Assembly: GCA_022496205.1 (NCBI GenBank)
Contig: WTXD01000023.1
Location: 310,001 to 374,000, forward strand
Length of the DNA stretch: 64,000 nucleotides
Reading direction: 5' to 3'
Source: Gloeopeniophorella convolvens
Taxonomy: Eukaryota; Basidiomycota; Agaricomycetes; Russulales
Shown here: one piece after another, positions 1 through 64,000 of the stretch
Layout of the letters: each line of letters opens with the position of its first letter
Numbering within the stretch: position 1 is the stretch's first letter
Notes under the pieces: model-generated
Told to the model about the DNA's origin: nothing
The model's database searches: none
What the model saw: the letters and a program-made list of their open reading frames with translations, nothing else
Position numbers and translations under genes: made by a program

Positions 1-110
1 CATGCGCTTCCGTGGAGGAGGCGTTGGCCATCTGGTGATGCGGACATTCGACTTGGATCTTGAGGCGGAGCATCACGCGGAAGCAGATTGGCTCGTCAAT
101 ACTCACAACG

Positions 111-196
111 AGAATGATGATGAGGACAACGAGGACAAGGACGAGGACAAGGACGAGGACGAGGACAATGACGAGGACGAGGACGAGGACAACGAT

Positions 197-238
<42 letters not shown>

Positions 239-272
239 AATGACAATGACGAGGACGGTGATGACGACGAGT
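111..272 (+). repeat. GAGGAC-type acidic low-complexity repeat
   Basis: About 160 bases are built from the hexamer GAGGAC and one-base variants (GAGGAT, AATGAC, AAGGAC). In the frame open from base 2 to 349 they encode a run of Asp/Glu with scattered Asn and Lys. The frame closes with a stop at 347-349. It could be the acidic tail of a gene that starts before the window, or simply a microsatellite. No domain is visible, so I do not assign a protein. Confidence 0.6.
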
Positions 273-349
273 CAGGAGAGGAGGGTGTAGACGGCGAGCA
301 AGACGAGGATGTTGGCATATACGAACACATGGGACTCGGTGCGTACTAA

Positions 350-1122
350 ATTGAGACGTCAAGGCGAGTTGGTCCATTCGATCGTACATACACCATCTAC
401 CGCGACTACAATGTGAATCTACCTTCCTGTCCTCACCAATCCCCCGGCGTACTCTCTGGCCTGCGCGCGCATAGGGACCTCGCAAGCTGCTCTTCCACTT
501 GTCGCACTCGCGCGCCAGTGTCAAGGTGGCCCTGCTAGCGGTGGCACGGCATCCCGCGGCGTCCGGTGGCCCTCAACGCTCGCTCGTGTGGACCTTGCAT
601 GGCCTCGCAGGGTTCGTTGATATTGTGTGACAGTGTGATATCCCGGGTCATAATCTCAAGGGGCGACAAGTCGATGTCAGATTCGGTCACCGATCGCCAA
701 GGCTTCATGGCAAGTCACGGCTCAATTACAACCTCCGGTAATAACATGGGTCTTATCTATAATCCGGAGGTACAGTTGCATATCGATGGAATCTGCATCT
801 GAGGGATACACGGCCTTACCGGGAGCTATAACCGGACCCGGAACACCTCCGGACCGCAAGGGTCCGCAAGAACTATCCGGTTTTGGTGATGTGTGAACTT
901 GTGCCACGCGGGACTGTTGTCCGCCATTTGGTACATCATGCATCATGATCCAGCTCATTTCTCGCCGTGCCACGCCTTTTAGGAGACTCCTTGTGCAGAG
1001 AATCGACCGGTTGTTGCGCACGGCCCAGAAGGGCCGCCGTGCGCGCACTTGACGTCATTTCTCTCCAAGAGTCACTGATCGCAGCACACTCTGCAACCAC
1101 AACCTCTTCAGTCTATACCGCC
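350..1122. other. intergenic, no gene seen
   Basis: No reading frame with recognisable motifs. Around 820-880 there are several CCGGA-containing short repeats. The stretch is probably the promoter side of the small gene at 1123. Confidence 0.5.
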
Positions 1123-1534
1123 ATGACCTCCACAGACAGCTCTCCAACGCAGCTCCAGGAGTGGGCACAGTCCGCGCTTGCCTCCCTCTACAGCCTGGAC
1201 CAAGACCCTCCAACACAAACGCTCTTCACCTCTGATGCCCAGATCACGATCAACGATGAGGCCTTCACCCCCGATACGTTCCACGAGCGCCTTTCAGGAC
1301 TGCGTGGTGCTGCGTCCCGTGTCAACATCTCGTGGGAAGAGGCTCGTGCCACCCTGAACGCGGACTCGGTTCGCATCAGTTCTACCGCTGCGTGTTTTGT
1401 CATGACATTCTTGACATTTGGCGTAGGACTCGGCCTTGTTCGAAGGCATATACACCATCACCCGATCGCTGAAACTACGCCTGCGCGCTGCACCTATGCA
1501 GAGCCTGACCCACGCTAAAGTTCAAGCCCAGTAA
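1123..1534 (+). CDS. small SnoaL/NTF2-like protein (two exons)
   Basis: Model: exons 1123-1368 and 1427-1534, 117 residues. The first exon gives a helix-rich start (LQEWAQSALASLYSLD) followed by a short sheet-like region (LFTSDAQITINDEAF). The second, in another frame, gives GIYTITRSLKLRLRA and ends LTHAKVQAQ. Both pieces join in phase by removing 58 nt ending GTAG, although the donor (GTTCGC) is weak. Size and pattern (helix, phrase like F-T-x-D-A-x-I, C-terminal strands) resemble the SnoaL-like/NTF2-like small proteins common in agarics; I infer the fold only from this. If the intron is wrong, the gene carries a frameshift. Substrate unknown. Confidence 0.5.
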
Positions 1535-2312
1535 TTCAGTACATGCATCACCACCCGATACGAATACTGATGATACCTCGTAGGTTGGTCGGCCCTGGCA
1601 CGGATCTAAAGATCGCATCTCTCTCTCAAACGGAAACGTATGAACGACCACCGGTAAATCTACACCCGGTGGGTGCCAGCGGGAACCAGGATTTGGCGGG
1701 TTCAAATGTCGATTAAGGTGGGAGTGCCTGTCCGTTTCGTGAGTTGCTGTTCCCGTGCCTCGCCAACTTCATGTTTCCCCGCTCACAGCACCGGAAGTCC
1801 GGCGAAAGAAGGTGTAGGGGTCCGAGTCGGTTTCCCGGGTCCTAGGAACCGGAAACAGGGACACAGAGACTGACGCGTAGCTCATCATCAGCCGAAGTCT
1901 ATTATGAAGTGAATGCAGTTCTGAGCATCTCGCTGCTTTGTATCACCATATACTGTGGCTTGAAAAGACCGAATGATCACGTCAGGCCTCGGGCACAGTG
2001 CTCAGTGTGCACATGAAATCAGCGTAGTGTGAGGCATTGCTACGCCCCGCGACCGCTATGACTAGCCTCGTGCCGCATGGCACGCCAGTGCCAGTGCGGC
2101 GGCGGACTCGTTGATCTCAAGATGACATGATCTCATCACTCGAGCGTCTACCGCCAATACCTGTGAACATTGTTAAGCGCCGCGAAGACGAGATTGATGC
2201 AACTCGATAATTGCACACTGCAAGCACTGTATGGATTGGGTGTAAGGCTTTACTTTATTGTAGACTAGCACGACCAAAGTTCGACAACTAACAAAGAGCA
2301 CACACAAACTCT
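1535..2312. other. intergenic, no gene seen
   Basis: Region between the 3' ends of the convergent genes at 1123 and 2313. No supported frame or RNA gene was seen. Confidence 0.5.
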
Positions 2313-3611
2313 TTAGTTCGATGGGACGTATGGTACCAGGGCAGGGTTCAGCCACTCGAAATTAGCAGCGCCCTCAAAGTTCTCGCCCGGCTTGCCACCA
2401 GTAGCAGTGCCCAACCAGCGGTGATAGATGTTCTGACCAGGATTGGCCCCGCGCGCGGAGAGGTTGAACGTGACCTCGGACCCGTCCTGCAGGGTGTACT
2501 CCAAGATGAACCCGGCGGGCACAGTGACGCCCGCCTGGACCGCGGAGCCGTAGGGCGTGAGCTTGCTGATGTCCACCGACTTGGTGCCCTCGACTGAGCA
2601 CTGGTTCTGCAGCACCGTTCCGCTGCTCGAGAGGTAGCCTGTGTTGAGCGGGCGCGACGAGCCGAGCGCGGTCGCGGAGACGAAGGAGAGGTCGTATGGG
2701 CCGACCTGCGCCGAGCCGAAGTACCACGTCGAGACGGCCTCGTTGAGCGGGACGGGCGCCCAGTTTGCGTCGTGGTAGCCCGATCCCTCGAACACGAGCG
2801 GGGAGCCGTCCACCATCGCAGACACGGACGCGGTACCACCTGGGCTCAGCGGTGTGAGCCCATGGCCACGTGACGCGGGGAAAAAGAAGCACGTACCGGG
2901 AATAGTCGTTGCCCATCCGAGTTGATTGAACAGTATATTCTCTGCAGCACTTAGATTCGTGATGCCCGAGACGGCCGATGAGAAGTACGGTGTCGAGGTT
3001 GTGTCGCAGCCAAAATGATGCGCGTTATTCGTCTTGAGCGTGACGGCGCCAGTGAGGCCCGGTGCGTTGAGCTGCACCGTGAACGTGCTCAAATCAGACG
3101 AGAGTTGGAACGAGCCCGCGCCCGGCCACAAGCCGGTCACCGCCTGCCCGTCGGTAGTGACAGTTCCGGCGCTTGCGGGGATCTGGTCGAAGCTGAAGGC
3201 TGTGCCGTTCGGAAAAAAGCCGTTCGCAACCACATAGAACTCGGGTGTGCCCGCAGCGGGTGGGCCGGCAGCGATGGGATATCCTATTCGCGGAGCGCGG
3301 GCGCTGTTAGCGGGCGATGATTCAGCAGCGGAAGGCCGTGCACCTTGATAGAACAGCAGTTGGAGCGTCGGTGGGGGGTTGCTCCCCACGGGCGTGCCAA
3401 GCGCCTGGATCCACCACCACTCGACAGCCTCGTTGGACGCGTTTGGGTGGATGTATTGTCCATCAAACGATGGCAGAGTATCGCGAGGCAGGAAGGCAGA
3501 CGCCACTAAATCTGCACATATATCAGCAAACACGAATATGCAGACGCGAACAAGAGACGCACTCGCGAGGCCAATAGCAGTAACCAGACGAAGGACTGTT
3601 GGTGGGAACAT
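2313..3611 (-). CDS. secreted AttH/CrtC-like lipocalin-fold protein (hydratase or Diels-Alderase family)
   Basis: Three exons: 3611-3563, 3511-2897 and 2839-2313; 396 residues. Both introns (3512-3562, 51 nt; 2840-2896, 57 nt) have perfect donors (GTGCGT, GTACGT), are multiples of three and lack stops, so the frame also reads straight through. After splicing the N-terminus is a signal peptide ending near VASA|F. The body has the family's tryptophan-rich start (EAVEWWWIQALGTP), a second block EGSGYHDANWAPVPL and W-x-G-S-A-x-x-G-PYDLSFV. This pattern is that of the AttH/hydroxyneurosporene synthase superfamily, which in fungi includes kievitone-hydratase-like proteins and Diels-Alderases of secondary metabolism. 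No biosynthetic core enzyme lies beside it; the nearest tailoring-type enzyme is the FMO at 5731. Exact reaction unknown. Confidence 0.75.
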   Translation of the reverse strand: MFPPTVLRLVTAIGLASASLVRVCIFVFADICADLVASAFLPRDTLPSFDGQYIHPNASNEAVEWWWIQALGTPVGSNPPPTLQLLFYQGARPSAAESSPANSARAPRIGYPIAAGPPAAGTPEFYVVANGFFPNGTAFSFDQIPASAGTVTTDGQAVTGLWPGAGSFQLSSDLSTFTVQLNAPGLTGAVTLKTNNAHHFGCDTTSTPYFSSAVSGITNLSAAENILFNQLGWATTIPGTCFFFPASRGHGLTPLSPGGTASVSAMVDGSPLVFEGSGYHDANWAPVPLNEAVSTWYFGSAQVGPYDLSFVSATALGSSRPLNTGYLSSSGTVLQNQCSVEGTKSVDISKLTPYGSAVQAGVTVPAGFILEYTLQDGSEVTFNLSARGANPGQNIYHRWLGTATGGKPGENFEGAANFEWLNPALVPYVPSN

Positions 3612-3653
3612 GATATCCTGGCTGCCCTGAAACGTCTGGAACGCTCAGCCCTC

Positions 3654-3661
3654 CTTATATA
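3654..3661 (-). promoter_or_regulatory. TATA box of the AttH/CrtC-like gene
   Basis: On the minus strand the sequence reads TATATAAG, about 43 bp before the ATG at 3611. Confidence 0.6.
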
Positions 3662-5678
3662 CCTAAGACTTTCCAGTGCACCGGCGTTTTGGCACTCCAT
3701 CTGATCCACTTCGAATAAGCACAAGCCTTGACATTCCGAGTGCAAGATAAAGTGAGTTTCCCCATAGCTGTGCTTGATACGTTTCATCTTCCGTATGAAC
3801 TAGCCATATATCACCGGCTGAACGAGAAGTTGCGTAAAGTGTGAGAGCCAAGACGATCATTTGAGCTGACATTTGTCGAGATTTTCGGCGGAAATCGACT
3901 AGGTAGCGCTGGCAATTCGTCTGGAGGATGATCAATCACCAGTCATCAGACAACAATATGGAAGGAAATCGCGACTTATACCTATCTGAGGGACCGAATA
4001 TTCACGCACTGTCAATCATACAGTGACGCGTCAGAAGATCGACATGGGCGTGGATAGAATTGAGAGGTAAGTCCATACCGCGGATGCTCACCGTCCACGG
4101 GGTGTCGATGATTGTGCGTTCACGACATCTAGACCTGATGTGCGACGAAGACAACTCCGAGAATTTGCACACAAGCACGGAAGGCTGGAACAGAACGGCT
4201 CTGACTCTGGAAGCCGACTTCTGCTTTTGCGGCATAGGATACTCTAGATTTCTCATCGTCGCCTGGAGTTTCGACCAAGGATGGGGGGCACTTGTGATGA
4301 AACTTATCAAATGTTCCCGTACGGTGCCCCATAACACACCTCCGGGTAGAGCTGGGAGACGCCAGAAAACTTGGCGGGTTTATTCCTTGCCTTCTCCTTT
4401 CGTCGCGTCCAGCACTGATGACGGAGAGACGGAAAAGTCAAGGCACGGTCATTGGAATGTAGGACAGTGGAGAAAACGACAAACTTGCCAGTAAGATGCA
4501 TGTGACAAGCAAGGCAGATCCAACCATGTGGAGGTGTACTTAGTAGTAACCGACGAGGAGCCACTGCTTCACATGCGCCGATGAACAGGCTTGCCCAGCA
4601 GCCAAGGCCATGGCACGTATCAAAGCAACAGAATAATCGTCACGGCACGCAGTGATGAGGTCCGATGACCATGGGTGATTTCAGGTCCTCGAGCGCCCTG
4701 CTGCCGAGATTTCTTGTGCCGCATAAACTAGCAGGAGATCGTAGTATTGCAACCCGATGAGGCTTACGTGGTCGAGGTAGTGAGTATTAAGACAGGAACT
4801 GCGCAGAATATGATTACGCACGTTGCGACGCAAGTCATGACCTAACTGTTCGAGGTCTTCTGGTGCGGGAAACCAAGGCCCGTCAACACTGAGAAGGTAC
4901 CTGACTACGCGTCATCGCGTCATCTGGGACTCTAGCAAGGCAGAGCCTGAGTGCGATCCTAATGAACCCAAACTCCGCGATGCTCAGTAAGGCCCCCACG
5001 AGCGCCTATACGATGGTAAAGAAAGTGGTGATGAAGTCGGCAGGTAGGCCGTTGGGCCGAGATGCTGCACAGACGAGTCACTAGAAGGAAAGCCGAGTGG
5101 GGTAAGACCACCGAAACATCCGATAACAGGGTTGTGATGACGGAGTGCTCTACCGTCGACGAATATTCGCATGGTACAGCCAGTCTTGACGTCGGTGAAG
5201 TATTCATAAAGTCAGTGAAAGTTGACTGTATGCGCATGTCAATCCGGCTGGAAATGGAAAGTAGCTGTCGATGGTTGGTCGATGGTCGGTCACGCCGTTC
5301 GAAACCACGGGCGAAGACCGAATTGCATAATTGCTGCTGCCGGAGACTGCCGACGGCCGTCATGTCGATTCATCGGCTGACTTCTTTTGGAACACCCATC
5401 TCTCCTCTGAGCTTGAGAGAAGCGTTGATCGCGAAGGTTTTCTACATACACAACCTGGGACATCACAATGCTGTCTTGTTTTCCCTGTCGCGATATTGAA
5501 GGTGTACCGACTCTCGGGTAGCGTCGAAGAACCAAGGAGGGGCCCTCAGTGCCCTTGAAATGGTATCGAATTCCGCAGGAGCCACTCACGCAACCGATGG
5601 CGAATATGTCGTTTCACCTTCGAAGTTTGCCGTTCGGGCTCACGTCAAATACGTCTCCGGCCTCCGAGTCCCTATCAA
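3662..5678. other. 2-kb intergenic stretch, no gene seen
   Basis: Both flanking genes read away from this stretch, so it holds two promoters. Several frames of 90-145 codons exist on both strands, but none shows a motif, hydrophobic signal or consistent splice pattern. I regard them as chance frames. Confidence 0.5.
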
Positions 5679-5684
5679 TATATA
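5679..5684 (+). promoter_or_regulatory. TATA box of the FMO gene
   Basis: TATATA lies about 50 bp upstream of the ATG at 5731. Confidence 0.55.
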
Positions 5685-5730
5685 CACTCACCTCTTGCAT
5701 GTTTGCTCCCCCTTTGGCCTTTCCGACACC

Positions 5731-7500
5731 ATGCGCGACTTCTTCCGTCTCGCCCTCTCCTTTCTCACTCTCAATTATGCACAATTACCCTTTGACCTCA
5801 CCTCCACCCCGTCCGTGCCCGCCATTCCCAGCAAGCGCATCGCTATAGTCGGCGGAGGCACAGGTGGTGTGGCCATGCTCAAGACGCTGGCAGCGGACCT
5901 GCCAGAGGACGCGACACGGAATTGGGACATTGTACTTTTCGAACAGCGTTATGGTCTTGGTGGTGTCTGGTCAGCAACCCGACTCTGTAACATGCCCTTT
6001 CACTCATGATTTTCGCCTCAGGTTGCCAGACCCGCAAGTCCCCCACCCTCCCGATCTGCCCGAAACGCCCTTATATCCTCGTCTCCGCACAAACACACCA
6101 CACCCTACTAGTCAGCCCATTCACCCCGTCACCACTAAACCTCTTTTCTAACGCATGCATCGCAGTGACTATACCTGGATTCCCTTACCCGCCTGGTACA
6201 CCGCTATTTCCCCGCCACACCTTCGTTCGCCAGTATCACGACTCGGTTGTCTCACACTTCAACCTCTCCTCCTACATCCGCCTCAACCATGAGGTGCTGT
6301 CCACTGTTTGGCACGGAAACAACGCCACCGGTCATTGGCAGGTCACCGTACTTGACCGCACACACAACCAAACCATCCAAGCAGACTTTGATCATCTCAT
6401 AGTAGCAAGTGGCCATAACCATTATCCCAACGAGCCGTCATTGCAAGGACGTCAAGCTTGGGAAACATCTTCGCCAGGGAGGGAGGTTATCCATTCCATC
6501 TTCTACCGTGAGCCCGAGGCATTCCGCGGACGTAATGTGGTGGTGGTCGGAGGTGGTGCAAGCGGTCGCGACATTGCACAGCAAGTCGTCGACTATGCCA
6601 ATTCGGTACGTAGCTGGACAACCCTTCATCCACGCTTAAGCCTGATGTACATCGTATGTCTAGACGTACGTTGCTGTCAAAGAGGATCGTCTAAGCCCAA
6701 TTCCGTATCCCGTGATCCCAGGGACGGAGCGGTTCGCGGCACTTTCCCACTTTACCCCACATGAAGTCGTCTTCGCAGACGGACGCTCTCTGTCGCACAT
6801 CGATACTGTCGTTCTCGCGACCGGATACGAACTCAGCATACCCTTCCTGTCGTCCTCGATCCGCTCCACCTCGGTCGTCGATGCTCTTCCAGATTGCGGC
6901 TCCCTCGAGACGCTCACGAACAACGGACGCTACCTCCGCCCGCTCTTCCGTCACGTCTTTTCGCTCGCACAGAATCACCCGCCGCTCGCGCTCTCATTTG
7001 TCGGTCTACCCATCTTCGTCGCGAACTCAATTTCGGATGTTGCACAGGCGCTGCTTATCGGTCACGCCCTCGCAAATGACACGCTTCTACCCTCACGGCA
7101 GACACAACTTGCGGATCTGCGCGCGCAGGAAGCCGCGTTGGATGACCCCGGTCGCGTTGGGCATCGTATAGTGCAGCCTGGCGGGCGCGAGGGCTACCAG
7201 GATGCACTTGTCGCTTACCTGCAGGCCCATGGCCTCGGCGGACAGTACGGCGTGCCTCCAAGCGGCACTGCATTCACAGAGTGGTGGAGGGTACTCGGTG
7301 GGAATGAGGGCCTGAGGCTGCGGCGCGCATGGCTACGAGTCGAGGAGCTGGGAGAAGCAGACCAGTGGTTGGACAGCGTCAAGAACGGCACTGAAGCGGA
7401 ATGGGCCGATTTCATGGTGCGTCTAGTTCAGTGGGAGAAGGCGCATGAGGAAGAAGCAGGCTTAGAGTTAGAAGACGAAGGGTATGCGTTCGAATGGTAG
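5731..7500 (+). CDS. flavin-containing monooxygenase
   Basis: Four exons: 5731-5969, 6022-6110, 6166-6605 and 6664-7500; 534 residues. The first two introns use an unusual GTCAGC donor, the third GTACGT. A hydrophobic N-terminus (LALSFLTLNYAQLPF) may be a signal or anchor. Then come the FAD Rossmann motif IAIVGGGTGGVAMLK, an FMO-identifying stretch SPGREVIHSIFYR (F-x-G-x3-H-x3-Y type with the first Phe replaced by Ser), the NADPH motif VVVVGGGASGRDIAQQ, and the late motif VVLATGYE. These place it among class B flavin monooxygenases that oxygenate soft N or S centres or ketones; the substrate cannot be told. The open frame has no stops after splicing, so it looks functional. A single-gene unit with its own promoter. 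Confidence 0.9.
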
Positions 7501-8224
7501 GTTGGATATAGCTTCTGTGAAGCCTAGTTCGGATAGCTTTTAATTCACATGCCTGTACATATACCGCGATACACGATGTTTGTACTTTTACACAAATACA
7601 CTGCCGTTAGTATGGTTGATCAGAGGGTGCCACGATAGCAAACCCGACGCACTGAGGGAGGGGAAGGCAACTCAATGCATGTGATACTAGTCAGGCACGT
7701 GCGCATACCAACATCGCTTTGACTCGGACATCGCTGTTACAGTATCAAAATTCAGACTCGAGCAGTTTCGTCGGTGCCGCCTTTGAAGCCTCCCAGCATC
7801 TTGAATGCAGGAGACCGTGCCGCAACGCTGCAGTGCAAGTCATGCTCATCAAGGTCCAATCGAACAAACTGATGGGCGCCCCGCCCAGTAGTCTGTGGCG
7901 GTCGCGGCTCATCATTGCGTGCACACTGCGCACGCCAACTTCCGCAACGAGACTAGTACCTGGTGAATGGTAGGCGCTCTGCGCCCAAGTGCATCGCCGC
8001 CATCTTTTTGGTCGTGTCGACCAGCGCCATTTTCGTTCAAGGCGTGGCCACGCCTTATCAAGCTCAGAAACCAGCATCTGACAGATGTTCGAATAGTGCC
8101 ACCTACTCCCTTGGCGCGTCGAGACTACCAACAACGCCCGAGGCTGCCATCCTTTGACATATCCAGCCCATGACGCACCGCCTGTTAAGATAGGCGTTGC
8201 AGAGCGTCTGCAGTGTCTGCGCCG
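7501..8224. other. intergenic, no gene seen
   Basis: 3' flank of the FMO and promoter side of the first CFEM gene. A 186-codon minus-strand frame (7745-8305) overlaps the TATA box and ATG of the CFEM gene and shows no motif; I treat it as chance. Confidence 0.5.
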
Positions 8225-8231
8225 ATAAATA
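8225..8231 (+). promoter_or_regulatory. TATA-like box of the first CFEM gene
   Basis: ATAAATA lies about 65 bp upstream of the ATG at 8295. Confidence 0.5.
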
Positions 8232-8294
8232 GCCCCACTTCCAGATGGGATCATCGAGCGACCCATCAGACAGCCCGGCGAGGACACAACCGCG

Positions 8295-9063
8295 ATGATG
8301 CCCACCCACCCTCACTTCCTGATCCTACTCTGCTTCCTCTTCGTTTCGTTCTCGAGGGCACAGGATAATCCACCAGCATGTGCTATACCATGCGCACAAT
8401 CCGCTGCCAGCCGAATCGGATGCGACATGTACGTTCAACTGCATCGAAATTGGTGTTGGCATGAATTACTGATTATCTTATGGCGCTGCAGCTCCGATAT
8501 CTCCTGCTTCTGTTTCAACGCAGACTTTCTGAAAGACGCGGGACAGTGCGTCGGACAGAATTGCGCCCCGGCCGACGTAGAGGCGGCATCCGAGGCGATT
8601 GGCGCGCTCTGTATCGGCTTGCAGCCAGGATCAGGTGTGCAACCCCAGCCGCCCTCTGCGCCGGGGACGAAGGGTGTATTCACATTGGGCGCTACCCGAA
8701 GTGCCGCCCGTCGACAGCGCATCCGCCTCCCCGACCTCGACCCTCGCGTTCGGCCCCGGGCCCGTCTCGCTCTCGAGTGTCATCACGTTCACGTCGCCTT
8801 CCGCATCCTCGACGGACAGCTCTAGTTCCAGCCCCAGCTCCAGCTCCGGATCAAGTACGACGTCGCCTACGTCAAGCTCTTCGAGCACCACCGTCGCACC
8901 CAGCAGCGGCTCCACGCCCACACAATCGAGCTCCACAGGCACGCCGACAACCGCGTCGTCAACGCAAACCATCAGCGCCTCGAATAACGCTGCTGCTGCA
9001 CCGACGCGTGCAGCGGCCTTCCTACTGGGCGGAGTTGGTGCTATTGTCGTGCTCGTCGCATGA
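8295..9063 (+). CDS. CFEM-domain GPI-anchored protein, copy 1
   Basis: Three exons: 8295-8428, 8492-8634 and 8702-9063; 212 residues. Order: signal peptide (LILLCFLFVSFSRAQ), CFEM domain at about residues 25-85 with eight cysteines (PACAIPC, GC, SCFCF, QCVGQNC, ALC) and the Asp just before the CxC that in known CFEM proteins is the haem-iron ligand, then a long Ser/Thr-rich stalk, then a hydrophobic tail (AAAFLLGGVGAIVVLVA) typical of GPI attachment. Expected at the plasma membrane or wall; CFEM proteins bind haem or act in surface sensing and host contact, but the role here is not shown. First of a tandem array of related genes on the same strand. Confidence 0.9.
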
Positions 9064-9498
9064 CCATGATACGCCACATCCGTCCTGTGTGCGCCTGCTA
9101 ATTCCGGGAGCATAAACGTGCTGAGTACCGGATTAGTAGATTGCCACGCTAGATTGACATTGACGCATGACATTCACGACGGCGTATCCTCGCTTGGACC
9201 TTACCGCGATGTGCGGTGCGACGTTGTGCCAGAAGTTTTACATGAAGTACAGTACATCTACATCTACTACTCAATTTGAATATTGTTTTGTGCCTTCAGG
9301 CTGTCATGCGTGTCACCCCCGGATCCACGTCTTCGCGTCAGGTCTCGAAACGACTTTCCGTATTCCGTCGTTCGACGTTCCTCCAGCCGACTCAAGATGG
9401 CCAGCCTGCGCGGGCTCATTACTGCACCGCGCAGAATCACGTCGAGCGCGTCTCGCCCGGCGACAGCAGCACGCCAACCACAAGCGACACGCCAGTAG

Positions 9499-9705
9499 GT
9501 CCCGACAGATTCCGGCCCAGCGTCCACGGACAGCACGACTGCGCCCCCGGCGACGTCACCCGCGAGCAGCAACAAGAGCGCCATAACCGTCCTCTCTTCA
9601 GCCCCGACCTCGACCAGTTCGGGCAACGCCGCGATGGCAGTACCGACGCGTGCTGCCGGGATCTTGCTCGGGGGCGTGGGAGCAGTGCTCGCGGCCATCG
9701 CATGA
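9499..9705 (+). pseudogene. relic of a CFEM gene: 3' exon only
   Basis: This frame follows a splice-acceptor-like CAGTAG and starts with Val-Pro just as exon 3 of copy 1 does. It runs through a Ser/Thr-rich stalk and ends AVPTRAAGILLGGVGAVLAAIA, nearly the same GPI tail as copy 1. Upstream (about 9380-9495) only a PACAG-like trace is seen; the eight-cysteine domain and signal peptide cannot be rebuilt in any frame. I read it as a duplicated copy whose 5' part has decayed. It could still be transcribed. Confidence 0.65.
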
Positions 9706-10447
9706 GCAGAGGCCTAGGCACTGCTTCGGGAAGATGGTCAGCTTAACTTCTATACTTACCACGATCGGCACGGGTCCCTACAGCACTAGATTATGGTGAT
9801 GTCAATGAAAACGCCTCATTTACGACCATTCGTCTTGCACGAGCAGACAGCGCCACGTTGTTGTAAGCCCAGACCAAGCATCAGAGTAATAGGGGGAGCC
9901 CAGAGGGCTTCGCGCTGCGGTATGCACCTCGCGATACGCACGCGTCAGCCCGAGCCAGCCCGAGCCTGCGACGAAGCGATGAGTAGCGATGAGAAGAAGC
10001 CCGCTGTTTATGTCAAACGCTGTGCCGGCAGGCGTTGTGTCGCCACGGAAAGGACCACCGGTACCAGTCTCACCGCGTTCTGCGGAGGTTCTGCACAGCT
10101 GTATCATTCCGGGCACACGCTCCCCAAGTTCGCCGCGTAGCGCTACGCAGCGTCCGCTGGAACGCTCGACATCCGTCGTAATGCAGCCGTTTAATCGATA
10201 TCTCTCAATGTCTTCAAGTTGGTCCCGGTGTGATTGTCATAGTAGTGCGTGGTCGTCCTGTGGCTCCTGCACGCGGACCCCATTCAAAGCTCAGCTCGAT
10301 GCACGCGAACAGACGCGAACCTGCAGGCGACTACGGCGGCCAAGACAGCGCCGAAGCTCCACATGCACCGCCTGTCGAACTGCCTTCTATGTGCATGCAC
10401 GGTTCGACCGCGTGCATCATGATCGTCCGGCGGATTTGACCGTCGGG
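9706..10447. other. intergenic, no gene seen
   Basis: No supported frame. Promoter side of the third CFEM unit. Confidence 0.5.
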
Positions 10448-10455
10448 TATAAATA
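10448..10455 (+). promoter_or_regulatory. TATA box of CFEM copy 3
   Basis: TATAAATA lies about 65 bp upstream of the ATG at 10519. Confidence 0.65.
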
Positions 10456-10518
10456 TTCGCTCCGGCGATTGCAGCGAGACACCCTCAACGTCAACCTCTA
10501 TCATTCACGTCCCCCGCC

Positions 10519-11332
10519 ATGGTCAACGTCGTCACCTCCCTTGCGCTCGCATTCGCGTCTCTGTTCATTTCAAGCGTCGCAGCCCAAGCCCAGGGCGTCC
10601 CAGCGTGCGCGCAGGCCTGTGCACAGCAAGCGGCCTCGGCCGCAAACTGCTCGTTGTACGTGCCAAATCAAATTTCACTGTGCTGTCCTAGCCGTCTCAT
10701 CGACCACCCCTAATTTCTTTGCGGTTCTGTTGGGCAGGACGGACACGACCTGCATCTGTACGAACCCCCAGTTCGCCGCGGCCGGTGGAGTCTGCCTCGG
10801 CGCCAGCTGCACGCCAGCCGATCTGCAGGCCGCTCAGAATTTCTTCCTTTCTCTCTGCGGTGGTGCGCACCCTTCCTTGCTTGCGCTGTTCACGGCGTTC
10901 CTGATCCCCCTACAGTGGGCACCACCTCGTCTAGCTCCTCTTCGGGGTCCAGCGCGACGGTCACCAGTGAGCCACTATCCCTCCTTTCACAGGGCGCGCG
11001 CTCATGCCTCGCGATCAGGTTCCTCATCCTCAGGATCAGGCGCGAGCACGACCTCAGCGTCTAGCTCATCATCGGGTTCAGCCACGACGACATCATCCGC
11101 GCTCTCCAGCACATCACCCGGCAGCACTTCGTCCAGCACGTCTTCGTCTTCGTCGTCGAGCTCCTCGTCGTCCAGGAGCAGCAGCAGTAGCTCCGTTGCC
11201 TCCGTCGCGTCGCCCACTCAGCCTTCGGCGACACCCACTGGGAACCACGCCGTTGCAATGCACGGGGCTCGTGCAGCTGCAGCGCTCGGCGGTGCCGGCT
11301 TCGTAGCGGCGTTCGCAGCTGCTGTGTGGTAA
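10519..11332 (+). CDS. CFEM-domain GPI-anchored protein, copy 3
   Basis: Four exons: 10519-10655, 10738-10862, 10916-10966 and 11019-11332; 208 residues. Signal peptide (VTSLALAFASLFISSVAAQAQ), eight-cysteine CFEM domain (PACAQAC, NC, TCIC, VCLGASC, SLC) with the conserved Asp before CIC, an almost pure Ser/Thr stalk of about 90 residues, and a GPI tail (AAAALGGAGFVAAFAAAVW). The Ser tract is split by a fourth exon not seen in the sister genes; the 52-nt intron is needed to avoid a stop. Same orientation and layout as its neighbours, so a product of tandem duplication. Likely wall or membrane protein; haem binding is inferred from the family. Confidence 0.88.
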
Positions 11333-12095
11333 GCGCACCGAAGCGCGCCACGGCACCTCCACTGCCAAGTAATCTTCCTATTCTGGCATGACTCTTACCT
11401 TACCTATTAATACGCGCACGGACGACACCCATTCGCCGCCCCGAGGGCCCCGACGCTCTACTTGCTTTTCTCATACCGTACGTACGATTCACGACACGGA
11501 CACGGACATTGGATTTTACGCGCTTCAACGAAATGGACATAGACATTGACACCTGCTTTTCGGTGCCCTTTGCATGCACGCCTCGTGCGCGCTTCGTTCC
11601 GTTGTCGGTCAAGCCTGGGCCTTCATTTTGAGCGCTGGGCCTTGCATGCGCACGCAATTATGCTGCGCGGTCAACTTTGTTTCACCCGTTGCCTGCATAC
11701 ACACAGCGATCAGCAGATTCGACCGCAGAGCGCCAGCGGCTTACAGGCGTCTCCGTCCCGCCCTGAGGCTAAGCTTATCTGCAGTCACATGCGCGAGGCT
11801 GCGAGGCCGCAATCTGTCCAAGCGCACCAGCGCTATTGCCTGCCTCTGCCACCGTCGCACCGCCTGTCCAAGTCAGCGCTGAACGCTCAGCGCCCGACGT
11901 CGCATCATGCTCCTGAGTCGATGTTGGCACGCTGCAAGCACTCACAGAACGAAATTCGCGACGCCGCGGGTGCCTCCAGATCCAACGGGCGCGGTCTCTG
12001 CCCTGTGCAAAGGTGAAATTCCGCAAGCTTTCGCTCCTCCGTGCGCACTCTGATCTCGCTGCAGGACAAATGAGCTGGTGGGGTAGGGGAGGGTG
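11333..12095. other. intergenic, no gene seen
   Basis: Spacer between CFEM copies 3 and 4. No CFEM remnant or other frame was recognised. Confidence 0.5.
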
Positions 12096-12102
12096 TATAA
12101 AG
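12096..12102 (+). promoter_or_regulatory. TATA box of CFEM copy 4
   Basis: TATAAAG lies about 55 bp upstream of the ATG at 12155. Confidence 0.65.
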
Positions 12103-12154
12103 TGCCACCGCTGTTGCTTGTCAATGCTCGCAGACCCCTCTGTGACGACCCAAC

Positions 12155-12864
12155 ATGCGTCTCCTCTCAGCTTCTTATACACTCCTCGCATCGGCGTTGC
12201 TTGTGCGCGCGCAGACGTCCAGCGACCTCCCCGCCTGCGCGCAGCAGTGCCTCGACTCCGCCATCGCAGCGACCAACTGCTCTTCGTGCGTCTCTCGCTT
12301 CCGCTACCAAGCATGTAATATTAATGCGGGTCTCGGGTGTGCCGGCAGGGACGATACCGCGTGCATCTGCGCGTCGCCGCAGTTCGGCATCACGGGCGGG
12401 ACATGCCTCTCTGTGCAGTGCTCGGACGACGACGCCGACGCCGACGCGGGCTTGCGTGCGTTCCAGGCGCTGTGCCCGGGCTCGGTGCCCCTGCCTATTC
12501 CGTCTGGTAAGCGCGCCCTTCCCGCTCGCCCTTGCTTCCTGTTTGTATTCACGCGTTGGGGGCAGACGCGCCGGACCCGAGCGGTTCGTCCAGCTCGTCG
12601 AATACGGGGCCAACGCTGACAGGTGGGACTGCGACCCCGACTGCGATCCCGACCGGGACTGCCACGACGACGGGCAGGAGCAGCAGTAGCAGCAGCAACG
12701 TGGCGAGCAGCACATCCCGCTCATCGTCCGCGTCGGTTGCCAGGTCGTCCGCACCGGCGTCGTCCGCACCGGCGCCGCCCGCGTCGGGCAACGGTGCGCC
12801 ACGCGCTGTCGGCGCTGGGCTCGTCTGGGCTGGCGTCGGCGCCGTCGCACTCGCTGTGTTCTAA
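12155..12864 (+). CDS. CFEM-domain GPI-anchored protein, copy 4
   Basis: Three exons: 12155-12285, 12349-12506 and 12566-12864; 195 residues. Signal peptide (LLSASYTLLASALLVRAQ), CFEM domain with eight cysteines (PACAQQC, NC, ACIC, TCLSVQC, ALC) and Asp in DDTACIC, an acidic DDDADADA insertion between Cys7 and Cys8 that the other copies lack, a Ser/Thr/Pro stalk, and a GPI-type tail (GAGLVWAGVGAVALAVF). Intron positions match copies 1 and 3, which supports one common ancestor. Function inferred only from the family. Confidence 0.88.
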
Positions 12865-14121
12865 GCGTCAATAGACGATTGTTACGCAAGGACGGTCGTG
12901 TTGAGTTAAGGTTTCCTCTGGGTTTCTTTGCCTTGGGTTGGAGCTTAGTATATCATCCCGGGTTGTCGTCGGGTTACGGAACATTCACGTCGGTGATCAA
13001 TTAACGGACGAATAATGGACAGCATGGCTTGTTTGGATCGAATAAGATGTGGATGGGATCAGGACATCTTGTCACTGAGTCTCCCTGGGCGTCAACATGC
13101 CAACAAGATCGTAACATGTTTACCTTGAGGGTCCCTAGGCAATCCGGTTAATTTGCGAGACACGTATGGCAAGGTGCTTCGGCATAGCTTTCGACCTACA
13201 GAAAGGAAACAGGAAGACAGCTCGAGCTTGAAGGTTCTCGCTCGACCACCCAGCCTTTGGTACCGCTTACGTGATAGAAGGCACTCGGGCGAGATTATCG
13301 ATGCCCGAGGCGGCGCCCGCCACTTGAAGCTTCAAGCTTCAAGCTTGAAGGCTTCCCGGACGACCAGTACACAGCCAAGTCTGTATCACGCAACCTTCCA
13401 CTCCGTGCGGATGCCGCCTTTCCCTGTCGGTGCTGGGCACCGGCGGTCGACAGGACGACAGGACCTTGCTTCACCAGCGTGAGGCGAGACGAACGCCGGG
13501 GATAGCACAGCACGGAGTTGCACGGAACGAAACAGCCAACGCTGGCTCCGCGCCATGGAAGGAACGCAGTATAAGGTGCTTCAATTAGTGTCTGTATCCA
13601 ACGCTACGCAAGGAGATAAATATCATATAGAGCCCGGGGGGCAGACGCCGCCGCCGGAAACACCGAGAGAGAAACACAAGGAAACGAGGGGATAAAGAAT
13701 GGGATGGAATGAGGGGGCAAGGGGCGCGGAAAAATGCATAAAGGGGCGACGATAGGGTGCGTTACAAAGCGACCGACAAGGAGCGGCGGAGGGCGTGGGT
13801 GTTCGTGTAAGCGAGCTAAGGCGGCGGTGCGGGGAAAGGCAGCAAGAGGAAGGTAGGTGGGTGCGCCGGTGGAGACTAGATGGGATGCGATGATAAGATG
13901 TGCGACGTGAGGTAGATCGATGGAGACATTGCAAGGCGTAAGATGAGCTGTATGCGGCGTGCGTGTCAATGTCAGCCTGATGTGCATCAGCAGCGAAACA
14001 GAGCAAGATTGACGTACGGACGATGGTGGAGATCCGTTTCCGATCCACGAGACAAAATGACAATGTGAAGATAAAGTACAGGTAGTAAAAAAACAGCAAG
14101 TGAGATGGATCGCGAAAAGTG
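12865..14121. other. intergenic: convergent 3' region with palindromic AAGCTT repeat
   Basis: Lies between the 3' ends of CFEM copy 4 and the G-alpha gene. A 173-codon minus-strand frame (13604-14125) is rich in His, Ser and Pro, has no motif and is most likely the G-alpha 3' UTR. The 13324-13353 segment is listed separately. Confidence 0.5.
13324..13353. repeat. overlapping palindromes of AAGCTT units
   Basis: The segment is built of TTGAAGCTTCAAG and CTTCAAGCTTGAAG, two overlapping perfect 14-bp palindromes. A related run of CTTGAAGCTTGAAGCTCGAAGCTTGA occurs near 40542-40569. Confidence 0.7.
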
Positions 14122-15856
14122 TCATAGAATCCCAGACTCTTTCAGGGCATTCTGTAAGATCGTCTCCTTGACGGTGACAAAGACCAATCTGATGTTCGAG
14201 GTATCGGTGGCTTGCGTGATACTAGGTGGCTGTCAGCGGGTACACCTCGGAAAAACAGGCGCGCAGCTTACTGTGGGTACACGTTTAGCCGCGCGCGGTT
14301 TGCCTGCATGAACCGCCAGAGGATATACTTGGCACCCTTGTTGACATCCGAGCCGCCGGTGTACTCCGGAAAGAATTTGTCTAGTGGCACCTACGAAATT
14401 GAATAAAGTCAGCGAGGCGCGATCACGAGGAACGGGCTGCTTAACGTACTTTGGGAAGCTTGCCTTTGAACACATCGATCTTGTTTAAGAAGAGGATGAT
14501 CGACGTCCGAAGGAACCACCGCGAATTGATCACAGACTCGAACAGAACTAGAGACTCTGCCATCCGGTTCTGTGATGCGATATGCTGTCAGGAGGTGCCC
14601 ACACAGCGAGGCGGCGAATATACGCACCTGGTTCTTCTCCTCGAGCAGAACCTGATCGTACTCTGACAATGCTGTGCAGAAGATGATACTCGTGACGCTT
14701 TCGAAGTTATGGATCCACTTCTTCCGTTCTGACCGCTGACCGCCAACATCGACCATGTGTATTGATAGTTGGCCCATGTTGAAGCGGGTCTCCGTGATTG
14801 CAGTCGTCTTCGCACGGGCGCGGAGGACGTCCTCTTTCGATGGCACATAACTACCTGACGCTATCCGCTGTGCCTCTGCAAAGAAACTGGGGGGCATGCG
14901 TGGTAAGCATACCGTAAGCGGGACATGGATGTATGCGCGCGAGAAAGGAAGGCGCCAGGCACCGGAGTAATGTACGAACTCGCAGCTGCGGAGGGAAGGG
15001 CGGGACTCACTAGCTGGCACTGTCCATCAAGTAAAACTTGGACGAGTGGTCCATCAACGCGGGGATAATCTCGTCGGCCCACATGTCCTGCACAGCCTGC
15101 GCGATGTCGGGGCTGAAATAGAATTGTGGGTTCTCGGTGGCAAGCTGGTACGCCAAAATGCGTTCCCGGCTCGCCTGCAAGTACGGAGGTATAAGCTGGC
15201 GAGGCGATGGGTCTAGCGGCTAACGCAGGGCGTACCTTATTGACAGGGTTCAAAGGTTCTAGGTTGAACTTGGCGAGAGCCTGCACGACGTCGCGTGCGC
15301 TCTCGAGGAGATTCTTCCATATGAGTGGTCGGAAGGCAAGGAGTTCGTCGCGGGTATACCCGTTCTGATGGATAATCTTCATTTGCTTGACGATCGTCGA
15401 CTTTCCAGACTCGCCAGAACCTAGCAGAATGACCAGCCTCGGGTCAGCACATATGCGCGCATACATATGCCAGAGAGTGTGGAGGGGTGGGTTGGTGGAC
15501 TGCGATGCCGAAATGCAGGCGGGGCATCGTCTATGCCTCGGGTAATTCATAGATCACATCATAGTAGAGTGGGGAGAGAGTCCCCCGGTAACACACAGTA
15601 CCGTCGAGAACAACCGTATCAACGATCCGACAGTGCAGGTTGGGCAGGCGCAGCTGCACGACGCTCGCGGAGAGCATTTCCCCAGGGTTGGCGCAGAAGC
15701 GATACAGAATGGGGCAAGGACGAGCAAGAACGCACCGAGGAGTAAGATCTTGCACTCGCGCTTGTACTTTTTTGAGTCCTCTTCAATCTGGCGGTCTATC
15801 AGGTCCGAGCGGGCCTTCTCATCGGCCTCTGGGCTGCTAGAGGCGCAGTTTCCCAT
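14122..15856 (-). CDS. heterotrimeric G protein alpha subunit
   Basis: Seven exons: 15856-15736, 15420-15236, 15174-15011, 14886-14628, 14569-14450, 14390-14272 and 14221-14122; 355 residues, the usual length. The N-terminus MGNCASSS carries Gly2 for myristoylation and Cys4 for palmitoylation. P-loop GSGESGKST (residues about 41-49), switch [10 protein letters not shown] with the Arg that aids hydrolysis, switch [14 protein letters not shown] with the catalytic Gln, guanine-specificity NKID, and C-terminal ATDTSNI. It ends in ESGIL, with Ser instead of Cys four residues from the end, so it is not of the pertussis-sensitive class-I type. Acts at the plasma membrane downstream of seven-helix receptors (pheromone or nutrient). 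Intron 1, inside the codon before the P-loop, is 315 nt, several times longer than its neighbours. Splice sites have consensus donors and phase is kept throughout. Confidence 0.95.
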
Positions 15857-17430
15857 CTCTGGAGAGCTGGGAGGACCGTGTCAACCGGTGATGGGGTAGG
15901 CAGGCGGTGGGGTTGGCGTGGGAGGGCGACGGGACGCTGGCGACGAGGGGTGAAGATGGAGGATGGTTGGACGGCGCTGTCGGGAGGTGGCGGGCGGCGG
16001 GGACGAGGAGGGCGGTAGAGGAGGACAGGATGTTGGCTGGGAGAGAAAGTGCCGGGACGCAGCGAGCGCGGGCGGCTCGATCGGCTCGACTTGGTCACGG
16101 TGGCGCTGTCCACGCTCGTCACACGGTGTCACACCCTTTGTACTCATGTCACTTCCCCATGTCACCCCCGCCTCCCGCACCGCCCCTTGTTCCGTTTCGG
16201 CTGGGCCCTTGTACTCGACCGCTCTAGTGACAGCCTTCCCCGTGTGCCCCAGATAAAATTATAACGTCCAACACAGGTGCGATAGGTGCTGCAGTCATGG
16301 TCAGCAGTGAACCTGCCTGGGCCTGCCTGGCGCTCACGTCCGCAATTTACGCCGCATCTCCGGCCTCCCGGCGGCAGTTCGGCGCTCAAATTACCGCATC
16401 TGTACTCCGGCGGGTGACGCGCTCGGACAGGTGCGCACGCACGCACGCACGCACTGCGCAGGGAACCCGGAAGAAGTCCAGCTTAGCTAACGCGCGGGTT
16501 TGCATCCGAGATCGCATTTATCTGCATCGCGTCCGCTTCGATCAGCCCTGCCCAGCGCGTGTCGCGGCCAATTTAACCTTGTTTAATGCGTACCCCGCGT
16601 GCCGAGCTTCCTCGTCCTGTCGGTGCGTCGGACGTGCCACCGGGGCCCGCGTCAGCGTCGGCGGAGCACGCTCGCGCGGCGCTCGTGGCGGCGTCCGGAT
16701 TCCGCTTCGCAACATCGCGACATGATGCATCGCTCTCTTCGTTATCGCGTCCCATCAACTTGCGCACATGCGCCGTAAACCCGCGCTGCGCAGCAGACGC
16801 AACAGCACAGCTGTGCACGGTGGCCCACGCCTACGCCGGCGGAAGCATATTTAAGCCGTCTGCATAAGTCTGCATTCGGCCGATCGCCGTGCAACTTGTG
16901 TGGTTCTTTTGTCTGCGTGCCAGTGCTCTGCGTTGGCAGGCTGCAATTTTTAAAGCAGTCGCAACAGGCCACGCTGACAGCACGTTCTAATTTCACGTCG
17001 CTGTCGCTGTCGTGCACGTCGTTGTCGTCGTCTTCGAGACAGCCGTCAACGCGTCAAACCCCTGGCCGGCGGGCACCCCGGGAACAAGCCGACACAGGCT
17101 CAGCGTTATCCCTTGGCTGGGCCCTACCCACGGTCTTCTCGACGATCCAATCAAATAGACCATCAGCGCATCATCCGCGAGTAGCGACTTACTTGGCCGG
17201 TCTGTTACAGAGACCAGCAGCGACGGTCAAATGCATTCACGATCACGATCGCAATATAGCGAAAATCACAAGGACATATATGCTACAGTGGCAGACAGGC
17301 GACAGGTGCATAAGTATGCATACAATTATAGTAACATAGCCAGAGCAGCACGACATAACGCAAGCCAAGAATAATGATACGATAAGCACAGCACGGTCAG
17401 CGACCACGAGGTATCCGAAGAACGTGCGAC
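15857..17430. other. intergenic: G-alpha promoter region, no gene seen
   Basis: 1.57 kb upstream of the G-alpha start and downstream of the RhoGAP stop. Several GC-rich chance frames exist; none has motifs. It includes the tetramer run (GCAC)n at about 16434-16455. Confidence 0.5.
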
Positions 17431-19626
17431 CTAGCACGCGTCCGCCTGGATGCCGCGCAGCACCACGCAGACGCCCCGCACGAGGCGGCCCGCCTCGCCC
17501 TCACCCTCGTCCGCACCGAGCTTCTCGCGCGCGATCTCCGACTGCGCCGCCGCGTCCGCGACAGCCCGCTCGAGCGCCGCGATCCGCGCCCGCGCGTCGT
17601 GCAGCCGCCCGAGCGCAATCAGCAGCTGCGCGTCCCCTTCGCGCCAGCGCGCGGCGTCTTCTCCCGGCACGCACACGCGCGACGGGCCAGCGTCGTCTGC
17701 AATGCAGCGGGGCGTGAGCTCCGCGAAGATGCCCCGGCGTGCAGCGGCAACGTACCGCTGTACTGGCTCTCGGGGCTCAGCTCGGGCGACGGCTGGGCAA
17801 AGACATGAGGCGGGAGCAGCTCCGAGGTGGAGTCTGCCTGCACGGGTGCTGGAGACACGGGGCTAAGCCGATGCCTGGGGCCCGGTGCGTTTCCGGGGCA
17901 CTCACCGTATCGCTCGTCGGGCGCGGGCACCTGCGAGATTGAGTCGCCGGGCTCGAGCGAGCGCTCGCGGCCCTTGCCCTTCGCGTCCGCAGGCCACGGC
18001 GCGCGCTGAGGCCGGCTCTCATCCGCCTCCGTCTCGCCCTCGTCCTCCTCTTCCAGCACCTCTTCCGGAACTGGCGCCACCTCCTGCATCGCGTCTTCCT
18101 CAGCGTCCTCGGGCTCCGCGTCGAGCAGCCCATCCGACACGCGCGCCCAGCGGCACAGCACCCAGACCATCGTGCGGCGCGCAGCGGGCACCGGCCCACC
18201 AAACACCGGCGGGCCAAAGATGCGCGCGATGTCGTCCGGCGCGAGCCCGTTCTCAGGGCACAGCGGCACCTGCGTGAAGAACGCGCAGAGGTACGCAAGC
18301 AGCGCGAGGCGTGCCCCGGGCAGCAGGCGCAGCAGTGCACGCGCGAGCGCGACTTGACCCGTCTCCTCTGCGGCGTCACGCGCCGCCCTGCGGGCAGCGC
18401 GCTCGATCAGCGCGCGGCGCGACGCGCGCGGGGGCCGCTGGCCGGTGGTGAAGAAGCGCTGCCGTGCGTCCTCCTCCTCGTCCTGTTCGCGCCGCGCGCG
18501 TTCGTCTTCGCGCTTGACGCTCGGCCGCACACACCAGTTCCAGAACGCATTGAAGAGTGACGGAGGGAGGACGGGCTCGGGCAGGTCTTTGAGGTACGTG
18601 AGGAGGAGTGCGCAGGTGTCTGGTGTTGACTCGGCGCGCAGGCTCATGCCCTCGCCAAAAGCCGGCGCGGCGTCAAAGAGCGTGCAGAGCTCATGGTGCC
18701 GCTGGCGGTTCGGGAGGTCGCGGAAGAGGCCGCTCTGGTAGATCCCTGCCGTACGCGCGTCAACAACAGGGCTGACAATGACGATAGAATACGCACCGGT
18801 GCGGTACAGCTCTTCGACGCAGAGGAAGACGACGAGGGGCAGGTCATGCCGGTAGCCGCCAAACACCGCGGTCGCAGGTGCGCGGAGCACGCTCTCGTCC
18901 AGCGACACGCCAAATATGTCTGTCCCACCTGTCAGTGCACCGCACGCTAGTGCATATCCAGCAGCACGCACGTGTATTCTCGTCAAAGATCGACGGCTCC
19001 TGCCCGGAACGCATGCGCGCCATGTGCGCGCGCTCGCGCTCGCGCCGCTGACGCTGCTCGACGTCCGCGCGCCACATCGCATCCAAATCGCACGCTTCCA
19101 GGTAATCCCGCACATCCTTCCCCTCTGCGCGCAGCAGGCGCTTTATCTGCACCAATAGCGGCCACAGCGGCCACTTGGGCGCAGGCAGTACCGGCGCCGG
19201 CGCCGGCGCCGACGGCTGCACCCCGCGGACCTGATGCGGCGTCGGGGGGAGCCGCGGCGTGCGCCCGCATGCGCGCTCAAGGCGGTCGCACTCGGTGTCA
19301 ATGCGCGGGAGCCCGAGCGAAGCGGGCAGCGAGACGAAGCGTGCGCGCGCGCCGTGCGAGTGTCCCGGCGGGAGGCGCGGCGCGCGGGGGAGCTCCGGGA
19401 CGGAGAGCCCACGGGCCCGGGCGGGGTCGTCGTCGTCGCCGAGGTCGGGCGGGGGGAACCTGGGCGAGGCAAAGTGCAGCGCTGCGGTCTTGCGTGGGGT
19501 GTGGATAGGGGATGGGTAGGGGGCCCGTGGGGAGCGCGGGGACGCGGGACCGGTCGCGCTGCGGTCGCGGGTACGGCGCTGTGCGCCGGGGAAGCGGCGG
19601 CCGGGGTCGTAGAGGGCTTGGTTCAT
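17431..19626 (-). CDS. RhoGAP-domain protein with C-terminal coiled coil
   Basis: Model of five exons: 19626-18972, 18919-18797, 18745-17906, 17848-17756 and 17696-17431; about 658 residues (the second exon may begin at 18928). The first 200 residues are Pro/Arg-rich and disordered. The RhoGAP domain starts at FGVSLDESV and contains the arginine-finger block SGLFRDLPN, the LPEPVLP loop and IARIFGPPVF. An acidic linker (EEVLEEEDEGETEADE) follows, and the protein ends in a predicted coiled coil (LIALGRLHDARARIAALERAVADA). It should switch off a Rho/Cdc42-type GTPase and so shape actin or polarity. Two introns (51 and 57 nt) are multiples of three without stops. A longer start (MPRCHL...) at 19659 is possible. 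Confidence 0.85.
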
Positions 19627-20338
19627 GGCGGGGTGGTCTGTGAGGTGGCAGCGCGGCATGCGGGGGGGTGTCCTGGCCAGCAGGGGTGGGTTTGAGCTAT
19701 TATCCAGCGGTGCGGGGTGATGCAAGCGGGGGTGCGGGCGCAGATAGCGCGCTGGAGGCACGTCAGGCGTGCGTTCTGACGCGGGCTAGGCCGTCTCGCG
19801 TGCGCCCGACGCGGGGTGCCCTGCGTCATCTGCGGTCCTGGCTGCTTGGAACTGTCTCAGCTCGTTCAGCCCGCCCCTAGTTACAATCCAGACCGCGCAC
19901 CGCCGCCAGCCCCGGACTCAGCGGCTGCCCACACGCTCGCGAGCCTGCGGCCGTGTGCGCGACGACGTCACCACGCAAAGAAAGGCTGTTTCTTGGGCGT
20001 TCCGTGCCCGGCAGACCGGCTATCACAAGGTGCGCAGTTCGAGAACCCAGGAGAACCCCCCGCAAGGCACTCGATGAAGTTCTGGACCGCACGACTGATT
20101 CGCCGTGTGGCCCCCCCGCCTGCGATACAAATCAGGCAGGTCCAGCTCGTCGCCCTGGCCAGCGGCTCCTCGTCCCAGCGATGATGATGTCATAATACAG
20201 AGCGCTCAGCCCGCCCGACGCCGGCGCCGACGTGGTCGTATGAAATCTTTTGTTTTGGTATTCCTCAGAACATCGATACGGGCCGTGTACACATGCTACA
20301 CGGCCAAAGAGACTACTACACTGCGCCCCTCCGCATGC
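19627..20338. other. intergenic, no gene seen
   Basis: RhoGAP promoter region and 3' flank of the importin gene. No supported frame. Confidence 0.5.
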
Positions 20339-23300
20339 TCATTCCTCAGCGACATCCCCGTCACTGTCCCACGCACCCAGTCCAAGGCCCAGGTCGCGCA
20401 CGCTCGAGATCGCGATCCGCAACGGGTGGTTCCCGTCAAAGAGCGCGAGCATCTTGGCCATCTCCTCCAGCGCAAAGTCCTCCATCTCCTCCAGCAGCGC
20501 GAGATCCTCTCGGTCTTCCTCAATTTCTGCCGCGCTGCGCCCGCCCCGCGCCTTGCGCCGGTCCGCGAGCGCCTGTAGTTGCTGCTTGGCTGCGCCCTCG
20601 AGCGCGAGCCGCGTCTCGGACGTCACGTCGCCCCACACGCGCAGGCTATCCGTTGCGCATTTGAACAGCGATGCGAGGAAGGTCGAGTCTGTCTCCTGCG
20701 AAATCACAGACGCGACGTGCTGCACCACATTTGTCACCGTGTCGGCGTCGATCGTCCCGCTAGCCTTGCCACACGAGATCAGCATCGGCAGAACCCTGCG
20801 CGCACGTCAGCCAGGCGCCCGTCGACCTCGAATCATGGCACATACATCGCGCACGCCTCGCGCACTCCGTCGTGCAGGACGAAGCGGAGAGACTGCAGCA
20901 CAACGGCCAGGCTTTGCTGCAGGTACGGCGCAAAGCGCGCGCCGAGCGTCGAGCAGTAGATCACGAGCGTCTCGAATGCCTGGCACTTCTCGTCGATCGC
21001 AGCCGTGCGAATGCCGACCTGCTGTCCATCCATCTCGATGATGTCCCAGCCCTCCTTCGACTCGGGCACGTCCTCATCCTCTGTTTCACCGGCAGCCGAT
21101 CAGTCTGGGCCCGCGGTCGAGAGCCCGCGCGTATGTACGCACCGTAGACGGAGACGTCCGCTTTTGCGTTGGCTGCGCGGAGCAGCGGGGGCATCACCAC
21201 AGGTAGGTATGGCTCGAATTCTGGGCCCATCGCCTGACAGACCTTAGCCCATGTCGCGATGAGGTAATGCGGGAGCATAGTGTCGTTCGGGTCGACGGGG
21301 CTGTCTGCCAGATCATTGGTGTCAACAACTGGTCGAAATGAAGGCCTAGTCTTTTCCTTACTCTGTATTCGGATAAGAAGTTCTACAAATGCGCCTGCAT
21401 CCGCCCGGAATACATCACGCCCAACGGCGATAGCTTGGGGGACCGATGAGCCGTGCACAAGTATAGGCCGGCGCAGCGCGCACCGATGAGCCCAGCACAT
21501 TCCATGGCCTTCACACGCAGCTTGCGGTACTCGGGCGAGTTGGCGTTCCGAAGAACATTCAGCAAGAGTGGCATGATCGATGTGTAATGCTGCGCCATTC
21601 TTCTCGTCAGCGTTCTGAACTTTACAAACGGACCGCTACGGAGAAGCACACCTTCGCGAAGGTCGTTTCGCTCGCGTCGGCCACCATAGCCAGCGTGGTG
21701 ACCGCCTGCTCCTGGACGTAGCGCTTCGTCTGCCGACTGCCGTCCTGCGCGGGGTTCAGCAGCTTCAGCAAGCGCTCGACGATCGGGTCGAGGTACGGCA
21801 GCAGCGTGTCGCGTTCGACGCCCTCGCAGAAGTTGATCAGGGCCGCTGCGGCATGCGCATGCACCCTGCGTACGTCGTGTGAGGTCCATCGCGGCGGACG
21901 TGAGGTGCACCCACCTGGGCTCGGGTGCTTCCAGGGTGGGTATGAGCACTTCGAAGATCTGTTGGTGGAACTGCGCCTGGATGACCTCGTCCAGGTCAGT
22001 GCACAGTTGCCCACTGCGCAAGCGCATATATCAGCATGCCTCCCATATCGGGAAATAGAAGGCGCTACGCACACACATTGGCACGCCGCGTAGCGCACGC
22101 GTGGGTGCGGATCCATAAACGTCGGCGCGATGAGGCTGCGCGGGACAGGGCAGGTCAGCGCAGCAGCCCCGACGCGCAGGCGCCACGCACGTACTCGACC
22201 ACTTTCCCAAGCTCGTTTTGCATCACCTGGAAACGTGTCAGCAAACAACGAGGTGGGGACGCAGGTGCAACGGCATCACTTTGCTCGTTCCCTCTGCGAC
22301 GGATGCGATGGCCATCAACCCCGCGTGGCGCAGTCGCCAATCGTGCGATGCGAGCATCCCAGGGATGTGCTGGAAGGCTGCAGGCAACACCGACTTGCCA
22401 CCAACTGCGCATGCGAGGCGGTCAAGCGATTGCTCATACACATGCGGGTACGTGTCGTCTGTCGGATCTTCTGCAGGCTATAGAGCGCATATATGCGCGT
22501 CAGCGGGTGGAGGAAGGGAAGATGATGGCACACGCACATCCGCCTCGAGCCACGCGCCAAGCTCGTCATCGCGTAGCTCGCCCATACCGCCGAGGCATCC
22601 GCGCACAATGGCTGCGACCCAGCCGTCGACGCGACGTACGAGCGCAGGCTTTGCCTCGCTGAGGCTGATCATGAACTCGAGCGCGGCCTTGCGCACCTCC
22701 TCCGCCTCCTCGTCGAGCTCATCCGCATCGGCGCCTCCATTTGGTGCGGGCGGGAACGTGAAGCTCTGTGTGCCTGGGAACGGGCGCGCGACGGTCGGCG
22801 TTGGACCCGGATCGGCGGATGGCAGGATCAGCGCGGGAAGGAAAGATAGTAAGGCGGGAAGGTGAGGCGCGAACAGCTGTGGATGCGTCGACGTGAGCGG
22901 CGTTAGCGTGTTGAGGAAACGCGGTAGGTGTGCGTGCGAGAGCGATGGGAGCGTGTCGAGCATCGGGTACATCAGAGAGAGCGACTGCGCGACCTGGTGC
23001 TGGTCGCACGACGTCAGGTAGGATACCGACGCACGCAGGGCAGCATGTCGGACCTATGCGGCGTTCGATCAATGGGGTTATGGAACTGCGGGGTCACGCA
23101 CATCGATGCTCTGGCGGTCCTGCAACCCATCCTGCAGCACGCGGAGGACAGCATCCGTTTGGAGATCCATCACCAGATTGGGGCAGCCCGCAAAGACGCG
23201 GAAGGCGCTCTCGCGCGCGCTCGGTTCCCCACTTTTGCACATTGCAAATGCCTGCGCTTGCAATGCATGCCACGGCCGCCCGCGTTCCATCGAGTTGTTG

Positions 23301-23792
23301 GCCATATCACATATCGTGTCGACGGCTTTTCGGCGGACAGAATCGATTTGTTCGTGTAATAGTGAGTGAAGAAGGGTGCGCTCGATGGAGGTGAGCGTCT
23401 GAGAGGACAGGCGATCGTAGAGAGTCAGGCGCGCAGATTTTGCGCTCGGGTTGGGCGTTGGACGGAAAAGAAGACGTCGTAGGAGGACAAAAGAGAAAGA
23501 ACGCATCTGTTTTGGTCAGATCAAAGCACTGGAGACTTGGAGTTTATGCCACTCACCATTTCGACTGTATCTGACCTTGTAGCGAATTGAGTGAGGGCGA
23601 GGAGGTAGACATCTGGCCTGTGGGATAGGCGCTCATCCACTACAGCCTCTGCGCTGCTCAGGCGGTAAGATATTGGGCAGGGAATGGCCGAAAGAGCACG
23701 CACTTTGATCGAATGTCGTTGTCACCGAGAACGAGATTGGAGAGGATTTGGGTGAGCTCAGCTGTCACCTCCGGCGGTACTACAGGCTCCAT
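20339..23792 (-). CDS. karyopherin of the Kap121/importin-5 type
   Basis: Fourteen exons (first 23792-23704, last 20795-20339), with introns of 48-63 nt, all in phase; 913 residues. HEAT-repeat protein. Diagnostic stretches: SFVLLRRLLFRP, ALEFMISLSEAKP, ACAVGGKSVLPAAFQHIPGML, HDWRLRHAGLMAIASVAEG, DPHPRVRYAACQCVGQL, HAHAAAALINFCEGV, PYLDPIVERLLKLLNP, ATWAKVCQAMGPEFEPYLPVVMPPLL and YCSTLGARFAPYL. It carries cargo (in yeast, ribosomal proteins and others) into the nucleus in a Ran-GTP-dependent way. The C-terminus is about 180 residues shorter than human IPO5 or yeast Pse1, ending in an acidic WDSDGDVAEE. One exon is only 32 nt. Divergent from the ispE gene across 1.3 kb. Confidence 0.9.
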
Positions 23793-25090
23793 CTTGATCT
23801 CGAGATCAGAGTAACACCGTGGGGTATCTGAATGACAGCAATAGGAAAAGTGACAGTAAGAGATCGAGGGCGGGCCCCAGGATGAGGTTTGCGGGGCGAG
23901 GATTCAAAACGGTGGCTTGCGCGATCGAAGTGGTGGATGCACGTGTCGGTCTATGGATAAAAAGAAATTGTGACCCAGGCTGAGACTCTGGAGACGTTCT
24001 GCGAGTATACGGAGCTAGTCAAGGGCGGGTCGGCCAGTGATCGTGTTTGACGATGAGACGAAGATAGAAAGATGTCCGGGCGCCCGTCGTCATTCATTTC
24101 TTTCCTCTTGTGCGTCCCATGACTCCCGCTTGCCTCTTCGCCGTGTTTCCGCCTTCCTCTGCGTCACTCAAGATCTAGAATATCACAAATCTCGCGCCTT
24201 GCATCCCGAAATCCGCGCTGCGAGGTTTCGGTAAGGCACCGCTCTCCAATTAACTTTTCAGCGGATCACAAGTCTCGTTCTGTCTTTCTTCACGTCTCAC
24301 GCCGAGTAATCGATGTCCTTTACTGCTCTGATCCAACCAGTCGGTCTTTCATCACTGTCGCTTTGTGAAGACCTGCAACTACTGTCTGTATATGCCGCCT
24401 AGTTCAAGTGCAACCCAAAGATAAATGGCACACAATTCCGTCAATATGCCGTGGTCATGCAGGTTTCGTAAACTTCTCCTGTTGTTGTAGCTTTGGGCTT
24501 CTCTTCTCTAACACAGCTTTCCCAAAGTTCCGCTCGCTGTTGCCGTCAGCACCCTGCTGTGATATGTCCGGCATGGAACATGACTGGCTTGACTCTCGGA
24601 GAGTTGAACAAATTCAGGCCTCGACAGTGCCACGTACCCCACCTCAGACCGCAACACATGTCTTCCGCTATGACATTATTAGTTATCCTTGACTTTGACC
24701 CCACATTATGCGCCTTGCATGTTGTAGGGCGCTGCCTTATCTCGGGACGTGCCGCCCCCTTCTTAGCTTCGCTGGCACGTCGTGACTAGGTGGTCAGCTA
24801 ATGTACCCGTTCTGGCTCTAGCACAGAATTCATTTCTTGGTTTAGAACCCTTCCATTGTTTGCAAGGTTTCCAGACGCCCAGCCAAACTCTCTCTGGTGC
24901 TAGTCCACGCACCTTCTTATCTGCTCGCAATCGCCGCTGCCCCGCCGACCCTTGGACCCGTCGTTCGCTATATTTCGTGCTGTATCCTCGACCCTCATTA
25001 CATCGCCTCCATAGCACGCGGTTGTCCTCTAGTATCTCGCAACAACACATACCACCGATTCGGCCCGGACAGGAACATCTTGATCCCACC
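23793..25090. other. divergent intergenic region; open frame leads into ispE
   Basis: 1.3 kb between the importin and ispE starts. From 24782 to 25090 the ispE frame is open for 103 codons with no ATG. This part is Arg/Ser/Leu-rich and poor in acidic residues (for example LSARNRRCPADPWTRRSLYF). Otherwise no gene is seen. Confidence 0.5.
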
Positions 25091-26086
25091 ATGGCCAGCC
25101 CTGCATTAAAACCCACTGGCTCGGTCACCGGCTTAACTTCTGGCGAAGTGACTGGCGACAAACCTTCCAAGGTGCATGGTTCTACCAACTGTTCCGCTCC
25201 TTCGGAGACGATCACAGTCTACGCGCCCGCGAAGCTCAACCTCTTCCTTCACGTCACGGGGCGGCGCTCAGACGGCTACCACACGCTACAAACCGCCTTC
25301 CAGCTCCTCGACTACTGCGATGAGTTGGAAATTACCCCGCGCGACGACGAGCAACTCACGCTACGCTGCGAACGCGACTGTGCGACAACTCTGCTCGACG
25401 ACGCGGCGTTGGCGGCGCTGGACGGCCCGGAGAACCTCGTCCTGCGTGCGGCGCGCAGTCTGCAGGCGACGACCGGTACGCGCCTCGGCGCAGTCATCAC
25501 GCTACGCAAGCGTATCCCGGTCGGCAGCGGGCTTGGTGGTGGCAGCGCGGACGCCGCCGCAGCGCTTGTAGGGCTCGCGCGCGTGTGGGACGTGCGCATG
25601 TCGCGCGCAGAGCTGGCAGCGCTCGGCGGACGTCTCGGCGCGGACGTCCCGGTCCTCGTGCATGGGCAGAGCGCGTGGGGCGAGGGCACCGGCGTCGAGT
25701 TGGCATCCCTGGCGCTGGCGCCGCGCATCTTCCTCGTCGTCTACCCGGCCGTGTGCGCGCTGACGGGCCCCGTCTTCACGCACCCAGACCTGATGCGCGC
25801 GACGCCACGCATCACGCGGGAGGCGTTCGAGGCAGGCGAGGTGGAGACGCGTAACGATCTGCAGCCCATCGCGGAGACGTTGTTCCCGCCTATCGCTGTT
25901 GCGATTCGGTGGCTGAGTCAATTTGCTCCAGCGCGCATGAGTGGTTCCGGAAGCAGTGTCTTCGCGAGCTTCGACAGCGTGGAAGCGGCGCAGCAGGTGC
26001 TGGAACAGGTTCCTGAGCCATGGGGTGCATTCATAGCGCATGGGCTCGATACATGGGACCACTTTACGGGAAGACGGCAGGTCTGA
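25091..26086 (+). CDS. ispE: 4-diphosphocytidyl-2-C-methyl-D-erythritol kinase (GHMP kinase), bacterial-type
   Basis: Intronless, 331 residues from the ATG in a strong CCACCATGG context. A 41-residue low-complexity lead (MASPALK to SETI) precedes the enzyme. IspE signatures in order: APAKLNLFLHVTGRRSDGYH with the substrate-site Lys and His, then QTAFQLLDYCDEL, the GHMP ATP loop IPVGSGLGGGSADAAAAL, LGADVPVLVHGQSAWGEGTG with the catalytic Asp, and the glycine-rich C-terminal RMSGSGSSVFASF. All catalytic positions known from E. coli IspE appear kept. IspE phosphorylates CDP-methylerythritol in the MEP isoprenoid pathway, which is bacterial and plastid; fungi make isoprenoids by the mevalonate route. 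The lack of introns among intron-dense neighbours, and the family, suggest horizontal transfer; codon use looks like the host. No other MEP gene is in the window, so the true substrate may differ. Confidence 0.9.
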   Translation: MASPALKPTGSVTGLTSGEVTGDKPSKVHGSTNCSAPSETITVYAPAKLNLFLHVTGRRSDGYHTLQTAFQLLDYCDELEITPRDDEQLTLRCERDCATTLLDDAALAALDGPENLVLRAARSLQATTGTRLGAVITLRKRIPVGSGLGGGSADAAAALVGLARVWDVRMSRAELAALGGRLGADVPVLVHGQSAWGEGTGVELASLALAPRIFLVVYPAVCALTGPVFTHPDLMRATPRITREAFEAGEVETRNDLQPIAETLFPPIAVAIRWLSQFAPARMSGSGSSVFASFDSVEAAQQVLEQVPEPWGAFIAHGLDTWDHFTGRRQV

Positions 26087-26572
26087 GTAGTCTCTCGCTC
26101 GAATCAACGGGTCGTACTGGACGTGTACCTACATATGCATCACCCCGCCGCGTTGATCCACGGAAGCGCACCAGCTCTTCCCTGCCCTGTATCCTCCTAG
26201 TGACAAATAAACGCATCGTTGTTCATCTTTGGAAAGCTCGGACAGAGGACGTCTGGGTCGGCTACACGATGAAGGTCGCAGTTGTGCTGACTGGCCAATG
26301 ATTGCTTCGAATTTAGCGCCCTCCGGGAGGTGCCGAAACGCCTTTTCCGATAGCAGTCGGGGTCGCGTTGCGGAACTTGCCGCTGGCACAATTTCGCTGT
26401 AGGGACTCGTTGCGTCTGCGTTGCATCACGGAGTTCAAGCGTGCGCTCTGCCATAATTGGCTCGCTGCAGGATCTTCTCACTGTCATTCGCTTCTGTCAA
26501 GGTCCACCATGACGGTCGTTTATGGAGACTCGCTTGGCTCTCCGACCCCTTCTTTGGAAGTTGGCCACCACC
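26087..26572. other. spacer between ispE and P450
   Basis: 486 bp, no gene. In-frame ATGs at 26509 and 26522 precede the chosen P450 start but would place extra residues before the membrane anchor. Confidence 0.5.
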
Positions 26573-28705
26573 ATGCCTTCCTTGATCATTATCGTTGACA
26601 TCCTCGCCTTTGTGTCATTCATCTCCCTCCTCCATGCACTGCGCGACCATCGGCGCCATCAAGGACTCCCATACCCCCCTGGTCCACATCCGTGGCCAGT
26701 TATCGGCAACCTATTCGACATTCCAAAGACCTTCTCTTTTCTCGCATACACCCAGGCCGCGAAAAAATATGGTGCGTGTCGCCATTCAAGCTTCAAGGAG
26801 TGTGATTCTTACGATATGTGTCGCAGGAGACATTATATCTTTTCATATCTTCGGGCAGGTCATCGTCGTGCTGAACTCCGCCAAGGCTACGAAGGATCTA
26901 TTTGAAAAGCGGGGTGACATCTACTCGGACCGTCCTGTGATCCCTATCTTTGAAATGTCTGTGCCTCGAATGCTGTTTCGCTGTTTTCGAACTGACACCG
27001 TTCAGGATGGGATGGCAGTGGTTCGTCCCCTCCGGGCGGCTTGGCGAGCCCTGGAGACTGAGGCGCAATGTGTTGGACCGTGGCCTTCGCCCGGGTGCCG
27101 CAGCGTCATACCGTCCTTTGCAGCAAACGCGCACGCGTGTGCTCCTCAGCCGGCTGTTAGCAACTCCATATGAATGGGGCGCCCATATAGAGGTGTCAGT
27201 CTCTTATGTCGCATAGTCTTTTATCCTATACTGATCTTCCGATGTCTAGCCTCCAAGGAGAGCTCATCCTGGCAGCAACATACGGTTACGATGTTCAAGG
27301 GCACACAGACAGGAAACTCGAAGTTGCTAGACGGATGTCCGACATTGCCTCTGCAGTGGCTCTTCCGGGCGCTTTGCTCGTTAATCATCTCCCATTCTGT
27401 ATGTTTTGCTTCAGGATTGATCAGCTGAACTACCCAATGACGACATCTTCAAGTGCGTTATATACCCGAATGGTTGCCCTGGTTAAGTTATTGGCCCGTC
27501 GCTCGCTTAGGGCAGGCTGTAGGAAGAGAGGTCATCTACGATCCGATCCGGTTTGTCAGAGAGAGCATAGTGCGTAGACGGTTGTTTCTACGAACACGGA
27601 CGGTTTCCGTAATAGGGCATTGCCGCAGCTCAATGGTACTGCACGTCCATCGCTCGCCCTTTCCAATCTCCAGGAGACAGAGACTATGAGTGGACCCGAA
27701 AGGGAGAGTGCGGAAAGAGTTATTACCGATGCCCTTGGGTCTATGTATGCGGGTAAGCATCTAGCGTCGACATGGTACTCTGACTGAGTACCTCCCGTAG
27801 CGGGTGCTGATACTGTGCGTAAGAAAGAAATAATTGCGTTATGGCTGCTGATCCTTGAATTTCCTCTCCAGACTGTGGCGGCTATCTTGTCATTTTTCCT
27901 GGCCGTTCTCCTTCATCCGGATACGCAAGCGAGGGCACAAGCTGAACTCGATGCTGTCACGGGACGAGAGCGACTTCCAACGTTCGAAGACCGACCACAA
28001 TTGCCGTATGTGGATGCTCTGTGCAAGGAAGTCTTACGATGGCAGCCTGTGGGACCTTTGTGTGAGTCTGTCACACTATCGAGCCAGCCAATCCCTCAGA
28101 CATGCGATTTTTATTCAGCTGTTCCCCACGCCACGACGCAAGACGACGTATACGAAGGCTACTTCATACCTAAGGGTATGCTGTTCCTGTCTATACTTCA
28201 TAACTACAGAGTCTCACGATTACTCGCATTCAGGCGCAATAGTCATCGGGAACTCGTGGTAAGTCGGCTTTCACGATCGTTGTGCTTGGCTGAACCCGCT
28301 GTAGGGCGATCTTGCATGACCCTGCCTCGTACCCGCAGCCAGATGCGTTCAACCCAGAGCGCTTTCTCAATGCAGATGGGAGCTTGCGCGACGACGCTAT
28401 TCTAGTATCCGCATTCGGATACGGGAAGCGCATATGCCCAGGAAGGCACTTTGTCGATGCGACACTCTTTATCGTGGTTGCATCCGTGCTCTCTGGGTTC
28501 AATGTCGGGAAGGAGAAAGGTACCGGAGGGCAGTTGTTCGAGTACACGTATTCGGGAGAAATTGTCAAGTGCGTGTCCGCTCAGTGTCAACAAAGGCACA
28601 GACACTGAACACTTATCCAGCCGGCCTCATCCATTCCTATGTTCGATCCTTCCGAGAGACAAAAAGGCGAGAGAGTTGATCATTGCGGAAGATATGGGTC
28701 TGTGA
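26573..28705 (+). CDS. cytochrome P450 monooxygenase
   Basis: Twelve exons: 26573-26771, 26827-26956, 27006-27194, 27250-27398, 27454-27569, 27629-27752, 27801-27814, 27872-28061, 28119-28175, 28234-28258, 28305-28568 and 28621-28705; 513 residues. Start chosen for Kozak context and because it opens directly on a membrane anchor (SLIIIVDILAFVSFISLLHAL), followed by the Pro-rich hinge LPYPPGPHPWPVIGN. Key motifs: I-helix AGADTT (split over two exons), ExxR in KEVLRW, PERF, and the haem loop FGYGKRICPGRHF with the cysteine ligand. C-terminal SILPRDKKARELI is usual for Agaricomycete P450s of the CYP64-like/O-methylsterigmatocystin-oxidoreductase-like group (inferred). Exon 7 is just 14 nt. ER-bound oxygenase; substrate unknown. 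Same strand as ispE, 486 bp downstream. Confidence 0.92.
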
Positions 28706-29292
28706 CCGACCTTCGGGAAAAACCTGTGATTGTGGTTATGCTTGCATATAGCGCCATCATTGTGTGTTATTTGAGTACTCATGTGTTTCTTGGCGCGAGG
28801 TTGGTGCTTTATAGAAAAACCATGGGATCAAGGGGTTTGTGGGGGCCCAACTTTCACCAACATAACGACATGTCGTTGGACTTTGCAGGCATCGTCGTTT
28901 CGATTCGACGATATACGACGACGCTTACAAATATACCAAACGAGTGACGCATGTTCACTCGTCCTTGCTGGCAGAGACCTGCTGGTCGCGGTGGCATGCA
29001 TACTTGTACGCTCTAACTTGTGTCGTGCAGGTGTAACGTTGCCATCGATTTACCACCGCTTCTTATAGTACATGGATACTATGCTCGGAGAAATGTCTCG
29101 TAGAAATTGCAGTATTACAGACCGGGTGTGGTAGGTATGAATTATCTTGATTTATCTTAAAGTACGGGGTAATTCCTGGTGGTCCTTTGTGTCCGAGTAA
29201 AAAAGTCCGAAAATAACACAATATGGTCGTTACCATGCGAGATCCAAATCGATCTGGAAGCGGGTTCTGAGGTTAGTCAACCCGACATGGCA
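28706..29292. other. convergent intergenic region, no gene seen
   Basis: Between the stops of the P450 and the BTB gene. Nothing recognised. Confidence 0.5.
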
Positions 29293-31268
29293 TCAAACGC
29301 GTTCTCTGACCTTTTCAATAGCCTCAGAGATCATGTCCTCCAGTATCGACGAGAAGTACTCGGCGCGCCTGAAGAAGACCTTGAAACAGAAGGCGCAGCC
29401 CCCGTCTATGATGTGGGGCTCCAACGTAGCCAAGAACGCGGCCTGCGCCTTCGCCGGATCGACGACGGCGCTCGCGCGGCCGGAGCGGAGGTCGTCCGCC
29501 CGCGACCGGACGAGATCCCGCCACCAGACAGGTTCGTATCGCCGGTAGACTTCGTCCGCGATATAGCATCCCTCCTCAAGGACGCCCACCACCTCGCACA
29601 CCCGCACAACGGCCTCCGAGAAGGGCACGACTGCTTTCTCCAAACACGTGAGAACGGCATTACGGCACTCCGCACGGTATCGCGCGAGCTCGTAGAGCGC
29701 TGCCCCGTCGAAGCAGCGCAGCGTTGCGCCGAGATCACTGAACGTCATGGGCTGGTTGAGGGTGAGGAAGGCCGCACGTCTTGCCTCGAGCTCAAGGTGT
29801 AGGCGACTGGCGAGTGCGTATGCGTGGAATGGCTGCTTGGGATCGATGTTCGGAAAGTCGCCGGCGAGGACCTGACTACGAATATTGATTATGGCGCTCT
29901 CCATCTCGTACTTCTCTGCAGCGGCAAGGAGTTTCAGGACTGCTTCGTATGAATCCGGTACGGAGAGGGGAAGTGGGTATATGAGAGACAAAAGTCCGTT
30001 GAGAGAGTTGGAGTCTTCGGAGACACATATCACGGGGATGTCAGCCTGTTTCTCCTGGGAGTTGGGCGCTGTCTGGGGAAGGGAGAACATTGTTCGGAAG
30101 AAAGGGGAAGCAAGTGAGAGGAGAAGCTTGTGAACGCGGAAATCCACGAGATTTGACGATCGTAGGACTAGATCAGCATCTGGTCGATCAAAAGGTGCGC
30201 CGAATGGCATCGCAGCTACGGGTGTCGAGCTTGAGTGAGGGGAAACCTCCAGGGCATCATGTACATCGTCCTCGAATACGAACTCAGAGTCCGCCTGGCT
30301 CACGTTAGTAAGCCAGATTGCCGTGACGATTGAGCTCAACGTACCAAAGATAGTGCTCCTTCCACTACTTTTGTCAAAGCTTCCCAGAATGCGTCAATCA
30401 GTTGGGGAGGTTTGCTTCTGCAGAAATCGCATCTGGTCGACGCAACGTGGTCCATGAGGAACCGATGAAACTTCGTGAAATCGAGGATAGGGCGCGAAGT
30501 CTGCATAAACCTGAGGAACCCGTCAAGCCAGACTGGCACACCAGATGCGAGCATCCGTTCACAGGCCATTCTGTTTTGCGGACCCCACATACGTCTTGTT
30601 TCGGTTTGTTCCCCGAGCCTAAATTGAGTGAGAGCGCGGGATAGGTGAAGGTGGCTGTTTTCGCGATAGAGCTGGAGCTGATACAGGGATGTGCCGTGGG
30701 TGTACTTCAGACTCTCTCCAAGCCCCTGAATGGACAGATGCGATTCCAGGGTAAGTCGCGCTGCAGCGAGCGTTTCTGGGAGAAGACGGTTCTGCCAGGC
30801 CAGGCCGTAGGCTGAAAAAGCATTATCCCGGTGGACGAGATTTGGCCGTTCCTTCTCCACGAAAGTTCGGAGCAGTGTCATAGCGGTATCCATCCTGTAT
30901 TTCTGCGCCGCCGCAAGAACAAGGGTAAGGTTCTCCTGGTTGTTGGGTATGGAAACGGTGACAGGGAATATGGCAGTCAATAAAGGGTAGAGTGTGTCGT
31001 GGCGCTCGGGAAGCTGTACAACGGGTAGAGAGACGCATGCACGCTTTTCGGCGTTATCTGTGGATTGCGAGGCAAGCGCTTGCGATCGAACTATCTCCCT
31101 GAGGACGGGGGAAGCTTTGAGAATTGTTGCTTTGTTAACGCGAAAGTCGACCCGGTTGGACGAGCGCAGGACGAGATCTGCATCCGGGTCATCGAAAGGA
31201 GATCCGAATTTGATCGCTTTGCTACCCTCGACGTATCGAAACCCCTTTGCGTATGATACGTCGGTCAT
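29293..31268 (-). CDS. double BTB/POZ-domain protein (modules A and B)
   Basis: Model: exons 31268-30345 and 30294-29293, 641 residues. Module A starts KFGSPFDDPDADLVLRSSNRVDFRVNKA, module B GAPFDRPDADLVLRSSNLVDFRVHK; both are the start of a fungal BTB fold. Each ends with a helical part and a CxxC pair (CDFC in A, CAFC in B). The intron 30295-30344 has a GTACGT donor, a perfect TACTAAC branch site and a CAG acceptor; splicing avoids the stop right after the donor and joins A to B in frame through a linker ADSEFVFEDDVHDALE. Read unspliced, A would stop by itself and B would need its own start (30210). BTB domains mediate dimerisation, often in Cul3 ligases; such families are expanded in mushrooms. 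Partner unknown. Confidence 0.75.
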
Positions 31269-32121
31269 GGACGCTCTGTGTGTTCGCTGTGGGTGCCGTT
31301 ATGTGAGCTCACCTCGAAATTTACGTGATGGATGACCTACCTAGAGCGCCGCAAAGCCGTAAGATCGTCTGCCAGCAGTGCTCGGGCAATCCAACAAGCA
31401 GGGGGACAACGGACTAAAGGGGCCCCACAGAGATGTGATAGTTGCGAAAGTGTAGGGCTTGTAGGTTGACGTAGTTATAAATCGACTCAGGGTACACCTG
31501 GCAGCTGATACTCGGAAGGGAACGGTGGTGCTTGCGAGTCGGCCGCTGACTCGGAGTGTCTCACTTGGGAGCCACGCCGGATTACGCTCGCCTTCGGAGC
31601 AAGTCCAGATCTGCCGTAAATGAGCCCATTTAGCGGCCGGAGAGTGGCTACGATAGGCCGTCATTGGAACTGGGATACGTGGCCCAACAGCAGCTGAGGA
31701 GAGCGACGGCCGATGATGTCACATGCAGGTACAAGGAATGGAGGGCCTATGAGACTCGATTAGACCTGTGCGAGCAGAATCCTACAGAAAGCAAGGTAGA
31801 GTCTGACCAAAAGCACCAAGTGCGTACTTGGGAGAGCGGCATTTGGCAGCGCGTTGGTGCACGTGTTGCAACTGCATACACGGCGGGGCTGGCGTATTAT
31901 GCATTGCAATGGCTTGGATCACACTCAGGTGACGGCTGTGCCCGGCGAAAGTATCAATAGTGGTTTGCTGAGGAAATCGTTGGCTCGTTCGGAGGAAAGG
32001 AAGTTGAGGCAGAGAGGACACAGCTCTGCTCACCCTGAGTGAGACTCGCCGAGAGACGCGCCACGCGCCGTGTACGTACACGTGGTCGTGGTGAGAGGCA
32101 CGTGCCACGTGTCGTACTTAG
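31269..32121. other. divergent intergenic region
   Basis: No supported coding frame. It must contain the 5' end of the ubiquitin-like gene, whose first exon I could not define; an acceptor-like TACTTAG ends at 32121. Confidence 0.45.
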
Positions 32122-32238
32122 ACGCGTCTCATCGAACCAAACCTTGTTGACTCCAACTCCCGATTCTCTGATCTCACCGTCGTGGGCCCTGTCGACCCCA
32201 TCCTCAAAGCATTCTGTCTACGAATCCCACTCACGGAT

Positions 32239-33800
32239 ATGCTCGTTTCGTCGAAAACCTTTCCTGACTCAACAGCCCGCGGCAAGGTGGACACGCTTGT
32301 TCTGAAGCGCGGAGCAAGACAGGTCCTTGTCATTTTGCCCAAGACATTTGAAGTGATGTCTACCTGTTCAAAGCCCAATACATTCTCTGACATTCCTTCA
32401 GGAACTTCTGGCGATCGCACGGAAAATCTTCGGTATCTCCGAGGGCATCCCCGTGGTCGTTGAGACGAGCGATCTCGACATCTGCCAGGGTGCCGCCATT
32501 GAGATACACGATACTGCATGGGAGGCTGTTGCTCTCACTCTGAGCTCAGTTAGCGTGGAGGATCGGTCTCTCAATAGGTCTCGGGAGCATGGTGAGTCCT
32601 GCAAGGCTTGTTCCGTGCACGATCCTCACCAGACGTTCATTCAAAGACAAAGGCGTTTTTCAACCTTCCTATACGAGAGGACCCTCCTCCGTGCCCAAAA
32701 TCTCAGCTAATGCGACTCCCGGACCCTCGACTCACGGGTACAGAGTCGCTCACTCGGCCGGCGTCTCGGTGCCGCCTCGTGCTCCTACTGCTAACAGCGA
32801 TGACATATCCGATAGCCTGCAGACAGATGATCTAGCCGGGGACGACAATGGATTCGATGACGATGAAGAGAATCTTCCGCCGCCTATCAAGGGCAAAGCC
32901 AGGTCCCACGCCCGAATCGAATCCGATGGAGACGGTGAAGAAGAGCATCAAGTGGAAAGTCTCGTCTCAGCAAAGCCGTCCCAAGCTTCAATCTCAACCC
33001 ACTCGACTACAGAGCGTGCTGCAGATTCGCAGTATCGTCCAAGGTCGCCTTTGTCGCCCAGAGCTTCGGTCGCTGTTACGCCATCGCGGGCTTCCGCTCA
33101 ACGAACGGCTCGAGACCTATTCTCACCTCGGGCGGATAAATCTGCACGGACACGTGATGATATGTCTGACCAAGAGCAAGAAGAACTGTTTGCACCGCCG
33201 ACGGTCCAGCCTGTTCGAGGGTTCCTTGTTGACGAGCCCTCGCATCTCGAGAGTCCGTATTGTTCTCAGACCGCCCGGAGCCGTTACTCATTCACGACCC
33301 AGGAGCATCCAAAGAAACTGTACCCAAGCCGACGCCATCGAAGAGTGTGCAGCCCCGTAATTATCCTTCGCTTGGTTAAGTCCACTCAAGTGCTGACGCA
33401 TATGACAACCCAGCGCAAGTGCCGACCAAATTTAAGCCGCAACTCAAGGCTTCAGTGCCGCCTACTCCGGAGCCTCTTCCTGTCGACAAATTATTGATCA
33501 CTATTAGGCACCCACCAACCGAGAAAGAGAACAGGTTCAAAGTCAAGGCAACGCACAGCGTTGGCCGGGTCCTTGCCAGCGCGTGTACAGCATTTGGTAT
33601 GGATCCCAATGGGTCTGTGTTTGCTCGTTTCTGCTTAGCTCCGACACTGATTCCTAAGCCCCTTTCTATGCAACAGTGCGACCATGCTTTTGTGGACCGA
33701 AGAAGATGGGGTCGAGATGTCATACCCGTGCGAAAATCATGAGACGATGGGCAACGTCGCCTCGGAGGGCACTGTCTTCATCATCGAGCTGGAGAAGTAA
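32239..33800 (+). CDS. protein with C-terminal ubiquitin/SUMO-like domain
   Basis: Exons: ...-32352, 32402-32591, 32647-33252, 33303-33374, 33420-33612 and 33677-33800, all in phase. The first exon's frame is open from 32122 (after an acceptor), so a further 5' exon is likely; 32239 is only the first in-frame ATG. Order: an N-terminal globular part (LVLKRGARQVLVILPKTFEELLAIARKIFG) that looks like a PB1/ubiquitin-like fold, about 200 disordered Ser/Glu/Pro-rich residues, and a C-terminal domain DKLLITIRHP...RFKVKATHSVGRVLASACTAFGMDPN...LWTEEDG...TMGNVASEGTVFIIELEK, which has the strand-helix-strand pattern of Rad60-SLD/SUMO-like domains. Role unknown; Rad60/Esc2-like genome-maintenance factors share this end but the rest differs. 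Confidence 0.6.
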
Positions 33801-34229
33801 GCCAACGAACAGGCATGGGCCATCAACGTCATCAATGCGGTTTCATTGCGACGTGCATGACTGCTGCTGAAGTTACGTCTTATATGCACCTTCTTGTTTC
33901 CTTCGATTTGTATGTGTCCCCGAGACCCGGATTATTCCCCACTCTTCAGTATTGTGCGAAGTTCTTCGAGGTAAAGTCACTAAGCCTCAGATGTTGGCTG
34001 TAACGTTGTGTATGCCCCTTGGTATGTCGTCTGGAATCTGCTTCGCGAGACGCATGTAGTGTACTACATGAACTGCACGTACTTGCCATGACGTGTGCCG
34101 AGACCGGAAGTTGAACCTCTATTTATGTAGCGCTCTGCGCCCCTGCGGGCCTGACCTATGTACATAGTACATAGTGCACCGCGGGGCAACGGGCCATTGA
34201 AGCGCGCTGTCCCTTCTCCAACCCCCGCG

Positions 34230-35276
34230 ATGTCTGACCCATCCCTCGATTCCACGGCATCTGTCAGTTTTGGAGCTCCCTTCGACTTCATAGATGCCGA
34301 TCTTATCGTCCACTCCTCGGATGGCATTGCTTTCAGAGTGTATCACACGTTCCTCGAAAAATCCTCCCCCGTCCTCGCTCAAACACTACTTGAACTCAAC
34401 CACCCCACTAACGATCCCAACGCCACGAAGCCCGCCCCTGCATCCACCGGAGAAGACATTACGCTCCCTGGTCCTCCTAGCGGCAATTCTTCCTGTCCCC
34501 ATCTTCCTTCCTCCCACATTCGAACGTGCTATTCCCGCGCTCGTTGCAGCGAAGAAGTACAAGGCAGATGCTGCCCTGTCCACCTTACGACTCTGTCTTG
34601 ATGGAAGGATTTATGACATGGTCAAACCCGAAGACGCGTTCCGCGTGTTTTGTCTAGCGCGAAGAAGCGGACTCCTTCGTGAGGCCCTTGCACCAGCCAA
34701 GGTAGCGCTGGATCATCCCATCACTATCGAAGGCCTCGGAGACAAGCTGCTATTCGCGTCGGCCACTTCCTTGCATGAGTTAGTGAGCCTTGAGCGACGT
34801 ATCCAATCAAACTTAAATTCAAGCATCTCTGGGCTGCGAGGAACCGTTAACGTGTTAGAAGGCATCTGGGGTGCGCTCGGCGAGTGGTGTAGTGACTTCT
34901 TCAGGAGCAGCATACCGCAGTGGGTTGATCACGCCGTCGCGTTGCTAGCCTCGAGCACCCACCCAGTTCTGGATCAGCGTGTGTTCTATGTAGTTTTACA
35001 AAGTCATATCAACGACTGCCCATCTTGCGGAGAAATTCCCACCTCGTTCATAACGGAGTTTTGGAGTTTGATCTCACGGATGGCACGCGCAGCAATCTCA
35101 CAGGTAGGAGCAATGACAGCTTGGACACTATCGTTCACCTCGTCTAATTGGCCTTCCCGCAGGCTGAGACCGATTTTATGGAAGAGCAGGACGCGAGTCC
35201 TCCACGCTCACTGGACTTCCTACCCCCTCCACACGGATCCTCTGAATACTATCAGTGGCGCGGTGTTCGCCACTAA
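34230..35276 (+). pseudogene. BTB-domain gene, module C, frameshifted
   Basis: Starts MSDPSLDSTASVSFGAPFDFIDADLIVHSSDG, a clear BTB start. Near 34455-34475 the family pattern moves to the +1 frame (LVLLAAILPVPIFLPPTFERA), with a few residues missing; no intron fits, so this is a frameshift or sequence error. It continues with helices, CPSCGE (the CxxC pair), an intron 35104-35162 at the same place as in module A, and a tail AETDFMEEQDASPPRSLDF. The last ten residues and stop come from the inverted repeat of the transposon-like element at 35247. It resembles module A more than B. Confidence 0.7.
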
Positions 35277-35832
35277 GCGCCAGAGCGTACAGTGTTCGCC
35301 ACCTGGCCTTGCACGCCGCAAATCTGCACCGATTCCTTTTGTTTCTTCTGTATTGTATGTATATTCAATGCATTTCATTGTGTATGTAGTGCGACACTGA
35401 GGAGTGATCTGAATCTTTGAAAATCTGCGATATACTGCTCAAATGCTGCAATCTTGGGCTTTATTAGCACCCTGCTATGTTACTGACACTTCTGGTCATC
35501 CTAAAACTTCATAGCATCAATCCAAAGCACATACGTATTCTATATGCAATGTTTCCGAGGTGAAAAACCTGTTCAATCCACCTTCAGATGTAGATTCATC
35601 CTGGGTATGGGTAAGTGGCGAACACTGTACCCTTTCGACCGGCATCGCTCTGGCATCATGGTAAATGTATTTCTTCACTCCAAACCAAGACGAGAAGACT
35701 ATTGTACATATGGAGTACCTTCTGGAGAGATTTCATGACACACAGTATCGATTTGGGTGAGATATTGCAAGTACAAAAGCATGCACCCCATGCGCGCGGG
35801 CCGGGGTGGCGAACACCGCGCCACTGATAGTA
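35247..35832. mobile_element. MITE-like element with 27-bp terminal inverted repeats
   Basis: The left end 35247-35273 and the right end 35806-35832 are perfect 27-bp inverted repeats containing ATCAGTGGCGCGGTGTTC. Subterminal inverted repeats pair 35287-35302 with 35615-35630 (GTACAGTGTTCGCCAC), and 35279-35287 (GCCAGAGCG) with 35646-35654. The ends are bounded by TA, so the insertion may have a TA target duplication as in Tc1/mariner-type elements. The interior (about 300 bp) is AT-richer and has no transposase. Total about 0.58 kb. Confidence 0.8.
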
Positions 35833-35833
35833 A

Positions 35834-37030
35834 TGGTCTATGCTCCGCAGCGTAGCCGATCCGGACATCCTCTTGGTATCCTGTGATGGAGAAAACTTCC
35901 CTGCGCACAGATCCTTACTCGCAGCATCATCGCCATTTTTTCGAACCATATTTTCTCTCCCCTTACCCCAGAATGATGCCCAAGAGGGTTCGGAAGATAT
36001 GCAAGACGGCTTACCTGTCATCCGCATGTCTGAGCGCTCTGAGGTCCTGGATGTTCTGCTTTCCATACTCTATCCCAGCCCATTTCCCACAATCAGCTCC
36101 TACACATTCACACTGCACGTTCTCGTCACAGCCCAAAAGTACCAGATGGAGAGCACTGTCTCCCTGATCCGAGCATTAATGTCCTCAGCGCAATTCCCCA
36201 GAGCGCCAGTCGACGACGATTTGTACCATGCGTACGTGTTCGCCTATCGCAACTAACTGGCTCAAGAAACGAAAGAGATTGCGCTCCTCTCCTTCAATGG
36301 AACGCCAGCTAAGCTTTGATGACATTGGAAGCGCCTTGTACTCTATCGAAGGCCCTGATATTCACCCCCTCTTTCAATATCGCAGCAAGTGCCGTCAGGC
36401 CGTCGTTGAGTGCCTCCAAAATGCCCTCGAACTAACGTCCGAAGCCGCCAGGGAGTTGTTCGCACCTTCCACGCGTATCCTTTCTATTCCTGGTGCCCAC
36501 CAGAGGGAGATCCAGAGCTTCAGTTACTCAAACTGCAAGGAGCTTTACATGAGATCGCCGCGCTGGTGGGGAGATCTTCTTGTCAAGATAAAGTCCGAGG
36601 TCGAATCTGGAAAAAGGTCCCCATCGGTCAAATCTCTAGCAATTCGACAGTTATTTGAGTCATCCCTGAAGAAGCATGCGTATGTGGAAGGTCAGAATTC
36701 TTGCTTGATGTGCGCGACAACTTATGCGGAGAGAGGACCGCGGTTCTGCGCCGCATTGGAGGATGAAATAAACGATGCTATCCGCCAGGTGAGTTTCGCA
36801 TCCGAGCCATCAAACCCTGGATTCTCCGCCGCCTGTCGAGTCTCCGTACCGTCATCAGTGCTCACAGGGGTTATCGTGTCACTCATAGCCTGCCTTCATA
36901 GGTCCCATTCATCCTCCCCTGGCCAGAAGCCGACAATGCACAAGGCATCTGCGCACCCAGTTGCAGGCTCACTTGCAACCTCCCGGTCCCAAATTGGTGG
37001 AACCGATATACTCATCAGTGTAGAAACTGA
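35834..37030 (+). pseudogene. BTB-domain module D, broken
   Basis: Frame starts in SMLRSVADPDILLVSCDGENFPAHRSLLAASSPFFRTIF (BTB fold, first strand shortened). It matches module B in later landmarks: LYHAYVFAYR, QLSFDDIGSAL, RWWGDLLVKIK and the CxxC (CLMC) before ALEDEINDAIRQ. There is an in-frame TAA at about 36255, and the pattern changes frame near 36300 between FNGTP and QLSFDDIG, so the module cannot be read through. An intron at the usual place (starting GTGAGT near 36789, ending before 36902) leads to a 42-residue tail ending at 37030. Confidence 0.65.
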
Positions 37031-37574
37031 GTCTCTTGCTCGTTGGTCCTGTTTCATCACTAAAATCCGTCGTCGCCATCGTCCTGTATCATTCGACCAC
37101 GCTTGATCTTACGTCTTTGGAACACCTAGTAATCTGTATGCGTAACCCTTGGCCTTCCTGGCAATCACAGAATCAGCTTTCGGTATCGTTTCACTTGAGT
37201 ATGCGGCCATGACCAAGCCATGATGCCCTTGTTCACGCCCCAGATTGAAGACGGTTGACGTTGAGAATTATGTACACACAGGTCGTGAATCTATGGACTG
37301 CAGTTCTCGATCACAGAACATTACCGTGGTTCGCTACTAAGTGCAGAAGCCCCATACCTTATCCTGGAGGCGGGCGAACAGTTACACGACCTACGCCTCA
37401 TGTTCGATGAGAGCGAACATAATTGACCCTTCGGCCTTTATTTGGTCAATAATCTCAAACATAGTACAGGAGCGAATACAGAGCGTCGATTGGCAGACGA
37501 AAGTATCATACCGAGAGTTGTATCGCGAAATTTCACAAGAAAGAGGGTTGGCATCAAGAAATGGGACGGTAAAG
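37031..37574. other. convergent intergenic region, no gene seen
   Basis: Between BTB module D and the stop of the phosphoesterase gene. Nothing recognised. Confidence 0.5.
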
Positions 37575-40240
37575 TCAATGGCCCTTCCACTTCTGCTCGG
37601 CATATATGCCAAGCACCTGGTTAGTCACGATTTCAGTGTAATCCTTCTTGATCTGATTTGTGTAGTCGATATGTGTTACGGTCTTCAATGCCGGGATCAC
37701 CTTCGACTGTACGCTGAAGTTGAGGAAGACGAGGTCCACCGGGGCAGAGTCGTTGAGCGCAGGCGGGGCCAGTGTGACCATGCTCGGCAGTGGGAGCGAC
37801 ACAACTGCGGGGCTGTGCTTTGTATCATCCCCGGGGTCTGGTCCGCATTCCTGTGGACCGCGGTAAGTGCTTGTTTGGAGATGATAAAAGTTGTTACGTC
37901 GATGGGAGTACTCACGTCGTCTGTCACGTAACCCAAAGTCAGGTTCTCGATCTGTCGTGTCTCCAGACCCGCGCGCTCGCTCATCTCGAGCAACCAACGT
38001 CGACGGATCTCGTGGACCTCTTCAATATCGTCCCGCCGCGAATCGCGGGGCCCCTCAAGCGAGCGCACTTGGGCCCCAGGCTTGCCGTTGATGATATCAG
38101 CGACCTTCCGAGCATCTCCGAGCTTGATATCAGGGATGTACCAGAACGCATCGGCGTACGAAGATGCAGTGAACTGGTCGTTCCTATTGAAGGGTCCCTT
38201 GAAGATATCGTAACGGAGCGCTCCGCTACCGATCAGCAAGAACTTGGGGATCTTGGCTCGAGTAGCATTGGACAAAGCCACTGGTATAGCTTGTTCAACG
38301 AACAATTTCAGGGCCGAGTTGTTCGCTGTTGAAGGGACACGGAAGAGAAGATAGTCTTGAGTGGCGTTGCCGAATACATGTTCGAGATGAAAGTTGCTGG
38401 AGACATTTTGGAGGCCCTGGGTAACCTCCAGACCTCCGGGAGTATCGAACGAATCGTTCTGGGTATGGTACTAGGGAGGACCGTTGTCATACCCGTGGAA
38501 AGGCTGTAAGACGAACAACGCACCTTATAGGTCACGCGATTGCCGTCAAGGTATCGCCGACTGAACGAAAGGTTGCCGCTCGGATCAGGGCTGGTCATAT
38601 TCATGCCTGGTGGAGCCAGTCAGGATGGACCGGGACCTATCGGGATGCTAATAAAAACGCGTACTAAGCCATCCTGTGACATTGATGATGCCATGAGTGT
38701 TCAGAATCAAGTCCATACAGAGTTGTTTGACGTACCGACAGTTTCCATGTAACTCCCGCTCTCGAGCGCCATTGACTTTCCATCGTACTTCTCTGATGAC
38801 ATGTGAGCGGGGGATGCACCGGAAAAGCGGCGCGTGATGCGACCACTCACTGCAGTCCCGGATGTGAGTATGCCCTCCAAGGATGATGATGGGAGTTGTT
38901 GGATGCGGGACTCTTATACGATCAAAAACAGCTTGCCCTGCGGCGGTCTCAGTATGGATAGCAGTAGTAAAAGTGGCAGTTTTCATCTTACATCCGCTAC
39001 CCTTGCCTTTCACCGGCATGTGGCTAGTATGACCCTGAGATGCCACTTCCGTACTCCCAGAGTAAATCAAAGCTCACCCTGTTAACAAGATCAGATCCAC
39101 CTTCTCTTTGATCACCTCTTTGAACTGGTTTAATGTACCTTCAGCGACGGACGTCGAGCAACCCAATTAAGAAGACATACCCATTCCTCGTTGACCATGG
39201 CTTCCGCAGATTGCAAAACGATATCGGTGTCGAGATTTGTGGCATTGAATATGACCCCAAGGGCTAAAACTTTACGCCCCCTGCAAAGTACGGGATTATG
39301 CCGACGCTCGAATATTGGCAAGTGAGTAAGACGATACTCACTTTCGTGTTTGGAAAATCACAGAGCGACCTGCAGATGGTTAGTATGACGCGACCGGCTA
39401 CATGGGATGACTGACTTCCGATGGGCACGCTGCCCTTTACACCTTTGGTAGTGATGTTGACGTTCGATGTCAAATACCGACCAGGGAATTTCTGAGAAAG
39501 GGTCGTGTGCATGTTGTGTGCAACAGCATTCGAGTACAGCTCGTGGCTATGTTGTATCCATCAGTCTGGCAACGCAATTTGTGACGTGTATGCGCACTTT
39601 CCGATCGTCAGAACATCGTATGGAAGCTTTGCGAACCACTCGTCGGACTGTAGAAAGAGGGAAAGTTAGGGTAAGTCTCACGTCTTCGATGCCCAGTGAC
39701 TCACTTCCTGTCCATCGATTTCGCCATTCGGGTAGCCGTCGGAGAGCCCGGTGCCTTTGCAAGGTCAACGAAGAAGGGAACATGCAAATCATCTCACACA
39801 CCGTCATGGAGGTCGCCCGTGTCGACGAGAAGTAGGTCATGGCCTTTTTCCTGCAAGCAAAGCCGTTAGCCCAGCCATTTCGCCCACTGGGAAGACGCCT
39901 CACTATCGCAGTCTGGTTCATATGGTATACGAATGAGGCGAAGTCTCCGAAATCTCCGCTGAAAGCAGGCATCCATGACATGAAACCCCACATGAAGGCG
40001 CGGCACGTACCTATAGTTGGGCTCAGGAGCAGATGGCTCTTGGTGCCCAAGCAGCCAGCCATGGGTATCAGTGGTGTGAATGATGTTGATGTCTCCCCAT
40101 ACAAGCGGGCGTGTCGGCGGAGTAAGAGGAACAGACGGCTCGGCACGTCGCGCGTGGGTGTGGTGCTCGTCGTCCGGACAAGCGACGATGGGGCGAGCAC
40201 CCAGCGCAAGGGCGGCTGCGAGAGCTGCGAGAGTCTTCAT
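37575..40240 (-). CDS. secreted 5'-nucleotidase-like calcineurin-type phosphoesterase
   Basis: About sixteen exons, all joined in phase; somewhat over 600 residues. Signal peptide (KTLAALAAALALGARPIVA). Metal-binding motifs of the metallophosphoesterase fold in order: INIIHTTDTHGWL (D-x-H), LLLVDTGDLHDG (GD-x-x), VLTIGNHELY (GNHE), ILLTGHMPV and ILGGHTHIRDC (GH-x-H). A C-terminal 5'-nucleotidase-like domain follows (Tyr/Asn-rich, several N-glycosylation sites), ending AEQKWKGH. Layout and the DTHGW motif resemble the fungal YHR202W/UshA-related proteins, likely vacuolar or secreted, releasing phosphate from nucleotides or similar esters. Very intron-dense: several exons encode fewer than 20 residues. 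TATA box about 45 bp upstream. Confidence 0.85.
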
Positions 40241-40281
40241 GATACGAGCTCACTGGAGGTCGTGATGAGCGAAAGCAAGCG

Positions 40282-40290
40282 AGACTTTAT
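40282..40290 (-). promoter_or_regulatory. TATA box of the phosphoesterase gene
   Basis: On the minus strand an ATATAAAG motif lies about 45 bp before the ATG at 40240. Confidence 0.55.
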
Positions 40291-41597
40291 ATTCTCGATA
40301 GACGCCGGGGTGAAGGCTGTTATACAGGGTTGGGTGAAATCTGTATACAGCACGATCCAGAGATGTTCTCTTCGCTTCGAGTATCACCACCGATCGCTGA
40401 CCAAGTACACACACCCGACAGACGAGAGTCGAAGCTGTATCCGGTGCTTGACAGCATCCATACTAGGTTTTACGGCCAGTTAATACAATACGGCGACGCG
40501 GTGGGCCCCGCAATTTACAAGTCTCCGGAGAAAACGCTGAGCCTTGAAGCTTGAAGCTCGAAGCTTGACAGATGAATAGGGTGCTCCACCACCAGAACGA
40601 CACGGGACGACATCGAAAATGAAGGCAGGCGAGTTGACGCGTCGGTCAGGTGTCTTCGGTGTAGTTCGACAAGAACGTGGGTCGTGGTTGTGGATCCGAA
40701 TACAGACGGGGATCGACGCGGCGACTCAAGAATAGACGCCAAGAACGCTTTCCAGTCAGATGCGGCAGATCCATTGGGCTGTTGGCTAGAAAGCAAGGCA
40801 GGATTCCTGAGAGCCCCGGCAAGCAAGTCGCAGCCATAGCACCCAGGACGAAACAATGAGATTTCTAGGGCGAGAGGTCTGCAAAAGATCACGAGCAATG
40901 CCAGCGACGTGGAGGTCAACAGATCGATACGTAATGAATCATTGCGTCAGGGAGCTAACTTGTGACTCCGGCGCGAATGGACCACAGCGTAAGGCGCCTG
41001 GAGTGCGTCGCGTTGGATAACGCGCGAGTCCCAGACAGGCTAGGAAAGATGGAGTGCACGTCGGGCAACAATAGAAGTCGGGATGGATCCACACAGAAAC
41101 ATCATATGGAACTGTCGTTCGGGACCAGCTGTTGGCCGGGCGTCTCCAGCAGCCCTAGTCAATCACTGGTGAAGGTGGTTAGGACACGAAGAATGCATAC
41201 ATGTTGTCAGCGGGGAAAACAGCACAGAAGCCAGACAAGAGTTGGCATGGCTGCTTGGAGTTCCAAGAACGCCGTCTTCCACAGATGTCATTGTTAGGTT
41301 ATTGGCTCAGAGTTTCGGATCAGTACGTCAGAACGGGCACATCCAAGAGTGTGTTGATTTCTGTCCCCAGAGCTCGTGCACAGGCATCTTGGGCATTTGT
41401 GGATGGAGAGAAGCAATCTCATTCATGGTGGCTGTTGTGTGATGGAGTGGGTGAGTCAATCGGAGCTACGCCTTGCCGGCCATATACAACGGCTCGGCTC
41501 ACTTGGTCGCCGGTGACGCGCTTCTGCTCCCCGGGCTGCATTGCAATACGGGAACTTAGACCTAGTAAGTACAGGCTGCCGTGAATTTGCAGGCATT
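40291..41597. other. intergenic, no gene seen
   Basis: 1.3 kb holding the phosphoesterase promoter and the 3' flank of the ABC gene. A minus-strand frame ending at 40646 (LYSDPQPRPTFLSNYTEDT) looks faintly protein-like but no gene could be built around it. Confidence 0.45.
40542..40569. repeat. AAGCTT-containing repeat related to 13324-13353
   Basis: Three near-identical CTTGAAG/CTCGAAG units around AAGCTT occur in a row; the same unit as at 13.3 kb. Confidence 0.6.
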
Positions 41598-43669
41598 CTA
41601 CAGCACCGTGCCCACGCCGCCGTCTAACCTAAAGCGCCTCACGCCATCCCTAGCACCCCACGGCACCTCGTCCTCCCAATGGCTGATCACAATAACAGCC
41701 TGCGTCTCGTCGACCCCGCCGCCCCGCAAGTACGCCCGCGCCGCGCGAATCATGCCCTTGTCCATGCCCGCCCACACCTCATCGAGCAGCACGAGCGCCG
41801 GCCGTGCGACAAGCGCGCGCATCAGCAGCACCATCGCCTGCGCTCCTGCCGGCAACCCGGCAAACGGACGCGCTGAAAAGCGCTCCGTCATGTGCGCGGC
41901 ATGTGAGCCCCACGTCTGCGGTCCGAGGGCGCTCAGGACCGCGTCGACTCGCTCCGCGCGCTGGTCTCGCTCTGCGACACTGAGCTCGCCATGCAGCCCG
42001 ACGCCGAGCCCATCTGGCCCGAGCGGAACAAAGCCGCCGTCGAAGCCCGTCGCGACCGCGTCTCGCACCGACATGTTGCGCGCTCGTGGCCATGCGTTAT
42101 ACAGCTCGGGCGAAACAACCCCGATGCGCGCGCGCAGGTGTGCGGTTGCATGTCTGTGGCGGGGAGAGCCGAAGAGATTGAGAGCTGTGGTGGGCCCGCG
42201 CTGCGTGTACGACTGTGGATGATCGCCGGTCAAGATAGACATGAGCGTCGTTTTTCCTGAACCTGGATTGATAACACCGTCCCTCAGTGAATCGAATGAC
42301 TCCATTGATGAACATCGACTTGCCATTTACACCTTGTAAATGCCACCGGTCGCCCGCGCGGATGGTCCAGTTGATATTTTTGAGAACCTGAAACGACGAT
42401 AAATAACAGACACGTGCACAGGAAAAATAGGAGATCTTACATGACGTTCATGGTAACGCACATTCACGTTCTGCATGCTGACCAGGACATCGGCCTCCGT
42501 GCATCGCGAGTGGTGTTCAGGGATCACAGTGGAAGTTGTTTGGACCTGCGAGTGGTCGACTTTTTCTAGGATCGCATTTCTTTCTCCTGTTTCCACCCGG
42601 CCGTCTTGTACCAAGGCTACGTGGGTGACCCACTCGGGAACTGGATCCTGCAGGCGTAGACCCATGATGATGCGAGGATTGTGGGATGCATGTACTGCGT
42701 GGAGAAGAGAGAGAAGTGTCGGTCGCGTTGCAGCGTCAAGGCCAGCTGGGAAGATTTGGTCAGAGGCTGCCTCGGCGAGGTGCAGGGAAGGAAGCCTACT
42801 CAATGGCTCGTCTAGGAGAAGGATATCGGGTTGCTCTAATAATGCCTTCACAATCCTTGCTCTTCGGGTCTGTCCGTTGCTGAGAGCGACCAGCGGAAGA
42901 TCTAGAAGGTCCTTGAGCCTCAGCTTCTCTATTAATTCTTCGAACCGCCGCGCCCTTTCGATCGCACCGACAGCTGCGCGATGCTGCTCGTCAGTCTTGG
43001 AGGACTTGTGTACGATGAAGGATTTCATGTTGTCCCGGATGAGGCCAGACTCCTCTGGGAACATGCTTTCTCGAAGAGTGATGCGGTCCTCCTCGCGCAC
43101 CGCACCGTAGCGTGCGGTGTAATCGTAGAACGCGCCACCGGATGCGCGTGGACGATGCGCAAACGAGACGAGATATATGGCCTCGCTTATCGACCGCGGC
43201 GTTGAAGAAAGAGATGGGAATGGTCCGCCGGGTGGAGGAGGGGATATCCGCATATTTCCTATGAGGGTCTGTGTGGTATGTGTGAACGCAGGGTCATGCG
43301 AGGGCGAAGGCGCAGGACGAGGAACTGGCAGGCTGCTCAGATTGCCAGGGGGAGAGCAGCCTGTATGACCCATTTAGGTGGGGAAAAGCGGTGCTTCGTC
43401 AAGGATTTGGTGCTCACCTCGAGCAATGCCGTCTTCTCTCCTGCACCCGAACCGATGACTGCCCAGCTCTCGCCTTCGCGCACTGTCCAGTCTACGTCGC
43501 GAAGGACTGGTTGTGCTCCATTCGGGTCGCCGAACCGGTATATATTGGCTTTGGGGATCTGTATGACATGGGCTGGCGCCGCGGAGTGCTGGCGACGGGT
43601 CCGAAGCTGCAACAAACTCCTCAAGAGGCGCTGTGAGCGCAGAGCGCGCTCCCCAGCGAGACTGGCCAT
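41598..43669 (-). CDS. twin-ATPase ABC protein, probably mitochondrial (Ydr061w/ModF-like)
   Basis: Four exons: 43669-43418, 43268-42441, 42387-42324 and 42262-41598; 602 residues, no membrane segments. The start is Arg/Leu/Ser-rich without acids after residue 8 (LRSQRLLRSLLQLRTRRQHSAAP), typical of a mitochondrial presequence. NBD1: Walker A GSGAGEKT, signature LSNGQTRRARI, Walker B ILLLDEPL. NBD2: Walker A GVNGSGKTT, signature degenerate (LPAGAQAM), Walker B LVLLDEVWAG, H-loop VIVISHWEDE. Such ATPase-only twins resemble bacterial ModF and yeast Ydr061w; role unknown. Intron 3 (42263-42323) begins GCAAGT: a GC-AG intron, and only its removal restores Walker A of NBD2. Intron 1 is 149 nt. Divergent from the M28 protease with 306 bp between the ATGs. 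Confidence 0.87.
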
Positions 43670-43975
43670 TCGGTGTGCACGCCTGGCCGCAGCGAGGTTG
43701 TTGCAGAAAGCGAGAGCACGAAGTCTAGCAACAACCCAAGTGTGAGTCAACGCAAAGGAGTCGGGTCCCTCGGACGATCACGGTTCGGAGCGCTCGCGTC
43801 TCTCCGCGGGACGGCGCGGGTCAGATGACGTGCTGTTCCGTCGGGGCGCGTGCGCGTCTACGCCTCCGAGGCCTGTGGCTCCAACGCTGACGAACGCGTG
43901 CGCTCGAACGTGCACACGCGTCCTCAACACGTATTTCACCTACGCACCCGCAAATGCAATCAGCGCCAGGCTGAC
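43670..43975. promoter_or_regulatory. 306-bp bidirectional promoter region
   Basis: The ABC gene (minus) and the vacuolar protease gene (plus) start head to head here. No clear TATA box on either side. Confidence 0.6.
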
Positions 43976-46900
43976 ATGTCTTTCCTCTCCATCCTCCAAG
44001 CTATATTCTCCTTTCGCACAGGTTCCACAACCGTGCTCGCCTCTCTCCTGTACCTCGGCCTCTTCGTCTCGGTGTACATAACCCAGCTGGGTCAGCCTGT
44101 GCCCAGTACCGATGCGCAACGTGCCTTGGGATTGGACCTTGAGCGCGCATACCAGGATCTGCATGTGGTATGTCGTGCTTGCCCCCTTTTGCACACTATG
44201 TGTACCCATGGACATCTCGCTAGATCGCAGAACGGCCCCGCCCATTCAACTCTCTCCAGAACGACGCTATACGCGACTTTTTGTTGCAGAGAATAAATGA
44301 GGTTGCAAAAGAGAGCGATTTTGTCCATGTCGACGGTGACCTCGAATCGGCTGGGGTGTTCATGGATAGTGCCAAGGCCGTCTATTTCGAGGGGCTTAAT
44401 ATCCTCGTAAAGGTTGACGGCTCAGATGAGGAGACCGAGGGTACGTTTTCCGAACCTCTCTACCCAGTGCTATTTCTGAGTTGCTTTGTGCAGGCGACGG
44501 CGTGCTATTCTCTGCCCACTTCGACTCTGTCTCCACCGCACCGGGCGCAACAGATGATGGCATGAGCGTCGCGGCGCTCCTCCAAATGATCGAGTATCTC
44601 GCCGAGAACCGCCCACGACGTACGGCTATCTTCAACATCAACAATGGCGAGGAGGACGGGCTGCACGGCGCGCACATGCCAGTCCCTTTCCCCTGTCTTA
44701 CCCCCTAGACCCTGCATAACTAATACGGCGTAGGTTCCTACGGCACCCGTGGTCCAACCTGACATCAACATTCCTCAACCTCGAGGGCGCAGGCTCCGGC
44801 GGGTCCGTGCCACGCTCCGATCGAGAGCGCCGCGCTGATCCCCCTACAGGCGCCCGTTCCTCTTCCGTGCGACATCCTACGCCGTGCTGTCCGCCTTCCG
44901 CTCCATACCACACATTCACGCCGACGCGCTCTCACAAGATGCATGGAACCGCGGAGTGATCCGCTCCGACACGGACTACTCTGTCTACTCTGCTCCCCGC
45001 ACCGCGCTGGTCAACGGGAGCGGGCACGGATACCATGGGCTCGGCGGCGGCATGCAGGGCGCAGACGTCGCGTTTTATCAGGGACGCTCGCGGTACCATA
45101 CGATGGAGGACTCAGTTCGCGGGATGGGACGCCGGGGAGGGAGGAAATCGCTATGGGCCATGATGGAACTTGTGCGGACCGCCGGCGATAATCTCCTCAA
45201 TCGCAATACCGACGACCTGGATGCTGTCGACACGAGCGAAAGTGCAGCATACTTCGAGCGTGAGGCATCACATTCCGTCTACTGCGCGCGATGGCTGATG
45301 TATGCGTGTCCCCAGTGTTCGGTCGTTACCTGGTTGCAGTCCGCCTACGCACGCTGCTACTTGCCAGCACCATTTTACTCTCTGCTGGTCCCGTTCTCCT
45401 CGCAGGCCTGGCGTTCGTACTACTCCGCAAACCAGCAAATGCGTCCGTGCGTGCCCGGTGGCGCACAGGGTGGCGCGGGTATGGCCGGTTCTGGCTGGCT
45501 CTGCTGCTGGGTGTCGGTGGTCAGGTTGGACTCGTGGTTGGATTCCTCAAGATCAATCCTAATGTACGCTCCTCCTCTTGCGTAATTCTGCCATCACGTA
45601 TTGAATCTAGTGCAGACCGCCCATTCCCACATCCTCGCTGTGTCGCTTTCGATGCTGACGCTAGCGTACTTGTCGCTCGCCGTCCCGCTCAAGCTAGCCC
45701 AACATGTGCGTCCTGTGCCACCCAGCAAACAGCGCTTCATCGTTTTGTCCGAGCTCTATGCACTCACGTGGCTCTTCCTCCTTGGATCCACCATCCTAAC
45801 GGAACGAATCAAGATCGCTGGGCTATACTGGATCCCACTTTGGAACGCATCCCTGTTGGTTGCCGTAGTTTTGGGCTTGTTCGAGGCCCTGTGGGGTACA
45901 GGCAAAGCGGGGCGTATCATCCTGCCGCGCCACGAGGACACGAGCGACGCGGACGACACGGACGACTCTGAGGAAAACCCTGCACCCCGCCGGCGCCAAG
46001 AAGGCGGCGAAGCATCCGAAACGACGCCCCTGCTCGCGCAACGCACAGTCGTGACGCCTCCGCGCTCCCTGCTGCTGGACGAGATGGTCCAGGACCAGGC
46101 ATACTTCTGGTGGATCTTCCAGCTCGTGATCTCGGCGGCGGTCCCGCTGATCAACTTGGCCACTGTTTTCGCCATCTGGGTCGCCTCCATGCCACAGACG
46201 ACTCCCGACGGCGGCTGGGTCGGAATAGGTGCGCGACATGCTCATCATACATCAGGCGGAAGTCACTGACGTATCCTATGCAGTGTACGCGCCTGTCGCC
46301 TTCCTTTCGACCCTCCTGCTCCTTCCGCTAGCGCCTTTCATCCACAAGATGCACCGCGTCCTTACTTTGGCCATCTTCGTCGTTTTCCTCACATCCACCG
46401 CCTACGCCTGGCTCGCAAACCCCTTCACGCCCGCCACACGCCTGAAGATTTTCTTTTCTCACCAAGCCGAGCTTGCGAACCTCACCGCCGAAAACACACG
46501 CCCCGCCCTCGTGCACGCCAGCACGCGCCTGACACAGATCGACGGTTACGGCGCACGTCTTGCCCGTGCGCTCCCATCGTCCTGGGACGCCGAGGATGGC
46601 GTGCAGTGCGAGTCCGGCAAGATCCGTGCGGGGCTGACGACGTGTGCCTGGGCGCTCCCCGACGTGCTCCTCCCTTCACCCCCGAGGGCGGACTACACCA
46701 CCGAGGCCAACAACGCAACATGGCTCGTCGCGCGCGTGCGTCGCACTGGCCCTGCGGCACTCCGCGTCGAGGTGGCCGGCGCTGGCACCCGCGCATGCAG
46801 AGTGCACGTCGACGGCGCACACCAGATCGCGCGCTTCCGCGCCCGCACGGCCGGCGGCGCGTGGAGCGCGCTGCTCGATGTGCCTGACGGCACCGCGTCG

Positions 46901-47143
46901 CGGCTGCTGACGTTGTGGGCGCGCGCATGGGATGCGGCGTTCGAGGCGGAGCTCGAGCTTGCGGGCGGAGATGGGGACGCTGAGGCGCCGATCGAGGGGC
47001 GCGTTGCGTGCGTTTGGAACGATGGGCCTGGTGGCGCGCGTTTGCCCGCGCTCGAGGAGGCCCGTGCGTTCTTGCCCGAGTGGGTGGCGATCACCAAGAT
47101 GGACGACGGACTTGTGGAGGCTGCTGCCGCGTTTTCCGTATAG
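43976..47143 (+). CDS. PFF1: vacuolar membrane M28 metalloprotease (Pff1-type)
   Basis: Multi-exon (about eight exons). An N-terminal membrane anchor (TTVLASLLYLGLFVSVYI) leads into an M28 aminopeptidase-like domain: SAHFDSVSTAPGATDDGMS (zinc His and bridging Asp), NNGEEDGLHGA (catalytic Glu pair), GSGGRPFLFRATSYAVL, and the late zinc His in RYHTMEDS. A polytopic region of about eight membrane helices follows (VRLRTLLLASTILLSAGPVLLAGLAFVLL, LAVSLSMLTLAYLSLAV, and so on), split by an acidic cytosolic loop DTSDADDTDDSEE, then a C-terminal lumenal domain. This order is that of yeast Ybr074w/Pff1. The exon junction after GEEDGLHGAH has no usable GT; a GC-AG intron (donor GCCAGT) would fit. Confidence 0.9.
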
Positions 47144-47777
47144 GTCCCAGTCATGATGAGTGCACGCAGACGTATCTACTTATTGAGCGGCGACAGATCT
47201 ATCTTGAGATTTGGGGTTACCCTCTGTTATCGGCACGGGTTGTGGGTGCTGGGCGGCTGCGCACGCAGCGCAGTAAGTTATAAGTGCCTGTGTACTAGTA
47301 GATAGCGTATCGTTCTTGCTGTTTTCGGTCGAGACAGGGAAGATGAATGGCGCGGCAGCGGTCAGATGGCCGCTGCGGTGACGCACGCGCTTGATCACAT
47401 CGAAGATAGCCTGAGAGTCTCCTGTGCACGAGGGCTTGCGCAGTTGGCGAGGCCACTGGCGTACGGGGCCATGGCATCACCTGACACTGGCGTTGAGTGG
47501 GTGCTTGTGGGTGCTTCGGGGGCCATGGTGGTCCCAGCGTGTACGCGGGCCTACGCGGGCGTGCCCCTCGACGCCAATCACGCGTTTGCGCGCCGCGCCG
47601 TATCGCGATCGCTTCCTTTGTGCCCTGACATAATTTTGCCCATTCATCATGAAAGGGCAGCCACGCCCTCCCTTTGCCACTCCCGCAGTCCTTCCTTTGT
47701 CGCCGGCGACCTTTTAAACAGCACCGAACATCTCAGGCCACCCGTCCACCCCCACATCCACTCGACACCCTCCAACC
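47144..47777. other. intergenic, no gene seen
   Basis: 3' flank of the protease and promoter side of the RGG protein. No supported frame. Confidence 0.5.
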
Positions 47778-50755
47778 ATGCCCCAACGCGCCGTAACGCC
47801 CCCTCCGCCAGAGGACGAGCCGAAATACCTCACTGTCGTACACCCGTATCCGCTCAATGCCAACATGGAGCTCTCCGACGACCGCCGCAACTTTGCGCTG
47901 TGGCTCGCATGCTGCACGGGGAAGGATCCCATCTATGCCTTCTTTCACCAGCCAGCGGTGAGTGGCAACGCTATCTTCGATATCGCTTCCTAGCACCATC
48001 GCGGACGGACGGGCGGGGTGTCGCTGCGGGCTCGCTGACGGGAATTTCGCCGCTGGGGCTCGAGCGTGGGCGGCGTGAGTGAGTCCCGTGCGCCGGCAGG
48101 CGCCAACCAGATTTGCATCCTCCCATGCCCGATATGGCCTGCATTCCTTTTCCGACGCCGCCATGTCTGGCCTATGTGCTGACGCGTGAGGTCATGGCTA
48201 CAGAGGCCTGGTATGGTCGTTATCGAAGTCGACCGCGACTTTGACAGGTTCGACGACCTCTTAGGACTCCACCAGTGGTCCAAGTTCGTCCGGAACCCAA
48301 CCGAAGAACAGTCGGGCAAGGTGACCAAGGTATTCTGGTGTACCTACAACACAGGGCGCCTCGTTCAGAAAAATGGTAGGTGGCACATCACTCTAATCCT
48401 TTCATCCCATACTGAAGAGAGCGTAGGTTGGAAGCGTATCGATATCCAAGAACACTGGTTCCAAGGGTGGCACCCGAACAACAAGTAGGTGTCCAGCTGG
48501 GGGAAGCTGGGGGATGACTGCAAGTGTGAATCAGAGTTGACCACCCAGTCGCAGGAAGATTCGGTACCCATACCCCAAGACTAATTACTGCGAAGTTCCT
48601 TCGGAGGCGAAGACCGGCATCCCCATGTGCCGTCCTCTTCCCCAGAAGTCTTTCCCTGTTCCGCCGCCTACGCCGGCTCCAGCAGGTAAAGTGTCTACCA
48701 TTGCTTTCTCCATGAATGTTGCTTACCGAATCCACCTCACAGTTGGATCATCGGCCTGGCTGGCTGCTCGGAGCGGCGTTGTCCTTGCGGATCAGGCACC
48801 AGGATCCAAAAAGAAGAAGAAAAAGGCTTCAAAGACCGACAGCGTCACCGGTGTGGGGAGCTCAGGACCTCCTTCTCAAATATCTACGGCGTCGTCTGTT
48901 TCGGCCTCTGCGCTGGCCACTTATCGCGCACGACAGGATGCATGTATGTGTTGATAGATTTCGCGTGAGACGTGGATGCTGAAGAGTTCCTTCTCTAGGG
49001 AAAGGCGGCCCCATGTCGGCTCCTCCACGCGCATCGGGGTCAGTATCGCGCGCAGCTAGCCGCACCAACAGCAGCTCAGGCGCCAGCGCCGCATCCCGGT
49101 CATCCAGCTCAGTAGCACCCAACACGCCCCCAAGTATCGCCACCCCACCTGGCCTGGACGTCCAGCAGCTCACAAGGCAGCTCGGCACGTATCAGCACTT
49201 CGATTGGAGCGAAGACGTCGACCGATTTGAAGAGGACGCGCTGGATACCCGAACAGAGAGCGACAGTGTCGAGATCTACCTCGGCCCCGACGGGCTCAAC
49301 ACCCCGCCTGTGCGTGGGCCACCGATCGTGGATCAAGGATACGAGTCGGACGAGTATGGTGACGAAGACGTGCCGCGCACCACCGCAAAAGCCATGGCTG
49401 CCTTCTCGGTCTCAGCGTCGTCCTCCGCATCTGTATTCGGCGAACACCCGGACGAGGAGGCACCGGCGGCGGAGGCGGTCGATGCCGCGAACCTCTGGGA
49501 GGACTACGCCGCTCCGCGCAAGGACGGACCGACGCGCGTGCGCATAATCAAGAAAAACCAAGAGGACGAGACCTGGGACTGCCCCGAGCACGGCCCAATG
49601 TGCCGCCCGGGCATTTGCAAAGCGCGTGCGACCGTTGAGCGCGAGCGGCGCTTCGAGGCGGAGCGCAAGGAGCGAGCTGAAGAGCGCGCGCGGTGGGAGG
49701 AGCGCCGGCGCCGCAAGGAAGACAAGGAGCGCCGCCGCGCGGAGGCGGAGCTCGCGCGCATCAGTGAAGATGGCGACAGCGACGACAGCGACAGCAGGAG
49801 CGGCCGCAGCAGCAGGAGCGGCAGCCCGGGTCCGCGGTCCGGCACGGCGAGCCCAGGACCGGACCAGGGACCTGTGGTCGACGGCGAGGACTGGACGAAC
49901 CCCGCGCCGCTGTGGGACGACGCTGGGGACGACGCGCGCTCGACGGTCAGCTCGGCGCGGCGCGCGTGGTCTATTGCATCGTCCGAGCACGGCGGCGACG
50001 GCGACGACGCGCGTAGCGTCGTCAGCGCGCACAGCGTCGCCAGCGCGCGCAGTGTTGCTAGTGCACGCAGCGTTGCCAGTGCGCGCAGCGCCGCCAGTGC
50101 GCGCACGACGACGACTGTCTCGAAGGCGTGGACGAACACCTCGACCCCGTGGGACCCACCGAAGAAGGGCGCGGCCGCGCAGGCGAAGACGCCGCCGTCT
50201 CAGGCATGGGAGACGCGCAGCAACGCGAGCGAGGCACGCTCGGCCGCGTCGAATGCGTGGACCAACTCCTCAACGCCATGGGACCCGCCCAAGCAGGGCG
50301 CTTCCAGCACGCCCGCCCAGCAGCGACCCGCCCAGACGTGGGACACGCGCAGCAACGCGAGCGACGCCCGCTCGGCCGTCTCGAATGCGTGGACGAACTC
50401 TTCCACCCCGTGGGATCCGCCCAAGACGACCGCGCCTGCGCCTGCGCAGCAGTCCGCGTCCTCTGCGCGCGGCAATGGCAACGCGGCAGCTTCGAGCCCG
50501 AACTCGCGCGGTACGTGGCCGGCGCCCGGCGCTGCGCAGCAGACGGGTGGCTCTGGACGCGGGCGCGGTGGAGTGCGGGGCAGGGGCAGGGGTGGATGGG
50601 GCGCCGCACCCGCTGCACCGGCGGCGAAGTGGACGAACGCACAACGGGGTGGGAAGGATGGATGGGCCGCTGGGGGCGCACAGCCACAGGCACCGCCGGC
50701 GCCGACTGCCAGCGCGAGCGCAGCAACGTGGGGAGACGAGGATGTAGTGTGGTGA
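47778..50755 (+). CDS. disordered RGG-box protein with WTNSSTPWDPPK repeats
   Basis: Six exons: 47778-47957, 48204-48375, 48427-48484, 48555-48685, 48743-48943 and 48999-50755; 832 residues. The N-terminal 150 residues are globular and well conserved in style (YLTVVHPYPL, VVIEVDRDFDRFDDLLG, KVTKVFWCTYN, GWKRIDIQEHWFQGWHP). A Lys tract (SKKKKKKASK) follows, then Ser-rich linkers, a Cys patch WDCPEHGPMCRPGICKA, a charged helix (EAERKERAEERARWEERRRRKEDKERRRAEAELA), an RSVASA octad series, three copies of AWTN-x-STPWDPPK about 45 residues apart, and an RGG/GRG box near the end. It suggests RNA binding or condensate formation; no family name is known to me. Intron 1 is unusually long (246 nt). Confidence 0.85.
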
Positions 50756-50997
50756 AGTCCGTTACGCTTGGCCGGTCGTTCTTGCTGGTTGCAGCCTTCG
50801 ACGCAGAGTGATACAATTTCGTAGTGTCAATTCGAATACTCCTTTGTATGTTAGCGTGCCCGATCCCTTATATATACTAAAAATGGAACTTGCTCGATGA
50901 GCAGTTTTTAGTCCGTCGGGAGGGTATAACACAGGTGCCATTATAGGGACAGATAGAATACAGCGGGGCGTCGTGCGGTCGGCTCCAAGCACCATCA

Positions 50998-51966
50998 TCA
51001 GCCAAAGTACTTCCATATCAGATAGAAGCAGAAAAATGTGAATGCCGCGCCGGCCCAGAATATGTACATGTCCTGGGTGCTGTGCATAGCCCCATCAGCA
51101 GCCGTACAGGGCGAGGCAACACATAGCCGGGACGCACCTCCGCCGCTCTATCCACCCGATGACATCGCGGCTAAGCCCGAGTGTGTTCGCGGCGTCCAGC
51201 AAGCGCCGCTGCGTGCCCTTGAGCACGTTGCGTTGGTCGACGAGGCTGTCAAGCACCTCGCGGCCCTGCGCGAGGAAGTCGTCGAGCGCCGTCTCGGTGC
51301 TCTGCACGAAACTGTGTTCGCGCAGGGCGTGCTCCTCCCGGCTCGCGGCCATGAACGCGGACGGGGGATTCGCGCGGAACGGGTTCTCGGACGCGGTGTC
51401 GCCTGTGTCGAACGCGGAGCTCGAGGCGAAGCGCCGGCGCGCATCCGAGGCGCCAGGGGTGAGCGGGGTGCCCGTACTCGTGGAGAAGAGCTCGGTGCGC
51501 TGTGTGGCCGCGCGCTGGAGTACGAAGCAAGGTGAGCACCACGCGTGTGGTGCCTACGGCGGAGCAGGGCGTACCTCTTCCTTGATGCGTTCGAGCTCTT
51601 TCCGGAACTCTGAGTAGTCACTCCGGAACTTCTGTACCCGCCTGGGGAAGGGGAACGAGGTCGGTGCCTTGGGGCGGGGACGGGGGCGACCGCGAGAGAT
51701 GCGACACGTACGAGGAGGCCTTCTCCTGCTTGGCCTTGATGATCTCTCTCCGTGCCATGGAGTCATAGTCGTCGATTGTCCGACTCATGCCTGCTAGTGA
51801 CGCAGATATCTGCCCTGACAGGGGATACAGGTCAGCGGTTTCCGGGGCGTTTCAGAGAGATGAAATGACCTAGGAGGGAGGCCGAGGTGTCACCATTACG
51901 AAGACGCTCGAGATCAGCCTGTATTGAACTCGTTTGGCGTACGCCGAGAGTGTAGAGGGAGTTCAT
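50998..51966 (-). CDS. BOS1: Golgi Q-SNARE of the Bos1/membrin (GOSR2) family
   Basis: Five exons: 51966-51870, 51814-51712, 51641-51575, 51499-51138 and 51079-50998; 236 residues. The start MNSLYTLGVRQ matches the family and was preferred over an in-frame ATG at 52056. An N-terminal helical part (SIQADLERLRNG, SRTIDDYDSMARREIIKAKQEKA) is followed by a Ser/Pro linker, the SNARE motif HSFVQSTETALDDFLAQGREVLDSLVDQRNVLKGTQRRLLDAANTLG, and a C-terminal anchor (MYIFWAGAAFTFFCFYLIWKYFG). It acts in ER-to-Golgi vesicle fusion. All splice phases agree. Confidence 0.92.
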
Positions 51967-52749
51967 CGCAGAGAGCAGCTGAGCCGCAGCGTTGAATGAT
52001 GCAGCCGCGTTTGGGCCATGCGCGTGCCTGGCCGTGGGAGGCGTGGGAAAGGCCACGTTTGGTAATGAGCAGACTTTCCATTATTCGATCATTTTGGGCG
52101 GACAATAGCAGCGACGGTCTGCCTCTGTCCCTCGCCCGTATACTTATACCGGCGTCCCCCAGACAATACCACGCTTTCCCTCTCGCACAAACCACCATTT
52201 TCCTTGCGGATTCATCACTGCCTGTCTGTCCGACGTTCTGATTAAAACCCGGCACCGGTCAGACTTTTCCATGTGACCCGAGCGCACACACTTAGCTGAG
52301 TAGCAATTTGTTTTCATACAGTAATGACTTCGAAGCAGACACGTAAAACTCTCATCCACTCGATCTGCCTCGCATACCACACATAAAACTGGCCCCCGAG
52401 TCGCCGCTGCGGGGGGCCTCTTACTCCCTCAGCTCCGCGCTTTGCTCGCCTCTGGCGCTAACCTCAGCGCGCGGACACCGCCGGCCCACGCTCCATTGAT
52501 TGATCAGAGCCCACTTGCTGTGAGTCTACTGTCCTTGGCTCCGCACCACTAGGACTACCCCTGGGTGTATTCTTCCATGGCTTATATGCACCACCCTTAG
52601 GCTCTCCTACTGTCCCAAAACTCTCCCGCCGTCCCAGCGTTAGGCTACAGGTACGTACCTGCGTCCAGCCCGCAACAGCCATGCGTTCCGCTTCGGAGCT
52701 CGTGTTGTTCGGCATATATGCGTATATGCTAACTCGCCCGATAGACACG
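51967..52749. other. divergent intergenic region, no gene seen
   Basis: Promoters of Bos1 and of the F-box gene. A TATATA-like motif lies near 52716. Confidence 0.5.
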
Positions 52750-53973
52750 ATGCACACCATCCTCCCGATCGAACTCGTGGACATGGTGTTCACATGGGCC
52801 AGGTTCATTCCCCAGAAGGACGTTGCGGACTTCAGAACACTCGCCGCATGTTCTCGCGTGTGTAAGGATTGGAGAGCGCCAGCCCAGGCACTCCTGTTCC
52901 GCGACATTCCCATCTCATTATGTCACCACAAGCGCTCCCTGTTCATTCGCTCGCTTTCTGGACGACCTTCGCTGGGACGGCACATACGTTCGTTCGGGAT
53001 AGAGATTTCAAGCCCTCCAGTACCATGGGGTCGCGACCCTCCCAAGCTATCTCCGAAACGCTTTCGCAACGCCGTCGCTGATTTTATCAACATCCTCACG
53101 CACGCCCCCAATATCACGCGCCTGGCCATAGACATAGACGGCGAACTCGAGGCCGAGGACGTCACAAAGCTTGAGGCCATCGACCTCCGGCACATGGACG
53201 TCCTCAACTGGGAAGGCCGCCCAACATCCTCTGTTCTGTACCAGCTTCTCGCATTGTGGCCTTCTATCCGTTATCTCCGCATCGATCACATCTACTTCGA
53301 CCCGCTCCCCGACGACGCGCGCCTTCGTGCGTTGCGCGGCCTCTGCGTGCGCGACGAGCTCTCTGAGGGTGCCATGACCTGGCTCCTCCCGCCCGCCGCT
53401 GCCGCGCAAGCTCCGCTCCGCGAGCTCCAGTTCGAGAGCGGCCTGCCCTCGTGCTGGGCGCTCAAGGACGTCGAGGCACACGCGCCTGCACTGCACGTGC
53501 TTGCGGTCGACAGGATCCCTCCCCAGGGTTTCCTCGACTCGCTCACCGCGCTGCGCGAGCTCGCGTTCTGCGAGCTGCCCTGTGCGCCCCTGCGCCTCCC
53601 GCGCGGCGTTCGTTGTGTCCGGCTGCATGCCAAGTACCAGCGCCGGCCACATCAGGGCCCGGGGCCGGGTTCTAAAGTAGATGCACCGTCAAGCGAGATT
53701 CGGGAAGAAGGACGCAGTGACAGAGGCTCGGGATCAGACGAGGTGGGCTACCTAACCAGGGCCCTTGCGGAGCTCCCCGAGTTGGAGCTCGTCTGTGCGA
53801 CACGCCAGACACCTGAGGGCGTGCTCGCCTCTCTCGAGGGGCTCTGCCGCGAGGCGCGTGTCGAGTTCGTTGTCTACGATCGTAGCGCAATTTTCTCTGT
53901 GAGGTCACGTCGCACTTCTTCCCAATGCAATGCTGACTGCACTATGCTCCAGCGATGGCGCAGCCTCATCTGA
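52750..53973 (+). CDS. F-box/LRR-like protein
   Basis: Exons 52750-53898 and 53953-53973; about 389 residues. The frame is open from 52681, but the ATG at 52750 places the F-box at the very start (MHTILPIELVDMVFTWARF...DFRTLAACSRVCKDWRAPAQALLF), as usual in mushroom F-box families. The rest is a string of irregular Leu-rich repeats (ITRLAIDID, SIRYLRIDHI, PLRELQFE, ALHVLAVDRI). Intron 53899-53952 is 54 nt and free of stops, so its retention keeps the frame and adds 18 residues before the RWRSLI end. A substrate adaptor for SCF ubiquitin ligases is the expected role; the target is unknown. Confidence 0.75.
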   Translation: MHTILPIELVDMVFTWARFIPQKDVADFRTLAACSRVCKDWRAPAQALLFRDIPISLCHHKRSLFIRSLSGRPSLGRHIRSFGIEISSPPVPWGRDPPKLSPKRFRNAVADFINILTHAPNITRLAIDIDGELEAEDVTKLEAIDLRHMDVLNWEGRPTSSVLYQLLALWPSIRYLRIDHIYFDPLPDDARLRALRGLCVRDELSEGAMTWLLPPAAAAQAPLRELQFESGLPSCWALKDVEAHAPALHVLAVDRIPPQGFLDSLTALRELAFCELPCAPLRLPRGVRCVRLHAKYQRRPHQGPGPGSKVDAPSSEIREEGRSDRGSGSDEVGYLTRALAELPELELVCATRQTPEGVLASLEGLCREARVEFVVYDRSAIFSVRSRRTSSQCNADCTMLQRWRSLI

Positions 53974-54753
53974 CCAATCGAGTAGGCCTTGTACTTCTCG
54001 TAACGGGGTCTTCCGCTCGCTAACGCCCAAATTCCAGCCCAGTTTTCTTTCGCGACGGCTGTGGCTTTTCCCATTCGGCTCAAGTGTTTATTTCTTGTCT
54101 CTTATCACCCTCATCATCATCTCCACAACAAGGAAGTTCGTCGGCAATAGTTCGTGTGGCAGACACACGTCGGGACTTGTAATTTGTATGGACTACCGGC
54201 TCCTATCTCCTCTCGGAACCCTAGATCAATCGCGACTTTTATTTACGCAAGCTTTCATGTCTGCTTCCAGCTTTGGTGGTTCTGGACGACCACGACAAAC
54301 CACATATACTTACCTGGTGCGTGAAACTCGTGACGCGTCAGACCTGACTTGGTGGATTTCCTTTTCCGGAAATGGCATGCCCAATTTGGGAACTGATGTT
54401 TCCTCTTTGCTGTGCATGGTCCACATATTCGGATTGTCCTTGACTAATCGCAGAACCACATATTCCACATCTCCCCCTCGCCACTAAATGCACCCCGAAT
54501 CCTCTGTGCCGTCACACTCGGACACGCGCAGCCTTGTTCCCTGTGTCCTGCAACAGTGTCCGCAGAAGACTCATTCTCATCAGAAGGTTCGAGCGCAGCC
54601 GGCCGGCGACGGAGCTGCCTGTCACGCGTTCCGTTCAACAGAGGAGGCCCTTATAATCCGCAGACCTTCACTAGGGAGGTCATTGCTAACCCCCACTCCC
54701 TTGCTACCCACCCACCCGCTACCCCCACTCACCTGACTTACCTTCCCGCAAAC
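53974..54753. other. intergenic, no gene seen
   Basis: A 185-codon frame (53930-54487) has no motif. Probable promoter of the membrane-protein gene. Confidence 0.45.
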
Positions 54754-55650
54754 ATGGAGCTCGTCCAAGAACCCGAGATCAAGTTCACCTTCACTGAGGA
54801 CTTCAACCGACTCGTTTGGTTTGTCAAGCGCTACAACAACTCCTACATCGAATACATCCGCGTTGCGCGCATGTATCTCTTTGGCACGCCCATTCGGCGC
54901 CTGGATTGCGGCTTCCAGCGCGCGACGCCTATGTGCGGTTCTCTCACTCCGTCATGAATGTGCTTACACAACTCCACTGCGCTGGAATCTAGGTGCATCC
55001 GCGTGAGACTCTACTCGAGCCAGCAAAAGAAACGCGAGGTGGCGTTCATCGACGATGAGGTCGACTTTCCCCTCGAGCCGAATGGTGGCCTCAACTTGCG
55101 CCGCGTCAAGCTCTACTGGGGCATCAACCTCTCCGCGGTGAGTTTCTATCACCGACCAGCTCGTTCTGTGCGCGGTCTGAACGCGCGATGCCACGTATGT
55201 AGCCACTTGAGCCCTACAGTTGGAAGCTTTTTAAGCCCTGCAAACACGACCAGCTTTCCGGCGTCGCGGTGCACAATCTTTCCGATGGCAGGCGCAACCT
55301 GATCGAACTGCTCTGTACGCACCGTCCCTACCCATTGCTCGCCACCCAAACTTACCTTGCGCCATACAGTCAATCCTATTGAATCCGATGAATACAAGCG
55401 CGAGGAGCTTGGCACGTGGCGTCGCGAGCTGAAGTGGCGACGCCGCGTGCTCGCGGACGACCCGGTCTGGTACATGAATCGTCTCGTCGCGCTCTGCTTC
55501 CTCTGGTGGCTTCTATCGCTCATCCCGGAGGCTCTCGGTGCGGCGTGGTCTGCGGCTGTCGCGCTCCTTGTTACAGCATCATTGGCCGTACAGTGGGCGC
55601 GCTCGCTCATGCTCTCCGTCCCATCGCGGGCGCGCACACAGTCGTTCTAG
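54754..55650 (+). CDS. conserved-looking membrane protein of unknown function
   Basis: Four exons: 54754-54932, 54993-55137, 55203-55314 and 55370-55650; 238 residues, phases consistent. The N-terminal 150 residues are soluble and sheet-rich (ELVQEPEIKFTFTEDFNRLVWFVKRYNNSY, GGLNLRRVKLYWGINLSA, VAVHNLSDGRRNLIELL). A basic patch (YKREELGTWRRELKWRRRVL) then precedes two membrane helices (LVALCFLWWLLSLIPEALGAAW and AAVALLVTASLAVQWA). I do not recognise the family. It could be an ER or mitochondrial membrane protein. Confidence 0.65.
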
Positions 55651-56008
55651 CGCTGTTGATGACTCAGCAAAAGCCGCTCTGTGTATGGTTGTCGTTGTTG
55701 GTTATTGACGTGCGTCGTCCTTGTTTGTTATCATTAAGCCCCCGCCTACGCGCGGGTCGCTCTTATGCTCCCTTGTTCTTTGACATTATGCTCTCCTCCA
55801 CTATATGCCCCATGCCTAACCATACCTACTATGTCTGCCCTTGTTTTCTCTCCGGTCGTGTTTGTTGTAATGCCTGTTGTAATGTCTGTTGTACATAGCT
55901 TTCCGTCCCGTTGCCAATACAAAACTCTCAGAACAGACGTACACACAAGAGCATCGAATTGCGCGTGACTTGAATGGTCATACAGGCGGCCACCGGCGCA
56001 CGAGTACA
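55651..56008. other. convergent intergenic region
   Basis: Holds the 3' ends of the membrane-protein gene and of eIF3b; T-rich, no gene. Confidence 0.5.
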
Positions 56009-58617
56009 TCACTCCACAACCTCCTCAACCTGCTCGACGACTTCGTCGATCCAGACCTCGATCTCCTCCTTGGCTTCCTCCTGCTTGCGCGCTGGCTCGA
56101 TGCGCTTTCCACGCTGGCGCTTCGCGTCCGCCGCGTCCTCCGCCGCGCGCAGGCGCCACGCGTTCCACTCGTCTACCGCGCGCTTGCGCTGCGCGACGAG
56201 TTCTGCGCTCACCGTCGTCTCCTCCGCTGCATCCGCCTCGTCGAACGCGCGTGCATACTCGCGAAGGTTCCTTCGCACGGCGAGCTTCTGTTCCTTCGTG
56301 AGCAGCGACGGCGGGCGCGGCCGCCACAGGAACTGCTTGAACCGGTCCAACAACAGCTTTTCGATCTCCTGTCCGCGGAAGTCCCAGATCGCGTAGCCGT
56401 TTTCAATCTGTTTTGCGCCGCGTCAGCCGGGTTTGGGGGGGATGTGGGATGGCACGCACCGTGTGAGTCCAGGCGCTCGCGGCGGTGGCGAGGTAGCGCC
56501 CGCTCGGGTCCCACTCGACATCGGTCACCCCGTAGTGGTCCGCAATGCCGAGCTGCTGGATACCCGTGCCCCATTCCTCCTTTGACACCTCCTTCTTAAC
56601 CGTTTCATCCGAGTTGAAGTCGAGGTCCCAGAACTCGAGCTCGGACTTGGACATCGAGCCGACGGTGGCGAGCACGACATGCCGCCCGCGTGGTGACCAC
56701 CGAATCGTGTTCGTCGTGCGATTTGCAAGTGTGCCTGTGGCTGTCTAGTTAGTTTTGTGGGGAATGATGGGGGAACTTGACGATTCGCACGCAGGAGCTT
56801 GAAGTCATTCTTGCTGCGGTCCAGCTGATAGAAGCTGATATCTGTCTTGATGGTGACGCCAGGTCCTGGGTTGCCGAGGTTTGGGTCGCTACTCGCCACG
56901 ATGGCAAAACGTTCGCCCTTTGGTTCCCAAGAAAAGTCCGTGACGGTATCTATATCCCACTGTCATCTACATGAAACTTGAAGCCCATACCCAACGTACC
57001 TTTGAGCTCGACAACTTCCACGGGGTAATCCTTCTCACGGACACGGAAAATCTCGAGGTTGCAGAATATCGATTTCTTTGTCTTAGTATGGCGGTCGACG
57101 CGTACGCAGAGGAAGTCGCCTTGGTTTTGCCAGTACAATCGGCACTTCAAGGGAGGTCAGCCCGGTCATTCCGATTAGGACGAGAGTTTGGACAGATACC
57201 TCCGAGACGTTGAACAAATTCTTCTGGCGAAGGACTGCCCGACCAGGGAAATTGAGTAGTGTGACGCGGGCGGGCTGGTTGGTAACTTCAGGTGTCCAGT
57301 ATGCAAGCATGCTCTCGACGGGCTTTTTCGTAGTCTTTGTGGAATCTTCCCTATCATTTTCACCGTGGGGACACCACTCAAAGTCGACCACGCCGTCAAT
57401 CTTGAGACTCTTCTTGCCCTGCAACCCCATACCTGGCAGCTCATACACGCTGATTTGCTGGCCGGGCGTGAGCCGTGCGGTGTATTTGTCATCTGCGCTC
57501 CACTTGAGCGCAGGCCAGGCCATCTGCTTCTTCGTACCTTCGCCTTCGGGGAGGATCGAGGGAAAGGTGCGCAGGAGATGGCCGGTCTTGATATCCCATA
57601 CAGCGATGTTGTTGCCCTCATCTTCTGCTGAGAAGAAGCGGGGACCTTGTGGCATGTCTTCCGAAACGACAATAGGTTCATGCGACCAGGTAACGAGGTA
57701 CTGCTCGCAAGGCGAGAAATCGATCAATCGGACGAGAGGGTGGAAGAAGCGCGCTTGGAGCTGGAAAGAAGGGCCACCGTATAGGCGGACACCCTGTCGG
57801 TGGAGGGTGGCGATGTAGGTGCCAAGAGGAGACCATGAGACGTATAGCTCTGTCCGTAGGTTATTCTGGCGGATGGTGAGCGACAATTCCTTCTGATATT
57901 TGCGAGACGCACAGTATCCTCGTATGCAGTCTCACACTGTGAAGGTCGTCCATGCCACCGTATTGAGACCTCGTCTCCACGATACGTCACATACTGATCG
58001 CGGCCTTGAGGATCGGCCAGCCAGGCGCGGAGGTGCTCCTGCGACACATAAGTAAGGTAGGTAAAGTGTGGTGTGATGTGAGATTAATGACGCGCCTTTG
58101 GTTGATACTCCTCACGATGCGGCTCTACGTAGGTTTCGTCCAGGTCGGCGAACTTTTCGATATCCGTGAAGCGATTGACGAGGAATGTGTGTTTGGCGTC
58201 GAACGGATGGCCATTGAGCTCGTTGAGTGCATAGGTAGCTGCATCCGCGTTGCGGAATTCAATGAATGCATATCTAAATTCTTATGAATTACCCTACCCA
58301 GAGACACAGTAAAGAGGCGTACCCGTGGCTCTTTCCGGTCTTGTCGTTCCATGGCATGGAAACGTCATCGGGCTTGATTGCTGCGCCTTTGCGGGTAAAT
58401 TCCTTCGCGATCTTTGCCAGTAGCTTCTCGAGTTTTGACTTGTCGATAACGGGGATGCCGTCGATGACTAGGATGTTATCGAAGCCCTCCTCGAGACGGA
58501 CCCTGTACCTAGGTGAAACTTTTCAGCTGATGCCTCGGTGACACGAGCGCAGCGCACTCACTTTTCTTCGATATCCGAGTAGTCGATACCATCGTCAATA
58601 TCACTGGTAACTGACAT
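56009..58617 (-). CDS. PRT1: translation initiation factor eIF3 subunit b
   Basis: About nine exons with phase-consistent introns. Start [19 protein letters not shown] is acidic as in the family. An RRM follows ([37 protein letters not shown]), then [13 protein letters not shown]. The WD40-like propeller gives the typical [90 protein letters not shown] and [16 protein letters not shown]. The C-terminal helix that binds eIF3g/i is present ([15 protein letters not shown]...) and ends in an acidic [12 protein letters not shown] core cytosolic subunit of eIF3, essential for 40S loading. A 47-nt intron after CETAYEDT must be removed to keep the propeller intact. Confidence 0.95.
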
Positions 58618-58785
58618 GGCGTCACTCGGCAATGTGTCGACTGACTTTTAGAGGTACGAGCAAGCAACTTGAGAAATTATCAATCTCGAGTCCGTCGACC
58701 CGCGGGCGATAGACCGGTAAATGCCGAGGCGCGGGGTACCTACAAGGAGCGTCGTTCCCACGGCTCCGTAATATCCGGATCGTCA

Positions 58786-59120
58786 TCAGGACGACGGTCC
58801 CAACCGCACTTCCAGCCACGCCGCACGGCGAGGACAATATAGCATGGGTCCACTTCTAGGCAGCCGTATGCCCACCGATTCCAACTCAGTGAGCTCTCCC
58901 TTCCTCGCCTCGCTCTTCTGTTTCCCCCCATCGGGCTGCTGGAACAGGCTGTTGGTGACTTCAAGTCCGCCCATATACTCACATCCTCTCGTGCGGCACT
59001 GGCCTGTCCGAGCGTGTGTTTGGAGCACTTCGCAAACGTTACAATGCTGGGTCTCAATGACAAAGAGCCAGGAAGACGTCTTAAAAGAGCCTCGTCGTCC
59101 TTTGTACTTACAGACTTCAT
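58786..59120 (-). CDS. small zinc-ribbon protein, family not recognised
   Basis: Model: Met-Lys-Ser in a first exon ending GTAAGT, a 65-nt intron, then HCNVCEVLQTHARTGQCRTRGC...ending RLGPSS; about 91 residues. The four cysteines in CxxC and CxxxxC look like a zinc ribbon. The frame before the Met stays open (GIELLGVIDHPPGPATEV), so the true start may lie in a further exon beyond 59160. An overlapping 128-codon frame (58740-59126) shares the DNA but splits the cysteine pairs. Divergence from eIF3b, whose start lies 170 bp from the stop, is very tight. Confidence 0.45.
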
Positions 59121-59490
59121 GTTCACCTCAGTTGCCGGCCCCGGAGGATGATCAATGACACCTAGGAGCTCAATGCCTCAAACCGCCCTGACCAGCGTGA
59201 CAAACCTATCAAAGAGGCCTCGCATAGTCAGATTACCTCGGCGACTGCCCGAAGCCGACTTTTTTGATATTCATGACATGGAAGTCCAACATAGGGATAA
59301 CGCAGCATGACTCAAACACCGACGAACAGCGCATAATACCGTGGGGTTCTATAGATTCTTCTTGGTCGAACGCCGTTGCATTAGCACGGTGTGGGTCTCT
59401 GGGCTACTGATGCTGACGGACATGACCTTCGATAATTATGCTCCTGAGACTTGCTGGCGGCAAGTTTACCTACACCATGCAGCGAGACGC
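59121..59490. other. intergenic between zinc-ribbon gene and SDR
   Basis: May hold a 5' exon of the zinc-ribbon gene and the SDR promoter. No further gene seen. Confidence 0.45.
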
Positions 59491-59497
59491 ATAAATA
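59491..59497 (+). promoter_or_regulatory. TATA-like box of the SDR gene
   Basis: ATAAATA lies about 50 bp upstream of the ATG at 59543. Confidence 0.55.
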
Positions 59498-59542
59498 GTG
59501 ACCTTGCCTTCTCGTCGACTTCTAACATCCAGCTCGATCCAG

Positions 59543-60789
59543 ATGGCTGACAACGTACTGAAAGGTCTTTCCGCAGAGAAATTATTCAACTTGCACGGTC
59601 TCACCGCCGTTGTCACCGGTGGTGGAACAGTATGCGCCTTTGCCGTCGTTCTGACCTCGAAATTGACCTCAAACTCTAGGGCATTGGCCTCATGATTGCG
59701 ACGACGCTCATCGCTAACGGCGCCAACGTATACATCACTGGACGCAGGCTGGAGGTTATAGAGAAGTTCGTGTCCGATTTCCACACATATCCCACCACAC
59801 TGATTCCCTTTGGTCTCATAGAACGTCTAGAAACTACAACGACGCATCCCAGGCCAAACCGGGGAGAGGAAGGCTCATTCCTATCCAGGGCGATATCAGC
59901 ATCAAGGTTTGCTGTCCCATTTGTACCAAAGGACCATGGCTTACTTCAATCAGTCCGAAGCAGCTCGCCTCGCTGCCGAGATCGGAAGACGTGAACCGAA
60001 CGGGGTCGCAGTCCTCTTCAATAATGCGGGGGTTGCTACAGCATTTGTCGGGGCCCCATCGGAAACAACAGCCGCTGCGTACCAGGCCACTTTCTTCGAC
60101 AGTGTCACAGAGAACGATTTCATCAAGACGTATTCGACAAACGCCGTTGGCCCGTACTGGCTTACATTCGCATTCCTCCCTCTATTCGAAAAGTGGAAGG
60201 CAAATTACCTGTCGCAGACGTACCCACCTCAGGTTATCAACATAGGGAGCGTTGTAGGATGGCTGAAGGTAGGGTACGCTCGCATCTAATAGGACACCTG
60301 ACTCAACGGTGCGTGGTTCCACAGGACTTGACCCCGGTATATCATTCTTTCCCGTACAAGTTCTCCAAGTCCGCCATCGGACAAGCGACTGCCGCCTTGG
60401 CCACCGAACTTCTACCACTTGGAGTTCGGGTGAATGCCATCGCGCCGGGTTTGTTTCCGTCAGAGGTGAGAAATTGTTCAACTTCTGTACTCGCAGGCTT
60501 AGGTTTTGTGGAGATGTCCCTCCCAAATGTAGAGCGTAACGAACTCGGACAAGTACTCGAAACTCCTCAGTTCCAAGATGTACCAGCCACCCCGGCTGGG
60601 GGTAGCGCGCGTGACGTTGGAACCGTCTCTCTTGCTTTGATCTCCAATTGGTTCATCAATGGTGCGTTCGGGCATCTCGGTAAAATTACCAATTGACTTG
60701 ACAGGCTAACTATCGTCTTCGCAGGCGAGACCGTACTTGTTGACGGTGGTGTACGTCATAGCGCTTTCGAGCGCCCCGCATTTCGTTGA
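59543..60789 (+). CDS. short-chain dehydrogenase/reductase
   Basis: Seven exons, introns near 59630-59680, 59771-59829, 59909-59951, 60269-60330, 60466-60513 and 60663-60725; about 300 residues. Rossmann start AVVTGGGTGIGLMIA (TGxxxGIG, split by the first intron), Asp pair in IPIQGDIS, NNAGVA, the catalytic Ser in INIGSVVGWL, the Tyr-Lys pair in FPYKFSKSAIGQ, and VNAIAPGLFPSEM. It ends ETVLVDGGVRHSAFERPAFR. This is a classical SDR, an NAD(P)-dependent oxidoreductase of unknown substrate; the fold is complete and looks active. Confidence 0.9.
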
Positions 60790-61357
60790 CCACATACTAC
60801 ACAGTCGCACCTCAAGCTCGCGGGCTCGTGGTAAGCCATCTGTTGGGGTTTGTTGGCGGGAGGTCATACACGTAGCGTATGGAAAGCCTGGGGCTGTCAG
60901 TAGAACGGAGACCGCAATACAGCTCGGCTTGGGAACCTTTTGAGATGCCGACCTGCCCTGACTTGCGAACTACGCCAAGCATCACACAATATCAGGGGGC
61001 TGCCCTTGCGCTCACGATCAGTGGGTGCCAGCGCCGCCCAGCGACCGCTGCTACTCACTCGGGCCAACCGCGCGTGTTCGTCGCCAACGGTGTGCTGGCA
61101 AGTATGTAGCACGTCGACGAGAAGTGTGAGAGGTTCTATATATCTGGCGTGTTGGCGTAGCTACACAGCATACACGATGTGGGACTTCCTACGCCTTCAG
61201 TATGGTAGAACACGACTTGGTGAACTTATCGATCGCACAACCCGTTTTCAGCGATGCATCCGCCGCCACGATATCTCAAACACAAGCTCAGAATCACCCG
61301 AAAGGTACGCATATCCTCAATTAGTGACAAGACAATCCCTTCTGGGTTTCGTCCATT
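60790..61357. other. convergent intergenic region, no gene seen
   Basis: Between the stops of the SDR and the S28 protease. No supported frame. Confidence 0.5.
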
Positions 61358-63506
61358 CTAGTGCTGAGGTTTCTTGAAGTCTTTGAGCCACGCCTGAACA
61401 AAAGCGACCTCCTCAGAGTGGATGACCTGGATTTCCGGGGGCTCCTGGGAGGGGTCCGCAAGGCCACTTTCATCCCAATGATGCACGGCACCTACGAGAC
61501 ATTATGAATCAGTGGTGGAGCCAACCGCACCTGGGCGCATAGCTCACCGGGGATCAGCTTGAAGGGCCGCAACGTGGTATCCCTGCGGGGCGGATTGGCA
61601 CCGTATTGACTGTGTGCGGTATCAGGCCGCCAAGGGTCCCCTGCGGCGTTATTTATGAGCTCTCAGGTCTCAGCATTGTACCTGCAGTACGCACTTTCAC
61701 CGTCGACGAAAGCAAGCCGGTCAGCGGTAATGCTGAATCCACCATACGCATTGACGACCGCTGTGTTTGGCAGCGGGGGAACGGAGAAGACCTTTCCGGG
61801 TGGGAACGCCTGCCCGGGGCACAAGAGAGATGAGAGACGTGATTTGGAGCTAAGAAGAAAGGGCGGACCAATTCGCAGATCTTGTGACCATACTGTAGAT
61901 CCTGGTTTCGCAGATAGACAGATGGAACATTCGGGGGTGGTGCCGTCTGCAGAAATTCATTCAGTACATGGAAAGAGTAAGACCAGTAGGCCAAGGTTGC
62001 GTACAAGGTAGAAGCCCCACTCGATACATGTCTGGAAAGTCCACGGACGCCAGTTTTGAGAGAGATCGTCGACTTGATACGACGCTGCATCCACCGTCCC
62101 GAAGCACTCATTTGCCTGACCGGCTGGGCATCTCGAGACAACATTCTGGAGAAAATCATGGGTTGGGAAAGCCTGCATCGTCTCGCCAACGCACTTTGAT
62201 TATATACTTCGCGTAGTTGGGGAGCGCGATATTGACAGTGAGATTGCCAACCGTAACGTTTTTGTTCACATCTGCCAAAGTCGACGTATTGACATTGAGC
62301 TGAGCACAGAAATCATCAACGCCCGTGTTATTGTCTTGTGAGTTCCAGCCAATGTCTTGCCAGTCGGGCAATGGACCCTATCGTATCCCTATCAGCGCGC
62401 TGAGACAAGCCGCATGGACACGCCGAATACGCACAACAAGAAGAGAGCCGAAGTCTTGGTCCAAAGAAAGGTCCGTGAGGTTGAACAGGGCTTTGATAGC
62501 ATCGTGCTGCGCAGAGTTGTCCAATGCTGCGTCGATAACTTCAACCGAACGGACGAGGTTGGCAGAGCATATATCATCCATATATGTCCGAATGACGTCA
62601 AGGTACTCCCAGTCACTGGCATCAGCATGCACAACACCTGGGCAATGGAGCGAATGTTGATTCGTCAGCATCGCGAATCATGTACAACATGACATACCGC
62701 TCGACGCAATAGCCCCGTACACAATATCAGGATATGCCACCTTCATAAGAGCTGAACGGGCCCCAGCGTACGAGCCCTATGGTGTGTTAACCTGCGGTAC
62801 TTCCCGCAAGTGGAGCTTACTATGTACTCCGTAGTAGATCCAGGGCGTCTTCGGCGCAGTCAGATCCTCGTCGATGCCCTGGAACTTGACGTTCCGCATG
62901 AAGTTCGCCGAGTCCTCCAGCGACTGCTTGGTTGTCAGCCAGCTACGTTATTCGATGAGACAAGAAATCAAAGCTTGCGCGGAATGCAGAACCAGAATTC
63001 TGCGAACTTACCGGAGCGAATCTGTAGAGAAGTCCGGCGTGCCAATCGACTCGCCTATTGTGGACCCGCGACTTGATAAGTCGCTAGAGCTCCGTCATGG
63101 CTGACCACGCACCATAGTAGCGGTGCTCGAGCACTACACCAAGGCCGCCCGTCGCGCGCGCCAGAATGTCGACGATGCCCGTGTCCATAAATGACAGGCG
63201 ACCCTCCCCGCTCGTTTCGCCACTGTCAAGTACGATGACTGGCGCGGCCGTACCGGGCTTGTAATGCCGCGTGCTGACCCAGTAGCGCTGATTGAATGTA
63301 GCATTGGTCGAGTGGTCGAAGTGGTCGAGCGGCTGCTTGAACGTGTACACGGGAAAGTCGGTGTCCCGCCGTCCGATGGTGGCCAACTGTTTTCCACCCC
63401 GAAGGCGCCAGAGGTTGACGCTTTGGGCACTGGGTGCAACGAGGCCGGCATTGGAGGGAACGCCGAGGAGCGCGACGGCGAGAGATATGGCGGCGAAGCC
63501 CAACAT
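61358..63506 (-). CDS. secreted serine carboxypeptidase of family S28
   Basis: Multi-exon. Signal peptide (GFAAISLAVALLGVPSNA), then FPVYTFKQPLDHFDHSTNATFNQRYWV, the family's entry motif. It continues with GLGVVLEHRYYG, FLTTKQSLEDSANFM, and the nucleophile elbow WIYYGGSYAGARSALMKVAYPD (GGSYAG, Ser nucleophile). Near the end FVDGERDPW holds the catalytic Asp and GAVHHWDES the His. Several N-glycosylation sites. S28 enzymes (prolylcarboxypeptidase/DPP7 type) release peptides next to proline at acid pH; in fungi they are secreted for nutrition. It ends AWLKDFKKPQH. Confidence 0.88.
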
Positions 63507-63569
63507 CTCTCAGACGAGTGAGACACCTAGTGTGCCTTTAACTGGTAGTTTACCGCCAGAGTGAGTTCA

Positions 63570-63577
63570 TATTTATA
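63570..63577 (-). promoter_or_regulatory. TATA box of the S28 protease gene
   Basis: TATAAATA on the minus strand, about 65 bp before the ATG at 63506. Confidence 0.6.
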
Positions 63578-64000
63578 CAGTCTGATAACCAAGGATCACG
63601 AGGCTACTGCTACACGCGATAGCCCCTGGGGAAGCAAACGCACTTCGAACTTGCTAAGAATCCAAGGCCGAAGAAGCAGTAGGCTGCAGGCTTGGACTTT
63701 TAAGCCTCAACTTACTGAGGATGTTGGCGGGCTTTGACATATAGGCTGCCATGAACTCCGTTTTGATCGTCCACAGACACACCAGCTCGGAGAGGTGCAC
63801 CGCAATGGTGATTGAGCGCGCTACCTGGGACGGCAAGTGCTACCCGAACTGAGTCGCGCTGTCACAATGATGGTTGGTCACTAACGGAAGCTGCGCTGAT
63901 TCGTGGCACACACCCATTGAATGAATATTGAAATATTGAAGTACGGCAGCTAGAGCCTTCTTGCAATGAAGCGCGGCTGACCGAGCTGAGTCGCTGTAAA
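63578..64000. other. window end, no gene seen
   Basis: No supported frame in the last 420 bases beyond the S28 promoter. Confidence 0.45.

Follow-up and report, generated by a model that had tools for sequence, protein, structure and literature searches.

A bacterial-type ispE gene with a conserved active site in Gloeopeniophorella convolvens and other Russulales, probably acquired from a proteobacterium

Introduction

The closest described counterpart of the gene reported here is bacterial IspE (TIGR00154; E. coli structure 1oj4), with which it shares the whole fold, the GHMP motifs, the catalytic Lys and Asp, and the cytidine pocket. However, the G. convolvens ispE resides in a fungal host in which the remaining pathway was not found, and the fungal proteins carry a 12-residue insert, end in a WDHF-type tail and have Phe189 replaced. 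The enzyme family is known, and its fungal setting is the new part. In the excerpted text of two studies of IspE–substrate structures (PMC2655357, PMC3340893), the cytosine is sandwiched by Tyr24 and Tyr175, together with His25, and Lys9 and Asp130 are located at the acceptor hydroxyl. These roles were published in A. aeolicus numbering, in which Tyr24 and Tyr175 correspond to Tyr25 and Phe185 of E. coli.

According to the available portion of a study of bacteria (PMC13001223), mevalonate-using species can retain incomplete MEP pathways, for which non-isoprenoid roles have been proposed. Listeria and some Enterococcus and Streptococcus resemble G. convolvens in that one or more MEP enzymes are kept beside the mevalonate pathway; however, several MEP steps remain in Listeria and MEcDP is made, whereas G. 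convolvens is a eukaryote with a single step.

Among fungi, the nearest parallel is Her005768 of Hericium coralloides (PMC11508549), which is likewise annotated as ispE, belongs to the Russulales, is placed on an assembled chromosome (Chr05) and is expressed, its level in dikaryotic mycelium exceeding that in each of three fruiting-body samples by log2 1.5-2.0. However, in the portion of that study at hand the gene is treated as a terpenoid-backbone gene, the word 'horizontal' occurs 0 times, and our comparison with it is by annotation alone. The qRT-PCR section there gives Her005678 for ispE, perhaps a slip, and the excerpt cites a Wolfiporia study (PMC3743799) for ispE up-regulation; the corresponding part of the latter reports mevalonate genes only and contains 'ispE' 0 times. 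In another basidiomycete, Tricholoma vaccinum, geosmin was labelled from mevalonolactone and not from DOX, as stated in an excerpt of PMC7910269. A literature search covering titles and the beginnings of abstracts returned no paper on a fungal ispE or its transfer; PMC11508549 treats one in its body.

Identity of the gene

The gene lies in the window, i.e., the whole stretch of 64,000 nucleotides that was analysed, where the following features were located:

25085..25094, + strand: start context CCCACCATGG, near the eukaryotic consensus
25091..26086, + strand: ispE (protein P0001), a single unbroken open reading frame of 331 aa from ATG 25091 to TGA 26086
25523..25558, + strand: GHMP phosphate-binding motif GSGLGGGSADAA, residues 145-156

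The first-pass annotation had described an intact ispE with the landmarks APAKLNLFLHVTGRRSDGYH, GSGLGGGSADAA, LGADVPV and RMSGSGSSVFA, and both the reading frame and all four landmarks are indeed present. Its assignment to ispE, rather than to a mevalonate or homoserine kinase, agrees with the profile scores. P0001 reaches 207 bits against TIGR00154 (cut-off 138.7), the only one of the seven IspE models listed whose cut-off is passed; the other six are narrower and P0001 falls below theirs, narrowly so for NF011202 (201.8 bits, cut-off 204). In contrast, the listed homoserine- and mevalonate-kinase models give at most 46 bits, placing P0001 outside both families (46 bits for NF002288, cut-off 194; 28.2 bits for thrB, cut-off 168.25; 23.7 bits for NF003036, cut-off 403). 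Structural alignment with the E. coli and Klebsiella IspE entries gave 42-44% identity, and the fold of P0001 is nearer to IspE than to other GHMP kinases. A fungal mevalonate or homoserine kinase is thus ruled out by the model scores and the structural alignment. A Pfam scan of P0001 at E ≤ 0.001 found GHMP_kinases_N and GHMP_kinases_C only and no amino-acid-kinase domain, the fold to which isopentenyl phosphate kinase belongs; P0001 might nevertheless have such an activity as a minor one. The TIGR00154 cut-off is also passed by the Lactarius psammicola, Russula, Artomyces and both Dentipellis proteins.

The gene sits inside a contig of 422,830 bases, the window contains 0 N, and the neighbours are of fungal type, as had been claimed: a Pfam scan of ten neighbouring ORF pieces includes G-alpha, RhoGAP, importin, P450 and vacuolar-protease pieces. 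The GC3 of ispE is 0.745, within the 0.558-0.785 spanned by 11 host ORF pieces (raw, introns included). The host-like codon use proposed earlier therefore stands as an observation, although it is weak evidence because two of six bacterial ispE genes score as more host-like than the fungal one. Bacterial-type promoter matches between 24700 and 26600 number 0 against a chance mean of 0.7, an absence that says little.

Relatives and probable origin

Among the matches listed, the best 10 after the protein itself comprise five named Russulales proteins, from L. psammicola, L. quietus, Russula compacta, Artomyces pyxidatus and Dentipellis fragilis (51-67% identity), and five metagenome proteins (62-69%); the further 109 matches listed are bacterial where named, at 45-53%. 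A fungal profile, used as a second query, brought in Dentipellis sp. KUC8613 (53% identity across 69% of the query) and returned no named fungus outside the Russulales among 120 matches listed. Orthologues thus occur, among the matches listed, in at least six named Russulales species besides G. convolvens, a wider retention than the first-pass annotation could know.

That annotation had suggested a phylogeny as a check. A midpoint-rooted tree was built from 96 rows, all of them fungal or beta/gamma-type proteobacterial: 10 from the set of 12 fungal-type proteins, 25 from the 109 further matches and 61 from a set of 80 loci. In it, the fungi form one clade (100/99) on a stem of 0.50, within a 32-row set (95/93) whose named bacteria are gammaproteobacteria. 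Inside the clade, Lactarius and Russula group with four further rows, G. convolvens comes next (100/99), and Artomyces and Dentipellis branch outside these, their mutual order being open. This branching fits the taxonomy of the Russulales and therefore suggests one transfer followed by vertical descent.

In the free tree, the sister of the fungi is a group of Pseudohongiellaceae/OM182-type bacteria (93/93). Within this group of four rows, three (P0035, P0043 and L036, the last flagged for an odd letter make-up) have a partial insert, 6-7 residues long, at the site of the fungal insert, which may hint at the same sister group; a partial insert at this site is also present in five other bacterial proteins. 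However, the AU test did not reject trees in which the fungi were held with Burkholderiaceae (p-AU 0.098) or with Steroidobacteraceae and near kin (p-AU 0.096), and the exact donor is thus not pinned. A beta/gamma source is indicated by similarity to P0001, since E. coli IspE scores about 205 bits, compared with 85-100 bits for those of M. tuberculosis, A. aeolicus and T. thermophilus, and the donor was probably a gammaproteobacterium. As a separate observation, the ispE of a bin titled Klebsiella pneumoniae (L051) falls among betaproteobacterial rows, far from other Enterobacterales, and the bin or contig is probably mislabelled.

Fungus-specific features

Three further segments were delimited:

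25091..25216, + strand: N-terminal extension, residues 1-42
25364..25399, + strand: fungal 12-residue insert (residues 92-103), present in full in each of the 12 fungal-type proteins
26054..26071, + strand: fungal C-terminal tail WDHFTG, residues 322-327, with Trp322 in all 10 full-length fungal proteins

The N-terminal extension is modelled at a confidence below 60 in its first three ten-residue blocks and is shorter in the other fungal members, except in Artomyces, which has about 30 extra residues. The insert columns are empty in 237 of 261 bacterial proteins and never more than 7/12 filled in the rest. The stretch from Asp77 to Leu116 spans 40 residues in each of the 10 full-length fungal proteins, compared with 28 residues in 225 of the 261 bacterial ones; it is longer in two bacteria (41 and 63 residues). 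Within the insert, Cys93, Arg95, Cys97 and Leu101 are identical in all ten full-length fungal proteins, and this protein-level conservation rules out an unspliced intron as its origin. The coding part is intronless, as described earlier, given that bacterial homologues align throughout and the extra stretch of 12 codons is filled in every fungal-type protein.

Relative to the 261 bacterial sequences, the fungi show the fixed changes S153A, T157A, C257L, A288S and G313A, some of which are also present in a minority of bacteria. Position 189 is Phe in 261/261 bacteria, whereas eight of the ten full-length fungal proteins have Leu, one has Met and one has Gln. The replacement of Phe189 and the change of Ser153 and Thr157 to Ala suggest that the rim of the pocket may have shifted. 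The counts of ten exclude P0010, a fragment without the N-terminus in which 11 of 11 covered active-site positions are kept, and P0121 (Dentipellis sp. KUC8613), whose C-terminus is unlike IspE and which keeps 14 of 15 such positions, Gly285 being lost. P0121 is IspE-like over approximately its first two thirds and then continues into a different C-terminus, which could reflect an erroneous gene model, an intron or decay of the copy.

Active site and proposed catalysis

The active-site residues were assigned by alignment, with roles taken from excerpts of the cited structural papers:

25232..25240, + strand: Lys48-Leu-Asn50, equivalent to E. coli Lys10/Asn12; catalytic lysine and its partner (PMC2655357, PMC3340893)
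25277..25282, + strand: Tyr63-His64, equivalent to E. coli Tyr25/His26; cytidine pocket (PMC2655357, PMC3340893)
25643..25645, + strand: Asp185, equivalent to E. coli Asp141; catalytic base (PMC2655357)
25775..25777, + strand: Phe229, equivalent to E. coli Phe185 and A. aeolicus Tyr175; cytosine stacking (PMC2655357, PMC3340893)

Lys48, Asn50, Tyr63, His64, Asp185 and Phe229 do not vary among the 10 full-length fungal proteins, in which the glycine-rich loop (residues 145-152) is kept as well; Lys48 and Asn50 are also kept in 261/261 bacterial sequences. All 15 chosen active-site columns are identical in the ten fungal proteins, compared with 98 invariant columns among all 281 core columns (p 6.5e-8) and 49 among the 62 columns that are at least 95% conserved in bacteria (p 0.017). 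Both p values are descriptive, given that neither columns nor species are independent and that the bacteria were picked for their similarity. For the 80 loci, a G-rich-loop pattern served as a further criterion of choice, and conservation of the loop columns is thus partly due to this selection.

If the substrate lacked CDP, the cytidine pocket would be free to drift, yet it is invariant, which favours a CDP-linked polyol. We hold, on the basis of these alignments, that the fungal IspE would still phosphorylate such a compound, and we infer catalysis on CDP-methylerythritol or a close analogue. In the proposed mechanism, Tyr63, His64 and Phe229 would grip the cytosine of the CDP-linked polyol, Lys48 and the glycine-rich loop would position the ATP phosphate, and Asp185 would accept the proton from the acceptor hydroxyl, giving a CDP-polyol 2-phosphate as the product. 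The first-pass annotation had suggested that the enzyme may act on another substrate; this is not favoured, as the cytidine and catalytic residues are kept in 10/10 proteins, although Phe189 is replaced in all 10.

Other pathway enzymes in the host genome

The 36.7-Mb genome was searched in six frames, an approach that could miss a small gene interrupted by introns. At E ≤ 0.1, the ispD, ispF, dxr, ispG and ispH models each gave 0 matches, as did Pfam IspD at E ≤ 1. The dxs model gave three weak matches, none over its cut-off, of which two, L006 and L008, were identified as pieces of transketolase and PDH E1-beta; L007 is the third. As a control, the MEP models were run on 14 genomes and gave matches in 9 to 14 of them. 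The description of ispE as 'lone' thus holds within this search, and a complete MEP pathway was not found in this one genome. No enzyme making CDP-ME was found in it, and the earlier statement that CDP-ME should not exist in fungi stands as a puzzle.

The GHMP N-domain was matched at five places including ispE, and two of the other four are a homoserine kinase that passes its cut-off and a mevalonate-kinase-like exon that, at 70.9 bits, does not. HMG-CoA reductase, a marker of the mevalonate pathway, is present as two pieces on each of two contigs. These matches (L009-L012, at C124:264512-265670 and C175:1674-2832) have identical scores, one contig is 14.5 kb long, and the two 3.8-kb loci are 79% alike by position with no gaps; the second copy is probably a second haplotype or a duplicate contig.

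Discussion

The explanation that we find the most credible, and rather probable, is that one proteobacterial ispE was transferred into a Russulales ancestor and has since descended vertically as a working GHMP kinase that binds a CDP-linked polyol. The recipient would have been an ancestor common to the Russula, Artomyces and Dentipellis lines. Weighing against this explanation are the negative search for an enzyme making CDP-ME in the genome, the replaced Phe189 with Ser153 and Thr157 changed to Ala, the divergent C-terminus of P0121 and the small number of named fungi among the matches listed. As far as sequences can establish them, the transfer, the descent within the order and the constraint on the active site are firm, and the earlier proposal of an old bacterial transfer kept under selection is borne out by the further Russulales species, the single clade beside proteobacteria, the shared insert and the invariant active site. 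A more specific proposal, which we put forward tentatively, is that the Russulales ispE is a functional non-plastid MEP step in a eukaryote, acting on CDP-methylerythritol from bacteria or plants or on a fungal CDP-polyol; the substrate might come from associated bacteria or from plant tissue, or be a CDP-polyol of the fungus not yet recognised. If this is true, the metabolite class is one not known from fungi.

We consider a switch to a new substrate less probable than the retention of a CDP-polyol kinase, which is the reading preferred here. IspE/ychB was formerly described as an isopentenyl monophosphate kinase, and the fungal enzyme might have been repurposed for a small metabolite other than CDP-ME, e.g., isopentenyl phosphate, feeding terpenoid output. 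The fungal changes at Phe189, Ser153 and Thr157, and a genome with a mevalonate marker in which the remaining MEP pathway was not found, are consistent with this. In addition, excerpted sources report that true isopentenyl phosphate kinase is missing from most fungi (PMC3857490), which would leave that step vacant, and that the ispE-annotated gene of H. coralloides is up alongside FPP and GGPP synthase genes (PMC11508549). However, the latter co-regulation comes, as far as the excerpt goes, from one study whose genes were chosen by KEGG map, and the invariant cytidine contacts in the ten full-length fungal proteins argue against repurposing, which we regard as unlikely. Retention for a non-catalytic, binding or regulatory role is still more doubtful: no substrate source is evident, and the insert with its two invariant cysteines and the fungal tail could serve binding, but Lys48, Asp185 and the ATP loop are invariant in all ten full-length fungal proteins. 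The lowest probability, a very small one, is given to a functionless passing foreign gene or bacterial contamination. ispE was seen in few named fungi (at least six besides G. convolvens) and one Dentipellis gene model lacks a normal C-terminus; however, the gene lies inside its contig without N in the window and among fungal-type neighbours, and the other named species share its insert in a single clade, which makes contamination or a chimera very unlikely.

A single MEP enzyme in several mushroom lines without its partners (one genome checked) suggests a substrate, a product or an exchange of metabolites that has yet to be recognised, and the kinase function is directly testable by a known assay. 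An 'ispE' on a fungal KEGG map calls for caution and is not evidence of an MEP pathway.

Other observations in the window

The G+C content peaks at 0.70 in 18001-20000, over part of the RhoGAP gene region, compared with 0.51-0.65 in the other 2-kb steps. Several adjacent BTB/POZ-like genes, recognised by eye, lie at 29293-31298 (−) and at about 34300-37100 (+). An AsqO/Diels-Alderase-type protein is encoded at 2313-3644 (−), scoring 88 bits against PF25581; its annotated G. convolvens form has 376 aa, which suggests that the raw ORF includes small introns. A total of 41 such proteins were found, and the named ones are basidiomycete except for one from Mariannaea.
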